From Acidimicrobiia bacterium (lineage in GTDB: Bacteria > Actinomycetota > Acidimicrobiia > Spongiisociales > UBA5794), in the NCBI GenBank assembly GCA_030065575.1, contig JASJDZ010000003.1, positions 1 to 64,000 on the forward strand: 64,000 nt of DNA, in the 5' to 3' direction. The position numbers and the translations under genes are program-made. A model generated the notes under the pieces. That model had not been told where the DNA came from, did no database searches, and was given only the letters and a program-made list of their open reading frames with translations. Positions 1 through 64,000 of this stretch are shown piece by piece. Each line of letters opens with the position of its first letter. Positions within the stretch are counted from its first letter, which is position 1.

Positions 1-1491
1 CAGGTTTCCGGTGCCGCGTGCCGCTGCCTCCACGTCGGCAAGCGCCGCAGCTACCGCCTCTTGATCTCGTTGCGCCCGGAACGACGCGAGGCGCCCCGCT
101 TGGCCCCGTTCGAGCGCAGGATCGATGCTGAGGACGTTGGGAACTACTTCGTCGCCGTCGATGAAGTCGTTGACCCCGACAACTACCGCCGTCTTCGCAT
201 CGACGGCTTGAGCCTGGCGATAGGCCGCATCCTCGATAGCTCGAGCCTGGAACCCCGCCTCGATAGCGGCCACCGCACCGCCGAGATCGTCAACCTGCCC
301 GATCAGCCCCAACGCCTCGGCCTCCACTCTGTCGGTCAACGACTCGACGTAGTACGAGCCCGCCAGCGGATCTGCGGTGCCGGAGACCCCGGATTCGAAG
401 CCGAGTATCTGCTGGGTGCGCAGCGCCAGCACCGCCGACTCATCTGTGGGAAGCCCGAGCGCCTCGTCAAAGGAATTGGTGTGGAGCGATTGGGTACCGC
501 CGAGAACTGCCGCCAGCGCTTGATACGCCGTCCGCACCACATTGTTGAGAGGCTGCTGTGCGGTCAATGTGGATCCTGCGGTCTGGGTGTGGAACCGCAT
601 CTTCCAAGACGCCGGATTCTTCGCACCCACGCGGTCACGCATCAGATGTGCCCAAATGCGTCGCGCCGCCCGGAATTTGGCCACCTCCTCGAAGAGATGG
701 TTGTGAGCGTTCCAGAAGAACGAGAGGCGCGGAGCGAAGTCATCGACGTCCAGACCTGCCCGAACGGCCGCATCGACGTAGGCAAGACCGTTGCTGATCG
801 TGAAGGCTATCTCCTGGGCCGCGGTCGCGCCCGCCTCCCGGATGTGATAGCCGCTGATGGAAATCGTGTTCCAGGCCGGTAGCTCTGCCGCACAGTATGC
901 AAACAGGTCGGTGACCAGCCGCATCGATGGCTGGACCGGATAGACGTAGGTTCCGCGGGCGATGTACTCCTTGAGGATGTCGTTCTGCACTGTTCCGCGC
1001 AGTCCGGCACCGGCCGTGCCCTGCTCCTCGGCGATCAGCTGATACATGAGCAGCAGGATGGCTGCGGTCGAGTTGATCGTCATCGAGGTCGACACTTCGG
1101 CGAGCGGGATATCCGCAAAGAGCAGCCTCATGTCATCAAGGGTGTCTATGGCGACGCCAACCTTGCCGATTTCGCCTTGTGCCCGCGGATGGTCAGAGTC
1201 CAAACCCATCTGGGTAGGAAGATCGAACGCAACTGAAAGCCCCGTTTGTCCCGCTTCGAGAAGCCCGCGGAAGCGCCGGTTGGTCTGAAACGCCGAGCCG
1301 AATCCGGCGTATTGGCGCATCGTCCACTTCCGACCCCGATACATCGTTGGATAGGGCCCTCGTGTATACGGGAACCCTCCGGGCTCTCCCAGCTTCTCGA
1401 GCGCATCCCATCCTGCGAGGTCGTCCGGGCCATAGCTCGGTTCGATCTCAAAGCCGCTGGTTACCCAATGCCTGTCGTTGCTCCCGGACAT
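1..1491 (-). CDS. Methylmalonyl-CoA mutase family, large-chain catalytic domain (partial, C-terminus beyond window start)
   Basis: Minus-strand frame open to the edge and absent from the ORF track. Translates as [65 protein letters not shown]...[20 protein letters not shown]...[17 protein letters not shown]...[15 protein letters not shown]. Resembles the second mutase at 26887-28533. Confidence 0.93.
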
Positions 1492-1572
1492 ACCTATCAT
1501 CCGTCAGACTGTTGACGGATGGTACCCGTGGGAACCATCCGCGGGCCGAGAACGTCTATCTATCTGTAATCC

Positions 1573-4086
1573 ATGGACCCAAGCATTCATCTTGTTGAGA
1601 GGCGCGAACGTCGCGGTAAGCGCGTCGCCAGCCTTGCCATGATCGCGGTGATCGTGGTACTTGGTGCGTCGTTATTCGGGATGTTTGCATTCCTCGAGAC
1701 CAACGCAGCCTTTGGCACGGTAGAGGACGTCTCAGACTCGCTCATTTGCGACCCGGACGACTACGACCTGAGCTTCCCCGCGTTGGGGAGGCTGTCGGAG
1801 GTCTACACGAGTGATGGCGTGCTGCTGGGGAAGATCACCGAGCGCAACAGCCAGCCGGTGCCAATCAACGAAATACCCGACATCGTTCGGGACGCAGTGG
1901 TCTCGGCCGAGGATGGAGACTTCTACGACCACGAGGGCATTGACTTCTCATCGATCCTCAGTGCTGCCATCGACAACGCCCGCTACGAAGGCACCCGGGG
2001 TGGATCGACTATTACTCAGCAGATCATCAAGAAGAACGTTCTTTCGGATGAGATCACGCTCGATCGCAAGATCTGCGAGGCGGTGATCGCCGCCGAACTG
2101 GAGCGGACCTTCACCAAGGATGAGATTCTCGAGTTCTACCTGAACTCGCAGTTCTTCGGCGCAAATGCCTATGGCGTCGCCGCGGCCTCCCAGGAGTACT
2201 TCGGCAAGGACCTCGATGATGTCTCGATTGCTGAAGCGGCCGCAATCGCCGTCCCGATTCGCAACCCCTCTTACTACGACATGCGCCACGAGACACAGGA
2301 GAGGCTCGACATCTTCCTGGATCGGCGCAACTCCGTGATCAAGCAGATGGAGAAGAACGGCTTCATCAGCGAAGAGGAGTCTCTGGCAGCACAGGCGGAG
2401 CCCCTCGAGCCGATCCCGCGCCAGAGCTTCGAAGAGGTCGATCCCCGGATCATCCTCGAGGCGAAGGAGCGATTGCTCGCCGACCCCAGCTATGGCCTTG
2501 GTGACACGTACCTGGAACGGAAACGGGCGATATTCGGCTGTCCCGCCAACGACACGGAGTGCGAGGGCGGAGGCGGTCTCACCATCACGGTCACCGTCAA
2601 CTACGAGCAGCAGCTCGAAGCCAATCGCATCCTGCGTTCCTGGTTCCGCGATCGGGAAGGTCCCACGGGCGCCATCGCAATGATCGAGAACGAGACCGGC
2701 GCCATCCGCGTGATCTCGTCGGGCCTCGACTACGGCGACGACTTCGCAGCAGGCGAGCGCAAGTACGACCTTGCCGTTGAAGGACGCCGCCAAGCCGGGT
2801 CGTCGTTCAAGCCTCTCGCCTTGATCGCCGCTCTGGAGAATGGCAGCCAGTTCGGCTGGCCGATCACCCTCGGCAGCTACTGGGATCAGACCAGCCCGCA
2901 GAAGATCGAATGCGGCTTCCCCTGCAGCCCGCAAGGCGACATCTGGACAGTGAACAATGCCGGCGGCGGCGGCTCGGGCATCACCACCCTCGAGCAAGCC
3001 ACCTACACCTCCAAGAACACCGTCTACGCCCAGGTCTCTTTTGCGGTGGGCCCCGAGAACATCGTCGAAGCTGCGCACAGGGTCGGCATCGACTCGCCGC
3101 TCAGCCCGGTGCTCTCTATTGCACTCGGCACGCAGTCGGTGACGCCTCTCGAGATGGCTGCCGCCTACTCAACGCTGGCCAACTACGGCGAAAAAGTCGA
3201 CAGCTACCTGATCGAGAGCGTCGTCGACGCCGACGGCAACGTCATCTACGAGCACGAGCCGACCCGGGCTCGGGTGCTCGACGCAGCCCTGTCGGCAAGC
3301 GTCGTGCGTACCTTGGAGAAGGTGCCGCGCAGCGGCGGGACGGCACCGCGGGCCAACATCGGGCGGCCTCAGTTCGGCAAGACCGGCACCGCGCAGAACT
3401 TCCAGGACGTCTGGTTCGTCGGAGGCATACCCCAGTACACAACCGCAGTTTGGGTCGGATACGCCGACGCCCAGATCGAGATGGTCAGCTTCTACGTCTA
3501 CAACGAAAAAGAGGACCGCGAGCAGTTCGTCAAGCGCGCATACGGCGGCAGCGTGGCGGGACCGGTGTGGAACGACTTCATGACCTACATAACGCAGGAT
3601 CTGCCCGTCGAGGAGTTCCCACCGAATCCGGACGGCACAGAAGCCTTCTTCCGAGTCCCCAAGACCGAGGTGCCCGACGTGAGCGACATGGACGAGGATG
3701 AAGCCGAGGACGCCATTCACAAGGCAGGGCTGCGCGCCAAGGTGGAGCTCGTCGCTTCAGCAGAGGAAGAAGGGACATTCCTCGACCAGAGCCCGGCCGC
3801 CGGCAGTGAGGTGACCCAGGGCGGCATAGTCACTGTGCGCTTCTCCTCAGGCATCCCACCGGAGATGATCAACCTGATCGGTCTCAGCCTCGAGGATGTG
3901 GAGGCCGCCATCACCTTGTTCAACGAAGAGTCGGGCCTCAACCTGAGCTGGACGCTCCAGAACTTCCCGACCGATGAGCCGTCCGCGTTCGGCAGAGTCG
4001 TCGGCACCAACCCGCCGGCGGGATCTCTGCTCGAGGCCGAGCAACTCGTCATCATCTTCGTCGGGGTCCCCGACCTCGGCGACTAG
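1573..4086 (+). CDS. Class A penicillin-binding protein (transglycosylase/transpeptidase) with two C-terminal PASTA-like repeats
   Basis: N-terminal TM segment; GT51 motifs (EDGDFYDHEGID, GGSTITQQIIKKN); transpeptidase motifs (GSSFKP, KTGTAQ); PASTA-like tail (VPDVSDMDEDEAEDAI...). Confidence 0.95.
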   Translation: MDPSIHLVERRERRGKRVASLAMIAVIVVLGASLFGMFAFLETNAAFGTVEDVSDSLICDPDDYDLSFPALGRLSEVYTSDGVLLGKITERNSQPVPINEIPDIVRDAVVSAEDGDFYDHEGIDFSSILSAAIDNARYEGTRGGSTITQQIIKKNVLSDEITLDRKICEAVIAAELERTFTKDEILEFYLNSQFFGANAYGVAAASQEYFGKDLDDVSIAEAAAIAVPIRNPSYYDMRHETQERLDIFLDRRNSVIKQMEKNGFISEEESLAAQAEPLEPIPRQSFEEVDPRIILEAKERLLADPSYGLGDTYLERKRAIFGCPANDTECEGGGGLTITVTVNYEQQLEANRILRSWFRDREGPTGAIAMIENETGAIRVISSGLDYGDDFAAGERKYDLAVEGRRQAGSSFKPLALIAALENGSQFGWPITLGSYWDQTSPQKIECGFPCSPQGDIWTVNNAGGGGSGITTLEQATYTSKNTVYAQVSFAVGPENIVEAAHRVGIDSPLSPVLSIALGTQSVTPLEMAAAYSTLANYGEKVDSYLIESVVDADGNVIYEHEPTRARVLDAALSASVVRTLEKVPRSGGTAPRANIGRPQFGKTGTAQNFQDVWFVGGIPQYTTAVWVGYADAQIEMVSFYVYNEKEDREQFVKRAYGGSVAGPVWNDFMTYITQDLPVEEFPPNPDGTEAFFRVPKTEVPDVSDMDEDEAEDAIHKAGLRAKVELVASAEEEGTFLDQSPAAGSEVTQGGIVTVRFSSGIPPEMINLIGLSLEDVEAAITLFNEESGLNLSWTLQNFPTDEPSAFGRVVGTNPPAGSLLEAEQLVIIFVGVPDLGD

Positions 4087-4700
4087 CCGCCGTCGTGCAA
4101 GGCACGCTCCAGGTCACCCGCTTCCTCGACAAGTAGCTGCTCGAGGGTTTCCATCCGGATGACCAGGTCGTCGGTCTCCAACAGTCGCTGCCGATCGAAT
4201 GCGCCGAGCGGGGCAGCAGCACAGAGCGCCCATGCGGCCTCGTGAGCATCCTCCGGCAGGTCGAGCTCGAGTTGCTGACCGATTGCGCCCATCTCAATGG
4301 CCAGTGCATATAGCCGGCGCCGGGCCGCCGCAGCCGCCGCAATCGCCTCCGCTGCCGAGCCGGCCGGCGGGGTCTCGGCCATCGTCTCCACTTCGGCAAG
4401 TGGATAAGGAGCGTCCTCGAGCCAGGTTGTCACGCGGATCCGCTCCTCGCCCACCGCAAGCAAGAGGATAACCCCGTCCTCGGAAACCCCTCTGCGCACC
4501 ACCCGGGCCGTGGTGCCGATGTCATGTCGCTCGTCACCTCCGCCGACTTCGAAGCCGCGGTTGATCAAGACAACGCCGAAGCGATTGTCGGCTGCGTCGA
4601 TGTCCTCGACCATCTGGCGATAGCGAGGTTCGAAGACTTGGAGCGGTAGTACCGCCCCGGGAAAGAGGACCGAGCCCAGCGGGAACATTGGAATTGTCAT
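4083..4700 (-). CDS. LON peptidase substrate-binding (N-terminal domain) family protein
   Basis: MTIPMFPLGSVLFPGAVLPLQVFEPRYRQMVEDI is typical of stand-alone LON-domain proteins; no ATPase or protease domain. Confidence 0.88.
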   Translation of the reverse strand: MTIPMFPLGSVLFPGAVLPLQVFEPRYRQMVEDIDAADNRFGVVLINRGFEVGGGDERHDIGTTARVVRRGVSEDGVILLLAVGEERIRVTTWLEDAPYPLAEVETMAETPPAGSAAEAIAAAAAARRRLYALAIEMGAIGQQLELDLPEDAHEAAWALCAAAPLGAFDRQRLLETDDLVIRMETLEQLLVEEAGDLERALHDGG

Positions 4701-4773
4701 GGTTCGAGTATGCCGCAGCTCGGCGGCAAGGATGACGGTGCGGCCGCGTCACCGACCCTATTGTTGATCGCCT

Positions 4774-6534
4774 ATGCAACCTCTCCGCCGACTGTGGCAC
4801 TACGCAGAAGCACACCGCGGCCGCCTGCTTCGGGCGATCATGTTCTCGATTCTCAACAAGGCGTTCGACATAGTCCCGCCGGTGCTCATTGGGCTGGCGG
4901 TCGACATTGTCGTCAACAGGGAGGGCGCCTGGCTCTCCAGATTCGGGTTTGCGACCGCCCGTTCGCAGCTGATCGTCCTCGCTGCTATCACCTTCATCAT
5001 CTGGGGCCTGGAGTCGCTGTTCGAGTATCTGCAGGCGCTGGCCTGGCGCAACCTGGCGCAGACTATTCAGCACGAGCTGCGGCTAGATGCCTACAGCCAC
5101 ATGCAACACCTCGAGATGGCCTACTTCGAGGATCAACCAACCGGCAACCTGCTGGCCATCCTCAACGACGATGTGAATCAGCTGGAACGGTTCCTCGATA
5201 TGGGTGCCAACGAGGTCATCGCCGTCGTCACCACAGTGATCCTGATCGGCGGGATGTTCTTCGTGATTGCCCCGACGATTGCCTGGGTGGCATTCGTCCC
5301 GATGCCGATCATCATCTGGGGATCGTTCCGCTTCCAACGCTTGATGGAGCCCCGATACGCCACCGTGCGGGCCCGGGCCGGCGCAATCAGCAGCCTCCTG
5401 GCCAACAACCTCGGAGGCATATCCACGATCAAGTCATTCACGGCGGAAGACCGCGAGATCGAGCGGGTCGCCGCCGAGAGCGACGAGTACCGCCTGGCCA
5501 ACCGGGATGCCATTGCGCTGAGCTCGGCCTTCTCCCCGCTGATTCGTGTAGCCATCCTGGTCGGCTTCACCGCAACCCTCGTGTGGGGCGGGATCCTCAC
5601 TCTGGACGACCGATTGGCCGTTGGCGCTTACTCCACGATGGTGTTTCTCACCCAACGGTTGTTGTGGCCACTGACCAGGCTCGGGCAGACGTTCGACCAG
5701 TATCAGAGGGCTATGGCATCGACCAACCGCATCCTCGATGTCACCGATACCCCGCCGGAGATCGTCTCTGGAGACGGCATCCTCGAAAGGGATTCTGTGC
5801 AGGGAACGATCGAGTTCGACGAGGTGTCGTTCGCCTATCGGACTGGTTACCCGGTTCTGCACAGCCTCGATCTGATTCTGAAGCCGGGGGCAACAACGGC
5901 GTTTGTCGGGGCGACCGGGTCGGGCAAGACGACACTGGTGAAGCTACTGCTGCGGCTGTACGACGTGTCAGAGGGGTCGATCCGGATCGACGGCCACGAC
6001 ATCCGATCGTTGGAGCTGCATCACCTACGCCAGGCAATGGCGGTCGTCGGACAGGACGTGTTCCTATTCCACGGGTCGGTGCGCGACAACATCGCTTATG
6101 GGCGCCCGGGGGCAACAGACGCAGAGATCCGGCGGGCTGCCGAAGTGGCCGAAGCTCACGCATTCATTTCGGATCTCCCGGAGGGCTACGACACGATCGT
6201 CGGCGAGCGGGGTCAGAAGCTGTCCGGAGGCCAGCGCCAACGTTTGTCGATAGCCCGGGCGGTGCTCGTTGATCCTCCAATCCTGATCCTGGACGAAGCG
6301 ACATCGTCGGTCGACAACGAGACCGAGGCCGCCATTCAGCGATCCCTGGCCAGACTGGTCGTCGACCGATCGACGATCGTCATCGCTCACCGACTGTCCA
6401 CCATCCGACATGCCGATGCCATCCACGTCATGGACGCCGGCCGTGTCATCGAATCGGGCACGCATGACGAGCTGATTGCCGACGGCAGCTCGTATGCGGC
6501 CTTGTGGCGGGTGCAAACCGGCGAGGCGGTCTAG
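4774..6534 (+). CDS. ABC transporter, fused permease/ATP-binding protein (multidrug/lipid exporter type)
   Basis: TM domain followed by Walker A (GATGSGKTT), signature [14 protein letters not shown] and Walker [13 protein letters not shown]. Confidence 0.96.
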
Positions 6535-7270
6535 AGATCGACCAGGAAGGGAGCCGCCAATCTGGCGGCGGCCGCAGCTGCCACATCGGCGCCGGGCAGC
6601 GACGGGTTCCACGACGAGATCGAAAAAGCAACAATGCGGCCGGTAGTTGCGAGATGAATCATGGCCATCCGCACGTCGCGCAGATGTGGGCCATCGGCGG
6701 CGGGGTAATTCATTGCCGGCATCTCGCCCGGATCGACTACATCCAGATCAACATGGACGTAGAGCGGACCCGCCGGAGGCACGCTGTGTGCTACTTCGTC
6801 GACAGGTGCGCAATATCGGACGCTGCGATGGCATCGTCCTCCCCGGGATCGAGAGCTCGACCGTCCACCAGAACCACCCGCTCGTCCGGTAGCGGGCTCA
6901 AGCCGGCACCGGCCAGGATCGTCTGCTCGCCGCGTCCCGTGATCATGGCGAGCGGCATCCCACCGATGAAGCCCGAGTGGGTGGTGTCCCAGGTGTGGAA
7001 GTCGCCGTGGGCATCGAAGAAGATCAGCGTAGGCCGAATGCCTCGATGTTCGAGCCCGGCCAGCACTCCGATGATGCTGACACAGTCGCCGGCCCAGACA
7101 ACTGGCTGGCTCACCGAGGCAACCCAAGCGGCAACATCTCGATACAGAACGGCCATGCGCTCCTGGGGTTTGTCCTTTGGGAGATCGGGTTGCATCAACT
7201 CGTGCGGTTCCGGCACCGCCAGGCCCGACATCGGCTCGCCCATGAAGAACGGCACACCGAGGATGCTCAT
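6531..7270 (-). pseudogene. Arginase/agmatinase superfamily protein interrupted by a frameshift near 6800
   Basis: N-terminal half in one frame (6791-7270: ...IFFDAHGDFHTWDT...VVLVDGRALDPGEDDAIAASDIAHLSTK*). C-terminal half in another frame (...VDEVAHSVPPAGPLYVHVDLDVVDPGEMPAMNYP...APFLVDL*, stop 6531). Confidence 0.75.
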
Positions 7271-7358
7271 ACGTCCAATGTAGCGGGCGATCGAGCCAAC
7301 GGGAATCGCAACTCCCCGACCATCTCGGGCCGTCTTTTCGCGTTCTATCCCGAGGTTA

Positions 7359-7388
7359 TTGACGTTGTTTAATAGTGTTTGATATTAC
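7359..7388 (+). promoter_or_regulatory. Putative promoter (-35 TTGACG, 18-nt spacer, -10 TATTAC), possibly giving a leaderless transcript
   Basis: TTGACG 7359-7364 and TATTAC 7383-7388 in a locally AT-rich interval; expected TSS about 7395, the A of the ATG. Confidence 0.4.
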
Positions 7389-7394
7389 TATCCT

Positions 7395-7835
7395 ATGAAC
7401 AAGGTCACGGCAGCACCCGGGAACCACGACAGTCCGTCCTCCGTTGTGGAATCAGCGCCTCGCTCGGGTGCTGCCGCGAGTTCTCTACGCCGCACCGCAA
7501 GGCAGCGTGCCGTCATCCGCCCCCTTCCCTGGGATTGGGCAGACGACGAGGTGCCGGGCTACTCCGCCACCCATCCATACGTGCGGCTGTATTGGACCGC
7601 CACAATCGGCTCGGGAGCGGTCGCGGACCTGCTCCGACTCGTCACCGCCGCAACGCGCGGCCGCTCCCTCCGCCGACCTACCCATCTGCACGTACTCGTA
7701 CGCTCCGGGCTCGCCCACACCCACAACGGTCAGGTCTTCGTCCGCAGCACCATCCCCCCGCTCAGCTCGATCCAGGTACGACTCCTCCCCCCGGATCTCA
7801 GGCGCAAGCACCCGAAAACGACCACAGACGTGTAA
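7395..7835 (+). CDS. Hypothetical protein (146 aa)
   Basis: ORF directly downstream of an AT-rich promoter-like stretch; compositionally protein-like (RPLPWDWADDEVPGYSATHPYVRLYWTATIGSGAVADLLRLV...). No family recognised. Confidence 0.6.
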   Translation: MNKVTAAPGNHDSPSSVVESAPRSGAAASSLRRTARQRAVIRPLPWDWADDEVPGYSATHPYVRLYWTATIGSGAVADLLRLVTAATRGRSLRRPTHLHVLVRSGLAHTHNGQVFVRSTIPPLSSIQVRLLPPDLRRKHPKTTTDV

Positions 7836-7939
7836 TTCGTGCCTATCATGACGCCTCGCCCGGCGAGCTTCGCCGGGTTTCGCTTTGGGCAGCGTGTGAG
7901 CCCAATCCCCTTGCAAACGATCCCGATCCAACGCGTGCA

Positions 7940-8443
7940 ATGAAGAGAATCATCATCATCCTGACGGCGACGCTGATCACCATGACGGCTGCGGCCGGTC
8001 CGGCGGCTGCCGTCGAAACTCCAGAACTCCAAGAAGCCCGATCGGCCTATCTCAGCGAGAAGGCGGCAGTCGTCGAGGCCGAGCAGGAGCTACTCCTCGC
8101 CGAGTTGCGCAAGGTGAATGGCCCGTATGACAACATCGCCGATGAGTTCCGATGGGCAGTCGAGCGATGGCGGCCCGTCGTAGACATGTACTTCCCGGAG
8201 GATCGAGTCGACTGGGCGCTCCGCATCATGGAATGCGAGTCCAAGGGCAAACCCGATGCGAAGAACCCGACCAGTTCCGCTAGTGGGCTCTTCCAGCACC
8301 TCGCCCGGCTGTGGCCGCCCCGAGCGGCGGCCGCCGGCTTCGCTGATGCCGACGTGTTTGACCCCTTCGCCAATATCGCGGTTGCCGCCTGGCTTCTCGA
8401 GAACGGCGGGCCCAGCCACTGGGTTTGCAAGGCAGCCAAGTAA
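7940..8443 (+). CDS. Secreted lytic transglycosylase-like (SLT-type) protein
   Basis: Signal peptide MKRIIIILTATLITMTAAAGPAAA; WALRIMECESKGKPDAKNPTSSASGLFQH resembles the transglycosylase E-S...N...SGLFQ core. ATG inside ORF 7379-8443. Confidence 0.8.
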   Translation: MKRIIIILTATLITMTAAAGPAAAVETPELQEARSAYLSEKAAVVEAEQELLLAELRKVNGPYDNIADEFRWAVERWRPVVDMYFPEDRVDWALRIMECESKGKPDAKNPTSSASGLFQHLARLWPPRAAAAGFADADVFDPFANIAVAAWLLENGGPSHWVCKAAK

Positions 8444-8480
8444 CGCTCGATTCAATCCAGCCGCAGCCAGCTGATAGCGT

Positions 8481-9245
8481 ATGCGGATGAGCCAGGATCT
8501 CGCCTACGCCGCCCGTCTGCTCCTCGACGCGGAGCGAATTGTGGTGTTCACGGGGGCCGGGATCTCTACAGAGTCCGGGATCCCAGACTTTCGCGGGACA
8601 GACGGCATTTGGACAAAGCTGTCCCCGGAGGATTTCCAACTCGATCGCTACATGCGCGACCCGAAGGCTCGAATCCGCGCTTGGCAAACCCGGTTTCCCA
8701 AGATGTTTGGCAACGCCCAGCCCAATGCAGCGCATGAGGCCGTTGTCGACCTGTGGAAGGCAGGGAAGCTGCTCGGCTGCGTCACTCAAAACATAGATGG
8801 GCTCCACCAGGCCGCCGGCCTACCGCAAGAGTTGATGGCTGAGCTGCACGGCAATAGCGATGGTATCGCTTGCCTCCAATGCGGCAAGCAGTACGAACCA
8901 GACGCTATCGAGGCACGGTGGATAGACGGAGATCTCGATCCACACTGCGACGACTGTGGCGGAATCCTCAAGTCAACCATCGTCTTCTTTGGCGAGGTGC
9001 TCCCACGCGCCGAACTGCTGCGAGCCGAACAATGGGCACACGAAGCCGATGCTGTCATCTCGATCGGTTCCAGCCTGTCCGTGTATCCGGCCGCCTACAT
9101 CCCGCTCGAGATTGCCTCGCGCGGCGAGGTCTTCATCATCATCAACAACTCGCCGACCGATCTCGACAGTCTTGCCTCGCTGCGGCTCGACGGCATGGCC
9201 GGTACGGTCTTCCCCCAGCTGGTCGGCGCCATCACCGCCGGGTAG
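8481..9245 (+). CDS. NAD-dependent deacetylase, sirtuin (Sir2) family, copy 1
   Basis: VVFTGAGISTESGIPDFRG, TQNIDGLH and a Zn Cys4 site (CLQC...CDDC). Confidence 0.95.
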   Translation: MRMSQDLAYAARLLLDAERIVVFTGAGISTESGIPDFRGTDGIWTKLSPEDFQLDRYMRDPKARIRAWQTRFPKMFGNAQPNAAHEAVVDLWKAGKLLGCVTQNIDGLHQAAGLPQELMAELHGNSDGIACLQCGKQYEPDAIEARWIDGDLDPHCDDCGGILKSTIVFFGEVLPRAELLRAEQWAHEADAVISIGSSLSVYPAAYIPLEIASRGEVFIIINNSPTDLDSLASLRLDGMAGTVFPQLVGAITAG

Positions 9246-9286
9246 CGGGTACCGGGCAACCGAACAGCCACTACGGTTACTGGACG

Positions 9287-10417
9287 ATGGAGACCTATCA
9301 GCAGAAACTGGCCGCAGCCAGAGAGCGGGTCGAGGAAGTCACCCCGGAAGCGCTGAATGTAGCTGCGGGCCTGATCCTCGACGTACGCACATCGGACGAG
9401 ACTGCGCTCGGGCTGATTCCCAATGCGGTCACGCTACCGATGGATCGGGTGAAGGCCGAGATCAGATCGCTCGACGTGCAACCGGGTGATCGAATCGTTC
9501 TGTACTGTGCCGTCGGTGAGCGCTCGTTGCTTGCGGCGGCTGAACTGCTCGACGCCGGTTACACCAACGTGGCATCCCTAGCCGGAGGCATGAAGAGGTG
9601 GATGTCCCTTGGTCTTCCCACGACCTCCCCAAGCGGGCTGAGTGACCTCAGTCGTCGTCGCTACGCCCGCCACATCGTCATGCCGCAGGTAGGGATAGCC
9701 GGCCAGCAGACCCTGATCGATGCCCGGGTCGTCATCATCGGCGCCGGAGGGCTCGGCTCCCCGGCCGCTCTCTACCTGGCGGCTGCCGGCGTCGGCACCA
9801 TCGGCTTGGTCGACCATGACGTTGTTGAGCTGTCAAACCTGCAGCGGCAGATCCTGCACGGGACCGCCGACATTGGAATGGCAAAGGTGACCTCAGGGGC
9901 CCAGCGGATCCGCGAGATCGACTCCTCAGTCTCGATCCAGCCGCATGACACCATGCTCGACTCGAGCAATGCCCTCGGCATTCTCGGGAGCTACGACCTG
10001 GCCATCGATGCAACCGACAACTTCGCAACCCGCTATCTCATCAACGACGCTTCGATACATGTCGGTGTCCCGGTTGTACATGGCTCGGTATTTCGATTCG
10101 AGGGACAACTTGCCGTCTTCAAACCACACGAGACGGCCTGCTACCGATGCGTATTCCCCGATCCGCCGCCCGGAGACCTGGCTCCCAACTGCACCGAGGC
10201 CGGGGTCTTCGGGGTACTACCCGGCGTCGTAGGGACGATGCAGGCCACTGAGGCATTGAAGCTTCTGCTCGGCATCGGGGAGCCTCTGCTTGGTCGGCTG
10301 CTCACCTACGACGCCTTGAGCCAGACAATCCATACGGTCCGGCTGAAGCGACGGCCCGATTGTGTTGCCTGCTCCGGCCCTCCCCCACCCTTGCGGGATC
10401 ACCCCGAGTACTGCTGA
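9287..10417 (+). CDS. ThiF/MoeB-family adenylyltransferase with N-terminal rhodanese domain
   Basis: Rhodanese segment (LILDVRTSDE...YCAVGERS), then ThiF (VVIIGAGGLGSPAALYLAAAGVGTIGLVDHDVVELSNLQRQILH) and zinc cysteines CYRC / CVAC. Confidence 0.92.
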   Translation: METYQQKLAAARERVEEVTPEALNVAAGLILDVRTSDETALGLIPNAVTLPMDRVKAEIRSLDVQPGDRIVLYCAVGERSLLAAAELLDAGYTNVASLAGGMKRWMSLGLPTTSPSGLSDLSRRRYARHIVMPQVGIAGQQTLIDARVVIIGAGGLGSPAALYLAAAGVGTIGLVDHDVVELSNLQRQILHGTADIGMAKVTSGAQRIREIDSSVSIQPHDTMLDSSNALGILGSYDLAIDATDNFATRYLINDASIHVGVPVVHGSVFRFEGQLAVFKPHETACYRCVFPDPPPGDLAPNCTEAGVFGVLPGVVGTMQATEALKLLLGIGEPLLGRLLTYDALSQTIHTVRLKRRPDCVACSGPPPPLRDHPEYC

Positions 10418-10419
10418 GG

Positions 10420-11040
10420 TCAGTCGGCGATTGGTGATGCCCCGCAGCGCACGAACACGACAAAGGAAGCGGGTGCAGGCTCAGCAGAAGCGGTCGACGC
10501 AGGCGCAGGCTCGATGGCGGCCGGCTGGTCGTTGTCGACGACCGGTTGCACATCGGAGTACGGCTCGGGATCAACATCGTCACTCGGCGCCGGCGAGCTA
10601 GCCAGTGTCTTCATGAACACGACAGTGATCCAGAGTTTTGATGGCGCTTCCTCGATTACGGCAATGCCGACCGAGTCGTAGTCGCCGAGGATGTTGCCAC
10701 GGTGGCTGGACGACGCCATGAAGGCGTCATGGAGCGCCGCAATGCTGCTGCCCCGCCCCACGTTCTCGCCGAGCTTCACCCAGTTGGCCGACACCGCGGC
10801 CAGATTCGGGTTGTGCGAGAGCGAGCCCTGGCCTTGCATGTGGAGCGTCCAAGCGTGCGCATCGTCGATGAGATCGGCATGCATAGTGAGGGGGGCAAGT
10901 CCCGCAGCGCGGCGTTCTGCATTCAGCAGGGCCAGCGAATCACCCTCGTGGGAAGCTGCGCCGGCTGCCGGAGCCATGACTCCGACCGCCAATGCCGTGG
11001 TGAGCAGTACCGAAGCGATGCGTCTGGCCAGCGCTGCCAT
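10420..11040 (-). CDS. Secreted CAP/SCP domain protein
   Basis: Signal peptide; LLNAERRAAGLAPL, LSHNPNL, LGENVGRG and SSSHRGNIL motifs of the CAP superfamily. Confidence 0.92.
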   Translation of the reverse strand: MAALARRIASVLLTTALAVGVMAPAAGAASHEGDSLALLNAERRAAGLAPLTMHADLIDDAHAWTLHMQGQGSLSHNPNLAAVSANWVKLGENVGRGSSIAALHDAFMASSSHRGNILGDYDSVGIAVIEEAPSKLWITVVFMKTLASSPAPSDDVDPEPYSDVQPVVDNDQPAAIEPAPASTASAEPAPASFVVFVRCGASPIAD

Positions 11041-11080
11041 ATGTTCGATCCTTCACAGTGCGTGGTTGTCTGAACACGCT

Positions 11081-11112
11081 CCGTATCGGATCGTTTCTGG
11101 GTCGCCTTGAGG
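11081..11112 (-). promoter_or_regulatory. Putative sigma28/WhiG-type promoter of the CAP gene
   Basis: Minus strand CCTCAAG-N16-CCGATACGG, similar to the FliA/WhiG consensus (TAAAG/TCAAG-N15-16-CCGATAA), about 40-70 nt upstream of the ATG. Confidence 0.4.
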
Positions 11113-11152
11113 AAAGAAACACTAAAAGTGGCGGACGGAGGCCCATATTGGG

Positions 11153-11171
11153 TAGGGACTATTGGCCCTAG
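11153..11171. promoter_or_regulatory. DevR/DosR-like response-regulator box
   Basis: TAGGGACTATTGGCCCTAG, near-palindrome matching GGGAC-N4-GKCCC, about 45 bp upstream of the putative -35. Confidence 0.35.
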
Positions 11172-11292
11172 TGGTTCACCAGGCTGTCTTGTAGTCCCCG
11201 GCAGCCCAAAAAAGGCAGCCCCAAATCGATAGGCCGACCAGAATGAAGTTACATCAGGGGATTCCAAAACCGACCACCAACGGTGGTCTACA

Positions 11293-12741
11293 TCACATCA
11301 CTGCACTATTTGCCATATCCTCGGCAACGGCCACGAGCGTGGCAACGGAGAAACCCGTTCCACCTTTGGTTATGTAGCCATCATCGCCGTCTGCCCGAGC
11401 CGGACCGGCGATGTCGAGATGCGCCCACGGAAGCTCTGCGGTGAACTCCGCAAGGAAGAGCGCGGCGGTGATAGCACCTGCATAACGATCACCGATGTTC
11501 TTGATGTCGGCGAGTGGAGAATCCAGCTTGGAGCGGTAGTCCTTCTCCAGCGGGAGGGGCCACACTTTCTCCCCGGCACGTCGTGCCGCAGCGGTGACCG
11601 TCTCCACCGCATCATCGTTCGAACCGAATAGACCGGCGACCTTCATGCCCAGGGCAACCTGGACGGCACCGGTGAGCGTGGCCACATCGATCATGAGATC
11701 GGGCTTGCCCTCGGCGGCCAGCGACAGCCCGTCCGCTAGAACGAGGCGGCCTTCGGCGTCTGTGTTGAGCACTTCGACCGTCTTGCCGTTGCGGGCGGTG
11801 AACACATCACCAGGTCGCAGCGCAGCTCCCCCCGTCATGTTCTCCGTCAACGGAGTGATCGCCACGACATTGATCCCCAGCCCGAGCGTGGCGATAGCCC
11901 GCATGGCACCGAAGACAGCCGCCGCACCAGACATATCTGTCTTCATCGTCTCCATCGCGGATGCCGGCTTGATGGACAGGCCGCCACTGTCGAAGACAAT
12001 GCCCTTGCCGATCAGCGCCAGGGTCTTCTCCGCCCCCTCCGGCCGGTAGTTCATCACGACCATTCGGGGTGGGTTGGTTGCGCCAAGCGACACCGCGAGA
12101 AGTCCACCAAAGCCCTCTTCCTTGATCTCGTCGCGGTCGTAGATGGTGATGTCCATGCCGAGGTCATCGCACATGTCCGCGGCGATCTCCGCCATCACCT
12201 CGGGCTTCTTGCCGCCGGCGGGCTCATTGATCAGATCGCGCGCCATGGCTACGCCTGCGGCCACAGCTTCGGCGCGAGCCACCTCGTCGATCGCCTCCGG
12301 GCCAGTGAGCACGAGAGTCTCCGTCTTCGATGGTTTGGGCTCAGAGAGGTACTTGGTGAACTTGTACTGACCGAGCAGGAACCCGTAGACGAAGGCGTCC
12401 ACAGCCCCATTCAATTCGATCTCGCCCATGGTGGTGGCGACGCTCTCGTACCGAAGGGCTGCTCGTCCGGCGACACCACCGGCCTTGCGCATCCCGTCCG
12501 CGTCTACCTCATCGCCGAGACCGACGAACAGCACCCGACCGAAGCCAGTTGCCCCGGGCACGGCAGCCGTCTGCCCGACCTTGCCGGAGAAGTCGAGACC
12601 CTCGAGGTAGTCATCTAGCCAATCCCCAAGCTCCGCGGCCACCTCCTCTGCCCCGGGGCCCCAGGTCCTGTCAGCGAACACCGGGAGGATCAGCAGATCT
12701 CCGCTCAGGTCGTCGAGGCTAGGGGTGAAGGTGATTTGCAT
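11293..12741 (-). CDS. pepA: Leucyl aminopeptidase (M17)
   Basis: M17 motifs: GKGIVFDSGGLSIKP, NTDAEGRLVLADGL. Start chosen at MQITFTPSLDD inside the longer ORF. Confidence 0.95.
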   Translation of the reverse strand: MQITFTPSLDDLSGDLLILPVFADRTWGPGAEEVAAELGDWLDDYLEGLDFSGKVGQTAAVPGATGFGRVLFVGLGDEVDADGMRKAGGVAGRAALRYESVATTMGEIELNGAVDAFVYGFLLGQYKFTKYLSEPKPSKTETLVLTGPEAIDEVARAEAVAAGVAMARDLINEPAGGKKPEVMAEIAADMCDDLGMDITIYDRDEIKEEGFGGLLAVSLGATNPPRMVVMNYRPEGAEKTLALIGKGIVFDSGGLSIKPASAMETMKTDMSGAAAVFGAMRAIATLGLGINVVAITPLTENMTGGAALRPGDVFTARNGKTVEVLNTDAEGRLVLADGLSLAAEGKPDLMIDVATLTGAVQVALGMKVAGLFGSNDDAVETVTAAARRAGEKVWPLPLEKDYRSKLDSPLADIKNIGDRYAGAITAALFLAEFTAELPWAHLDIAGPARADGDDGYITKGGTGFSVATLVAVAEDMANSAVM

Positions 12742-12745
12742 TTGG

Positions 12746-13294
12746 TCAGGTCTCCTTACTGGGTGTCCAGGTCTCCTCGGCGCCGCGAGCCAGCATGAAG
12801 AGGTAGTCCGCAAGACGATTCAAATAGGCGAGGACGTAGCTGCCTTCGTAGCCGCCGGCCCGCATGTGAGTGACTGCGTTTCGCTCGGCGCGTCTCGCCG
12901 TGGCCCGGGCGACATCGAGAGCAGCGCCGAGCCGGTTGGACCCGGGTACGAGAAAGCCAGTCGGCATTCCTCGCTCAGCCTCGATGCGATCGATCGCAGC
13001 TTCGATCTCGGCAACCATGTCGGCCGTTACCTTGGTCTCCCCCGCAACCAGCTTGTGTCGGTTTTCGGGTGCCGTGGCGAGCTCGGCACCAACAATGAAG
13101 AGGGCCCGCTGCAACCGAAGTAGCTCAGCGTTCAATGCCGAGTCCGGTTCGGTTTCGGCCCGGGCCAGGCCAATACAGGCCCCGGTTTCGTCAACGTCGC
13201 CGTAGGCGACAGGACCGGTCGAGTCTTTGGCAACGCGGCCGCCGAAGAAGAGCCCGGTTGTTCCGTCGTCACCTTTGCGTGTATAGATCTTCAC
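12746..13294 (-). CDS. ATP:cob(I)alamin adenosyltransferase, PduO type
   Basis: MKIYTRKGDDGTTGLFFGGRVAKD...GDVDETGACIGLAR...FLVPGSN...ARATARRAER. Confidence 0.93.
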   Translation of the reverse strand: MKIYTRKGDDGTTGLFFGGRVAKDSTGPVAYGDVDETGACIGLARAETEPDSALNAELLRLQRALFIVGAELATAPENRHKLVAGETKVTADMVAEIEAAIDRIEAERGMPTGFLVPGSNRLGAALDVARATARRAERNAVTHMRAGGYEGSYVLAYLNRLADYLFMLARGAEETWTPSKET

Positions 13295-13303
13295 CCGCAG
13301 ATC

Positions 13304-13969
13304 CTACAGACCGGCGACGAGCAGCCTGCCGACCACTACAACACCGAACGCGGTGAGGACGCCTAGGTACGAGAGGCCAGTTGCGGCCATCACACCTGAG
13401 TAGGCCGGTTCCTTGAGGGCAAACCACACTGCGGCAACAAGAACGCCGGTGAATAGCGAAAGGGCAGCGAGAGCAAGCACCATCACCATGTCATCGGATC
13501 CGAACGCTCCGAGCGCAGCGATGACTACCACTTCGGACACCAGACCGAGGGCAGTGGCCAGGTCGAGCCGGTGCAGCGCCTGGCGCGGGAGGCGGGGATC
13601 TACCAGAAACCAATGACCCAGCAGCATCACGCTTGTTGTGCCGCCAAGAAGGAGAGCGCCGGTCACCGCCGGTGCTACCCCGCCGTCGTCGACCGCCACC
13701 AGCAGAAAGCCAAGGGCGGCGGCGGCAAACAGTCCGGCGGCGACGGCCTGCCTTCGCCCCAATAGCCCGGCGCCGAGCGCCATTGCGGTCGCCACCACCC
13801 CTAGCCACGATCCTCCGGCCAGCGCTGTGACCCCACCTACCACGACGACGATCGCCGATAGCAACCAGTTGTAGCCCGGCCCAACGATCGACCAGTGAGA
13901 AACGACCGCAGCCCCACCCGCTACGCCTGACGCCCACATGGCGAGTACGAGGGCGGGTGCTACCTCCAC
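13304..13969 (-). CDS. Multi-pass membrane protein, function unknown
   Basis: Hydrophobic 221-aa frame; GTG start at 13969 avoids overlap with tkt (the ORF track start at 14233 overlaps it). Confidence 0.7.
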   Translation of the reverse strand: MEVAPALVLAMWASGVAGGAAVVSHWSIVGPGYNWLLSAIVVVVGGVTALAGGSWLGVVATAMALGAGLLGRRQAVAAGLFAAAALGFLLVAVDDGGVAPAVTGALLLGGTTSVMLLGHWFLVDPRLPRQALHRLDLATALGLVSEVVVIAALGAFGSDDMVMVLALAALSLFTGVLVAAVWFALKEPAYSGVMAATGLSYLGVLTAFGVVVVGRLLVAGL

Positions 13970-13976
13970 CTGGGTG

Positions 13977-15929
13977 CTATTTGGCGAGCCAGGAGCCGAG
14001 CCTGGCGGCAACCTTCTCGGGGGTGAAACCAAACTCTTCGGCGAGCACCGCTGCCGGCGCCGAAGCTCCGTAGTGGTCGATACCGATGGCAAGTCCGTCA
14101 CTGCCGATGACGTCCGTCCAGCCGAAGGTAACTCCGGCTTCGACGGAGGCGATCGGGAGGCCTTCACCGAGAACCTCAGCACGATATGCAGCGTCCTGAG
14201 CCTCGAAAGCCTCCCGGCACGGCATCGAGACAACCCGCACCGAAGTGCCTGCGCCGTTCAGGATCTCGGCCGCCGCGAGCGCCGTTTGCAGCTCAGAACC
14301 GGTGGCGACCAGCACGACGTCTGAACCATCCTTCACCACGTAGCCACCCTTTGCTACCGGCACCGGATCGTCACCGCCTACTTGCACACCCTGTCGGGAG
14401 AAGACGAGGGCAGTTGGGCCTTCGAGTCGATTGAGGGCAACTTCCCATGCCCCGGCAGTCTCGGCCGCGTTGCCCGGGCGCACTACCCACAGATTCGGCA
14501 TAGCCCGCAACGCAGCGAGCTGCTCAACCGACTGGTGCGTGGGGCCGTCTTCGCCGAGAAGGATGGAGTCGTGGGTCAGGATCCAGATGCTGGGCACACC
14601 TATGAGGGCACCGAGCCGAATGGCTCCCCGCATGTAGTCCGAGAATGTCAGGAACGTTGCGCCGTAGCAGCGGAGCCCCCCGTGGAGGTTGATGCCGTTG
14701 ACGATCGCTCCCATGCCGTGCTCACGCACTCCGAATCTGAAGTTACGGGCCGCTCGGTCATCGGCCGAGAAGTTGGTTGACGACTCGATATAGGAGTTGT
14801 TCGTTGGGGTCAGATCAGCAGACCCGCCGATCAGTTCGGGGCGATCCGGGGCGATGGCGTTGATGACGTCACCAGACATGGCTCGCGTCGCGACACTGGC
14901 TCCTGCGTCATATGCCGGCACCGGGACCTCGATCGGCTTGCTGTCGAAGTGAGCATCCCAGGTTGCCTTCAGCTCTTCGTCTCCGGCCATGCGCAGCTCG
15001 AAGTTGCGCTGCCAATCGCTGGCTAGCTTGCGGCGATCCGCGAACGAATCGGTGAAGAAGTCATAGACCTCAGCGGGTACATGGAATGGCTCGTAGTCCC
15101 AACCGAGCACCTCGCGGACGAGGCGGATCTCATCGTCGCCGAGCGGCGATCCGTGGGCGGCAGAGCTGTCCTGCTTGTTGGGACTGCCGTATGCGATGTG
15201 CGTCTTGCAGGAAATCAGCGTTGGCCGGGCTTCCTCGGCAATGCCTGCCGTGATCGCTTCCGTCACGGCGTCCCGATCGTGACCATCGATTTGCAGCGTG
15301 TGCCACCCTGCCGCCCGGAAGCGCTTCAGAGTGTCCTCGCTGTACGACCAATGCTTGGGCCCGTCGAGAGTGATGTCGTTGTCGTCGTAGAGGTAGATGA
15401 GCTTGCCTAGCTCGAGATGACCGGCAAGGGACGCAGCCTCCATGGCAACGCCCTCCATGATGTCGCCGTCCGAGACGATGGCGTAGGTGCGGTGGTCGAC
15501 GAGCTCCGACCCGAAGATGTCGTTGAGCTTGGTTTCGGCTATCGCCATGCCGATGCCTGTGGCCAGGCCCTGCCCCAGTGGCCCTGTCGTGGTCTCAATC
15601 CCCAGTTCCACGTCGAGTTCGGGGTGGCCCGCCGTCGGCGAACCGAACTGTCGGAAGTTCTTGATGTCCTCAATGCTGATCGGGAAACCCGATAGGTGCA
15701 GAATCGAATAGAGCAGCATCGAGGCGTGCCCTGCAGAGAGCACAAAGCGGTCGCGGTTCTCCCATGTTGGATTCTTCGGATCGACCCGCAAGAACTTGCT
15801 GAAGAGGACCACAGCCATGTCAGCCATACCCATGGGCCCCCCGGGATGGCCGGACTTGGCCTTCTGCACTGCGTCCATTGACAGGGCGCGAATCGCATTG
15901 GCGGCGAGCTGCTCGATGTCCTTTGCCAC
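13977..15929 (-). CDS. tkt: Transketolase
   Basis: [37 protein letters not shown]-type ThDP motif ([14 protein letters not shown]), [15 protein letters not shown]. Confidence 0.97.
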
Positions 15930-16007
15930 GGCTCCTCCATGGTTGATCGGTTATGCGTTGAGAGTAGTGGCTCGGGCCACGCCCCTGTCTGCACCCTTCG
16001 CCCGTTC

Positions 16008-17102
16008 TCAGTCGACGATGGCCACGGAACGGGGAGAACGATTGAGCCGGTCGGCTCCAGCCTCCGTGCAGATCACGATGTCCTCGATGCGGATCCCGAA
16101 CTCGCCGGGTAAGTAGATGCCGGGCTCGATCGAGAACGCCATCCCTACGTCGAGTAGCTGGTCGTTCCCGGCAACTATGTACGGATCCTCGTGGCCGTCG
16201 AGCCCGATGCCGTGCCCGGTGCGATGGATGAAGTAGTCGCCGTAGCCCGCTGCCGTGATCACCTTGCGCGCAGCCGCATCGACCGACTCGGCCGGGACAC
16301 CTGGAGCGACAGTATCGATCGCAGCGCGCTGTGCGGCGCGGACGATCTCGTGCACCTCTCGGTAGCGGGCCGGCGGCTCCCCGACGTGGAACATGCGAGT
16401 GGTGTCCGACCCGTAACCACCGACCGTCCCCCCGAAGTCGATGACGATCGCATCGCCCTCACGAATGACCCTCTCCCCCGGTTCATGATGGGGCGACGCA
16501 CCATTCGGCCCGGAGGCGACAATGGCGAACCCGGCGACGTCCGTGCCGTTTTCCTCGAGCAGTCCCGCTATCTCGCGGGAGACTCGAGCCTCGCTCTTGC
16601 CGGCGAATCGATGTGCGGCAAGCAATCCCGCCACCGTGTCGGCCGAAGAGCCGGCGCGACGAAGCAACTCGATTTCTGCGGGTTCTTTGATGATCCGCAG
16701 CGCCTCGGTCACGGGACGAGCGGACCGAAAGGCCGTGCCGGGTAGCGCCTCCTGCAGGGCAAGCAGGAAGACCGCCCAGGTCTGGTCGGTGATCATTGCG
16801 GTCGAGGCGCCGCCGATCAGCCCGGCGACAAGAGAGATGACATCATCGGTCTCGCTCCAGGATCGAACGCTGAAGGTGCCGGCATCGGTCGCCACCCGTG
16901 CCGCCTCTAGTTCGGGGATTACCAGGATCGGCTCGCCCTGCTGCGGGATCACGGCCATCGTCAAACGTTCCAGGGGCATGGCCCGATAGCCGGTCAGATA
17001 TGGCAGGTCGGATCCAACCGAAGCCAAAAGCACATCGACCTTCCGCTCTGCCATCTGCCGCCGAGCACGGTCGAGGCGACCGGCGTAGTCGAATGCGGTC
17101 AT
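16008..17102 (-). CDS. Xaa-Pro aminopeptidase/dipeptidase (M24 family)
   Basis: VIDFGGTVGGYGSDTTR, HRTGHGIGLDGHEDPYI, FSIEPGIYLPGEFGIRIED. Confidence 0.94.
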   Translation of the reverse strand: MTAFDYAGRLDRARRQMAERKVDVLLASVGSDLPYLTGYRAMPLERLTMAVIPQQGEPILVIPELEAARVATDAGTFSVRSWSETDDVISLVAGLIGGASTAMITDQTWAVFLLALQEALPGTAFRSARPVTEALRIIKEPAEIELLRRAGSSADTVAGLLAAHRFAGKSEARVSREIAGLLEENGTDVAGFAIVASGPNGASPHHEPGERVIREGDAIVIDFGGTVGGYGSDTTRMFHVGEPPARYREVHEIVRAAQRAAIDTVAPGVPAESVDAAARKVITAAGYGDYFIHRTGHGIGLDGHEDPYIVAGNDQLLDVGMAFSIEPGIYLPGEFGIRIEDIVICTEAGADRLNRSPRSVAIVD

Positions 17103-18751
17103 TGCTGCGCTGTCTCCAGTGATTCGGCGGCGTGATAAGACGAGCGAACGAGCGGGCCCGCCTCCACATGCGGGATCCCCAACCGCTCTCCCTCCGCCGA
17201 GTACCGCTGGAACTCATCGGGATGCACATAGCGGTCGACCGGACGGTGACGCGGGGTTGGCCGCAGGTACTGGCCGATCGTGATCAGGTCGACACCAACC
17301 GCCCTCATGTCGGCCAGGGTCGCCATGATCTCGGCCTCGGTCTCTCCCATTCCCACGATCAGGCCGGACTTGACGGTACAAGTTGGATTGGCCCATTTCG
17401 CACGCGCCAGCAGCGCAAGCGACCGACCGTAGTTCGCCGCGGTGCGCACCTCTCGTTGTAGCCGCAGCACGGTCTCGGTGTTGTGGTTGAGGACCTCGGG
17501 CTTGGCGGCCATCACGGTATCCAGGGCATCACGATCACCCTTGAAGTCCGGAATCAGCACCTCAACGTCGCAGTCGGGAACGAGGTCGCGGATCCGGTCG
17601 ATCGTCTCCGCAAAGATGGCTGCACCGCCATCGTCGAGATCATCGCGGTTGACCGAAGTGAGCACGGCGTGACGGAGCCCCATGGCGGCGACGGCCTCAG
17701 CCGCCCGCTCCGGCTCCTCCCGATCTACCTCACCCGGCCGGCCGGTCTGCACGTCACAGAACGCGCAGGCCCGCGTGCACTTGTCGCCGAGCAACATCAG
17801 CGTGCCGGTTCCCGAAGCCCAACACTCGTAGATGTTCGGGCAACCCGCCTCCTCGCAGACGGTGTTGAGTTCCTTGCTCCGCATCAACCGGCGAACGTCG
17901 CGGTAGCCGTCGGATGAGATATCGGCCTTGATCCGCATCCACTCCGGACGGCGGGGCTCTCCCGGAAGCAGGCCATTGATGGCAACCGGGACGTCGGTGG
18001 TCGCTTCGCCGGAGAACACGCCGGCGGTCACCATGCGATCCACTGCGAACGGTTCGCGCCCCGACCCGCGGGCAAAGGCACCCAGTTGCGCCTCGAGATC
18101 GGAGAATCCAAACACGGGCCCAATGTGTGCCAGCACCGCCTCGACAACCTCCTCGATTCGCACTTGGCGCCCAACCAGCTCGGAGATCGAGGTCACATCC
18201 CGGTCGGCGATTCCACAGGGAACGATCTTGCCGAAGTAGCTGAGATCGGGGTCGACGTTGATAGCAAAGCCATGCATGGACACGCCGCGTGAGACTCGCA
18301 CTCCGATTGCGGCAACCTTGCCCCGATCGGTCCACACCCCGGTCAGCCCCTCCTCGGGCCAGGCCGCTACGCCGAGATCACCGAGCGCCGCGATGATCAG
18401 CTGCTCGATGCGGCGAACGTGCCCGACCATGTCAAAGCCGTTGGGCAAGCGGGGCACTGCGAACACCGGGTATCCGACTAGCTGACCCGGACCGTGATAA
18501 GTGATGTCGCCACCACGATCCACGTAGTGGATCTCGGCATCGATATCGCCGAGCATCGATTCGGCAATCAGCAGATTCGAGCCGTCGCCGTTCCGCCCCA
18601 CGGTGTAGGTGTGAGGATGCTCGAGCAGCAACAGGTAGTCATCCGCAGCCCGGCCGAGGACCCGGCCCTCCCAGAAGGCCTTCTGCAGATCCCATGCCTC
18701 GGCGTACGGCAGACGCCCGAGCCAGCGGGCCCGAACCTGGGCCTTGGTCAC
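17099..18751 (-). CDS. Fusion: octanoyltransferase (LipB) + lipoyl synthase (LipA)
   Basis: N-terminal LipB (RGGDITYHGPGQLVGYP, KIVPCGIADRDVTS) continuous with radical SAM LipA (CEEAGCPNIYECW, CTRACAFCDV, VRSSYHAAE) in one 550-aa frame. Confidence 0.95.
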   Translation of the reverse strand: MTKAQVRARWLGRLPYAEAWDLQKAFWEGRVLGRAADDYLLLLEHPHTYTVGRNGDGSNLLIAESMLGDIDAEIHYVDRGGDITYHGPGQLVGYPVFAVPRLPNGFDMVGHVRRIEQLIIAALGDLGVAAWPEEGLTGVWTDRGKVAAIGVRVSRGVSMHGFAINVDPDLSYFGKIVPCGIADRDVTSISELVGRQVRIEEVVEAVLAHIGPVFGFSDLEAQLGAFARGSGREPFAVDRMVTAGVFSGEATTDVPVAINGLLPGEPRRPEWMRIKADISSDGYRDVRRLMRSKELNTVCEEAGCPNIYECWASGTGTLMLLGDKCTRACAFCDVQTGRPGEVDREEPERAAEAVAAMGLRHAVLTSVNRDDLDDGGAAIFAETIDRIRDLVPDCDVEVLIPDFKGDRDALDTVMAAKPEVLNHNTETVLRLQREVRTAANYGRSLALLARAKWANPTCTVKSGLIVGMGETEAEIMATLADMRAVGVDLITIGQYLRPTPRHRPVDRYVHPDEFQRYSAEGERLGIPHVEAGPLVRSSYHAAESLETAQQ

Positions 18752-20250
18752 GCCAGTTCCTGATCCCAGTCCCAGGTCTCCAGGTTCTCCTTGATACGCC
18801 GCAGGAAGAGAACTGCAGTCGAGCCGTCGAATACCCTGTGATCCCAGGTCAGACCGAGATACCCGATATGCCGGATGGCGATGGCGTCCGAGCCGTCGGG
18901 CAGGGTGACCACCGCCGCTCGCTTACTCACGGTATCCGTCGACAGGATGGCGACGTTGGGGATGTTGATTATCGGCGCCGACATGAATGAACCGAATGGA
19001 CCGGGGTTCGTGATGGTGAAGGTCGAACCCGACAGATCATTGAGTTCGAGCTTGCCCGCCCTTGCCTTGTCGGCGACTGCACGAATGCCGCGGGCCAGGC
19101 CGGTCAGGGCGAGGCCATCAGCCCCCGGCATGTTCATCACGACGAGGCCGCCTTCATTCAGGTCGACAGCGATCCCGAGGCCAACTGAGTTGTGGAATGT
19201 CTGCGTCTCGTTCTCGAGATCAAAGGAACTGTTCACAACGGGATAAGCCTGCAAGGCATCGATGGTGGCGCGGGCGATGAACGGCATGTAGGTCAGCGAG
19301 TAGCCCTCTCGAGCCTTCCACGCCGCCTTGTGCTTCTGGCGAACTTGCTCCACCCGCTCGTAGTCGACCTCAACCGCCGTCCACACGTGAGCGGCGGTGC
19401 GCTTGGCATTGAGCATGTTCTCGGCGATCACCTTGCGCAGCCGAGGCATAGCTTCGGTACGGTCTGCGCCGACCGCAGCCACTGCGTCGGGCACCGCAAC
19501 CGCCTCAGCCGCGGGGGCCGGGGCCGGAGCTGCTGCCGGCGGTGCCGGGGCGGCAGGTGCCGGGGCTGGAGCGGGCGCCGGGGCAGGAGCGGGTGCCGGG
19601 GCCGGAGCCGGCTCGAAGGTCACCTCGGCGGTCGGGGCAGCCGGCGGTGGCGGCGGAGTCCCGGCCTTCTGCGCATCGATGTACCTGCTGACGTCCTTCC
19701 GAGTGATGCGTCCGCCCTCACCGGTACCGACGACAAGTGACAGGTCCACGTTGTTCTCGGAGGCAAGCTTGCGCACGACGGGTGATAGCACCGACCGCTT
19801 CGGGGCTTCTTCGGTGGCAACAGGCATGGCAGCAGGCGGTGTCGCCGGCACCGGAGCGAGGGGCTCAGCCGCCACCGGGGCGGGAGCCGGTTCGGGGGCG
19901 GGTGCCGGCTCAGGGGCGGGTGCCGGTTCGGGGGCGGCTGCCGGCTCCGGCTCGGGCGGCGGCTCAGGTGCAGGCGCGGCCTCGGGCGACGGTGCGGCGA
20001 CCACCTCTTCTCCGGGCTCACCGATGACGGCGAGGGCTGTCCCAACCGTGACCGTCTCCCCTTCCGCAACCAGGATCTCGACCACGATCCCGGCAACCGG
20101 GGAGGGTATCTCGGTGTCGACTTTGTCGGTCGAAATCTCCAGCAGCACTTCGTCGGCCGCGATGGAATCACCGGGTTGCTTTGCCCAACTGAGGATTGTG
20201 CCTTCAGTTACGGTCTCGCCCAACTGGGGCATCTCGACTGTGGTCGCCAT
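18748..20250 (-). CDS. 2-oxoacid dehydrogenase E2 component (dihydrolipoamide acyltransferase)
   Basis: Lipoyl domain (EISTDKVDTEIPSP), peripheral subunit-binding domain (SPVVRKLASENNVDL), Ala-Pro linkers, catalytic DHRVFDG. Confidence 0.95.
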   Translation of the reverse strand: MATTVEMPQLGETVTEGTILSWAKQPGDSIAADEVLLEISTDKVDTEIPSPVAGIVVEILVAEGETVTVGTALAVIGEPGEEVVAAPSPEAAPAPEPPPEPEPAAAPEPAPAPEPAPAPEPAPAPVAAEPLAPVPATPPAAMPVATEEAPKRSVLSPVVRKLASENNVDLSLVVGTGEGGRITRKDVSRYIDAQKAGTPPPPPAAPTAEVTFEPAPAPAPAPAPAPAPAPAPAAPAPPAAAPAPAPAAEAVAVPDAVAAVGADRTEAMPRLRKVIAENMLNAKRTAAHVWTAVEVDYERVEQVRQKHKAAWKAREGYSLTYMPFIARATIDALQAYPVVNSSFDLENETQTFHNSVGLGIAVDLNEGGLVVMNMPGADGLALTGLARGIRAVADKARAGKLELNDLSGSTFTITNPGPFGSFMSAPIINIPNVAILSTDTVSKRAAVVTLPDGSDAIAIRHIGYLGLTWDHRVFDGSTAVLFLRRIKENLETWDWDQELA

Positions 20251-20271
20251 TTCAGCGGTCTCCTTCTGTCC

Positions 20272-21645
20272 TCAATGCAAACTACGACCGGCTGCGGACA
20301 ACAGGGTTTCCCCGATCGCTTCAGAAATCGTTGGATGGGCATGGATGAACGCAGCCGCTTCCGCGGGCAGCGCCTCCCAGGCCACTGCGTACATCAGCTC
20401 GTGGATCAGCTCACCGGCGGAGGGCCCAATCACGGTGGCGCCGAGGATCGGGCCATCCTTCTCGCTCACCACCTTGACCAAACCGCCAACTTCGCCCTGG
20501 ATGATTGCTCGACCGACGCCACGCATACCGTGGTCGTGGACCTCGACATCGTATCCGGCCTCCCGTGCCGCAGCTTCGGTGAGACCCACGCTGGCTAGCT
20601 CGGGATCGGTATACACGACGAGGGGTATTGCCCGATAGTCAACCGGAGCGATCTCCCCGGTTGCGATATGGGTGATGGCCGCGATGCCTTCGGCAAAACC
20701 GGCATGGGCAAGTTGCGGAGTGCCGGCGACGATGTCGCCGACTGCATAGATGTTGGGCTCAGCGGTCATCATCGTGTTGGGGTCTACCTCGATGAAGCCT
20801 CGGTCGACCTCCACTCGGGTTGTCTCCAAGCCGAGATCGTCTGTGACGGGAGCACGACCTACGGCGACCAGCACCTTGTCGACCTCGACGTAGTCGCCCT
20901 CGAAGGGCACAACCACACGCTCGTCGCCGACCTCGGCAGGTCCCACGCCAACGCCCGTGCGGATCTTGACCCCCTTCTTCTTCATCTCTCGAGCCAGAGC
21001 CTTGGCAGCTTCCGGCTCGGCACCCGGGATCACCTGATCGAGCATCTCGAACAAGTGCACCTCGGACCCGGTTGAACCAAGAATCAGGGCGAACTCGCTG
21101 CCGATAGCTCCGGCTCCGATGATCGCAACCCGGTTGGGCCGCTCGCTCCAGTCGAGTGCCTCCCGACTGGAGACTATGCGGGTGCCGTCGAAGTCATAGC
21201 CGGGGATGGAGCGAGGCTTCGAACCCGTCGCCAGGACAACGTTCTTGGCTTCCAGCCGTCGCACCGCACCGTCTTTGGCAGCAACCTCGACTCCCCCGCC
21301 GGCCAGACGCCCATAACCCTCGATGACATCAACCTGACGCGACTTGAGCAACCCGCTCAGGCCACGAACGAGGCCGTCGACTATGACGTTCTTACGATTG
21401 AGTGCGGCCTCCCAATCCAGGGTGGGCTCGCCGACATGAACCCCGAACTCTGACGCCTTCTTGGCATGGGCAAAGACTTCCGCCGTCTTGAGCCACGACT
21501 TGGCGGGAATGCAGCCGCGCAGCAGGCAGGTACCTCCGACGCGCTCTTTTTCGACCAGAGCGACTTTCAGGCCGAAGTTGTGGGCGTAGAGGGCGGCCGC
21601 ATAGCCACCCGGGCCTCCACCGATGATTACGACGTCGTACACCAT
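20272..21645 (-). CDS. lpdA: Dihydrolipoyl dehydrogenase (E3)
   Basis: VVIIGGGPGGYAAALYA, GGTCLLRGCIPAK redox disulfide, HAHPTISEA. Start taken at MVYDVV. Confidence 0.95.
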   Translation of the reverse strand: MVYDVVIIGGGPGGYAAALYAHNFGLKVALVEKERVGGTCLLRGCIPAKSWLKTAEVFAHAKKASEFGVHVGEPTLDWEAALNRKNVIVDGLVRGLSGLLKSRQVDVIEGYGRLAGGGVEVAAKDGAVRRLEAKNVVLATGSKPRSIPGYDFDGTRIVSSREALDWSERPNRVAIIGAGAIGSEFALILGSTGSEVHLFEMLDQVIPGAEPEAAKALAREMKKKGVKIRTGVGVGPAEVGDERVVVPFEGDYVEVDKVLVAVGRAPVTDDLGLETTRVEVDRGFIEVDPNTMMTAEPNIYAVGDIVAGTPQLAHAGFAEGIAAITHIATGEIAPVDYRAIPLVVYTDPELASVGLTEAAAREAGYDVEVHDHGMRGVGRAIIQGEVGGLVKVVSEKDGPILGATVIGPSAGELIHELMYAVAWEALPAEAAAFIHAHPTISEAIGETLLSAAGRSLH

Positions 21646-21708
21646 GCCTCCGCAGAGATTCGGGTTCGTATGGAGCCTAGCGTTCCTCGGTTGGCTGCCG
21701 AGCAAGCG

Positions 21709-23019
21709 TCATTGACCCCGGTATTCGTTGAGCATATCGAACATCATGTCGGCACCGGGCTCGAGCGCAGCGACGGGGATACGCTCGTCTGCTGCGTGGG
21801 CCAGCTCCTGGAACGCAAAGCCATCGGGGAGCAGCAGCGGCGTGAATCCGTAGGGCTGGATCCCCAGCTCGGCGAACCACCTCCCGTCGGTAGCGGCCGG
21901 CATCAGGAACGGTATCGGAACCCCGTCGGGATCGCGACGCTTGACCACATCGGCAAGCAGTGGGAAGAGGCCCATGTCCGGTTCCCTTGGACCGAGCTTG
22001 CCATCGACTGCGTAGCCGACGTCAACGTCTGGGCCGACGATGCGACGCAACTCGGCTGCCATCTCCTCCGGGTTGCTCGATGGCACCATTCGCCCATCCA
22101 AGGTCAGCCTGATCTCGGCCGGGACAACATTGTGCTTCTTGCCACCGCGAACGATGGTCGGACTCACGGTGTTCCGAAACACCGGCTCGAGCACGCCGAG
22201 CTGACCGGGCAGGAGCCGGAACGCCGCATCTGCGGTTCGCTCGTTAAGAAGCAAGCGCAGCGCCCTTTGCGTGATGCCCGTCGTGTGCTCCACCATCCCC
22301 TCGACCATGAGACGGGTCGCTGCGCTGATGTGGACGGGCATACGCTTGCGCTCCAGGGCCGTGAGAGTCTTGCCCAGCCGCGCCATGGCCGCGCCGCGAC
22401 GCGGCAGCGAGCCATGTCCTCCCTCAGCGGTGATCGCCAGCTCGAACCTGACGCTCAGTCGCTCTGCGACCTGAATCGGATAGAAACGGGTTCCGCCGAT
22501 AGGCATCGGGAACCCCCCAAACTCCCCGATGCAGTACTTCACATCGGCAAAGTGCTCCGGGTGGTTCTCAACCAGGTATTTCGCCCCGAAGTATCCGCTG
22601 TTCTCCTCGTCCGACAGTACAGCCAGCACCACGTCCCCGGCCGGGGGCGAATCTGAGAGAGCGAGACGGACGAAAGCATGGACCATCATCACCACGGCGC
22701 CCTTCATATCGAGCGTGCCGCGACCCCACAGGAAGCCGTCGATGATCTCGCCTCCGAAGGGGTCGTGCGCCCAGGCCTGGTCGGCGGTGGTGACAACATC
22801 AACGTGCCCCTGCATCAGCAATGCAGGGGCCTCTCCCCTTCCCGGAATACGGGCAATGAGGTTGGGGCGTTCCGGGTCCCTGCTGAGGACTGTCATCTCG
22901 ACACCTGCGGTCTCGATGATGCCCTGCAGCATGCTGACAGCGGCCGCCTCATTCCCCGGCGGATTAGTGGTATCCAGCCGGACGAGATCCTGAAGGACAG
23001 CGACAGGGTCGAACATCAA
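21709..23019 (-). CDS. M20 family metallopeptidase (ArgE/DapE/carboxypeptidase-like)
   Basis: LLMQGHVDVV, WGRGTLDMKGAVVMMVHAF, VLSDEENSG. Confidence 0.92.
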   Translation of the reverse strand: MMFDPVAVLQDLVRLDTTNPPGNEAAAVSMLQGIIETAGVEMTVLSRDPERPNLIARIPGRGEAPALLMQGHVDVVTTADQAWAHDPFGGEIIDGFLWGRGTLDMKGAVVMMVHAFVRLALSDSPPAGDVVLAVLSDEENSGYFGAKYLVENHPEHFADVKYCIGEFGGFPMPIGGTRFYPIQVAERLSVRFELAITAEGGHGSLPRRGAAMARLGKTLTALERKRMPVHISAATRLMVEGMVEHTTGITQRALRLLLNERTADAAFRLLPGQLGVLEPVFRNTVSPTIVRGGKKHNVVPAEIRLTLDGRMVPSSNPEEMAAELRRIVGPDVDVGYAVDGKLGPREPDMGLFPLLADVVKRRDPDGVPIPFLMPAATDGRWFAELGIQPYGFTPLLLPDGFAFQELAHAADERIPVAALEPGADMMFDMLNEYRGQ

Positions 23020-24251
23020 GCAGCCCCGATCACGGCGTCAGTAGTGGTTCGTTCCCAGAGCTTCTGGAACCGGCCAATGACCCAGAACAGAAGCGGGATG
23101 AGAGCCAGGCTGCCGAGACCAAACACGCGGAACAGCGACGGAAACCCCACGTTGTCGGAGAGGGCCGTCGCCACTCCATCGCCACCGCCGATGCCGATGT
23201 TCGACATCGTCTGCAAGATGGCAAACATCGAAGCAGCGATCCTCGTGTCGGTGATTCCCATCGAAAGGGTGACGTAGGTGGTCCACTGCAGCCCGACTGC
23301 GATACCCCAGATTGCCGCCACCGCGATGATGGCTCCTTCCGATTCGATCGTGCTGAACATCAGGCCACCCATGGCTACAGCGGCCAAGGTTGCGGTGGCG
23401 GCGAAGCGTCGACCGAACTTGTGCACCATTGTTGACAGCGTGACAGCACCTATGACCATGCCGACACCCTTCAGAGTGCCATAGAGCCCGATCCGCCCCG
23501 CAGAAGAGTCGAGGGTGTCCGACATGTAGTACGTGACGAGCCCGTCGATGCCTTGGAAGAAGAACCAGGCGAAGATCAACGTCAGGCTGTAGACGAGATA
23601 GCGCGGCTGCAGCATGACGCGAAAGGCCCGCCTGTCAAAGGAATGTGCCGGCGTTCGCTCCGCCGGCTCCTGAACCCGACCAACCCACCACAGCGGAATC
23701 AGCAGCAATCCCGCTATGACGAGGAAGATCGACTGGTAGCCGACGGCATCGGCAATCCATCCAAAGACGATCGAAACCGCTACGACCCCGACGGCACGGC
23801 CTCCGGTCATCCACGCCTGCACGGTGCTGTGGTCGTCGGGGACAACGACGTCGACGGCAAGGGCGTCGGCAGTCGTGTCGAACAGCGCCATGAAGAAGGT
23901 GGCGATCAGCACCATTGCCGCCAGGACTCCGAAGCTCTCCGACGGATCAACGAAGAAGGCAACCGCAAAAGCAATCGAAGTTGAGGTGACCCCGATTGCC
24001 ATGTACGGCACGCGGTGGCCGCGGCCGAAGAGGTTGTACTTGTCGGAAATCAGCCCGTACAGCCACTTGATGATGAACGGCAGCAATGCAAGAGAGGCAA
24101 CAATGGCGATACGGTCCGGGTCAATTCCCTCCTCGTCCATGTGCGGCTTGAAGAAGTTGAGCTGGTAGGCCTGGATGACGCCCTGGACGAAGTAGAGCGC
24201 TCCAAACATCGTGAACAGCTGCTTGCGGCTGAGGTTTACGTCCAAGTCCAT
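23016..24251 (-). CDS. Major facilitator superfamily transporter
   Basis: About 12 hydrophobic segments; LYGLISDKYNLFGRGHRVPYM loop motif. Confidence 0.88.
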   Translation of the reverse strand: MDLDVNLSRKQLFTMFGALYFVQGVIQAYQLNFFKPHMDEEGIDPDRIAIVASLALLPFIIKWLYGLISDKYNLFGRGHRVPYMAIGVTSTSIAFAVAFFVDPSESFGVLAAMVLIATFFMALFDTTADALAVDVVVPDDHSTVQAWMTGGRAVGVVAVSIVFGWIADAVGYQSIFLVIAGLLLIPLWWVGRVQEPAERTPAHSFDRRAFRVMLQPRYLVYSLTLIFAWFFFQGIDGLVTYYMSDTLDSSAGRIGLYGTLKGVGMVIGAVTLSTMVHKFGRRFAATATLAAVAMGGLMFSTIESEGAIIAVAAIWGIAVGLQWTTYVTLSMGITDTRIAASMFAILQTMSNIGIGGGDGVATALSDNVGFPSLFRVFGLGSLALIPLLFWVIGRFQKLWERTTTDAVIGAA

Positions 24252-24351
24252 CCTCTCGATCGCGATTGGAGAATAGGCGGACAGGTTGGCTCAGGACGAT
24301 CAGCAACCCGGCTCGCTCATGAAGGCGAGGAGGAGGCGATATCCTCTGCCC

Positions 24352-24441
24352 ATGCAAACCCGTTATCTACTTGTCGCCTCGGTGATCACCGGCATCGTCA
24401 TCCTGGTGGCGGCAGCGGTATGGATGGCGACACGCCTGTGA
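24352..24441 (+). CDS. Small single-pass membrane peptide (29 aa)
   Basis: MQTRYLLVASVITGIVILVAAAVWMATRL*; reads into and overlaps the start of the hydrolase gene. Not in the ORF track (too short). Confidence 0.4.
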   Translation: MQTRYLLVASVITGIVILVAAAVWMATRL

Positions 24442-25082
24442 TCAGGGTCTCCGCGTCTGTGAGCCTGGAATCCCAGTGGGACCGTCCCGATGAGCCCGAC
24501 CGCGGAGTTGTTCTGTGTCATCCCCATCCGCTTCACGGCGGAACGATGCGCGTTCCCCTCATGGCGGCGATCGCCGCCGACCTCGTCGCTCGCAATGTTG
24601 CCGTCCTACGGTTCAACTTCCGTGGCGTTGGCCGCTCTACCGGCAGTCACGATGCCGGGCTCGCCGAAATCGACGACGTTGCGGCAGCTCTGAGCCACGC
24701 CCGTGAGGCCCATCCGGATCTGGAGTTTGGCGTCGCAGGCTGGTCGTTCGGAGCTGCCACCGCATTGCGCTGGCACGCCCGCGACCGGGCGGAAGAGAAC
24801 TACGTTGGCATCGCTCCCGGCATCGGGCCGAATGCCGGCCAGCGCCTGCCCGATCCAGAGTCGCTTCATTCGGCAACTCGAACTTTCATCGTCGGCGAGC
24901 GTGACCAGCTCGTTCCTGCCGACCTCGTCGTCGACTACGCAGATCGAGCCGGAGCCACGGTGCACGTGCTCCAGGGAAGCGACCACTTCTTCTACTTCCG
25001 CGAGCAGAAGGTCGCTTGTCTCCTCGCCGCCGGCCTCGGGATTCCCATCCCCGCCGCGCAGATCCGCGCCTCCTGCGAGTGA
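24420..25082 (+). CDS. Alpha/beta hydrolase
   Basis: VVLCHPHPLHGGTMR, VAVLRFNFRGVGRSTG, GWSFGAATAL nucleophile elbow, GSDHFF. Confidence 0.9.
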   Translation: MDGDTPVIRVSASVSLESQWDRPDEPDRGVVLCHPHPLHGGTMRVPLMAAIAADLVARNVAVLRFNFRGVGRSTGSHDAGLAEIDDVAAALSHAREAHPDLEFGVAGWSFGAATALRWHARDRAEENYVGIAPGIGPNAGQRLPDPESLHSATRTFIVGERDQLVPADLVVDYADRAGATVHVLQGSDHFFYFREQKVACLLAAGLGIPIPAAQIRASCE

Positions 25083-25123
25083 ACCATGTTTCCTGCGTAA
25101 CCGACGGCAACACCCTGCGCCGG

Positions 25124-25981
25124 CTATGCCAATTCGGGAGGCAGACCCAGCAGGCGGCTGATGTTGTCTACCAGTACTGCCCGATTGACCTCATCGGGTA
25201 GCCCAAGTGACGCCCACTCGGCGAGCCAGGCGTCCGGGTTGCCGAACGGGTAGTCGCTGCCGAAGTGGACTCGCTCTCGAAGCGAACCTCGGATCAGATC
25301 CAGCAGCTGCGGGCTCATCGCCTTGGGCGAAACTCCAGAGAGACACAAATGGACATTGCCCTTGTGCAGCGTGATGGCCAGGGCTTCATCAAGCCAGAGA
25401 GGTCCGGTGTGGGCAAGAACCACCTTCATCTCGGGGTACGCGGCCGCCAGCCGATCAGCGTGGATGGGGCGGGCCGGCTCGAGAGAGACGCCGCCACCTC
25501 CGTCGAGACCTGCACCCAGCCGCGTGAACCCGGTATGGATGAGCACGATCAGCCCGTGTTCGACAGCCGTCTCCCAGAGCTGTCGACTATCTCGCTCTGA
25601 GGGAGCCACCTGTTCCGAGGCGGGATGAAACGCAAGCCCGGCCAGACCGAGTCGTGCCGCCTGGTGAACCGCAGCAACCGCACCGGCGCCTCCCGTAGGC
25701 TCGACGGCGCCAAACCCCCAGAAGACATCGGGAGCGGCGTCAACCAGTGCCCTAATCTGGACGTTGCCAAGGCTGCGGTATCCGCTCGCCGGCCGGCTGT
25801 TCCATCCCAGCAAGATGGCTTTGGCATCCCTACTGCGATAGAAATCGGCTAGCTCCTCGGGTGATTGGGGACCGATGGCCTCGCCGAGGTGATTGCGGAG
25901 CCCATCGATGTATGGCCCCATTGGGCCCTCGAGAAACCCGACAACGGGGGGATGGACGTGAGCATCGATGAACCGCGTCAC
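25124..25981 (-). CDS. Amidohydrolase family (TIM-barrel metal-dependent hydrolase)
   Basis: FIDAHVHPP N-terminus, LIHTGFTR, VVLAHTG, VHFGSDYPFGNP. Confidence 0.9.
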   Translation of the reverse strand: MTRFIDAHVHPPVVGFLEGPMGPYIDGLRNHLGEAIGPQSPEELADFYRSRDAKAILLGWNSRPASGYRSLGNVQIRALVDAAPDVFWGFGAVEPTGGAGAVAAVHQAARLGLAGLAFHPASEQVAPSERDSRQLWETAVEHGLIVLIHTGFTRLGAGLDGGGGVSLEPARPIHADRLAAAYPEMKVVLAHTGPLWLDEALAITLHKGNVHLCLSGVSPKAMSPQLLDLIRGSLRERVHFGSDYPFGNPDAWLAEWASLGLPDEVNRAVLVDNISRLLGLPPELA

Positions 25982-26208
25982 GCCGGTCGAAACCCTCGGT
26001 TGCGCGCCTCTGCGAGCGTGTCCGGGGCAAAACTCTGCACCAGATTTCGCCCCAGTAGCCCCTCGTCGGCAAAGCGTTGCTGGACGACTGACAACGACGA
26101 CTCGTCATCACAGTCGTACACGCGCATATCGTCCCGGGTTCCCACGAAACGGTGTTCGGCAAAGCGCTCAAGTCGGCTCACGACATCTCCTACGAAATCA
26201 AGATCCAA
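25978..26208 (-). CDS. Hypothetical protein (76 aa)
   Basis: ATGA overlap with the downstream amidohydrolase; protein-like composition. Confidence 0.55.
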   Translation of the reverse strand: MDLDFVGDVVSRLERFAEHRFVGTRDDMRVYDCDDESSLSVVQQRFADEGLLGRNLVQSFAPDTLAEARNRGFRPA

Positions 26209-26249
26209 CCACAGTGTAGGAGTCAGGTCGGAGCGGCCGTCACCAGGCG

Positions 26250-26675
26250 CTACGGCACGTTGTACCGAACAACGGCCTGACTGATGCCCTGCATGGGCTC
26301 GGTCAGATCGATGGTTCCTCTTGCAGAGTCCATGGTGAACACGATCAGCCAGCCGTCGTCGGTTGCCTCGGAGCTGACGACGGCGAACCCACCCTGAGCA
26401 AGGGATTGATTGAAGAACTCGGCGCTGATCCCCAACTCGGCGCTGATTCGCACAATGGCCTCGGTGAATCCGGTCTTGTTGACAACCATGGTCGATCCGA
26501 CTGCGCTCCCGGCCGGGAGCGGGAACCCGTCTGGAATTGTCTCCGGCAACGATCCTTCGCCAAACACGACGTCATCGCCGGGGGCAACACCCTCGGTTGT
26601 GGTTGTCCCCTGGTCGTCGCTGCAACCGGCGCCGAGCAGCGCGATCGCAATCACCACGAGGATTCGCCACCTCAT
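26250..26675 (-). CDS. Putative lipoprotein, function unknown
   Basis: Lipobox LLGAGC after a signal peptide. Confidence 0.75.
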   Translation of the reverse strand: MRWRILVVIAIALLGAGCSDDQGTTTTEGVAPGDDVVFGEGSLPETIPDGFPLPAGSAVGSTMVVNKTGFTEAIVRISAELGISAEFFNQSLAQGGFAVVSSEATDDGWLIVFTMDSARGTIDLTEPMQGISQAVVRYNVP

Positions 26676-26886
26676 TGTCTGCCTCCTGATACTGGTGCAA
26701 GCGGTCCGCGAGTGTACTTCGGCGGCGATTTAGCGATGCAATCTCGTCATCGGCTCGCCAATCGGAAGAACCGCCACGGTGCGCACCCCGGGATCGGCCC
26801 GCCAGTCCGGCACAGTCGACGGGGTGAGAGCAAACCAGATCGCCAGGGTGACCTGGCCGAGGAGCCGATGCCGCCGGTATCGCCGG

Positions 26887-28533
26887 CTAGACGCGCGGGG
26901 GTTCGCGGTAGCCACCGAACACCTCCCTCATCGCCCCAACGATCTCACCCAGCGTGGCCCCGACCCGAGCCGCAGCAATGGTCGGCTCCATCAGGTTCAC
27001 GTCGCTACGGGCCCCGGTACGGAGAGCGGCCAGGGCGGCATCTACCGCCTCGCTGTCCCGCTTGCGGCGCAGGCGAGCCAGCCTTGCTCGCTGCGCAGTC
27101 TCGATCTCTTCGCTAACGCGCAGGATGTCCAGCGGTTCGTCGTTGTCGTTCACATGCTTGTTGACGCCGACGATCACTCGTTCTCCGCTGCTGAGCGCTT
27201 TCTCAAACTCATATGCGGAGTCAGCCAGCGCCGACTGGAACCAACCCTCTTCGATGCCATGCAGCACCCCGTCCAACATCGAGCCGCTCCCCATGCGATC
27301 GATGGTGGCGAAGATCTCCTCAGCCTGCGCCTCGATCCGATCAGTCATCTGCTCAACAAACCACGACCCGCCGAGCGGATCGATAGTCGCGGCCACGCCG
27401 GTCTCCTCCGCAATGACCTGCTGGGTGCGCAGTGCCAGTTCAGCGCTCCTCGCCGTCGGCAGAGCGAATACCTCATCCATTGCGTTGGTGTGAAGGCTCT
27501 GCGTCCCACCGAGGACCGCAGCCAACGCCTCAACCGCGGTTCGCACGATGTTGTTCTCGGGCTGCTGGGCAGTCAGAGAAACTCCGGCCGTCTGGGTGTG
27601 AAAGCGCAACATCAGCGAGCGATCAGACTGCGCCCCGTAGCGGTCGCGCATCCACCTCGCCCAGATCCGTCGTGCGGCACGGAACTTGCCTATCTCCTCG
27701 AAGAAGTCAATGTGCGCATCGAAGAAGAACGAGAGTCGGGGGACAAACTCTTCGATGTCGAGGCCACGACGCAAACACGCCTCGACATACGCAAAGCCGT
27801 CGGCGAGGGTGAAGGCGAGTTCCTGGGCCGCGGTCGCCCCCGCCTCCCTGATGTGATAGCCCGAAATCGAGATTGTGTTCCACTCCGGGACTTCGCGTCC
27901 GCAGAACTCGATCATGTCGACGATCAGCCGGAGATGCGGCTCCGGGGGGAAGATCCATTCCTTCTGGGCGATGTACTCCTTGAGGATGTCGTTCTGCAGC
28001 GTGCCCCGGAGCTGCTTCCAATCGACGCCCTGCTCCTCGGCGGCAACGAGAAGGAACGCAAACAGGACCTCTGCCGGGCCGTTGATCGTCATCGACACCG
28101 AAACATCACGCAGCGGAATCTGATCGAACAGCTCGATCATGTCCGCAGCAGACGAGACCGCAACTCCGCAGTGACCCACTTCACCAAGCGCATGCGGGTC
28201 GTCGGCGTCGAGACCCATCAAGGTTGGCATGTCGAATGCAACCGACAGGCCGCCCTGGCCGGCTTCGAGTAAGTGCCGAAAGCGCTCATTCGTCTCAGCC
28301 ACTGATGCGAATCCGGCGAATTGGCGCATCGTCCAGAGGCGCCCCCGGTAGCCGGTCGCATGAACGCCCCGGGTGAATGGGTACCGGCCGGGAAAGCCGA
28401 TACGTTCGGGCACCGGGCCATCCTCGGGAACCCCTAGCGGGGAGACCCCTTCAAACGAGATGGTGCGAAAACGGTCTAGTCGCTTGCGACCGTCCCGGTA
28501 CTCCTTCTCCCACTCGGCTCGGCCGTCAGACAT
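26887..28533 (-). CDS. icmA: Acyl-CoA mutase large chain, isobutyryl-CoA mutase (IcmA)-like
   Basis: Full-length large-chain domain (548 aa) without B12-binding domain. Specificity positions read as Phe (RQFAGFA) and Gln (KEYIAQKEW), the ICM pattern. Confidence 0.88.
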   Translation of the reverse strand: MSDGRAEWEKEYRDGRKRLDRFRTISFEGVSPLGVPEDGPVPERIGFPGRYPFTRGVHATGYRGRLWTMRQFAGFASVAETNERFRHLLEAGQGGLSVAFDMPTLMGLDADDPHALGEVGHCGVAVSSAADMIELFDQIPLRDVSVSMTINGPAEVLFAFLLVAAEEQGVDWKQLRGTLQNDILKEYIAQKEWIFPPEPHLRLIVDMIEFCGREVPEWNTISISGYHIREAGATAAQELAFTLADGFAYVEACLRRGLDIEEFVPRLSFFFDAHIDFFEEIGKFRAARRIWARWMRDRYGAQSDRSLMLRFHTQTAGVSLTAQQPENNIVRTAVEALAAVLGGTQSLHTNAMDEVFALPTARSAELALRTQQVIAEETGVAATIDPLGGSWFVEQMTDRIEAQAEEIFATIDRMGSGSMLDGVLHGIEEGWFQSALADSAYEFEKALSSGERVIVGVNKHVNDNDEPLDILRVSEEIETAQRARLARLRRKRDSEAVDAALAALRTGARSDVNLMEPTIAAARVGATLGEIVGAMREVFGGYREPPRV

Positions 28534-28966
28534 CGCCTAATCCCATTTTGTCGCGCTCGTCATCTGCCACCGGTCGGGCGAGCGCCCCAATCGATTCCAT
28601 ATACGCAGCCTGCAACTGCATGACCTCTGCAACTACTTCCCGCTCGTACTCAAAGCCCTGCCGGTTGGTCTGCTCGAGGACGTAATCGATGGCCGCACCG
28701 CCGCCGAGAACCACGACCTGCTCGGAGTCGGCACCCAGCCGATCCTGCAAGAACTTCATCTCCCATTCCAGGATGCGCCTGACACTCCTCGCACCGATCT
28801 TCTCCCGGGTGGTCTCCGAAAGCCGGGGCGTGATGTACTTGATCGAGTCCTCCACCCCGTAGGAGACAGCCGCGCCGGGCAGGCGTATCGATCCTTGCCA
28901 GTAGAACGCAAGCCCGACAATCGCAAGTAGGACAAGAAGCCCGAGCGCAAACAGGAACGCTGCCAT
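28526..28966 (-). CDS. Hypothetical protein with N-terminal TM segment
   Basis: MAAFLFALGLLVLLAIVGLAFYWQG then a soluble domain; overlaps the icmA start. Confidence 0.7.
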   Translation of the reverse strand: MAAFLFALGLLVLLAIVGLAFYWQGSIRLPGAAVSYGVEDSIKYITPRLSETTREKIGARSVRRILEWEMKFLQDRLGADSEQVVVLGGGAAIDYVLEQTNRQGFEYEREVVAEVMQLQAAYMESIGALARPVADDERDKMGLGDV

Positions 28967-29059
28967 GTCGAAGAATGCTACCGCCGACCCAACGCTGTGG
29001 GGCTGTGTTTACTCGTATCGGTCGAACCCATTTAGTCTTGCACCGCCTGAAGGAGGGCA

Positions 29060-29617
29060 ATGCTCGACCTAGCAACGATGAAACTGTTCTTCGCCTTGCT
29101 CACCGTGGTGGCGAATATCGCCGTCATCGGTTACATCGGCGTGGCTCTCGGTTCGCGTCGGTCTCTCCGTCTCCGTGAAATCCGCAATCAGATCGAAGAT
29201 GTGCTCCGGGGCTACGAGCTTTGGTTTGGGGCCGCAGTTGCGGGATTCGCCACGCTCGGCAGTCTCTATCTATCCGAGACGGCGAATCTGATCCCGTGCA
29301 CCCTCTGCTGGTATCAGCGCATCGCCATGTACCCCCTGGCGCTGATTCTGGCCATCGCCGCATTCCGGCGCGAGGGCATGATTCGGATCTATGCGAATGT
29401 GATCGCTGCCGTCGGTGCGGCTATCGCGGCATATCACTACCTCATTCAATGGTTCCCCAATCTCGAAGGCACGAGCTGTACGACCTCGGTGCCCTGCACC
29501 GCCTTCTACTTCCGAGTATGGGATTTCATCTCGATCCCGTACATGGCATTGAGTGCGTTCCTCCTCGTACTGGTTCTCATGGTCGTGCTGCGCAGGAACG
29601 AATCAGCCCCGACCTAG
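29060..29617 (+). CDS. DsbB/BdbC-like disulfide bond formation membrane protein
   Basis: LIPCTLCWYQRIAMYPLALILAIAAF, a second Cys pair SCTTSVPC, and FISIPYMALSAF. Confidence 0.9.
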   Translation: MLDLATMKLFFALLTVVANIAVIGYIGVALGSRRSLRLREIRNQIEDVLRGYELWFGAAVAGFATLGSLYLSETANLIPCTLCWYQRIAMYPLALILAIAAFRREGMIRIYANVIAAVGAAIAAYHYLIQWFPNLEGTSCTTSVPCTAFYFRVWDFISIPYMALSAFLLVLVLMVVLRRNESAPT

Positions 29618-29632
29618 TCAACTGGAGATCTC

Positions 29633-30292
29633 GTGACCGTTAGTAGCTCGCCCCAGGAATCCAATCCCAACCGATCGAAGCTCATCGCCGCGGCGGCCTT
29701 TGCAGTTGTAGCCATCGCCCTCGTACTGGCCGTAGTGCTCTCCGGGTCTGGCGACGATGAGACCGCAGCCGTAGCCGAGGTCGGCACTCCGACGGTGACG
29801 GGGAACCCGCTTCCCGAGGTGCCGAACAGCAATGTCGGTGACGCTGCGTCCGATCCTGCCTACGGCCTACCGATCCCGGAGGTGCGTGGCCAGGATTTCG
29901 CCGGCGAACCGGTCGACATCTTGCGCAATGGGAACGCAAAGGCACTGCTCTTTGTCTCCCACGGGTGCCCCCACTGCCAGGACGAGCTACCGGAAGTGCA
30001 GTCCTGGCTCAACGAAACCGGAGGCGTTGCCGGCGTCGAAATCATCGCCGTTTCGACCTCGGCCCGTCAGGTCTCGGGCAACTGGCCCCCTTCTGAATGG
30101 TTCGCTCGAGAGAACTGGACAAGCCCGGTGATCGCCGACGACGAGGAGCTGTCCGTGTTCTTCGGATACGGAGGGACGGTCATCCCCTACTGGGTCTTCG
30201 TGGATGCCGACGGCAATGTAACCCGTCGGATTTCCGGCCGCCTCGACGTTTCGCTGCTGGAGCTGGCCATGCTCGAGGCCCTGACCTCCTGA
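29633..30292 (+). CDS. Membrane-anchored thioredoxin-fold protein, CPHC active site
   Basis: N-terminal TM; LLFVSHGCPHCQDELPEVQ; GGTVIPYWVFVD. GTG start. Confidence 0.87.
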   Translation: MTVSSSPQESNPNRSKLIAAAAFAVVAIALVLAVVLSGSGDDETAAVAEVGTPTVTGNPLPEVPNSNVGDAASDPAYGLPIPEVRGQDFAGEPVDILRNGNAKALLFVSHGCPHCQDELPEVQSWLNETGGVAGVEIIAVSTSARQVSGNWPPSEWFARENWTSPVIADDEELSVFFGYGGTVIPYWVFVDADGNVTRRISGRLDVSLLELAMLEALTS

Positions 30293-30376
30293 GCCCAGTT
30301 TTTGGCAGAACGTCGAAGTAGCCGGCGGGACGCGCCATCATATGGCCCCGGAAACAAAGGAAAGGGTCTCGAGTAG

Positions 30377-31051
30377 ATGACGACCAAGACGAAGGGCGCC
30401 CGCAAGAGCGCCGCAGCGAAGGCACCGGCCCCGAGCCGCAGGACCCCAGTCCTGCTGATTGCATTTGGCGCGGTTGCAGCTCTTCTCATCGTTGCCATTC
30501 TCGCCAGCGGCGACGAGCCCATCGGCAGTGGCGGCCAGTACGGCGATCCGGTCATCTCCGGAGAGGCTCTCCCGACCATGCCGTCGAACACCTCTGTCGT
30601 CCAAAACGATCCCGCCAACGGGATGATTGCTCCCGAGATCACGGGGCAAGACTTTGATGACAGCACCGTATCGATCACCCACGACGGTACGCCCAAAGCC
30701 ATCGTGTTCCTGGCGCACTGGTGCTCACACTGCCAGGTGGAAATGCCACGGGTGCAGCAGTGGCTCGACTCCGGCGGCGGGGTCGAAGGCGTCGAGATCA
30801 TCTCGGTTACCTCGGCCGCCAGCTCCGGTCAGGTCAACTGGCCTCCGTCTGAGTGGTTGGATCGAGAGGGATGGACCCAACCGAACATCCGTGACGACCA
30901 GGACTCGAGTGCTTTCCGAGCGTACGGGGGAAGCCCATTCCCCTACTGGGTGTTTCTCAATGGCGATGGGACGGTAGCCCTCCGCATTGCCGGGCAGACC
31001 AGCATCGAAACGCTTGAACTGGCAATGGAGTCGTTGCAGCCCGCCGGCTGA
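30377..31051 (+). CDS. Membrane-anchored thioredoxin-fold protein, CSHC active site (tandem paralogue)
   Basis: N-terminal TM; VFLAHWCSHCQVEMPRVQQWL; NWPPSEWLDREGW shared with the preceding gene. Confidence 0.87.
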   Translation: MTTKTKGARKSAAAKAPAPSRRTPVLLIAFGAVAALLIVAILASGDEPIGSGGQYGDPVISGEALPTMPSNTSVVQNDPANGMIAPEITGQDFDDSTVSITHDGTPKAIVFLAHWCSHCQVEMPRVQQWLDSGGGVEGVEIISVTSAASSGQVNWPPSEWLDREGWTQPNIRDDQDSSAFRAYGGSPFPYWVFLNGDGTVALRIAGQTSIETLELAMESLQPAG

Positions 31052-31088
31052 TCGTGCGCTAGCCTCGGCGCAAAACTGGAAGGGTAAC

Positions 31089-31697
31089 GTGCCGTCGAAC
31101 TGGCATTTCGAGAATGATCGGGTGCGCATCCGCAAGGCGGAAGTAGGCGACTTCGGAAACAACACCTACACGGTGGCTTGCCGTGCCACCAACACCTCGA
31201 TCATCGTTGACGCGGCAGCCGATCCGAACCTAGTGATCGCAAATGCTGCGGGCACGAGCCCCATCGCCATCGTCACCACTCACGGGCACGCCGACCACGT
31301 CGGTGCTGCCGAGGAGGTTTCGGACGAGTTGGGTATCCCGGTATTGCTTCACGCAGCCGACCGCGAGATATCCCCTATCGAACCGGATGGTGACCTCAAT
31401 CCCGGCCCATTTCCTATCGGAGATACCGTGGTTGAGTTGGTACACACCCCGGGGCATACCCCGGGATCGGTGGGCATGGTTACCCCCGGCGCAGCCATCA
31501 CGGGAGACACCCTGTTTCCCGGCGGACCGGGCGCAACACGATTCCCCTACTCGGACTTCGACCAGATCATGGAGAGCTTGGAACGTGAGTACTTCTCGCT
31601 CGGCGACGAGACGATCGTCATGCCGGGCCACGGTGCTGACACAACTATTGGAAACGAACGACCGTCGCTTCCCGAGTGGCGGCGACGGCGCTGGTAG
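31089..31697 (+). CDS. MBL-fold metallo-hydrolase
   Basis: THGHADHVG, HTPGHTPGSVG, TGDTLFPGGPG. GTG start inside the longer ORF. Confidence 0.9.
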   Translation: MPSNWHFENDRVRIRKAEVGDFGNNTYTVACRATNTSIIVDAAADPNLVIANAAGTSPIAIVTTHGHADHVGAAEEVSDELGIPVLLHAADREISPIEPDGDLNPGPFPIGDTVVELVHTPGHTPGSVGMVTPGAAITGDTLFPGGPGATRFPYSDFDQIMESLEREYFSLGDETIVMPGHGADTTIGNERPSLPEWRRRRW

Positions 31698-31712
31698 CGC
31701 GAGGAGGCGACG

Positions 31713-32648
31713 ATGGAATTCGGTTTGATGGTTGAACCACAGATGGGCGGTACATACGCCGAGCTGCTCAACCTGGCTCGTGCCGCCGAAAATGCCGGAT
31801 ACACCGCGTTTGCCCGCTCCGACCACTACCTGGCCGGTGAGAACAGTGTCGCCGCAACCGACGCCTTGACCACGATTGCCGGCCTGGCAAGGGAGACGGA
31901 CACGATCAAGCTGACGGTTCTGGTGACCCCGTTGACTTTCCGTCACCCCGGCGTGATTGCCAAGACCGCGACAACCCTGGATGAGATGTCGGGCGGCCGA
32001 TTTGAGCTGGGTGTCGGCACCGGTTGGATGGAGAGCGAGCATCGCGCCTTTGGGATCGCATTGCCTGAGATGCGAGCTCGGTTCAGCCTCCTGTTCGAGA
32101 CCCTCGCCTACATACACGCGGCGACAGGGCGCAGCAGCGGTGGTTTTGTCGGCCGCCACTTCCGGCTGGAGGACATCGAGGTTCTGCCCCAGCCGGCAAC
32201 GCGCCTGCCCATCATCATTGGCGGCATGGGCAAGCAACGTACCCCGTCGATTGCCGGGCGTTTCGCCGACGAGTACAACATGTTTGCCTCCAACGCCGAG
32301 GAGCTGAGCGCCCGGCTGGACGTCATGGTGTCGAGCGCAACAGAGATGGATCGGGACCCGGGCGAAGTCAAGGTCTCGATCATGTCGTCAGCGATCATCG
32401 GGGAGGATGAGGCCGAGTACCGGGAGGCGCTCGCCGCAGCAGCATCGGAGCGGGACAAAGAACCGGACGAGCTCGAAGCCATCCTCGCCGAGCGCCGCAT
32501 GCTCCACGGGACCTACGAGCAGGCCGCGGCGATCATCGACGATTACCGCCGGCAAGGGGTAGGTCGGATCTACATCCAACACTTTGCGCCACTGGGCGAG
32601 ATCGACCCCGAAGAGGTGACCCGCCACTTCCGAGGACTCAGCGGATAA
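31713..32648 (+). CDS. LLM-class (F420-dependent type) oxidoreductase
   Basis: RSDHYLAGENSVAATDALTTIAGLARET, SGGRFELGVGTGWMESEHRAFGI. Confidence 0.9.
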   Translation: MEFGLMVEPQMGGTYAELLNLARAAENAGYTAFARSDHYLAGENSVAATDALTTIAGLARETDTIKLTVLVTPLTFRHPGVIAKTATTLDEMSGGRFELGVGTGWMESEHRAFGIALPEMRARFSLLFETLAYIHAATGRSSGGFVGRHFRLEDIEVLPQPATRLPIIIGGMGKQRTPSIAGRFADEYNMFASNAEELSARLDVMVSSATEMDRDPGEVKVSIMSSAIIGEDEAEYREALAAAASERDKEPDELEAILAERRMLHGTYEQAAAIIDDYRRQGVGRIYIQHFAPLGEIDPEEVTRHFRGLSG

Positions 32649-32700
32649 CCACTAGCTGCGTAGTACTTAGAGCTTGCGGCGGGAAGCTATCCTGCGCCCT

Positions 32701-33453
32701 ATGACTGCACCTTTACTAGTAATCAACGACCTCCACGCTTCGGCCGGCGACACGGAAATCATCAAGGGGATGAACCTCACCATCGAACGAGGGGAAATCC
32801 ACGCGCTGATGGGCCCAAACGGGTCCGGGAAGTCGACTCTCTCCTATGTGCTCATGGGTCACCCCGGATACGAGGTGACCGGCGGGCAGATTCTCTACAA
32901 GGGCGAGGACATCACCGAGACCGACCCGGATGAGCGCGGGCGCTCCGGCATATTCCTCGGATTCCAATACCCCGAGGAGATCCCCGGCGTGTCCGTACTC
33001 AACTTCTTGCGCACGGCGCTCTCCAATCGAACCGGCACCGACTACACAGTGCTCGAGTTGCGACTCAAGGTCGCTGAGGCCATGACTCAGCTGGGGATGG
33101 ATCAGTCCTTCGCAGACCGCTACCTCAATGAGGGGTTCTCCGGCGGGGAGCGCAAGCGCAGCGAGGTACTGCAAATGACGATCCTCGATCCCGAGCTCGC
33201 AGTTCTCGACGAAACAGACTCGGGCCTCGATATCGATGCGTTGCGTACCGTCGCCGAAGGGGTGCAACGCCTTCACGATGACGATCGTGGCTTCCTGATC
33301 ATCACGCACTATCAGCGGATGCTCGACTACATCACGCCCGATGTCGTTCACGTCTTCGTCGACGGCAGGGTGGTGGAAACCGGCGGACCGGATCTGGCCA
33401 AGGAAATCGAGGAATCGGGTTACGACAACTACCGGGTAGGGACCGCCGGATGA
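32701..33453 (+). CDS. sufC: SUF Fe-S assembly ATPase SufC, copy 1
   Basis: ALMGPNGSGKSTLSYVLMGHPGYEVTGG, FSGGERKRSEVLQM, LDETDSGLDIDALRTVAEGV. Start at MTAPLL. Confidence 0.95.
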   Translation: MTAPLLVINDLHASAGDTEIIKGMNLTIERGEIHALMGPNGSGKSTLSYVLMGHPGYEVTGGQILYKGEDITETDPDERGRSGIFLGFQYPEEIPGVSVLNFLRTALSNRTGTDYTVLELRLKVAEAMTQLGMDQSFADRYLNEGFSGGERKRSEVLQMTILDPELAVLDETDSGLDIDALRTVAEGVQRLHDDDRGFLIITHYQRMLDYITPDVVHVFVDGRVVETGGPDLAKEIEESGYDNYRVGTAG

Positions 33454-34673
33454 TGCAACAGGTTCGAGCCGACTTCCCCATCCTCGATCGGTTGGTCAAC
33501 GGAAAGCGGCTCGCCTATCTCGACTCCTCGGCAACCACACAGAAGCCGAGCCAGGTGATCGATGCCATTTCGGACTATTACAGGGTCTACAACTCGAATG
33601 TCCACCGCGGCGCCCACACTCTCGCCGCGGAAGCGACGATCGCCTACGAGGATGCTCGCACCAAGATCGCACAATTCATCGGTGCCGGATCATCAAACGA
33701 GGTCGTGTTCACGAAGGGCACGACGAACGGCATGAATCTGATCTCCTACGGCTGGGGCCTGAACCGGCTCCGTGAGGGCGATCGCATCCTGCTCACCGTG
33801 ATGGAGCATCACGCCAACGTCGTTCCCTGGCAGATCATCGCAAAGCACACCGGGGCTGAGCTCGTCTATCTCGAGCTCGACGAGGACTATCGGGTCGACC
33901 TCTCGAATCTGGACAGGTTCGTCGACGACCGGCTGAAGATCATCAGCGTCTCGGGTATGTCCAATGTCACCGGCACAATCGGCCCGGTGCCGCAGCTGGT
34001 GGAAGCAGCCCGGAGCGTGGGCGCGCTGATGATCGTCGATGCGGCCCAATCGGTCCCCCACCTGCCGACGAACGTTGCTGAGATCGGCGCCGATCTGCTC
34101 GTCTTCAGTGCGCACAAGATGCTTGGTCCCACCGGGATTGGCGCAATGTGGGGTCGTCCCGAGATCCTCGAGGAAATGGACCCGGCCGAGGGCGGCGGCG
34201 AGATGATCACCGACGTCCGGCTGTACGAATCGCGCTGGGCGCCGGTTCCCCACAAGTTCGAGGCGGGCACTCCCCCGATCGCCCAGGCGGTTGGATTTGG
34301 CGCCGCCATCGACTACCTGGACAAGCTCGGAATGGAGGCAGTGCGCCGCCACGAGGTCGCGATAACCCGATACGCGCTCGATCGGCTATCGGAGGTCCCC
34401 GACCTGCGGGTCGTCGGGCCCACCGATCTTTCTGCGCGAGGAGGCACCATCAGTTTCGAGTTGGGGGATATCCACCCCCATGACGTCGCCACGATCCTCG
34501 ATCAGGAGGGTGTGGCAGTGAGAGCCGGCCACCACTGCGCCAAACCCCTGATGCGCTATCTCGAGGTGCCGGCAACCGCGCGAGCGTCGTTCTACGTGTA
34601 CACAACCGAAGAGGACATCGATCAGCTGGTCACGGGCCTGTATCGCGCCCGGGATCTCTTCGGTCTCGCCTAG
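33450..34673 (+). CDS. sufS: Cysteine desulfurase SufS
   Basis: YLDSSATTQKPSQVIDAI, NVHRGAHTLA, SAHKMLGPTGIG, RAGHHCAKPLM. Confidence 0.96.
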   Translation: MMQQVRADFPILDRLVNGKRLAYLDSSATTQKPSQVIDAISDYYRVYNSNVHRGAHTLAAEATIAYEDARTKIAQFIGAGSSNEVVFTKGTTNGMNLISYGWGLNRLREGDRILLTVMEHHANVVPWQIIAKHTGAELVYLELDEDYRVDLSNLDRFVDDRLKIISVSGMSNVTGTIGPVPQLVEAARSVGALMIVDAAQSVPHLPTNVAEIGADLLVFSAHKMLGPTGIGAMWGRPEILEEMDPAEGGGEMITDVRLYESRWAPVPHKFEAGTPPIAQAVGFGAAIDYLDKLGMEAVRRHEVAITRYALDRLSEVPDLRVVGPTDLSARGGTISFELGDIHPHDVATILDQEGVAVRAGHHCAKPLMRYLEVPATARASFYVYTTEEDIDQLVTGLYRARDLFGLA

Positions 34674-34739
34674 GGCCCGAGCGATTCGCTGTCCTTGGTG
34701 GCGGCGTTATGGTTGTGACCTCATCAACCAACAGAGACG

Positions 34740-35189
34740 ATGGCACTCGAAGAGCTCTACAGAGAAGTGATCCTCGATCACTATCGACATCCCCGACACA
34801 AGGGGACTCTGAGCAATGCCGACGTGCATGCCGAGGGCTTGAATCCCTCGTGCGGAGATGAGTTCTCCCTCGACCTTGCCATTGCCGACGGTGTGATCAC
34901 CGATGTAGCGACACAGGGACAGGGGTGTTCGATCTCGCAGGCATCAGGGTCGATGATGGCCGACGCCATCAAGGGAAAGACCCTCGAGGAGGTGGGCGAG
35001 CTTGCCCACAAGTTCCGCGTGATGATGTCGATCGATGAAGGCGAGAACCCCGTCGATCCCGCTCGCCCCGGGGCCGTCCTCGGGGACCTCGAGGCGCTCC
35101 AGGGCGTGCGCAAGTTCCCCGTCCGCATCAAATGCGCCGACCTGCCCTGGACGACACTGGCGGACGCGCTCAGTCAGGCTGAGTCTTAG
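34740..35189 (+). CDS. sufU: Fe-S assembly scaffold/sulfurtransferase SufU
   Basis: LYREVILDHYRHPRHKG, NPSCGDEFSLDL, GQGCSISQASGSMM, RIKCADLPW. Confidence 0.95.
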   Translation: MALEELYREVILDHYRHPRHKGTLSNADVHAEGLNPSCGDEFSLDLAIADGVITDVATQGQGCSISQASGSMMADAIKGKTLEEVGELAHKFRVMMSIDEGENPVDPARPGAVLGDLEALQGVRKFPVRIKCADLPWTTLADALSQAES

Positions 35190-35240
35190 CGTTCTTGCGT
35201 AGATTCGTCGGCCATATTGCTACGGAACTACGCAGGAACG
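35190..35240. terminator. Inverted repeat between convergent sufU and pncB (candidate bidirectional terminator)
   Basis: CGTTCTTGCGTAG (35190-35202) pairs with CTACGCAGGAACG (35228-35240), one mismatch. Confidence 0.5.
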
Positions 35241-35272
35241 AGGAGTAGCTCCCGCGAAACCCAGTGATTGTG

Positions 35273-36817
35273 CTACTCGCCCCTGGCCTCGTCGATCAGC
35301 TCGAGCTGCAGCGACTTGATGCGCTCGGTCAGCGACACGTGGTAGATGTGCGGGTTCACCAAGCGACGGACACCAACGTCGAGACGATCGAGGTCTGCGA
35401 TGCGCCGTGACCTCATCTCCTCGAGATCTGGGGACGGAGTGCTCCGCTTCCCTCCGGCGAACACCTCGACGAGGAGATCCTCGACCTCTGTGATCTCGTC
35501 ACGAGGGATGACACGGCTTATCCCCATGCGGTGCGGGTGATGAAGAAGAATGTCGCCTTTGGTCAGCTCTTCGTCCGCCATCGCAATGAGATCTGCGGTT
35601 GCCCTCCCCCGGGCGTCGTAGAGCCGCCAGATCTTCTTGTCGCCCGGGATCGGCACCTTCTCGGGGGTATCCGATACCTTGATGGCCGGTGTCCAATCTC
35701 CATCCTTCTCGATAGCCACCAGCTTGAACACGCCGTCGAGCGCCTCGTGCCCCTGCGATGTGATCAGCCGGGTTCCCACCCCGTAGACCAGACGCTCCAT
35801 CAGACGCGACGGATCTCTCCCGGCGCGGGCGAACTCGTCGAGAATCTGCGCTCGGATCTGCCAGATCTCCAGCTCATCGAGGTTGCCGGACAGGACTATC
35901 TGCACGTCCTCGAAGCCGGCAGCATCAAGCATCTCAGCAGCCTCGATACTCAGATACGCAAGGTCTCCCGAGTCGAGTCTGATCCCGACCGGCTCATGCC
36001 CGGCGGCTCGCAACTCGGCAAAGACCTTGATTGCGTTGGGGATGCCGGACTCGAGAGTGTCGATCGTGTCAACCAGCAGGATGCAATCGTCTGGATACAC
36101 CTCGGCGTAGGCACGGAAGGCTTCGAGCTCACCCTGGCCGAGCGCCATAAATACCTGCACCATCGAGTGGGCGTGTGTTCCCTTTGGGTCAAGCCCCATC
36201 TCGTGGGATATCCCGACGTTCGAAGTGAAATCAGCACCGCCGATGAGCGCCGCCCGTCCGCCCGGGTTCGCACCCGAGGCCGGACCGCGTCGCATCCCAA
36301 ACTCGAGGGCCGGGCTACCTCCGGCTGATTCGTGGATACGCGAGGCCTTGGTGGCAATCAGCGTCGGGTAGTTGAGGTGGTTGAGCAAAGAGGTCTCGAG
36401 GATCTGGACGATGGCCAACGGGCCCTGCACGACGGCGATGGGAGCGTTGGCATGCACCACACGACCCTCAGGAACAGCCCTAATGACGACCCGATCGAAA
36501 GCTCCGGATTCGCGGAGCCAGTTGAGGAACTCATCACCAAATCGCTTCTGACCGGCCTCGTTGGTTTGGCTACTCAGCAACTCGAGATCGGCGTCGGTGA
36601 ATCGGACATCCTCCATCCACTCCAGCAGCGGGTCCAATCCGGCAAAGACGGCGTAACCCGCTTGGTGGCGACCGTAGTTGGGGTAGCGCCTGAAGAAGAA
36701 GTCAAACTGCGCCTGTCTCTCGTGCAAGCCGCGCTCGTAGTAGAGCTGCGCCATTGTGAGTTGGTACTGATCGGTGAACAGCACCCCATCACGAGCTCGC
36801 CCGGTTTGTTCTGCCAT
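35273..36817 (-). CDS. pncB: Nicotinate phosphoribosyltransferase
   Basis: [45 protein letters not shown]. Confidence 0.94.
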
Positions 36818-36829
36818 GCTTCGCTTTCC

Positions 36830-38020
36830 TTAGTTCTCCGCTGAGTCTGGCACGGATCGGCTCTCGATGGCGTTCGCAGGAACGCCACCCCAGGCGAAAA
36901 CGGCGACTGCCATGAGGTTCAACGCCGCGGCGACCAGCGCAGCGAACGCGATGCCCGACCCGAGGTAGACCCGGGGCCCGACTGCCGAGCCGAGGGTGCG
37001 CCCGATCGCCCAGCCGACAACCATCCAGGAGAGGAATCGAGCTCTGGCATGCGGGTGGATCTCGGTTGCGTACGGCACACCCGAGACGATGGCGAACTCG
37101 AATCCGAAGTAGGCGATCATCACCGCGGCAACCCCACCGACCAGCGATCCATTGGTAACGGCGAACAGTGCGAATCCGGCTGCTGCGATGGTGATACCGG
37201 CGAAGACAGCGCGACGCTTTCCGATGCGGTCGGCGAACCCTGCCGTTGCTCCCTCGCCTGCGAGCTCCGCCAGGCCAATCAGGACTGCAATGCCACCGGC
37301 TTCAACCAAGGACAGCCCGAACGAGTCCTCCAGCCATGCTCCGAGCACGACAAACATGAGCTGGGCTGCCATCGCATACAGCCCGGCCGTGACCAGAAAG
37401 GCACCAGACGGACGATCCAACCGCAATCGCCCAACATCACCGTGGACATCGCCGGTGTCACGGTCCAGCAGCCGGCTGATCAACAGCGCGCCGGCGCCGA
37501 CCACGCCGCCAAGCACCCAGAAAGGTGACTGCCAACCGCTGGTGCGAATCATCCAGCCGGCAAGCGGGGCGCCGATCAGCAAGCCGCCTGCCCAGGTCAA
37601 CTCGAAGATGCCAATGACTCGGCCCCGATTCTCGTAAGGCACCCGGTCGGCGAGGTACGCCTGCGCCGACACATCGAACAGAGGCTTCGCCGCCCCCATC
37701 ATGATGAAGCCGACGACGGCACCAACGAAAACCGATGTCGCAGCCGTGGTCAGAGCACCCACCGCAAACAGGCCCATGCCGAAACCGATCAGATTCCGGC
37801 GCGGTCGTCCCCGGCTCAATGCGGTCATCGCCAACGGAGTGGGCAAGCCGGCCGCCCATCGAATCGAAATCAGGTCGCCCGCCCGCTCCAACGGCACATT
37901 GAGCCCTCGAGCAATTGCCGGAAGGAAGAACTCAACAAACCGGGCGGCGATATTGATCAGAAGTCGCATCCCGGTCAGGTATGCGAGACCGAGACGAAAC
38001 CTTCGGGTGCGATGCGGCAT
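36830..38020 (-). CDS. Major facilitator superfamily transporter
   Basis: About 12 TM segments; RVPYENRGRVIGIFELTWAGGLLIGAPLAG. Confidence 0.88.
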   Translation of the reverse strand: MPHRTRRFRLGLAYLTGMRLLINIAARFVEFFLPAIARGLNVPLERAGDLISIRWAAGLPTPLAMTALSRGRPRRNLIGFGMGLFAVGALTTAATSVFVGAVVGFIMMGAAKPLFDVSAQAYLADRVPYENRGRVIGIFELTWAGGLLIGAPLAGWMIRTSGWQSPFWVLGGVVGAGALLISRLLDRDTGDVHGDVGRLRLDRPSGAFLVTAGLYAMAAQLMFVVLGAWLEDSFGLSLVEAGGIAVLIGLAELAGEGATAGFADRIGKRRAVFAGITIAAAGFALFAVTNGSLVGGVAAVMIAYFGFEFAIVSGVPYATEIHPHARARFLSWMVVGWAIGRTLGSAVGPRVYLGSGIAFAALVAAALNLMAVAVFAWGGVPANAIESRSVPDSAEN

Positions 38021-38055
38021 GGCGGCGACGATAGCGGGAAGCCCACTGCCGTCGT

Positions 38056-38817
38056 CTATGCAGCTAGCGCCCTCTCGATGGCGCCCGGGACGATCGCACC
38101 GACGTCACCGTCGATCCGCAGTGTGACGGTGCGCAGCCGGTCGTGAGCCGTCTCCCCCCGGTTGACAATCACGTAGGGCGTACCCCGCTCGGTCGCATAG
38201 AGAGGAACCGACGCGGCCGGGTTGACGGTCAGCGTTGATCCGAGTGCCATTGCCAGGTCACACCTGTCGGCGGCGTCGAAGGCTCTGGCCATCTCATCGG
38301 CGCGAAGGTTCTGGCCGAAGCTGATCGTTGCCGGCTTCAGGTACCCGCCGCAATGGCAGAGCGGCGGATCCCCCGTTTCACGGAAGGTGGCGAAGTGGGG
38401 CTCGGGTGCAGACCTCTCGCGGCAGGTCTGACACTCGATCTCACGGTTCGTTCCGTGGATCTCGACCAGCTTCTCCCGGCTGGTTCCGGCGGCGGCGTGC
38501 AATCCGTCGACGTTCTGGGTCACAACCATCTCGATCTTGTCGACCCTCTCGAGACGTACCAGGGCCCGATGCACCTCATTCGGCTCGGCTGCACCCCACT
38601 CTTCCGCGTCCTCCATCTTCTGCTGCCAGTAGTCCCGACGCCGATCGACAGAGGTCATGAACTCGTCGTAGAAGACAGGCGTGCGTGTTTTCCACACTCC
38701 TTGCGGTCCCCGGTAATCGGGGATCCCGGATGCCGTTGAGATCCCGGCGCCGGTGAATACGAGAATCCGCTCGGCTGCAGTGATGAGGTCAACGAGCTTG
38801 TCGATCATTGTCTGCAA
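38056..38817 (-). CDS. NAD-dependent deacetylase, sirtuin family, copy 2
   Basis: VFTGAGISTASGIPDYRGPQGVW, TQNVDGLHAAAG, Zn motif CQTC...CHC. Confidence 0.94.
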   Translation of the reverse strand: MQTMIDKLVDLITAAERILVFTGAGISTASGIPDYRGPQGVWKTRTPVFYDEFMTSVDRRRDYWQQKMEDAEEWGAAEPNEVHRALVRLERVDKIEMVVTQNVDGLHAAAGTSREKLVEIHGTNREIECQTCRERSAPEPHFATFRETGDPPLCHCGGYLKPATISFGQNLRADEMARAFDAADRCDLAMALGSTLTVNPAASVPLYATERGTPYVIVNRGETAHDRLRTVTLRIDGDVGAIVPGAIERALAA

Positions 38818-38826
38818 GTTAGTGGC

Positions 38827-39750
38827 CTACCGCCCGACCGGCACTTCGGTGAGATCAAAGGCGAGCGATACCGGAACGGAAGTGACAACACCGACTGTGT
38901 ACTCGAGAGATACGGTCACCGCACCTTCCTGATCGATGGGAAAGGGCTCGCTCCAACTGAACTCGAGAGTCCCCTCCTCGCTCGGCTCGCGCACTTCGGG
39001 GAACCGCTCGTAGCTACCGACGATCCCACCCTCTGCGTCGAACAACCGGATCGTCATCTGCACCGTCGTCCCCAGATTCGCACCCACCGTCCGCCATTCG
39101 ACCGTGCCGAGGAAGCTGCCGAGGTCTAGCCGGGGGATGATGAGGGTCAACGATTGATCAACAGGAACCGAAAGTGGCTCATCGATGGAGAACGGCTCCT
39201 CGGTGAATGGAAGCTCAACCGATCCGGTGACGTGCTCGACATCCCACCGCTCAATCAGACGTGCCTGCACGTAGGTGGTGTCTTCGCCTTGCGGAGGGAA
39301 GTGCACCGAAAAGGCCGAAGCACTGAAGCGGCCATTGACGACGCGAGTTGACTCGATGGTGGTCCCCGCCGCTGATTCCAGCAGCCACTCCCCACCAATC
39401 GGCCAGGCAACTTCGACGGGATCGGTGCCCCGCTGCGCAGCAGTCGTGAACGCAACGATTGTCGACTCATCTGTGAGCACCACCTCAGTGCCGGCCGCTC
39501 CGAGATCGGGGGCAAGCTCGCCGTAGCCGGGTGGGAAGTCGGAGACAACAGCAGCGTCTGGCGGCCGGGACGTCGTCACCGCAGTGGTGGATGCCGGTTC
39601 CGCCCCGTCGCCACCACCGAGGGTCAGCAGCCAGCCGAGTAGCAGACCAACCGCAGCACCCGGAACGGCAACAGACCATGCAGTGTCGGGGGTCTGCTTC
39701 TCGTCATCAAGGGGGGACTTGATCAGCTCCTCGTAGTCGATCTCGCTCAA
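38827..39750 (-). CDS. Membrane-anchored beta-rich extracellular protein, unknown function (B)
   Basis: Single TM (VAVPGAAVGLLLGWLLTLGG), Thr-rich linker, beta-rich ectodomain; likely TTG start overlapping the upstream stop (TTGA). Confidence 0.65.
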   Translation of the reverse strand: MSEIDYEELIKSPLDDEKQTPDTAWSVAVPGAAVGLLLGWLLTLGGGDGAEPASTTAVTTSRPPDAAVVSDFPPGYGELAPDLGAAGTEVVLTDESTIVAFTTAAQRGTDPVEVAWPIGGEWLLESAAGTTIESTRVVNGRFSASAFSVHFPPQGEDTTYVQARLIERWDVEHVTGSVELPFTEEPFSIDEPLSVPVDQSLTLIIPRLDLGSFLGTVEWRTVGANLGTTVQMTIRLFDAEGGIVGSYERFPEVREPSEEGTLEFSWSEPFPIDQEGAVTVSLEYTVGVVTSVPVSLAFDLTEVPVGR

Positions 39751-40529
39751 GTGGCCACCCCCTCCATCACCAGGATCTCGCCGACGAGTGGCCTCATCTC
39801 GAAACCGGCGTCTTCGAGAACCACCGACTCGGGGACATTCGTCCCCTCCCAGATGAGCTGCAAGCCCCCACCCTGTCTGCCGGTCACTCGCCAACTCGAG
39901 TCGATGGGCCGAAGCGAAACCGTGATGTCCCAGTCGTCACCAGAGCGGTCGAAGTCGAGCTGCACGATCGTCGAGATGCTCTGCTCCAGCACGGTATTGA
40001 CGGTCACCCGGCCCCGCCTCAGGTCGGCGGTAGCGCCGGACTCGATGGGGACTTCGACTTGCTCGCCAAAGGGAACCGCAACCCTCCACCCCACCAGCCG
40101 GATGGACTCCACCTCCTCCTCACCGATCGGCATCTCGAACCGCACAGAAGAGGCGCGAGGGCCCGTTGTCGCTTCGACAATGGCGCCCGACGCAGTCGTC
40201 AGCTCCCATCGCTCGGGCATCGCGGCGAAGTCGCCGGCGCCCGCGGGCCGATCCTCGAAATCCCCGACGACGGACGGCGCAATCCCGGTGAGCTCGTAGT
40301 CGAGGTAGGCGAACCCATCGGTCACATTGAGGTTGCGAGGCAGAAGAAACGTCGCTCCAATTGCCACCTCTTCCGGCTCGAACCAGGGAACGGTGGCCGG
40401 AGCCTCCGTCGTGGGGACGGATGTCGTTGTCGCAGGCTCCTCGGCATCGCCGGACGGAATGAGGCCCAGTATCGGGAGGATGAGAGCCCCGGCAACGACC
40501 CCGAGAGCAAACCGGCCGGCGGCACTCAC
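39747..40529 (-). CDS. Membrane-anchored beta-rich extracellular protein, unknown function (A)
   Basis: N-terminal TM (GRFALGVVAGALILPILGLIP), Thr/Pro linker, beta-rich ectodomain; GTGA overlap with the upstream stop. Confidence 0.7.
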   Translation of the reverse strand: MSAAGRFALGVVAGALILPILGLIPSGDAEEPATTTSVPTTEAPATVPWFEPEEVAIGATFLLPRNLNVTDGFAYLDYELTGIAPSVVGDFEDRPAGAGDFAAMPERWELTTASGAIVEATTGPRASSVRFEMPIGEEEVESIRLVGWRVAVPFGEQVEVPIESGATADLRRGRVTVNTVLEQSISTIVQLDFDRSGDDWDITVSLRPIDSSWRVTGRQGGGLQLIWEGTNVPESVVLEDAGFEMRPLVGEILVMEGVAT

Positions 40530-40948
40530 GGCCGGGGGCCAAACACCACGTAAACGAGGGAGAGGAGCGTGAGCGCCACCATGAGGTGTCGGAGGGTCAC
40601 CCACCGCCGGCTCATCCCGGCGGCGTCAAGCGCAGCCTCGAGCGGCTCGGTGCCGTAGAAGTAATCCCGCAGCGCACGGTCGCGGGTCGTGCCGCCTCGT
40701 AGGGCCGCGTTCAGCTTGCCACCCTCGACCGTGTTCTCCGGCACGAGCTCCTCAGCTCGTTGCTGAAGTGGTCGCGCGGCGTAGTAGAGCGCCACGAGTA
40801 CCGCCACGGCCCACACGACCAGAATAAGGGCGTGAGTGACCATCAGCCCGGCGAGCCCGATGATCCAGACGATCCAGAGAGTGCTGACCTCGCGTAGGTA
40901 GGCCCTGGCTTCGTCCGGGTCGTCGAACTGGTAGACCAGCTCTGTCAT
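40526..40948 (-). CDS. Small membrane protein, unknown function
   Basis: Two N-terminal and one C-terminal hydrophobic segments. Confidence 0.7.
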   Translation of the reverse strand: MTELVYQFDDPDEARAYLREVSTLWIVWIIGLAGLMVTHALILVVWAVAVLVALYYAARPLQQRAEELVPENTVEGGKLNAALRGGTTRDRALRDYFYGTEPLEAALDAAGMSRRWVTLRHLMVALTLLSLVYVVFGPRP

Positions 40949-41004
40949 ACGACAGCCTCACTTATCGGGGTGACGAGGTTACCGCCTGCTGAATCGTGCC
41001 GGGT

Positions 41005-41766
41005 TCACACGTCGAACGGTGTCACGTCGGGAGCAGAGACGGTGGCTTCACCATCGACCAGATCAACGTATCCGCTCGCCTCGAGTTCCGCAGCAATCTC
41101 GGGGCCGCCGGTGCGCACAACCTTGCCGGCAACCATCACGTGGATCTTGTCCGGCTTCATATAGCGGAGGATCCTGCTGTAGTGGGTGATGATGAGGACA
41201 CCGAGGTCGTCGCTGCGGAGTTCCTCGACGAGGTGAGCGACTTCGCGGACTGCATCGATGTCGAGACCCGAATCGACCTCGTCGAGGATGGCAACCTTGG
41301 GCTTGGCCACAGCGAGCTGGAACATCTCGGATCGCTTCTTCTCGCCGCCGGAGAGATCATTGTTGACGGCACGCTGGCGGAACCGCTCCATGTCAAGAGC
41401 TTCCGCCGCAGCCTCGACACGGTCGGCAAAACCCGGATCCTCGCGCACCTCACCCATCTCACTGATGAGATCATCGAGGGACACACCGGGCACCTCGACC
41501 GGATACTGAAATGCCTCGAAGAGGCCAGCTCTCGCCCGCTCGTCTACGGGCAGGCCGAGCACCTCGGTACCGTCAACAAGGGCGGACCCAGTCGCCTCGT
41601 AGTCGGTCTTTCCCATTAGTACGTGACACAGAGTCGACTTGCCGGACCCGTTCGGACCCATCAGTACGTGCACCTCACCGAACGGAACGTCGATGTCGAC
41701 TCCCTTGAGGATCTCCAGGTCGCCGAAGCGGGCCTTGACATCAGAAACTTGCAGGGCGAGTGACAT
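41005..41766 (-). CDS. sufC: SUF Fe-S assembly ATPase SufC, copy 2
   Basis: VLMGPNGSGKSTLCHVLMGKTDYEATGSA, LSGGEKKRSEMFQLAV, LDEVDSGLDIDAVREVA. Confidence 0.95.
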   Translation of the reverse strand: MSLALQVSDVKARFGDLEILKGVDIDVPFGEVHVLMGPNGSGKSTLCHVLMGKTDYEATGSALVDGTEVLGLPVDERARAGLFEAFQYPVEVPGVSLDDLISEMGEVREDPGFADRVEAAAEALDMERFRQRAVNNDLSGGEKKRSEMFQLAVAKPKVAILDEVDSGLDIDAVREVAHLVEELRSDDLGVLIITHYSRILRYMKPDKIHVMVAGKVVRTGGPEIAAELEASGYVDLVDGEATVSAPDVTPFDV

Positions 41767-42086
41767 CAGGACTCCTCGTCAATCGTCAGGTAGACGACGC
41801 CATCTGCGACGTCGACGGAATACGTAGGGACAGGGCTGGTCGCCGGCAGGGTGCGGGCCTCACCGTCGGCGAGCCCGAACGCGGCACCATGTCGAGGGCA
41901 CTCGACCTCGTCGTCAAACACTTCGCCCTCGGCCAGCGAGGCCTCGGCGTGACTGCACCTGTCGCCGAGAGCGTAGAAGCTGTCGCCGACCCGGAACAGA
42001 GCGATGCGATGCCCTTCGAGCTCGAGGCGCAAGCCAGCCTCATTCGGGATCTGGTCCACGGGGGCTATCTGCACGCGCACCGTCAC
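41766..42086 (-). CDS. Rieske-type [2Fe-2S] ferredoxin associated with suf
   Basis: DRCSHAEASLAEGEVFDDEVECPRHGAAF: CxH...CxxH Rieske ligands. Confidence 0.93.
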   Translation of the reverse strand: MTVRVQIAPVDQIPNEAGLRLELEGHRIALFRVGDSFYALGDRCSHAEASLAEGEVFDDEVECPRHGAAFGLADGEARTLPATSPVPTYSVDVADGVVYLTIDEES

Positions 42087-43369
42087 ACCCTCCCCGCCTC
42101 TTGTGCCTCGCGGTACTTGGCGTCGATCCAGGACGTCACGACACCGGCAATGGCTGGTTCGGGGAACCTGGCGAGAGCCTCGTTGAAGAAACCATGCACC
42201 AGCAGACGATTGGCGCGGAGCTCGTCGAGGCCGCGGCTCATCAAGTAGTAGCGCTGATCGTCATCCAGTGGGCCGACCGTCGAACCGTGGCCACAGCGCA
42301 CGTCGTCGGCAAGGATCTCGAGATTGGGCACCGACTGGGCTGAGGCGCCGTCGGAGAGGATGAGATTGCGGTTGGTCTGATACGCATCTGTCTTCTGCGC
42401 ACCCTCATCAATACGGATCATGCCGGTGAATACGGACAGGGCCTCATCCTGCACCGCACCTTTCAAGAACATGTCGCTGTTGGTGTTGACGCCCTGATGG
42501 TGCATCGTGTAGCGGTAGTCGAGTGTCTGATTCTCATCGCCGAAGTACGCGCTAACGACGTTGGCGGACGATCCGTTTCCCTCTAGATCGACGGTCAGGT
42601 TGAGGCGAGAAAGCAGTCCGCCGAGACCGGCTTCACCCAGGTGGAGGTTGGCATCGCGCCCCACGATCCCCCGGACATGGGAGATTGACCGGGTCCCCCG
42701 CCCCCAATGCTGCACGACGGTCACCTTGAGCTGTGCGTTGGCGCCGACATTGAGCTCGAGCTGCGGAACGACCAGGCTGTCGAGGCCATCGTCAGAGCGG
42801 TAGCGCAGCACCACCGAGGCCTGCGCCGACTCGCCAACGCTCAGCGAAACGTGAGGAAACGAAACCGATCCGTTCTCAGTCGCTTGCACATCAACAAAGA
42901 ACGGCTTCTCTACAACCACGCCGCGCGGCACGACAAGCGCAGCTCCTTCCCCACCGAATGCGGCATGGGCGGCTGCGAACTTGTCGAGATCGGATGGAAC
43001 GGCAACGCCAAGAAACGGCTCGAGCAGGTCAGGGTCGGCGGCCAGGATGGACCGAATCGAGCCGAAAGAAACCCGGCCCTCGGTGTTCTCGCTCGAAACG
43101 ACATGCCCATCAACGATGAGCAGCGAACCTGAGGTATCGGGAAGTGCCGCGGCAATGCCGACACCCAACTCATGCGCTTCGCCGGGGTTCTCGACAATGG
43201 AGTAGCTGGCAATGTCGAAGTCGAGGTCGACGTAACGCCACACTTCTTCGACGGGTGAGGGCATGGGGAGCTTTTCGAAGTAGTCCAGTGCCTGCTTGCG
43301 ACGTTCGCTCAGCCAACCGGGGTCAGCGGTGCCGAGCGCGGCTGAGGCCTGCGAATCAAGGGTCTTCAC
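42083..43369 (-). CDS. sufD: Fe-S assembly protein SufD
   Basis: SufB/SufD fold sequence: DYRYTMHHQGVNTNSDMFLKGAVQDEALSVFTGMIRIDEGAQKTDAYQTNRNLILSDGASAQSVPNLEILADDVRCGHGSTVG. Confidence 0.95.
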   Translation of the reverse strand: MKTLDSQASAALGTADPGWLSERRKQALDYFEKLPMPSPVEEVWRYVDLDFDIASYSIVENPGEAHELGVGIAAALPDTSGSLLIVDGHVVSSENTEGRVSFGSIRSILAADPDLLEPFLGVAVPSDLDKFAAAHAAFGGEGAALVVPRGVVVEKPFFVDVQATENGSVSFPHVSLSVGESAQASVVLRYRSDDGLDSLVVPQLELNVGANAQLKVTVVQHWGRGTRSISHVRGIVGRDANLHLGEAGLGGLLSRLNLTVDLEGNGSSANVVSAYFGDENQTLDYRYTMHHQGVNTNSDMFLKGAVQDEALSVFTGMIRIDEGAQKTDAYQTNRNLILSDGASAQSVPNLEILADDVRCGHGSTVGPLDDDQRYYLMSRGLDELRANRLLVHGFFNEALARFPEPAIAGVVTSWIDAKYREAQEAGRV

Positions 43370-43501
43370 GGTTTCTCCTGTTGCGAGGAGCCAGAGATTA
43401 ACCGGACTGCATCGACCCAAATACGGTCAGTCTTCCGGTTTTCGATGTTGCATAGCCCCCGGCGCCAAATAGGGTGACCGTCCCTCCGTGGGGATTCTCA
43501 G

Positions 43502-44077
43502 ATGCCACTCCTGAAACTATCAGCGCTATTGCTTCTCGCCGTCACGTTGCTGGTTCCCTCGATACCAGCTGCGGCCGAGGAGGATTTTGTGTTCGTGTAC
43601 TTCCCACACGAGGACATCGAGTCGCGCTTCTCCGACGACTGGGGCGACCCCCGCTCCGGGGGGCGACGCCACCAGGGCAACGACATCTTCGGCGCCAAGC
43701 ACTCCCAAGTAATCGCTGTTGCCGACGGATTCGTCACAGCAATCGGGACCAGCAGGCGTTCCGGAAACTACGTGCGGCTGGTTCACCGCGACGGTTGGGA
43801 GACCTGGTACATGCACCTCAACAACGACTCCCCGGGGAGCGACGACGGGTCGGGCGGACCGGAATGGGCTTTCGCCCCGGGTCCCGAAGAAGGGATGTTC
43901 GTTGCGGCCGGTACGGTCATCGGCTACGTGGGCGACTCCGGGAACGCAGAGCGCGGCACCGCACACACCCACTTCGAGCTACACGACGGCCGGCGAGTGG
44001 TGAACCCGTATTCCTACCTGTCCGACGCCCACGAGCGTTGGCTCCGGGTACTCGAGTTGTCCGACCAGATCAGGTAG
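43502..44077 (+). CDS. Secreted M23 family peptidase
   Basis: Signal peptide; RHQGNDIFG, WYMHLNND, GTAHTHFEL. Confidence 0.92.
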   Translation: MPLLKLSALLLLAVTLLVPSIPAAAEEDFVFVYFPHEDIESRFSDDWGDPRSGGRRHQGNDIFGAKHSQVIAVADGFVTAIGTSRRSGNYVRLVHRDGWETWYMHLNNDSPGSDDGSGGPEWAFAPGPEEGMFVAAGTVIGYVGDSGNAERGTAHTHFELHDGRRVVNPYSYLSDAHERWLRVLELSDQIR

Positions 44078-44762
44078 CGCTTCCCGCCAACTGGTGGGCT
44101 CGCGAGAACACCGCAGCAAACATCTCCCGGGTCAGCTTCCCGGTGAACGTGTTCTGCTGACTCGGGTGGAAGGACATCAGAACGGTTCGACCATCGGAAA
44201 GCGAGACCTCCTCACCGTGCCCGAAACGGGGACGAGGACGGGGTAGCTCCATCCCCAACCCCAGATAGCGCCACAGCGACTGATACCCGTACTGGCCCAG
44301 GGTCACGTAAACGACTGCGGAATCGAGGAGATCAAGTTCGCTGGTGAACCAATCTGCGCAGTTGTCTCGCTCCGCCGGTGCGGGCTTGTTGGCCGGTGGG
44401 GCACAACGAACCGGTGCCGTCACCCAGGCTCCGTTGAGTTCGAGGCCGTCGGCGCGGTCAACCGACTCGGGTTGGTTGGCGAAGCCTGCTTCGAACAGGG
44501 CTCGGTAGAGCCAGTCGCCGCTGCGATCGCCGGTGAACATGCGGCCGGTTCTATTTGCCCCGTGTGCAGCCGGCGCCAGCCCAACAATGACCAATGCTGC
44601 TTTTGGGTCACCAAAGCCGGGGACTGGTCGACCCCAGTAGTCATCGTCGCTGAAGGCCGCCCGCTTCTCCTCGGCTACCTGTTCTCGCCAAGCTACGAGG
44701 CGAGGGCAGCGGCGGCAGCCGGCGATCTCCTCACTAAGTGTCTGCAGACGCTGCGATCGCAT
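44070..44762 (-). CDS. Uracil-DNA glycosylase family protein (family 5/UdgB-like)
   Basis: RPVPGFGDPKAALVIVGLAPAAHGANRTGRMFTGDRSGDWLYRAL, MSFHPSQQNTFTGKLT. Start chosen at MRSQRLQTL. Confidence 0.88.
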   Translation of the reverse strand: MRSQRLQTLSEEIAGCRRCPRLVAWREQVAEEKRAAFSDDDYWGRPVPGFGDPKAALVIVGLAPAAHGANRTGRMFTGDRSGDWLYRALFEAGFANQPESVDRADGLELNGAWVTAPVRCAPPANKPAPAERDNCADWFTSELDLLDSAVVYVTLGQYGYQSLWRYLGLGMELPRPRPRFGHGEEVSLSDGRTVLMSFHPSQQNTFTGKLTREMFAAVFSRAHQLAGSAT

Positions 44763-46294
44763 CACTCGGCGGGCCGCAGGTGGCCGGCGTCGAAGATGGT
44801 GCCGGCACTCCACAGCATCCATCCCATGTCGCGCTCCTCGGCGACGTCCTGGATGCCAAGAATCTCCTCGTCCTCGAGGAATGCCCGCTGCAACCACGGG
44901 CGATAGAGGGCGAATCCCTCCAACCTCGGGATCCCGGCATCCAACGCGGCGGCGACCAATTCGCTGGCATGGTCGTTGGGATCGGCCCAACCCTTCCAGC
45001 CGGGACCGTAGGTGTAGGTGTAGATCATCGGGCTGAGCACATCGATGTAGTTGGAGAACACCCGCGGCGACTGACCGATCCCCTCGTCGGAAGTGCTCTC
45101 GAGGGTTATGGCGAAGATGTCGGCCGCAACCGCGCAGCCCATTGGGTTGAGACGGTTGTACGCCTCCTCGAGGAAGGCAGCAATGGTGCTCACCCGGATC
45201 TGCTCCGACTCATCGCTGTAGTAGTTCTCTGCGGTCAATCCATCAAAACTGAGCTGGCTGATCGGGCCGTCGGACGGGAACCGAACGTAGTCAAACTGGA
45301 TCTCATCGAAACCAAGCCGGCACGCCTCTTCGGCAAGAGCTAGGGGATAGTCCCACGAGTTGCGATCGGTTGGGTCCAGCCAGGCGAGATCCTTGTTGTT
45401 CGTCCACGGCAACCCGGTCTGGGTGTTGATCGCAGCTATGTCGGGCCGAGCGCGGGCCAGCTGGTTGCTCTGGAAGGTGACGATTCGAGTGATCTTGTAT
45501 AGCCCGTGCTCTTCCATGTCCTTGATGACTTCAGCTGCGTCGTAGCGAGAACGTACTGCGTCGATCTCGTAGGCCAGCTGGACCTCGGTGTCGTGGTATA
45601 CGTAGCCACCTTCATCCTGGGTATCAACGACGAAGGCGTTGATGGCCGTGCTGTCGGCGAGGTCCAGAAGCTCCTGCCACTTCTCCACGTTGCCGGCTCC
45701 GGATCCGTCGCCGGCGACGCGGAGCGCTCGAATCATCAGCGGCTCGAGCTCGACGGTGATCTCCGGGTCGGAGCCATCCCAAGCGACGACTGATCCCTCC
45801 CAGGCGGGACGGTTCACGACGAGATCGCCAGGCACAGCGCGGAACAGGGTGAACTCGCCATCGCTGTCAGAGCTGGTCTCCAGAGCGTCGCCAAGCTTGA
45901 TCGATGCCCCGGGGAGCGGCCGACCGTCTGCTGCGGTAACGGTTCCGTTGAGCACAACCGGCTCGAGCCGAATCTCGACGGAACCCTCGAGCGGCTTCTC
46001 GGCGACCGTCACCGTCGATTCGTAGAAGCCCTCAGCATTGACAGTGACATCGATCGGTTCCTCTTCCCAGAGAAGCTCAACTGCTCCGTTGGGGTCGGTC
46101 GCGACGGTCTCCCCTCGCGCGACCACAGAAGCGTCCAACGGAGTCAGGTCGTCGGCACCGAGAACCGTCAAGCCGACCATCTGCGGCGGCGGCTCAGGAA
46201 AACGCATCGATTCGCCTGCGATCAGCACCGAAGGCCCCGCACATGCGGACAGGGCCAGGGCGAACGCGGAAACTAGAACTGCAGGTCTTCTCAT
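44762..46294 (-). CDS. Lipoprotein with carboxypeptidase-regulatory-like domain and DUF4015-like glycoside hydrolase domain
   Basis: Lipobox ALSACAGPS; TVTAADGRPLPGASIKLGDALETSSDSDGEFTL; DEIQFDYVRFPSDGP...SPMIYTYTYGPGWKGWADPN. Confidence 0.85.
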   Translation of the reverse strand: MRRPAVLVSAFALALSACAGPSVLIAGESMRFPEPPPQMVGLTVLGADDLTPLDASVVARGETVATDPNGAVELLWEEEPIDVTVNAEGFYESTVTVAEKPLEGSVEIRLEPVVLNGTVTAADGRPLPGASIKLGDALETSSDSDGEFTLFRAVPGDLVVNRPAWEGSVVAWDGSDPEITVELEPLMIRALRVAGDGSGAGNVEKWQELLDLADSTAINAFVVDTQDEGGYVYHDTEVQLAYEIDAVRSRYDAAEVIKDMEEHGLYKITRIVTFQSNQLARARPDIAAINTQTGLPWTNNKDLAWLDPTDRNSWDYPLALAEEACRLGFDEIQFDYVRFPSDGPISQLSFDGLTAENYYSDESEQIRVSTIAAFLEEAYNRLNPMGCAVAADIFAITLESTSDEGIGQSPRVFSNYIDVLSPMIYTYTYGPGWKGWADPNDHASELVAAALDAGIPRLEGFALYRPWLQRAFLEDEEILGIQDVAEERDMGWMLWSAGTIFDAGHLRPAE

Positions 46295-46412
46295 AGACGG
46301 TTGCGGGGTTGTTTGAGTACTTCCTGGGTGTGCCCGTAGAGGCTAGTACCTGCAGAAATACATCCGGAAGGAGCTGGCACAATTATCCAAAAGTCGACGT
46401 CTCTGCGATTCG

Positions 46413-46441
46413 TTGAACCCTTTGCCGCAGCGTGATACCTT
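46413..46441 (+). promoter_or_regulatory. Candidate promoter of the sigma-factor gene (TTGAAC-N17-TACCTT)
   Basis: Spacing and sequence compatible with a primary-sigma promoter, about 30 nt before the ATG. Confidence 0.3.
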
Positions 46442-46472
46442 GATCACGAACGGATAGTCATGAGGGGGGCCC

Positions 46473-47399
46473 ATGACGCAGAAGGCGCGCAAGACGGTTC
46501 AGGCAGACGGTGTCGGCCTGTATCTCGACGAGGTTTCCGAGCACCAGCTCCTCACCGCAGAAGACGAGGTTCGACTTGCTCGTGCGATGGAAGCTGGCCG
46601 TCATGCCGCCGTCCGGCTCGAGACGGAGCGTCTGCCATCACGGGAGCTATTCGAGCTGCGGCGACTCGTCAATGAAGGTGAGGAAGCCCGCGCCCAATTC
46701 ATTCGCTCCAATCTTCGGCTGGTTATCTCAATCGCCAAGAAGTACACGGGGCGCGGTCTCGAGCTGCTCGATCTCGTCCAGGAGGGGAACCTGGGCTTGA
46801 TCCGGGCCGTCGAGAAGTTCGACTGGCGCAAGGGCTTCAAGTTCTCGACCTATGCGACGTGGTGGATTCGTCAGGCCATCACCCGGGGCCTCGGGAACAC
46901 GGCTCGCACCATTCGTCTCCCGGTACACCTCGTCGACGTCGTGCGGGTTGTTCAGGAGACGAGGAACGCTCTGCACGAGAAGCAGGGACGTCGGCCGACT
47001 GCCAGGGAGATTGCCGAGGTGAGCGGCCTCGATCTCGACCAGGTGATTGTCGCTTTGGAATGCCCCGACGATTGCGTATCGCTGGACCATCCGGTTGGAG
47101 ATGCGGGTGACGCAAGTCTGGGCGATTTCGTCGAAGACTCCCAGGCCGACGATCCGTTCGTGGTGGCTGCCGACATGGCGCGACGGGACGAACTCGACCG
47201 AGCCCTGGGGATGCTGGAACCCAAGGAGCGCGACGTCATCGTGCTCCGCTACGGGCTCAGCGGTGGCGGGCCGCGCACTCTGTCGGACGTCGGGCGGCAG
47301 CTGGATGTGACCAGAGAGCGGATCCGTCAGATAGAGCGCAAGGCGCTCACCAAGCTTCGCCATCCATCATTCGCCTACGACCTGGAAAGCCTGCTCTAG
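46473..47399 (+). CDS. RNA polymerase sigma-70 family factor (group 1/2)
   Basis: RLVISIAKKYTGRGLELLDLVQEGNLGLIRAVEKFDWRKGFKFSTYATWWIRQAI; LSDVGRQLDVTRERIRQIERKALTKLRHP. Confidence 0.95.
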   Translation: MTQKARKTVQADGVGLYLDEVSEHQLLTAEDEVRLARAMEAGRHAAVRLETERLPSRELFELRRLVNEGEEARAQFIRSNLRLVISIAKKYTGRGLELLDLVQEGNLGLIRAVEKFDWRKGFKFSTYATWWIRQAITRGLGNTARTIRLPVHLVDVVRVVQETRNALHEKQGRRPTAREIAEVSGLDLDQVIVALECPDDCVSLDHPVGDAGDASLGDFVEDSQADDPFVVAADMARRDELDRALGMLEPKERDVIVLRYGLSGGGPRTLSDVGRQLDVTRERIRQIERKALTKLRHPSFAYDLESLL

Positions 47400-48205
47400 G
47401 CCGCTCCCGCCCAGGGGCATTCGAGCTCATACAGGTAGCGATCCGAAACATGGTTGAGGACCCGCCTCGCGGAACGGAATCGACTGGCAACATCGCCGAC
47501 GACCATCGGGCCTGCTCCTGCATCCAGCGCCGATTCATACCAGCGGGTTCCGAGCGACTCCAGCGCGTCGAGGCCCGGAGAAATGCTCCCGTGATCAATC
47601 AGGCCCAGCACCTCTTCGGGGGTTAGATCAACTGTTGTGCCCAGTTTCTCAGCCTCCAGCGGAGTGAGCGTCTGTGAGCCCGTCGCATCGGGAAGGATGC
47701 CGCTCATGAACAAGCTGAGATCGCCGAGCCGGCACAGCACCGTGGCCCGCTGGCTCGGGAGGGCATCGTCAACCCACAGCGCCAGTTGGTGGATGTCCAT
47801 CGGATCAGCGGGAACCAGCGGTTGCGTGGGTAGAGCAAAGGAATCGAGCAGCCGAACCAGGAAGAAGATCCGGCCCGGGTCTTCAACAAACTCCTGCAGC
47901 GGCTCGACATCGAACACCGGGAGACGACTCTGCGGACCGGTCCAGTCGTTGACATATGTCGCACTGCGGAGCTCGGCCGCAGCAGCGTGCACCATCACGG
48001 CAAAGAGAAGGAAGGGCGAGACGAGATTCGCCGGGTGGGCATGGCGTCCCATCACCCCATCGATAACGTCGGCGTCGGATAACAGGTCGTGAATAGCCCA
48101 CGGGCGTAGCTGAAGCTCCTCCGCCAACTCGTCGGCATCACCAGCCGTGATTGCCGCCAGAGTTCGGAGATCTCTCTCACTGAGACCATCCAGGTAGGAC
48201 GCCAT
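47396..48205 (-). CDS. Conserved-looking hypothetical protein
   Basis: 269-aa frame with protein-like composition; likely start MASYLDGLSERDLRTL. Confidence 0.7.
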   Translation of the reverse strand: MASYLDGLSERDLRTLAAITAGDADELAEELQLRPWAIHDLLSDADVIDGVMGRHAHPANLVSPFLLFAVMVHAAAAELRSATYVNDWTGPQSRLPVFDVEPLQEFVEDPGRIFFLVRLLDSFALPTQPLVPADPMDIHQLALWVDDALPSQRATVLCRLGDLSLFMSGILPDATGSQTLTPLEAEKLGTTVDLTPEEVLGLIDHGSISPGLDALESLGTRWYESALDAGAGPMVVGDVASRFRSARRVLNHVSDRYLYELECPWAGAA

Positions 48206-48367
48206 GTCTCTCTCCTGATCCGGCGTACCCAACCTGTCGGCGACGCGGGGCCAGAATTGAGGATTCGAAGGGTTACTTAGACTGCTGCGGGTTGCGCGTC
48301 TGAGCCCGAATACCCAGCCAAGTCACTGAGCTGACACCGCCTGCCGTCGCTGTATCTGAGGACGAAC

Positions 48368-49192
48368 ATGTACACACTCAACGACATCATCAGTCGGACC
48401 CCCTCGCCTACTCCCTGGAGCGAAGGCGACAACATCCCCTGGGACGATCCCGGGTTCAGCCGACGCATGCTCGCAGAGCACCTCACCCAGGATCACGACC
48501 TGGCCAGCCGGCGTGCGGAGCTCATCGATTCTCACGTCGCAACCATCGTCGCGGCCATCCCGCCGGCGCCGGGCCGAGTTCTGGATCTGGCGTGCGGACC
48601 GGGCCTGTATCTGAACCGCCTGACCAGACTTGGGTATGCGGGACTCGGGATCGACTTCTCCCCCGCCTCTATCGAGTACGCCCTGGCGCACTCGGGTGAA
48701 GCGGAGTATCGACTTGCCGATCTGCGTACAACCGGGTTCGGCTCCGGATTCGATGCTGCGCTGCTGCTCTACGGACAACTGAACGTGTTTCGCCGCAGCG
48801 AGGCCCGCGAGATCCTCGGCAAGGCGCATGATGCGCTGCAACCGGGCGGGACTCTCGTATTGGAACCGCAGACGGCGGATCACATCCGAGCAGCGGGCCA
48901 AGCCGATCCGGGCTGGAGCGCCCACGAGGAGGGCCTGTTCTCGGATCGGCCCCACCTGCTGCTCACCGAGAGCTTCTGGGACGAACCGGCCCGGACCGCG
49001 ACTCAGAGGTTCCACGTGGTCGATGCCGAGTCAGGCTCAGTCCAGCGCCACGCCATGTCCAACGTTGCGTATACCGAGGCGGAACTGTCCGAGATGCTGG
49101 GCCAGCTGGGATTCGTCGAGATGCGGGTCGCGACATCGCTGACCGGTGAACCACGGGACGACGGCCTCTTCGCCCTGTTTGCGACTGCCTGA
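48368..49192 (+). CDS. Class I SAM-dependent methyltransferase
   Basis: RVLDLACGPGLYLNRLTRLGYAGLGIDFSPASIEYA. Confidence 0.92.
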   Translation: MYTLNDIISRTPSPTPWSEGDNIPWDDPGFSRRMLAEHLTQDHDLASRRAELIDSHVATIVAAIPPAPGRVLDLACGPGLYLNRLTRLGYAGLGIDFSPASIEYALAHSGEAEYRLADLRTTGFGSGFDAALLLYGQLNVFRRSEAREILGKAHDALQPGGTLVLEPQTADHIRAAGQADPGWSAHEEGLFSDRPHLLLTESFWDEPARTATQRFHVVDAESGSVQRHAMSNVAYTEAELSEMLGQLGFVEMRVATSLTGEPRDDGLFALFATA

Positions 49193-49194
49193 GC

Positions 49195-49404
49195 CGAACT
49201 CCCTAGAAGAGCCGCAGCATGGGCGAGATCCACGCCTCAGCTCCGCTGCGCGGACCTGAGGTTTCGAGTTTGGCGAACTCGTTGAGTTCGTCCCCAAACT
49301 CGGCCGATCAGAACAGCTTGAGGAAAGGAGAGTCGATTCCGCGTAGCTCGACGTAGCCTCGGCTCCGCCGAGGTTCGAGTTCGCCCCCTACGGGCTCGAA
49401 CTCC
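49195..49404. repeat. Tandem modules of nucS 3'-end copies alternating with hairpins
   Basis: nucS tail copies at 49203-49240 (A) and 49308-49355 (B) beside the real tail at 49405; hairpins at 49235-49261, 49266-49301, 49357-49373 and 49373-49401. Confidence 0.85.
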
Positions 49405-50064
49405 CTAGAAAAGCCGCAGCATGGGCGAATCAACGCCTCGGAGTTCGTCGTAGTCGATTTCGATGCAACCGATGTCTCGATCCTCGGCGAGCGTTCGCGC
49501 TTGCGGCTTGATTACCTGGGCCACAAACAGTCCCCGGACCGGCGCCAGCCGCTCGTCCCGGTTGAGGAACTCGAGATAGCGGGTCAACTGCTCTACCCCA
49601 TCGATCTCGCCACGTCTCTTGACCTCTACGGCAACCACGCGTTCGTCGGCGTCGCGGCAGAGCAGATCAACCGGGCCAATCGGCGTTGCGTACTCTCGCC
49701 GAATCAGTTCGAGGCCCCGCTCGATGAACTCTGGAGTCTCTGCCAGCAGTCGCTGCAGTTCTAGCTCGACACCGTCCTTCTGCAGGCCGGGGTCCTCCCC
49801 CATCTCATAGGAGGTCTCGAAGTGGATCTCGCCAAACGTGATCGTCAGCGTCTCCCCTTTCGGATTAGCGACGATCCAGCGGCCGTCCTCTTCGATGAGC
49901 TGGTTGGGCGCGTTCATCCAGTTGAGGGGCTTGTATGCACCTCCATCGGCGTGCACGGCCACACAACCATCTGCCTTGACCATGACCAGCCTGGTGGCCA
50001 TGGGGAGATGGGCACTGAGCCGCCCGTCGTAGTCAACCGTGCATTCCGCAACAACGATGCGCAT
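49405..50064 (-). CDS. nucS: Endonuclease NucS/EndoMS (non-canonical mismatch repair)
   Basis: [40 protein letters not shown] catalytic region; C-terminal SPMLRLF. Confidence 0.95.
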
Positions 50065-50258
50065 AGGAACCTACGGTAACGCGGCTGGATTGGGAGATGC
50101 TCCGTCCGGTAGCGCTGGTGATGGCCAGGGCGAGTCAGGGACGCCGATTCCAAGGACGCAGGACGAAGGCGCATTGGACGAAATGCGTCAAGGACGAGGA
50201 CGCAGAAAGCGGCGTTACTGGCCGCCTCTGGGCACAGCAAGCGTTGCCGGTCGGAGCA

Positions 50259-51662
50259 TTACCCCACCGATCCTTCCATCTGCAACTCGATGAGACGGTT
50301 CAGCTCAACGGCGTATTCCATCGGAAGCTCGCGAACGATCGGCTCGATGAACCCGGCAACGATCATCGCCGTTGCCTCCTCTTCGGAGAGCCCGCGACTC
50401 ATCAGATAGAACAACTGCTCCTCACCGACCTTGGATACCGTGGCCTCGTGTCCGAGATCCACATCCGACTCCTCGATCTCCATGTACGGATATGTGTCGG
50501 AGCGGGAGTCCTCGTCGAGGATGAGCGCATCGCAACGCACGAACGACTTCGCGTTGTCGGCCTCGTTCTCGACTCGCACCAGACCCCGGTAGGCGGATCG
50601 ACCCCCGCCCTTGGAGATTGACTTGGAGGTGATCAGCGAGGACGTATTCGGCGCAGCGTGCACCATCTTGGCGCCGGCATCGAGATGTTGTCCTGAGTTG
50701 GCAAATGCAATGGACAGCACCTCGCCATGAGCACCTTCTTCCATCAGCCAAACGGCCGGGTATTTCATGGTGAGGTTGCTTCCCAGGTTGCCGTCGACCC
50801 ATTCCATCGTGGCGTTCTTGTAGGCGGCGGCACGCTTGGTGACGAGATTGAACACGTTGTTCGACCAGTTCTGGATCGTCGTGTAGCGACAGCGGCCGCC
50901 TTCCTTGACGATGACCTCGACGACTGCGGAATGCAGAGAGTCGCTGCTGTAGGTGGGCGCAGAACATCCTTCGACGTAGTGACAGAAGGCCCCTTCGTCG
51001 ACGATGATCAGCGTTCGCTCGAACTGCCCCATGTTCTCAGCGTTGATTCGGAAGTAAGCCTGCAGAGGCTCCTCGACGTGTACGCCCGGCGGCACGTATA
51101 CGAAGCTACCCCCGGACCACACAGCGGAGTTGAGCGCGGCAAACTTGTTGTCGTTCGGCGGGATGATCGTCCCGAAGTATTCCTTGACCAGGTCGGGGTA
51201 CTCCCGAACGGCGGTGTCCATGTCGCAGAAGATGACGCCGAGCTGCTCGAGGTCCTCACGGTTGCGGTGATAGACGACCTCCGACTCGTACTGAGCAGTA
51301 ACGCCGGCAAGGTACTTGCGCTCAGCTTCCGGGATTCCGAGCTTCTCGTATGTCTCCTTGATGGCATCCGGGACCATTTCCCAGTCCTTGGCCTGACCTT
51401 CGGTCGGCTTGATGTAGTAGTAGATGTCGTCGAAGTCGATCGTGTCGAGCATCTCTACACCGCCCCAGTTGGGCATGGGCTTGCGCACAAAGCGCTTGTA
51501 GGACTTCAACCGGAAGTCGAGCATCCACTCCGGCTCGTGCTTCATGGCCGACATCTGCCGGATGATGTCCTCGTTGAGTCCCTTCTCCGGCTTGAAGACA
51601 TAGTCTTCTTCGTCGGCCCAGCCGAGCTGGTAGCCGCCGAGATCAATGTCAACAGTTGTCAT
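50259..51662 (-). CDS. sufB: Fe-S assembly protein SufB
   Basis: [87 protein letters not shown]. Confidence 0.96.
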
Positions 51663-51849
51663 GTCAGGACCCTTTCGAGTGTCTCAGAATCAATTACCAC
51701 TATAGCGATAGGACAATCTCTGCCTTACCGGTGATAACCGGCGCAGATTGTGGCGTATTCCGAGCCCGATCGCCAATAGTTTCAGGCATGTGCGGCGTAG
51801 ATGTCCGCATCGTCGCTCGCTGTCGAAGGCCAGAGGTTTGGGGACCTCG

Positions 51850-51914
51850 GATGATGCCGCCGGAACGGCGGTGTGGGAGTGGGGGGAAGACCGGTTCCGC
51901 CCCGGCGGATCATC
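51850..51914. repeat. Long imperfect inverted repeat in the sufB divergent intergenic region
   Basis: GATGATGCCGCCGGAAC pairs with GTTCCGCCCCGGCGGATCATC. Confidence 0.65.
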
Positions 51915-51988
51915 CGTGGTACCTGGTATAACGTCGTGGCAGGCGATTTTGATCCCGGGAATGTCCCGGACACGACTATGGACGGAGA

Positions 51989-52456
51989 TTGTCGATGCCG
52001 GTGCTGGTCATTGGGGCAGATACGAGATTGGGGCACGCCATCGTCCCGGCGCTCCAACCCGCGTCCGGCGAGATCCGCCTGTTTGCCTCTGATCCCGAAG
52101 CGGTGGACGGATATCGCAGCTTCGCCAAAGTGGCGGTCGGCGACATCAGTGACGGCACCCATGTCGGTGGAGCTGCGATTGGTGCGTTCTGCGCCATCGT
52201 CATCGTCGCCGCCGCCCACGACGAGCGGGAACGCCACTTCGCTCGTGATGCCGAGGAGCTCTTCGCTCAGTGGGCCGACGGCCTCGCCGACGCGGGAATC
52301 CGTCGCGTGATCGTGGTCGGAAGCGACGACGAGTTGCCCGAGCGGGTTCGCCTCGACGAGATCGGAGCCGAGTACGTCTTCGTGAGCACCTCGGGCCGGG
52401 ACACCGGTGCGATACTCGCCGACGTAGCCGACGCCGAGGCGGCCGAGCGCCTCTAG
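51989..52456 (+). CDS. Small NAD(P)-binding (Rossmann)-like protein
   Basis: MPVLVIGADTRLGHAIVPALQPASGEIRLFASDPEAVDGY; Rossmann-like N-terminus, no catalytic SDR motif seen. Confidence 0.65.
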   Translation: MSMPVLVIGADTRLGHAIVPALQPASGEIRLFASDPEAVDGYRSFAKVAVGDISDGTHVGGAAIGAFCAIVIVAAAHDERERHFARDAEELFAQWADGLADAGIRRVIVVGSDDELPERVRLDEIGAEYVFVSTSGRDTGAILADVADAEAAERL

Positions 52457-53679
52457 AAGATCTCAGCGCACCAGGGAGCAACCGAGCCGCGGAACATCAT
52501 GTCGAGCAGCGATATCGCTTCCGGTCCCCCGGCTATGCGTCCCACTCGAGCCAGCCCCCGCGCATCAGATCCGCCCAGGTAGAGCGCCCCGAGCGTTGCC
52601 ACGTCCATGGCAACGTCTCCTTCGCCGCTGACCCGCTCACATGAGCCCACTCCCCCGTCGACCTCGAGCCGATAGGTGCCCTCGTTCCATTCCGCAAAGG
52701 CATCCGACAGCGATATCGTGATCCCCCCGTCACGGCTGTAGGTTCTCTTCCCTAGCGCATCGAGGACGTCGATCAGCCGGATCCAGAGGCTGTCGTGGAG
52801 GCTGGTCGTGTTTATCCCGCGCCCGTCGTTGAAGAGATGGTCGAGCGGATCGTCAACCGGAAGATCCCAGTGCTTGACTATCGGGAACAGATCGATGTTG
52901 CTTGCGTAGTGCCAGAGACCCCGATAGGCGGCATCGCTGGTTGCGATGATCTCCCGAATCCGCACCTCGCCCTTGAAGTCTTCCCAGTTCGCCTTCTGCC
53001 TATAGGTCATGTACCCGGCCGGCTCTCCTGCTACCTCAGCGAGTGCATGGCGCAGAGCGCTGGCACCGTCCCGGTACTTCTCCGGATCGTAGAAGAGCCG
53101 GTACTTCCACCAGGTCTCGGATCGCTGGAACATGCCGGGGCGCTCGGCTTGGACCGCGGCAAACAGGGGAGGTAGCAACTCAGCCGCCTCCTCGGCATCG
53201 ATGAGTCGCACCGTCGACCCCACTTCAGCCTCCCCACGACCTACCTGTCGGGCGTCGTATTTGATCGATCGAATCGAAACCGCCGGTCCGTATCCGAACC
53301 TTCCGTATATCGGCACCTCTGATGCCCACAGCCCACCCAGTGGCTCACCGCGCTCACGTGCCATGTCGATATGGCGACGCATCATCGCGGTCAGGATGCC
53401 CTGCCGAGTGTGTGTGGGTTGCACAGTGATGATGGTCAGACCGGACATGGGAACCTGCGCACCACCCGGAACCGTGACGGTCAGTTCGAAGTCGCCGCCG
53501 GTGCCGACAATGTCGTCGCCGTCGTAGACGGGATACATCCGATCCTGATCGAAGGTCGATTTGAACCGCTCCCTGCTCTGCTCGTCGTCGCGGTCCAGAT
53601 CTTCCCCGAAGCCCGACGCAATAGCCTGGCGAAACGTGTCCAGCTCGTCCGCAACGAGTTTGCGAATCTCATAACTCAT
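52453..53679 (-). CDS. GNAT N-acetyltransferase, Eis-like with C-terminal SCP2-like domain
   Basis: MSYEIRKLVADELDTFRQAI, GLTIITVQPTHTRQGILTAMMRRHIDMARERGEPLGGLWASEVPIYGRFGYG. Confidence 0.9.
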   Translation of the reverse strand: MSYEIRKLVADELDTFRQAIASGFGEDLDRDDEQSRERFKSTFDQDRMYPVYDGDDIVGTGGDFELTVTVPGGAQVPMSGLTIITVQPTHTRQGILTAMMRRHIDMARERGEPLGGLWASEVPIYGRFGYGPAVSIRSIKYDARQVGRGEAEVGSTVRLIDAEEAAELLPPLFAAVQAERPGMFQRSETWWKYRLFYDPEKYRDGASALRHALAEVAGEPAGYMTYRQKANWEDFKGEVRIREIIATSDAAYRGLWHYASNIDLFPIVKHWDLPVDDPLDHLFNDGRGINTTSLHDSLWIRLIDVLDALGKRTYSRDGGITISLSDAFAEWNEGTYRLEVDGGVGSCERVSGEGDVAMDVATLGALYLGGSDARGLARVGRIAGGPEAISLLDMMFRGSVAPWCAEIF

Positions 53680-53767
53680 GGCCTGCACGCTATCAGGCTC
53701 GGCGAGTCGGGCGTCATCGGGTATCGCTTGCCCCTCCTAGGCTCGTGTCAGCCAAGAGGAGAGAAAC

Positions 53768-54556
53768 GTGCATCCAGTTCGCATCGCAACCCAGATTCAC
53801 CCGCAGCACGCCGACTACTCCGACATCCGTCGGACCGTCGCCAGGGCCGAAGAACTCGGCGTGGACATCGTCTACAACTGGGATCACTTCTACCCGCTCT
53901 ACGGCGATCCCGATGGCAAGCATTTTGAGTGCTGGACGATGCTCGGTGCCTGGGCTGAGCAGACCACCAACATCGAATTCGGGGCCCTGGTCACCTGCAA
54001 CTCGTACCGCAACCCGCAGCTGCTGGCCGACATGGCGCGCACGGTCGACCACATGTCCGGGGGGCGTCTCATCCTCGGCATCGGCTCCGGATGGTTCCAA
54101 CGCGACTACGACGAGTTTGGCTACGAGTTCGGTACTGCTCCCAGCCGTCTCCGCGACCTCGACGCCAACCTGCCGTTGATCAAGGAGCGCCTCGCCAAGG
54201 GGAATCCGGCCCCGACGAGGAAGATCCCGATACTGATCGGTGGCGGCGGTGAGAAGGTAACGCTACGTATCACCGCACAGCATGCCGACATGTGGCACTT
54301 CTTCGGGACCCCGGAGCAAATGGGTCGCAAGGCCGGCATTCTCGACGAATGGTGCGCCAAAGTTGGTCGCGACCCCGCCGAGATCGAGCGTTCCGCCCAG
54401 GTCGACTACGAGAAGATCACCGGCGATCCGCTCGCCCTTGCCGAGGAGTACTACGCCCTCGGGTTCACCAACTTCACGTTCGGCCTCAACGGCCCCGACT
54501 ACGACTTGACTCCGGTCAAGCCGTGGCTCGAGTGGCGGGACGCCAAGAACGCCTAA
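53768..54556 (+). CDS. LLM-class (F420-dependent type) oxidoreductase
   Basis: NWDHFYPLYGDPDGKHFECWTMLGAWAEQTTNIEFGALVTCNSYRNPQLLADMARTVDHMSGGRLILGIGSGWFQRDYDEFGYEFG. Confidence 0.93.
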   Translation: MHPVRIATQIHPQHADYSDIRRTVARAEELGVDIVYNWDHFYPLYGDPDGKHFECWTMLGAWAEQTTNIEFGALVTCNSYRNPQLLADMARTVDHMSGGRLILGIGSGWFQRDYDEFGYEFGTAPSRLRDLDANLPLIKERLAKGNPAPTRKIPILIGGGGEKVTLRITAQHADMWHFFGTPEQMGRKAGILDEWCAKVGRDPAEIERSAQVDYEKITGDPLALAEEYYALGFTNFTFGLNGPDYDLTPVKPWLEWRDAKNA

Positions 54557-57500
54557 CTACGGCGGGCAGTGGCCCGCACCAGGGTGCTGCCGATTGCCAG
54601 CAGCAGCAGGCCGAGGAGGGCGATCCGGCCCAGGTCGGCACCGGTGCGGGGTAGCTCATCGACGGCGACCGAGGCGGAATCGGCATTGTCGCTGATGTCG
54701 ACCTCGGGAACCGGCCCGGTCACTTCGACAACAGCGGTGTTGGTCGCCTCGGATCCGAAGTCGACGGCAACGGTTGCGCTCACGGTGATCGTGGCGGAGG
54801 CTCCCGGGTCGAGGTCGCCGGCGAGCACACAAGTCACGTCTTGACCGGCAGCGACACAGTCCCAGCCCTCGTTGTCGAGTGCGGCAACGGGCAGCTCATC
54901 TGGCACGGTGTCGGTGACGGTGATCGGGCCCAAGGCTCGGGCCGGGCCCTCGTTGCGAACCGTGATGGTGAACGCAACCAGGCCGCCTCGCTGTTGGTCC
55001 CCGGCGACGGTCTTGGTCAGCACCAGGTTGAACATACCTACGTAGCCAAAGTCGTTGTCCGCAGAATCGGCTCCTGAGACGACTGAGACCGGCGTGTTGT
55101 GGTCCAGGGTCAAGTCGGGATCGAAAGTCTGCAGCATTGGATCGGGGAAGCCGGCCGAATCGACAACAACCACATAGTCGCCGGCAGGGACATCGACGAA
55201 CACGAAGGAGCCGTCGGGGGACGTTACGACGGCGGCTACTACGGAGTCGTCGCCTCCTCCAATCACGCCATCCGGCCCGGGATCGATCAGTTGCACGGGT
55301 ATCCCACCAATGCCGTTCTCACCGGCCCCGATTGCAGTGTCGGCGTCGGCGTCGTTCCAAACGGTGCCGGAGACGCTGCCGAGGGCCGGGAACGAGGTTG
55401 GGGTGGGATCGTTGTTGTCGGTGGGATCGCCGTTGGCGTCCGGATCGATGTCCGTTCCGTTCTGGGACACATCGCCTACGGTCGTACCCGCCGGGGAGGT
55501 TGCCGTTCCGGTCGCCGTATTCCAGTACGTGCCCAGGTCGGCGCCGGGCTCCACAATCAGGTCGATCACTACGGTGGCCGTCGCTCCGGGATCCATGGTG
55601 TCGGCGCCGGTGAGCAGTGCCGTGTCGGTCATGCCATCGAATGTGGGCGATACGTCGAGCTCAATCGAGCTGACACCGACCAGCGACCAGGCGACGGCGT
55701 CGGCGTAAGTAGCGGCCAGGTCGTCGACCACCTGCACACCGCTGAGCACGACGTCGCCCAGGTTGGCGACGGTGAGTGTGTAGCTCACGTCGAATGATCC
55801 GTCGCCGTTGCTCATCGGATCTACGGGGCCGGACTTGGCGAGCCCGAGCAACGGGGCTTCGGAGAAGGACACCGGCGTCGGATCATCCTCGCCGGGATCG
55901 TCGTCATCGTCGACCGTGCCGTCGCTGTCATCGCCGTCGGAGTCGGGGTCGATGCCATCGGTCGATTGGTCGGTGACGGTGCTTCCACTCGGTGTCTCGC
56001 CACTCACATCTGCGGTGTTGTCGTGGGGACCCATATCCGCACCGGGGGTGAGCACGACTGAGATGCTCACCGTTCCGGTCTCTCCCGGATCCAGCGACTG
56101 GCCTGCTGCCAGCACATTGGCACTCGCCGAGCCGTCCCAGCTCGGATTCGCCGTCAGGCTTCCGTCAATGGCGATCGGGCTCGAGGGATCGAGACCGCTG
56201 AATTGCCCGAGGACATCGTCGGTGAGAAGGATATCGACCAGGGTCACGGAGCCGAGGTTCTCCACCGTGAGGAGATAGGTGACCGTGTAGGTGCCGTCTC
56301 CGAGGCTGACGACGCTGCTGACCGCTTTGGCCAGCCCGATGATGGCCGGGCTGATCGACGCAGCGCTTTCGTCGTCTTCGGATTGGTCGCCGTCGTCATT
56401 ACCGGGAGTGCTGTCCGGGTCGAACTGGTCGGCTGCGGAGACCTGCACCGTGTTCTCATGTTCACCTGGAATACCGGATACCGGCCCAACGACTGCCTCA
56501 AAAGTCAGGGCGATCGTGGCCCCGGCTCCTATCGACAGATCCGCCCAGGTGATGGTGCCTCCCGCCAGGACCCCCGCGTTAGAGATCGAGGAGATGCCGC
56601 CGACACCGGAGGGTAGGGCGTCGGTTATGTCGACTCCTGTCGCATCGTTGGGGCCCCGGTTGGTCACGTTGATCGTGTAGACGACCGTTGCGCCCAGTGG
56701 CGGTGTTGCATCGTCTACCGACTTGCTCACCTCGAGGTCGATCTGCTGGGGAACCAGGCCCGCCGCGTCCTCATCATCCTCGGACTGGTCGCCGTCGTCG
56801 TTGCCGGGAGTGCTGTCCGGGTCGTACTGGTCGGCGGCCGTCACCTCGGCAACGTTGGTGAAGTCCGCGGGCGGAGCCTCCACCGTCGCTTCAAACGTCA
56901 GGTCCACCGAACCACCGGCGCCGATCGTGAGACCGGACCAGATCACTGTGGAGCCAACCGCAGAACCACCGTTCGAGATGCTGCCGATGCTGGAGAACCC
57001 GGAAGGCACCACGTCCTCAACTGCAACACCGGTGGCGGTATCGGGGCCCGCATTGGCGACGGTAACCGTGAATGTGACCACATCACCAACGTTGGGGGAC
57101 GGATCGGAGACGGTCTTGGCCAGCGATAGATCGATCTGCTGCGGCACGACACTTGCGGAGTCCTCGTCGTCTTCGGACTGGTCCCCATCGTCGTTGTTGG
57201 GGGTCGAGTCGGTGTCGTACTGGTCGGCGGCAATGACTTCAGCGAAGTTGGCGTAGTCGGCGGGCGGAGCCTCCACCGTCGCCGCAAACGTCAACACCAC
57301 AGAATCGCCGGCCGGGATCGACAAGCCGAGCCACGTAACCGTGTTGACCACTACAACTCCGCCACCGGAGGCGGCGCCGATGCTGGAGTACCCAGCAGGC
57401 ACTACGTCTGCAACGGCAACACCGGTCGCGTTGTCAGGCCCGGCATTGGTGGCAGTGATCGTGAAGGTCACGACATCGCCTACGTTGGGTGTTGCGTCCG

Positions 57501-60500
57501 AGACGGTCTTGGTCAGCGATAGATCGATCTGCTGCGGGACCAGACTCGCCGCATCCTCATCATCCTCCGACTGATCCCCATCGTCGTTACCCGGCGTCGA
57601 ATCCGGATCGAACTGATCCGCGGAGGTGACCTCGGCAGTGTTGACATACTCGCCGGGCGTACCGGTCGGTGGTTCCACAGTGGCCTGGAATGTCAGCGTT
57701 GCCGAACCGCCCGAGGCGATGGTCAGCCCGGACCAGGTGACCGTGGACCCGACCGCAGACCCACCGCCGGAGATGCTGCCGATGTTGGAGAAGCCAGAGG
57801 GCACAACGTCATCAACAGAGACCCCGGTGGCGTCGCTGGGGCCGAAGTTGGTCACCGTGATAGTGAAGGTCACGACATCGCCTACGTTGGGCGCTGCGTT
57901 GGAAACCGTCTTGGCCAAGTCGAGGTCGGCCTCGAGCGGGGATGCCACGGCGGCGTCCTCGTCGTCTTCGGACTGGTCCCCATCGTCGTTGTTGGGGGTG
58001 CTGTCCGGGTCGTATTGGTCGGCGGCCGTCACCTCGGCAACGTTGGTGTATCCCGCGGGAGGGGCCTCCACAGTCGCCTCAAACGTGAGATCCAACGAAC
58101 CACCTGGGCCGATCGTGAGACCGGACCAGGTGACCGTGTTGCCGGCCTCGCTGCCGCCATTGGAGATGCTGCCGATGGCCGAGAAGCCCGACGGTACGGC
58201 GTCCTCGACGGCCACATCCGTGGCAGCAGCGGGGCCGGCATTGGCGACAGTGACCGTGAAGGTCACGACATCGCCAACATTTGGTGATGGATCGGAGACA
58301 GCCTTGGTGAGCGATAGATCGATCTGCCGCGGCACGGCACCTGCCGAGTCCTCGTCATCCTCGGACTGGTCACCGTCATCGTTGCTAGGAGTGGAGTCGG
58401 GGTCGTACTGGTCGGCGGCAGTGACTTCGGCGACGTTGGTGTAGTCGGCGGGCGGAGCTTCCACCGTCGCTTGGAACGTCAGGTCAATCGAGCCACCCGA
58501 AGCGATGGTGAGACCAGACCAGGTGACCGTATTGCCGGCCGCGCTGCCACCATTGGAGATGCTGCCAATGGCCGAGAAGCCATCCGGTACGGCGTCCTCG
58601 ACCGCAACCCCGGTGGCGATATCGGGACCGGCGTTCGACACTGTGACTGTGAAGGTGACGGTGTCGCCGACATTCGGAGATGCGTCCGAGATAGCCTTGG
58701 CCAGCGAGAGGTCGACCCGCTGCGGCACGGCACTTGCCGAGTCCTCGTCATCCTCGGACTGATCGCCGTCGTCATTGCCCGGTGTCGAATCCTGGTCGTA
58801 CTGGTCGGCGGCAGTCACCTGAGCAACGTTGGCGTAATCGGCAGGCGGAGCTTCCACCGTCGCCGCAAACGTCAGGTCCATCGAACCGCCGGCAGCGATG
58901 GTCAGACCGGACCAGGTGACTACCGAACCGACGGCCGAGCCGCCATTCGAGATGGCGCCGATACCCGAGAACCCGGAAGGCACCACATCCTCAACAGCGA
59001 CCCCGGTCGCACTGTCGGGGCCGGCGTTGGCGACCGTCACGGTGAAAGTCACCACATCGCCAACGTTTGGTGAGGGATCGGAGACGGTCTTGGTGAGCGA
59101 CAGATCGATCTGCTGCGGCACCAGACTCGCCGCATCCTCATCATCCTCAGACTGATCCCCATCGTCGTTGTTGGGGGTCGAGTCGGTGTCGTACTGGTCG
59201 GCGGCAATGACTTCAACGACGTTGGTGAAGTCGGCAGGCGGAGCCTCCACAGTCGCCGCAAACGTCAGGTCCATCGAACCGCCGGCAGCGATAGTCAAAC
59301 CAGACCACGTGACCGTACTGCCAACCGCAGAACCACCATTCGAGATTGCGGCGATGCCCGAGAAGCCATCCGGCACGGCGTCCTCGACCGCAACCCCGGT
59401 CGCAATGTCGGGACCGACGTTCGACACAGTGACTGTGAACGTGACCACATCACCGACATTCGGCGACGCATTGGACACCGACTTTGCCAGCGAGAGGTCG
59501 ATCTGCTGCGGGACCAGGATCGCGGAGTCCTCATCGTCCTCCGACTGATCACCATCATCATTATCCGGGGTCGAATCCGGATCGTATTGGTCGGCAGCAG
59601 TGACTTCGGCAACGTTGGTGAAGTCGGCGGGCGGAGCCTCCACAGTCGCCTCAAACGTGAGGTCCACCGAACCACCGGAAACAACGGTGAGACCGGACCA
59701 GGTGACCGTATTGCCGACCGCAGAACCACCGTTGGAGATACTGCCGATGCTCGAGAACCCAGACGGAACCGCGTCCTCAACCGCAACCGTGGTCGCCGCG
59801 TCAGGACCGGCATTCGACACAGTGACTGTGAACGTCACCACATCGCCAACGTTCGGTGAAGGATCGGAAACGGTCTTGGCCAGCGACAGGTCGACCTGCT
59901 GCGGCATCAGGCTCGCCGCATCCTCATCATCCTCCGACTGATCCCCGTCGTCATTGCCGGGGGTGCTGTCCGGGTCGTACTGATCGGCAGCAGTCACCTC
60001 AGCAACATTGGAATATCCGGCGGGCGGAGCTTCCACCGTCGCCGCAAACGTCAGATCCACCGAACCGCCGGCGGCGATGACAAGACCGGACCAGGCCACC
60101 GTGGACCCAACTGCGGAACCACCGTTGGAGATGGCGGCGATGCTCGAGAAGCCATCCGGCACGCTGTCCTCGACTGAGACACCCGTCGCACTGTCGGGGC
60201 CGGCGTTCGACACTGTGACTGTGAACGTGACCACGTCACCAACATTCGGTGATGGACTAGAAACCGTCTTGGTCAACGACAGATCGATCAGCTGCGGAAT
60301 CGCCGATACCGCATCCTCGTCATCCTCAGACTGATCACCGTCATCGTTGTTGGGAGTGCTGTCGGGGTCGTACTGGTCGGCGGCAGTGACTTCGGCGACG
60401 TTGGTGTAATCCGCAGGCGGAGCCTCCACCGTCGCCTCAAACGTCAACACCACCGAACCACCAGAAGCGATAGTCAAGCCAGACCAGGTCACCGCGGACC

Positions 60501-63500
60501 CAACTGCGGAACCACCATTCGAGATGCTGCCGATAGCCGAGAAGCCATCCGGCACGCTGTCCTCGACCGCAACACCGGTCGCAGTGTCGGGACCGGCGTT
60601 CGCCACCGTCACCGTGAAGGTCACCACATCACCAACACTTGGTGATGGATCAGAAACCGTCTTGGTCAACGACAGATCGATCAGTTGCGGAACCGCCGAT
60701 ACCGCATCCTCGTCATCCTCAGACTGATCACCGTCGTCATTGTCCGGTGTCGAATCCGGATCGAATCGATCGGAGCCGGTGACCTCAGCCACGTTCTTGT
60801 ACTCGTCGGCCGCACCAGTCGGCGGATCGACGACTGCGTCGAAGGTGAGAATGACCGTATCGAGAGCGGTGATGCTGAGACCGGACCAGGTGACCGTATT
60901 GCCAACCACGCCGCCACCGTTGGAGATACTGCCGATGCCGGAGAACCCGGACGGCACAACATCCTCCACCGCAACACCGGCAACGTCATCTGGCCCGAAG
61001 TTCGCCACGGTGATGGTGAAGGTCACGGTGTCTCCGACATTCGGAGTTGCATTCGACACGGACTTCGTCAGTTCCAGGTCTGCCACTTCGGGGACCACGG
61101 ACGCAGAATCCTCGTCGTCTTCGGATTGGTCGCCGTCGTCGTTGTTCGGAGTTGAGTCGGGATCGAACTGATCAGAGGCGGTCACCTCAGCAACGTTCAC
61201 GTACTCGCTCGGCGCACCGGTGGGCGCAACAACGTCGGCCTCGAAAGTCAGGATGATCGATCCGCCGGAGCTGATGGCCAGTCCAGACCAGGTGACCGTC
61301 GACCCGGCAGCGATTCCGCCGCCGGAAACGTTGGCGACATTCGTGTAGCCAGAGGGGACATCATCGACAACGGCAATGCCGGAGGCGTCGTCGGAGCCCA
61401 GGTTGACCACGGTGATGGTGAACGTGACTGTGTCACCAACGCCGGGAGTTGCGTCGGAGACGGTCTTGCTGAGCTCGAGATCGGCCTCGGTCGGAAGTAG
61501 ACCAACGTTGTCCTCGTCATCCTCGGATTGATCACCGTCGTCGTTGTTCGGAGTGGAGTCGGGATCGAATTGATCGGAGGCGGTCACCTCGGCCATGTTG
61601 AGATAGGCGGCAGGTGGCGCTTGGACCTCGGCCTGGAAGGTGACTGAAGTCGAACCGCCTGCCGGTACCGATAGGCCGGACCAGGTCACTACGTTCCCAA
61701 CCGCCAATCCGCCGTCGGAGATGCTCCCAATCGATGCATACCCGTTGGGCACTGTGTCGGCCAGGGAGACGCCGGTTGCGTCGTCCGGACCGGCATTGCT
61801 GACGCTCAGGGTGAAGGTCACGACCTCACCCACCAGCGGCGCGCTGTCGGAAACGGACTTGACCAGCGAGAGGTCGGCCTCCTGCGGCACAACCGCAGTC
61901 GCATCCTCGTCGTCCTCGGACTGGTCCCCGTCGTCATTGTCCGGGGTGCTGTCCGGGTCGTAGCGATCGGAGTCGACGACCTCAGCAACGTTCACGTACT
62001 CACCCGGCGCACCGGTTGGGGCGGCAACGGTCACATCGAAGGTCACCGCAGTCGACCCGCCGGCGGCGACCGCCAACCCGGTCCAGGAGATAACTCCGCC
62101 AGCTTCGCTGCCGCCATCGGAGATGTTGGTGATGGCGCTGTAGCCGGCCGGAACTACATCCTCTATGTCAACCCCGGTGGCGTCGTCCGGGCCGCCGTTG
62201 GAGACAGTGATAGTGAAGGTGACGGTGTCGCCGACATTTGGCGAGGCATCCGAGACTGTCTTGACCAGCGAGAGGTCGGCTTGCAGCGGGGTGACTCCGG
62301 CCCCATCCTCATCGTCCTCGGATTGATCGCCATCGTCGTTGTCCGGTGCCGAATCGGGGTCGCGCTGGTCGGAGGCAGTCACCTCAGCCGTATTGTCGTA
62401 ATCGGCCGTTGGTGCCAACACCTCGGCATCGAAGGTGACCGCAGTGGTTCCCCCGGCGGGCACGGTAAGGCCGGACCAGGTCACGGTCGAGCCCACGGCG
62501 GAACCGCCCGACGACACATTGACGATATTCGTGTACCCGTCCGGGACCGAGTCGGCGACCGCAACGCCGGTGGCGTCGTTGGGGCCGGCATTGGAGATCG
62601 TGATGGTGAAGGTGACGGTCTGACCCACATCCGGAGTGGCGTCGCTGACTGTCTTGGCCAGCGAGAGATCTGCCGCCTGCGGAGTCACCGTCTCGTTGGT
62701 CTCGTCATCCTCAGATTGATCGCCGTCGTCGTTATCCGGTGTCGAATCTGGATCGAGTGCGGCCGATGCGGTGACCTGGGCCACGTTCAGATACTCATCG
62801 GGAGCTCCGGATGGTGCTTGCACCGTCGCGGCGTATGTGAGGTTGATCGACGTAGAGGCTGGGATCGAGGCCACAGTCCAGATGAGGGTTGGGACTGCCG
62901 AGGCGTCCTGCGTGCTGCCTCCGGCGATCGAACCAGTCTCGTAGGCGAGCCCGGCGGGTAGGACGTCGGCCACCGCAACGTTGGTAGCGGTGTCCGGCCC
63001 GTCGTTGACCAGGGTGAGCACGTAGGTGATGGTGTCACCCACGTTGGGATTGATGTCGGATGCTGACTTGAAGAGGCTGAGGTCGGCTCGAGCGGTGAGC
63101 ACCGTCTCGGTGTCGGTGTCCGAGGTGGGTGTCCCTGCGGGGGCGAGCCCAACAACCGTTGCGGTGTTGGTGACCTGGCCGGTAGTCGCGTCCGCCGCAG
63201 TGACCGTGTAGGGAGCGGTACACGCCATCGTCCCCCCGGGAGCCAGAGTCGAACCCTGCGCCGGAGCGCACGTGATGGCGCCGAGCCCGGGCAGCGGGTC
63301 GCTGACCGTCACGTTGGTCAGCGACACGTCGCCGGTATTGGCCACGTCGAATGAGTAGGTGAGGGTGTCCCCCACCGAGACATCGCCGGAGCCATCCTCA
63401 TCGGCATTTGCGTCCAGGTGTTTAACCAGCGTGATCGTCGGGCTGCCTTCGATCGGGGTGGTGAGTGAGTCGGTGTCGCTGACCGGGGTGGAGTCGGGAT

Positions 63501-64000
63501 CAACGGCATCGACAGTCGCGGTGTTGTCGATCTGGCCGGTGTCGACATCGGTCTGGGTGACCACGTACTCGGCGCTACAAGTCAGCGTTGCCCCCGGCGT
63601 GAGCACGGCCGGCTGAGCCGGAACACAGGTCAGCGCACCCAACCCGGGCATCGGGTCCGAAATCACCGTATTCGACAGCGTCACGTTGCCTGTGTTGGTG
63701 GCCTCGAACTGATATGTGAGGGTGTCATCGCGAGTGACGCCGCCGGAACCGTCCTCATCGTCGTTGCCAACAAGCGTCTTCTCCAGCGTAATTGACGGTG
63801 TCTGGGCGACGAGAACCTGCTCGTCGTCGGTGTCGGAAACAAGTGTGGAGTCGGGAGAGAAGCCTTCGGCCGTGGCCGTGTTGACTATCTGGCCAAGATC
63901 GATGTCGGTCTGAGTCACCGAGTAGGTAGCCGAACATGAGATGGTCTCGCCGGGAAGCAGCACCGCGGGCGCAGCCGGCGTGCAGGTGAGAGCACTGAGC
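54553..64000 (-). CDS. Giant multidomain cell-surface protein with DUF11-type repeats, SdrD B-like domain and LPRTG sorting signal (partial, N-terminus beyond window end)
   Basis: Frame remains open and homologous to the repeats up to 64000 (LSALTCTPAAPAVLLPGETISCSATY). C-terminus is DELPRTGADLGRIALLGLLLLAIGSTLVRATARRS. Confidence 0.93.
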   Translation of the reverse strand, partial: LSALTCTPAAPAVLLPGETISCSATYSVTQTDIDLGQIVNTATAEGFSPDSTLVSDTDDEQVLVAQTPSITLEKTLVGNDDEDGSGGVTRDDTLTYQFEATNTGNVTLSNTVISDPMPGLGALTCVPAQPAVLTPGATLTCSAEYVVTQTDVDTGQIDNTATVDAVDPDSTPVSDTDSLTTPIEGSPTITLVKHLDANADEDGSGDVSVGDTLTYSFDVANTGDVSLTNVTVSDPLPGLGAITCAPAQGSTLAPGGTMACTAPYTVTAADATTGQVTNTATVVGLAPAGTPTSDTDTETVLTARADLSLFKSASDINPNVGDTITYVLTLVNDGPDTATNVAVADVLPAGLAYETGSIAGGSTQDASAVPTLIWTVASIPASTSINLTYAATVQAPSGAPDEYLNVAQVTASAALDPDSTPDNDDGDQSEDDETNETVTPQAADLSLAKTVSDATPDVGQTVTFTITISNAGPNDATGVAVADSVPDGYTNIVNVSSGGSAVGSTVTWSGLTVPAGGTTAVTFDAEVLAPTADYDNTAEVTASDQRDPDSAPDNDDGDQSEDDEDGAGVTPLQADLSLVKTVSDASPNVGDTVTFTITVSNGGPDDATGVDIEDVVPAGYSAITNISDGGSEAGGVISWTGLAVAAGGSTAVTFDVTVAAPTGAPGEYVNVAEVVDSDRYDPDSTPDNDDGDQSEDDEDATAVVPQEADLSLVKSVSDSAPLVGEVVTFTLSVSNAGPDDATGVSLADTVPNGYASIGSISDGGLAVGNVVTWSGLSVPAGGSTSVTFQAEVQAPPAAYLNMAEVTASDQFDPDSTPNNDDGDQSEDDEDNVGLLPTEADLELSKTVSDATPGVGDTVTFTITVVNLGSDDASGIAVVDDVPSGYTNVANVSGGGIAAGSTVTWSGLAISSGGSIILTFEADVVAPTGAPSEYVNVAEVTASDQFDPDSTPNNDDGDQSEDDEDSASVVPEVADLELTKSVSNATPNVGDTVTFTITVANFGPDDVAGVAVEDVVPSGFSGIGSISNGGGVVGNTVTWSGLSITALDTVILTFDAVVDPPTGAADEYKNVAEVTGSDRFDPDSTPDNDDGDQSEDDEDAVSAVPQLIDLSLTKTVSDPSPSVGDVVTFTVTVANAGPDTATGVAVEDSVPDGFSAIGSISNGGSAVGSAVTWSGLTIASGGSVVLTFEATVEAPPADYTNVAEVTAADQYDPDSTPNNDDGDQSEDDEDAVSAIPQLIDLSLTKTVSSPSPNVGDVVTFTVTVSNAGPDSATGVSVEDSVPDGFSSIAAISNGGSAVGSTVAWSGLVIAAGGSVDLTFAATVEAPPAGYSNVAEVTAADQYDPDSTPGNDDGDQSEDDEDAASLMPQQVDLSLAKTVSDPSPNVGDVVTFTVTVSNAGPDAATTVAVEDAVPSGFSSIGSISNGGSAVGNTVTWSGLTVVSGGSVDLTFEATVEAPPADFTNVAEVTAADQYDPDSTPDNDDGDQSEDDEDSAILVPQQIDLSLAKSVSNASPNVGDVVTFTVTVSNVGPDIATGVAVEDAVPDGFSGIAAISNGGSAVGSTVTWSGLTIAAGGSMDLTFAATVEAPPADFTNVVEVIAADQYDTDSTPNNDDGDQSEDDEDAASLVPQQIDLSLTKTVSDPSPNVGDVVTFTVTVANAGPDSATGVAVEDVVPSGFSGIGAISNGGSAVGSVVTWSGLTIAAGGSMDLTFAATVEAPPADYANVAQVTAADQYDQDSTPGNDDGDQSEDDEDSASAVPQRVDLSLAKAISDASPNVGDTVTFTVTVSNAGPDIATGVAVEDAVPDGFSAIGSISNGGSAAGNTVTWSGLTIASGGSIDLTFQATVEAPPADYTNVAEVTAADQYDPDSTPSNDDGDQSEDDEDSAGAVPRQIDLSLTKAVSDPSPNVGDVVTFTVTVANAGPAAATDVAVEDAVPSGFSAIGSISNGGSEAGNTVTWSGLTIGPGGSLDLTFEATVEAPPAGYTNVAEVTAADQYDPDSTPNNDDGDQSEDDEDAAVASPLEADLDLAKTVSNAAPNVGDVVTFTITVTNFGPSDATGVSVDDVVPSGFSNIGSISGGGSAVGSTVTWSGLTIASGGSATLTFQATVEPPTGTPGEYVNTAEVTSADQFDPDSTPGNDDGDQSEDDEDAASLVPQQIDLSLTKTVSDATPNVGDVVTFTITATNAGPDNATGVAVADVVPAGYSSIGAASGGGVVVVNTVTWLGLSIPAGDSVVLTFAATVEAPPADYANFAEVIAADQYDTDSTPNNDDGDQSEDDEDSASVVPQQIDLSLAKTVSDPSPNVGDVVTFTVTVANAGPDTATGVAVEDVVPSGFSSIGSISNGGSAVGSTVIWSGLTIGAGGSVDLTFEATVEAPPADFTNVAEVTAADQYDPDSTPGNDDGDQSEDDEDAAGLVPQQIDLEVSKSVDDATPPLGATVVYTINVTNRGPNDATGVDITDALPSGVGGISSISNAGVLAGGTITWADLSIGAGATIALTFEAVVGPVSGIPGEHENTVQVSAADQFDPDSTPGNDDGDQSEDDESAASISPAIIGLAKAVSSVVSLGDGTYTVTYLLTVENLGSVTLVDILLTDDVLGQFSGLDPSSPIAIDGSLTANPSWDGSASANVLAAGQSLDPGETGTVSISVVLTPGADMGPHDNTADVSGETPSGSTVTDQSTDGIDPDSDGDDSDGTVDDDDDPGEDDPTPVSFSEAPLLGLAKSGPVDPMSNGDGSFDVSYTLTVANLGDVVLSGVQVVDDLAATYADAVAWSLVGVSSIELDVSPTFDGMTDTALLTGADTMDPGATATVVIDLIVEPGADLGTYWNTATGTATSPAGTTVGDVSQNGTDIDPDANGDPTDNNDPTPTSFPALGSVSGTVWNDADADTAIGAGENGIGGIPVQLIDPGPDGVIGGGDDSVVAAVVTSPDGSFVFVDVPAGDYVVVVDSAGFPDPMLQTFDPDLTLDHNTPVSVVSGADSADNDFGYVGMFNLVLTKTVAGDQQRGGLVAFTITVRNEGPARALGPITVTDTVPDELPVAALDNEGWDCVAAGQDVTCVLAGDLDPGASATITVSATVAVDFGSEATNTAVVEVTGPVPEVDISDNADSASVAVDELPRTGADLGRIALLGLLLLAIGSTLVRATARRS
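56350..63087 (-). repeat. 17-unit tandem DUF11 repeat array (about 131-134 aa, about 0.4 kb per unit)
   Basis: 17 occurrences of NDDGDQSEDDE, each closing a unit that begins (A/I/V)DL(S/E/D)(L/V).K..SD...VG..V. Confidence 0.93.

Follow-up and report, generated by a model that had tools for sequence, protein, structure and literature searches.

Fungal mitochondrial hybrid genes combine a resident gene with a mobile ORF carrying a foreign C-terminus, as described for atp6 of Allomyces and for atp6, atp9, cox2 and nad3 of Glomus; the native end is displaced, DNA identity is low, the protein is conserved, and a homing endonuclease ORF lies in the insert (PMC3630166). This C-terminus swap is the closest published pattern to the arrangement at the 3' end of nucS in an Acidimicrobiia genome, where a foreign 3' end appears fused to the resident gene, the native end is displaced downstream and the differences are mostly synonymous. 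The distal tails adjoin the convergent neighbour and the codon differences are synonymous, as expected of a fungal-type replacement. Unlike the fungal hybrid genes with their endonuclease ORF, the arrangement consists of tails and double hairpins only, lies on a bacterial chromosome and is repeated in series. Since no endonuclease is encoded, membership in the fungal-type system is not claimed. To our knowledge the pattern is otherwise known only from fungal mitochondria, and a limited literature search for bacterial counterparts returned nothing usable.

The double-hairpin element, termed E, also has known counterparts in form. The Allomyces DHE are small palindromic mitochondrial elements of two stem-loops, and we know of no report associating mitochondrial hairpin elements with displaced gene tails. 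Repetitive hairpin elements (RHE) have been described in sponge mitochondrial DNA (PMC2800124). E resembles DHE and RHE as a small palindrome scattered in the genome, and differs from them in host and in sequence. The REP/REPIN palindromes with their RAYT (Y1) transposase (PMC3116915) are paired short palindromes dispersed in bacterial genomes, as E is. However, the hairpins of E stand in direct tandem with triloops, and the Y1_Tnp (PF01797) transposase is found in none of the seven genus genomes, control genomes being positive. E starts with GAGTT and ends with AGGC; the foot tag of REP palindromes, GTAG or CGTC, is absent from it.

The nucS gene lies in a window of 64,000 nt (the whole stretch of DNA that was analysed) from a draft genome (2.8 Mb, 80 contigs, completeness 77%) whose nearest named nucS relatives are Acidimicrobiia MAGs. 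The original prediction placed two further nucS tails with stop codons 3' of the gene. Its coordinates and edits proved right; in a scan for a second tail 3' of nucS, the real sequence reached a score of 28, whereas shuffled sequence averaged ~9 and never exceeded 14. The double hairpins between the tails had been missed. The features of the locus are:

49405..50064, minus strand: nucS (EndoMS), intact gene, an ORF with Pfam NucS_N and NucS_C
49405-49452, minus strand: current nucS C-terminal tail with TAG, ending the nucS ORF
49356..49403, minus strand: E1, double-hairpin element GAGTTCG..CGAACTC GAA CCTCGGC GGA GCCGAGG C, from its DNA fold and family matches across the genus
49308..49355, minus strand: tail relic B, YVELRGIDSPFLKLF with a TGA stop, mostly synonymous to the nucS tail
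49234..49301, minus strand: E2, larger double-hairpin element ending in GCTGAGGC, from its DNA fold
49203..49233, minus strand: tail relic A, read as the native nucS tail, displaced and carrying one inserted nucleotide
49187..49202, minus strand: GGAGTTCG and GCTCAGGC, native flank, including the stop codon of the convergent methyltransferase
48368..49192, plus strand: convergent methyltransferase gene (Pfam Methyltransf_25)

Read along the minus strand, the current tail TACGACGAACTCCGAGGCGTTGATTCGCCCATGCTGCGGCTTTTCTAG is followed by one G, E1, tail B, TCGGCC, E2, tail A, GGAGTTCG, GCTCAGGC and the methyltransferase gene. Relic B begins exactly at the end of E1 and relic A exactly at the end of E2. 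Together with the terminal GAGGC of E2, a shared microhomology, relic A reads GAGGCGTGGATCTCGCCC through to TAG. It differs from the current tail by two substitutions (GTT>GTG and CTT>CTC) and an inserted C, so that 31/33 nt are the same with the inserted base left out. The predicted continuation of this identity past the stop is borne out by a 32-nt direct repeat (97%, one mismatch) shared by the current tail and relic A, which extends into GGGAGTTCG. Relic B matches the nucS 3' ends of congeners with 79% over 47 nt (E ~3e-4 per genome). Folding as DNA gave -17.8 kcal/mol (z -4.4) for E1 and -26.5 kcal/mol (z -7.6) for E2, values equalled by 0/200 shuffles in each case. An Rfam scan of the window returned no match. 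The segment 49187..49202, in which the first 7 nt of E1 appear joined to a typical E end, might at a stretch be a collapsed third element. The tail farthest from nucS lies directly against the convergent neighbour, as the nucS end does in relatives, and is therefore taken as the probable displaced native end.

Comparison with the nucS 3' flanks of relatives showed that in at least three congeners a convergent gene directly follows the nucS stop, with no insert. Among 117 nucS loci scanned (some of them duplicates), one further displaced tail was found (L137), in a Nitriliruptorales MAG, a distant actinobacterium. The order there is nucS, a SnoaL-like gene, a displaced tail (LRGLDSHEMR..) that has lost one base, and a convergent gene of the same type as the one directly after nucS in another locus (L112). 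The SnoaL-like gene lies at L137:3712-4116, and a small hairpin (CGCGTGTGGGAACGCG) is found at the joint with the displaced nucS tail.

The same architecture is present at other genes. In a blind scan, gene ends were compared with downstream stop-terminated peptides. Applied to 2375 ORF ends (some from spurious ORFs) in 455 kb of this genome, the scan returned nucS, parB and two ordinary tandem repeats. About one third of this genome was sampled, and the ~1.5 Mb sampled in all, congeners included, held one more true case (L074/L267). Widening the search to 3 kb downstream in 1.7 Mb of loci added only repeats. The parB gene ends in ..DDLERIYRLLN and a stop, followed by a double hairpin, RIYRLLN and a stop, a second double hairpin, DDLERIYRLLN and a stop, and the native flank. 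Its relics of 7 and 11 residues differ from the current tail by 6 codons per comparison, all synonymously. The gene is single-tailed without an insert in 29/29 relatives whose loci were read; it ends in LLS or ILS in six congeners, and in LLN in all three tails here. The parB hairpins are of a separate sequence type from E with the same general plan, and the two units differ by compensatory changes. In the third case, from a congener (G006), a gene ending in WGTPNN is followed by E and then by a second GTPNN tail, and the tail with 24 nt of non-coding flank is repeated on either side of E, edge to edge. Congeners of this gene have no second tail and end in GTPNG, GTAAG, GTPSN or GTPAG. Since parB and the third gene behave like nucS, a special role of nucS or of its clamp-binding tail finds no support. 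Two relics are carried by each of nucS and parB; the duplicated-tail events therefore cluster at few genes. Other candidates were set aside as ordinary tandem repeats, namely the tail duplications at L195, L227 and L243, which are near-identical nucleotides in long hairpin arrays, and matches that fall in frames antisense to the repeat gene (54553-63963). At a panB-like gene (L289), a parB-type element stands without any tail relic.

The codons of the tails were compared with simulations in which the observed number of differences was placed at random positions. Between the current nucS tail and relic B, 18/48 nt differ and 12/16 codons keep their meaning, a result that none of 200,000 simulations matched. 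With sites treated as independent, P is 1e-5 for the current and distal parB tails, 1.5e-5 for the current and middle tails, 9e-5 for the middle and distal tails, and 8e-4 for the GTPNN tails. The simulation rules out neutral drift of a non-coding copy after simple duplication. The current nucS tail and relic B are identical at 30/48 positions, compared with 31-41 between congeners and the current tail; the current and distal parB tails are identical at 29/36, in a congener range of 22-30. A non-coding copy would lose its amino acids; the relics diverged as coding sequence, to a degree like that between species of the genus, and relic B behaves, as the original prediction had it, like the 3' end of a working gene that came from a different lineage. 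The tails are too short for trees. The parB and GTPNN relics share residues absent from the congeners examined (LLN against LLS in parB), so the donors were probably nearer sister species outside the collections; no genome carrying the sequences of tail B or the parB relics was found.

The E family was searched with the pattern AACTCGAACCTCNNCGNAGNNGAGGC, allowing up to three mismatches. Matches were found in 6/7 genus genomes, 26 besides E1, and the reversed control pattern gave 0. A related E pattern, searched for in 50 genomes of the bacterial family, matched five genomes of this genus and 3/43 others; the E family is nearly confined to this Acidimicrobiia genus. The typical length is 42 nt, and nine copies of that length fit a covarying plan: a 9-bp stem closed by a 3-nt loop, a 3-nt linker, a 7-bp stem closed by another 3-nt loop, and a final C. 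Of the pair cells (n=144), 97.9% are paired, with 23 two-sided changes and 0 wobble-type one-sided changes; this lack of G-T intermediates suggests that the palindrome matters as DNA. Some copies (L081, L085) appear to sit within coding linkers. With its dispersed copies, its conserved structure and the empty sites at nucS and parB in relatives, E has the features of a mobile palindromic element.

In 5/5 cases in the genus, the right-hand joint coincides with the base of the final hairpin, with the sequences GCCGAGGC/TACGTC, GCTGAGGC/GTGGAT, GGGTCCGC/ATTTAC, GGGTTCGC/GATGAC and GGACAGGC/GGGTAC (the slash marks the joint). Junction microhomology is 0-7 nt and exceeds 3 nt only between E2 and relic A (GAGGCGT). 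The lengths of the relics vary from about 20 to 51 nt. The explanation preferred here, given a probability of about one half, is that the extra tails are fossils of earlier gene 3' ends, left by recombination with sister-species alleles and bounded on the right by the double hairpin. Occasionally, a gene would recombine with its counterpart in a sister species and take over that allele's 3' end. The exchange on the left would fall somewhere within the homologous gene, and the right joint would be made at the end of E, where 0-7 nt of microhomology accompany its fusion to the tail of the recipient. The gene would thereby gain an intact foreign tail, stop and E, leaving the old tail behind, and repeats at one gene would build an array of alternating tails and E. 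At nucS, the native tail A would have been followed by a foreign end (B with E2) and then by a native-like end (the current tail with E1). The sister-species donors, the order of events and the directing of the right-hand junction by E are what we infer from these arrangements. A gene that already carries E seems to acquire further units, for instance by unequal exchange when alleles from different species both bear E. Ku is present in 6/7 genus genomes, this one included, which would allow end joining; a search for ComEC was positive in six congeners and negative in this genome (77% complete). Homology-facilitated illegitimate recombination, which joins DNA by homology on one side and by microhomology on the other, would likewise leave behind the gene end of the recipient. 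However, it does not predict a right junction always at the hairpin base, within ~50 nt of the stop. Several observations speak against the allele-exchange explanation: relics as short as about 20-51 nt are unexpected from random right breakpoints, the parB hairpins belong to another sequence family than E, no donor genome for tail B or the parB relics was found, the other E copies lack matching flanks, and this genome yielded no ComEC. A stronger and more tentative proposal is that the unit of tail, stop and double hairpin is the mobile piece of a hairpin-guided system of the genus moving gene 3' ends between species. The hairpin end would be joined precisely into the recipient tail and the gene kept intact by the tail brought along, in the manner of the fungal mitochondrial C-terminus swaps but with no encoded endonuclease. 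None of the inserts at nucS, parB and L074 is long enough to hold a homing endonuclease gene, and the insert of L137 is the SnoaL-like gene.

The rival that survives best, although it is unlikely, takes E as a mobile palindrome inserting beside the stop with a long target duplication (20-50 nt), after which the tails drift or the upstream copy is exchanged later by homologous recombination. At L074 and nucS E1, the left flank stops and the right flank begins precisely at the edges of E. Insertion with duplication would also account for relics that are short and of similar length, and for the near identity of the current nucS tail and relic A, post-stop GGGAGTTCG included. However, simple drift is excluded for relic B and both parB relics by their synonymous differences (P <5e-6 to 9e-5), so that a later allele exchange is needed anyway. 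A general tie between E and flanking duplications was also rejected: edge-to-edge matches occur only at nucS E1 and L074, and at the other copies (~20 sites) the flanks at the edges do not match. E therefore does not usually create such duplications.

The original prediction offered two readings: repeated replacement of nucS alleles, or insertion of an element at the nucS 3' end with regeneration of the tail, leaving att-like scars. The relatives without an insert and the double hairpins at the tail junctions agree with its general form. Integrating elements that restore gene 3' ends are well established, and the cargo gene between the current and displaced tails of L137 would fit the deletion of such an element from attachment sites at the nucS and parB 3' ends, the tail having been restored by attP. 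Classical integrase scars are nevertheless improbable, since the stretches between the tails are free of integrase genes at every locus, no att core is common to the genes, the junction positions vary from copy to copy, and the double-hairpin geometry recurs at unrelated genes. Tandem duplication through microhomology has a similarly slim chance: E2 ends in GAGGC, the tail reads CGA GGC GT and GAGGCGT is common at the junction, so that copy A could arise without foreign DNA, but copy B and the parB relics with their synonymous differences could not. Chaining of alleles from co-existing strains during metagenome assembly might be suspected in a draft of 80 contigs and 77% completeness, but is highly improbable, as the junctions share at most 7 nt, far under usual assembler word sizes, and the pattern occurs at two loci here, one in G006 and one in the distant MAG.

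If the allele-exchange explanation is true, bacterial chromosomes would hold a readable record of past gene-end allele swaps, and short palindromic repeats, usually deemed inert, would mark or cause such swaps. A rare mitochondrial phenomenon, the foreign C-terminus with a displaced native end, would extend to bacteria without an encoded enzyme, and the locus would offer a concrete test of palindromic-repeat movement in bacteria without RAYT transposases. The suffix scan, in which stop-terminated amino acids match and codons do not, is applicable to all genomes.

Several further features of the repeats were observed. E copies ending in TCAGGC (L093, L087 and L310) give the last Ala codon and TGA (GCC TGA) of a convergent ORF, and the window methyltransferase likewise finishes on GCC TGA, inside GCTCAGGC (49187-49194). 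A second abundant hairpin family of the genus (ACCCCCCTACCCCCG..CGGTACTTTCCCCCC..GGGGGGACTGAC) was seen at six loci (L073, L077, L078, L086, L089 and L090), with E copies nested in its distal hairpin. At L093 (G000:C43), a diverged tandem array of ~50-nt hairpin units with an E copy at its end lies between two convergent genes. Tandem nested hairpins (TTTTGGCGGATCTGAGGCCCATAT..GGGCCTGGTGTACGCCAAAA) lie 3' of genes at L195, L179 and L227 (G000). The minus-strand repeat gene at 54553-63963 of the window is a 3136-aa ORF that, by eye, resembles DUF11-type surface-protein repeats.
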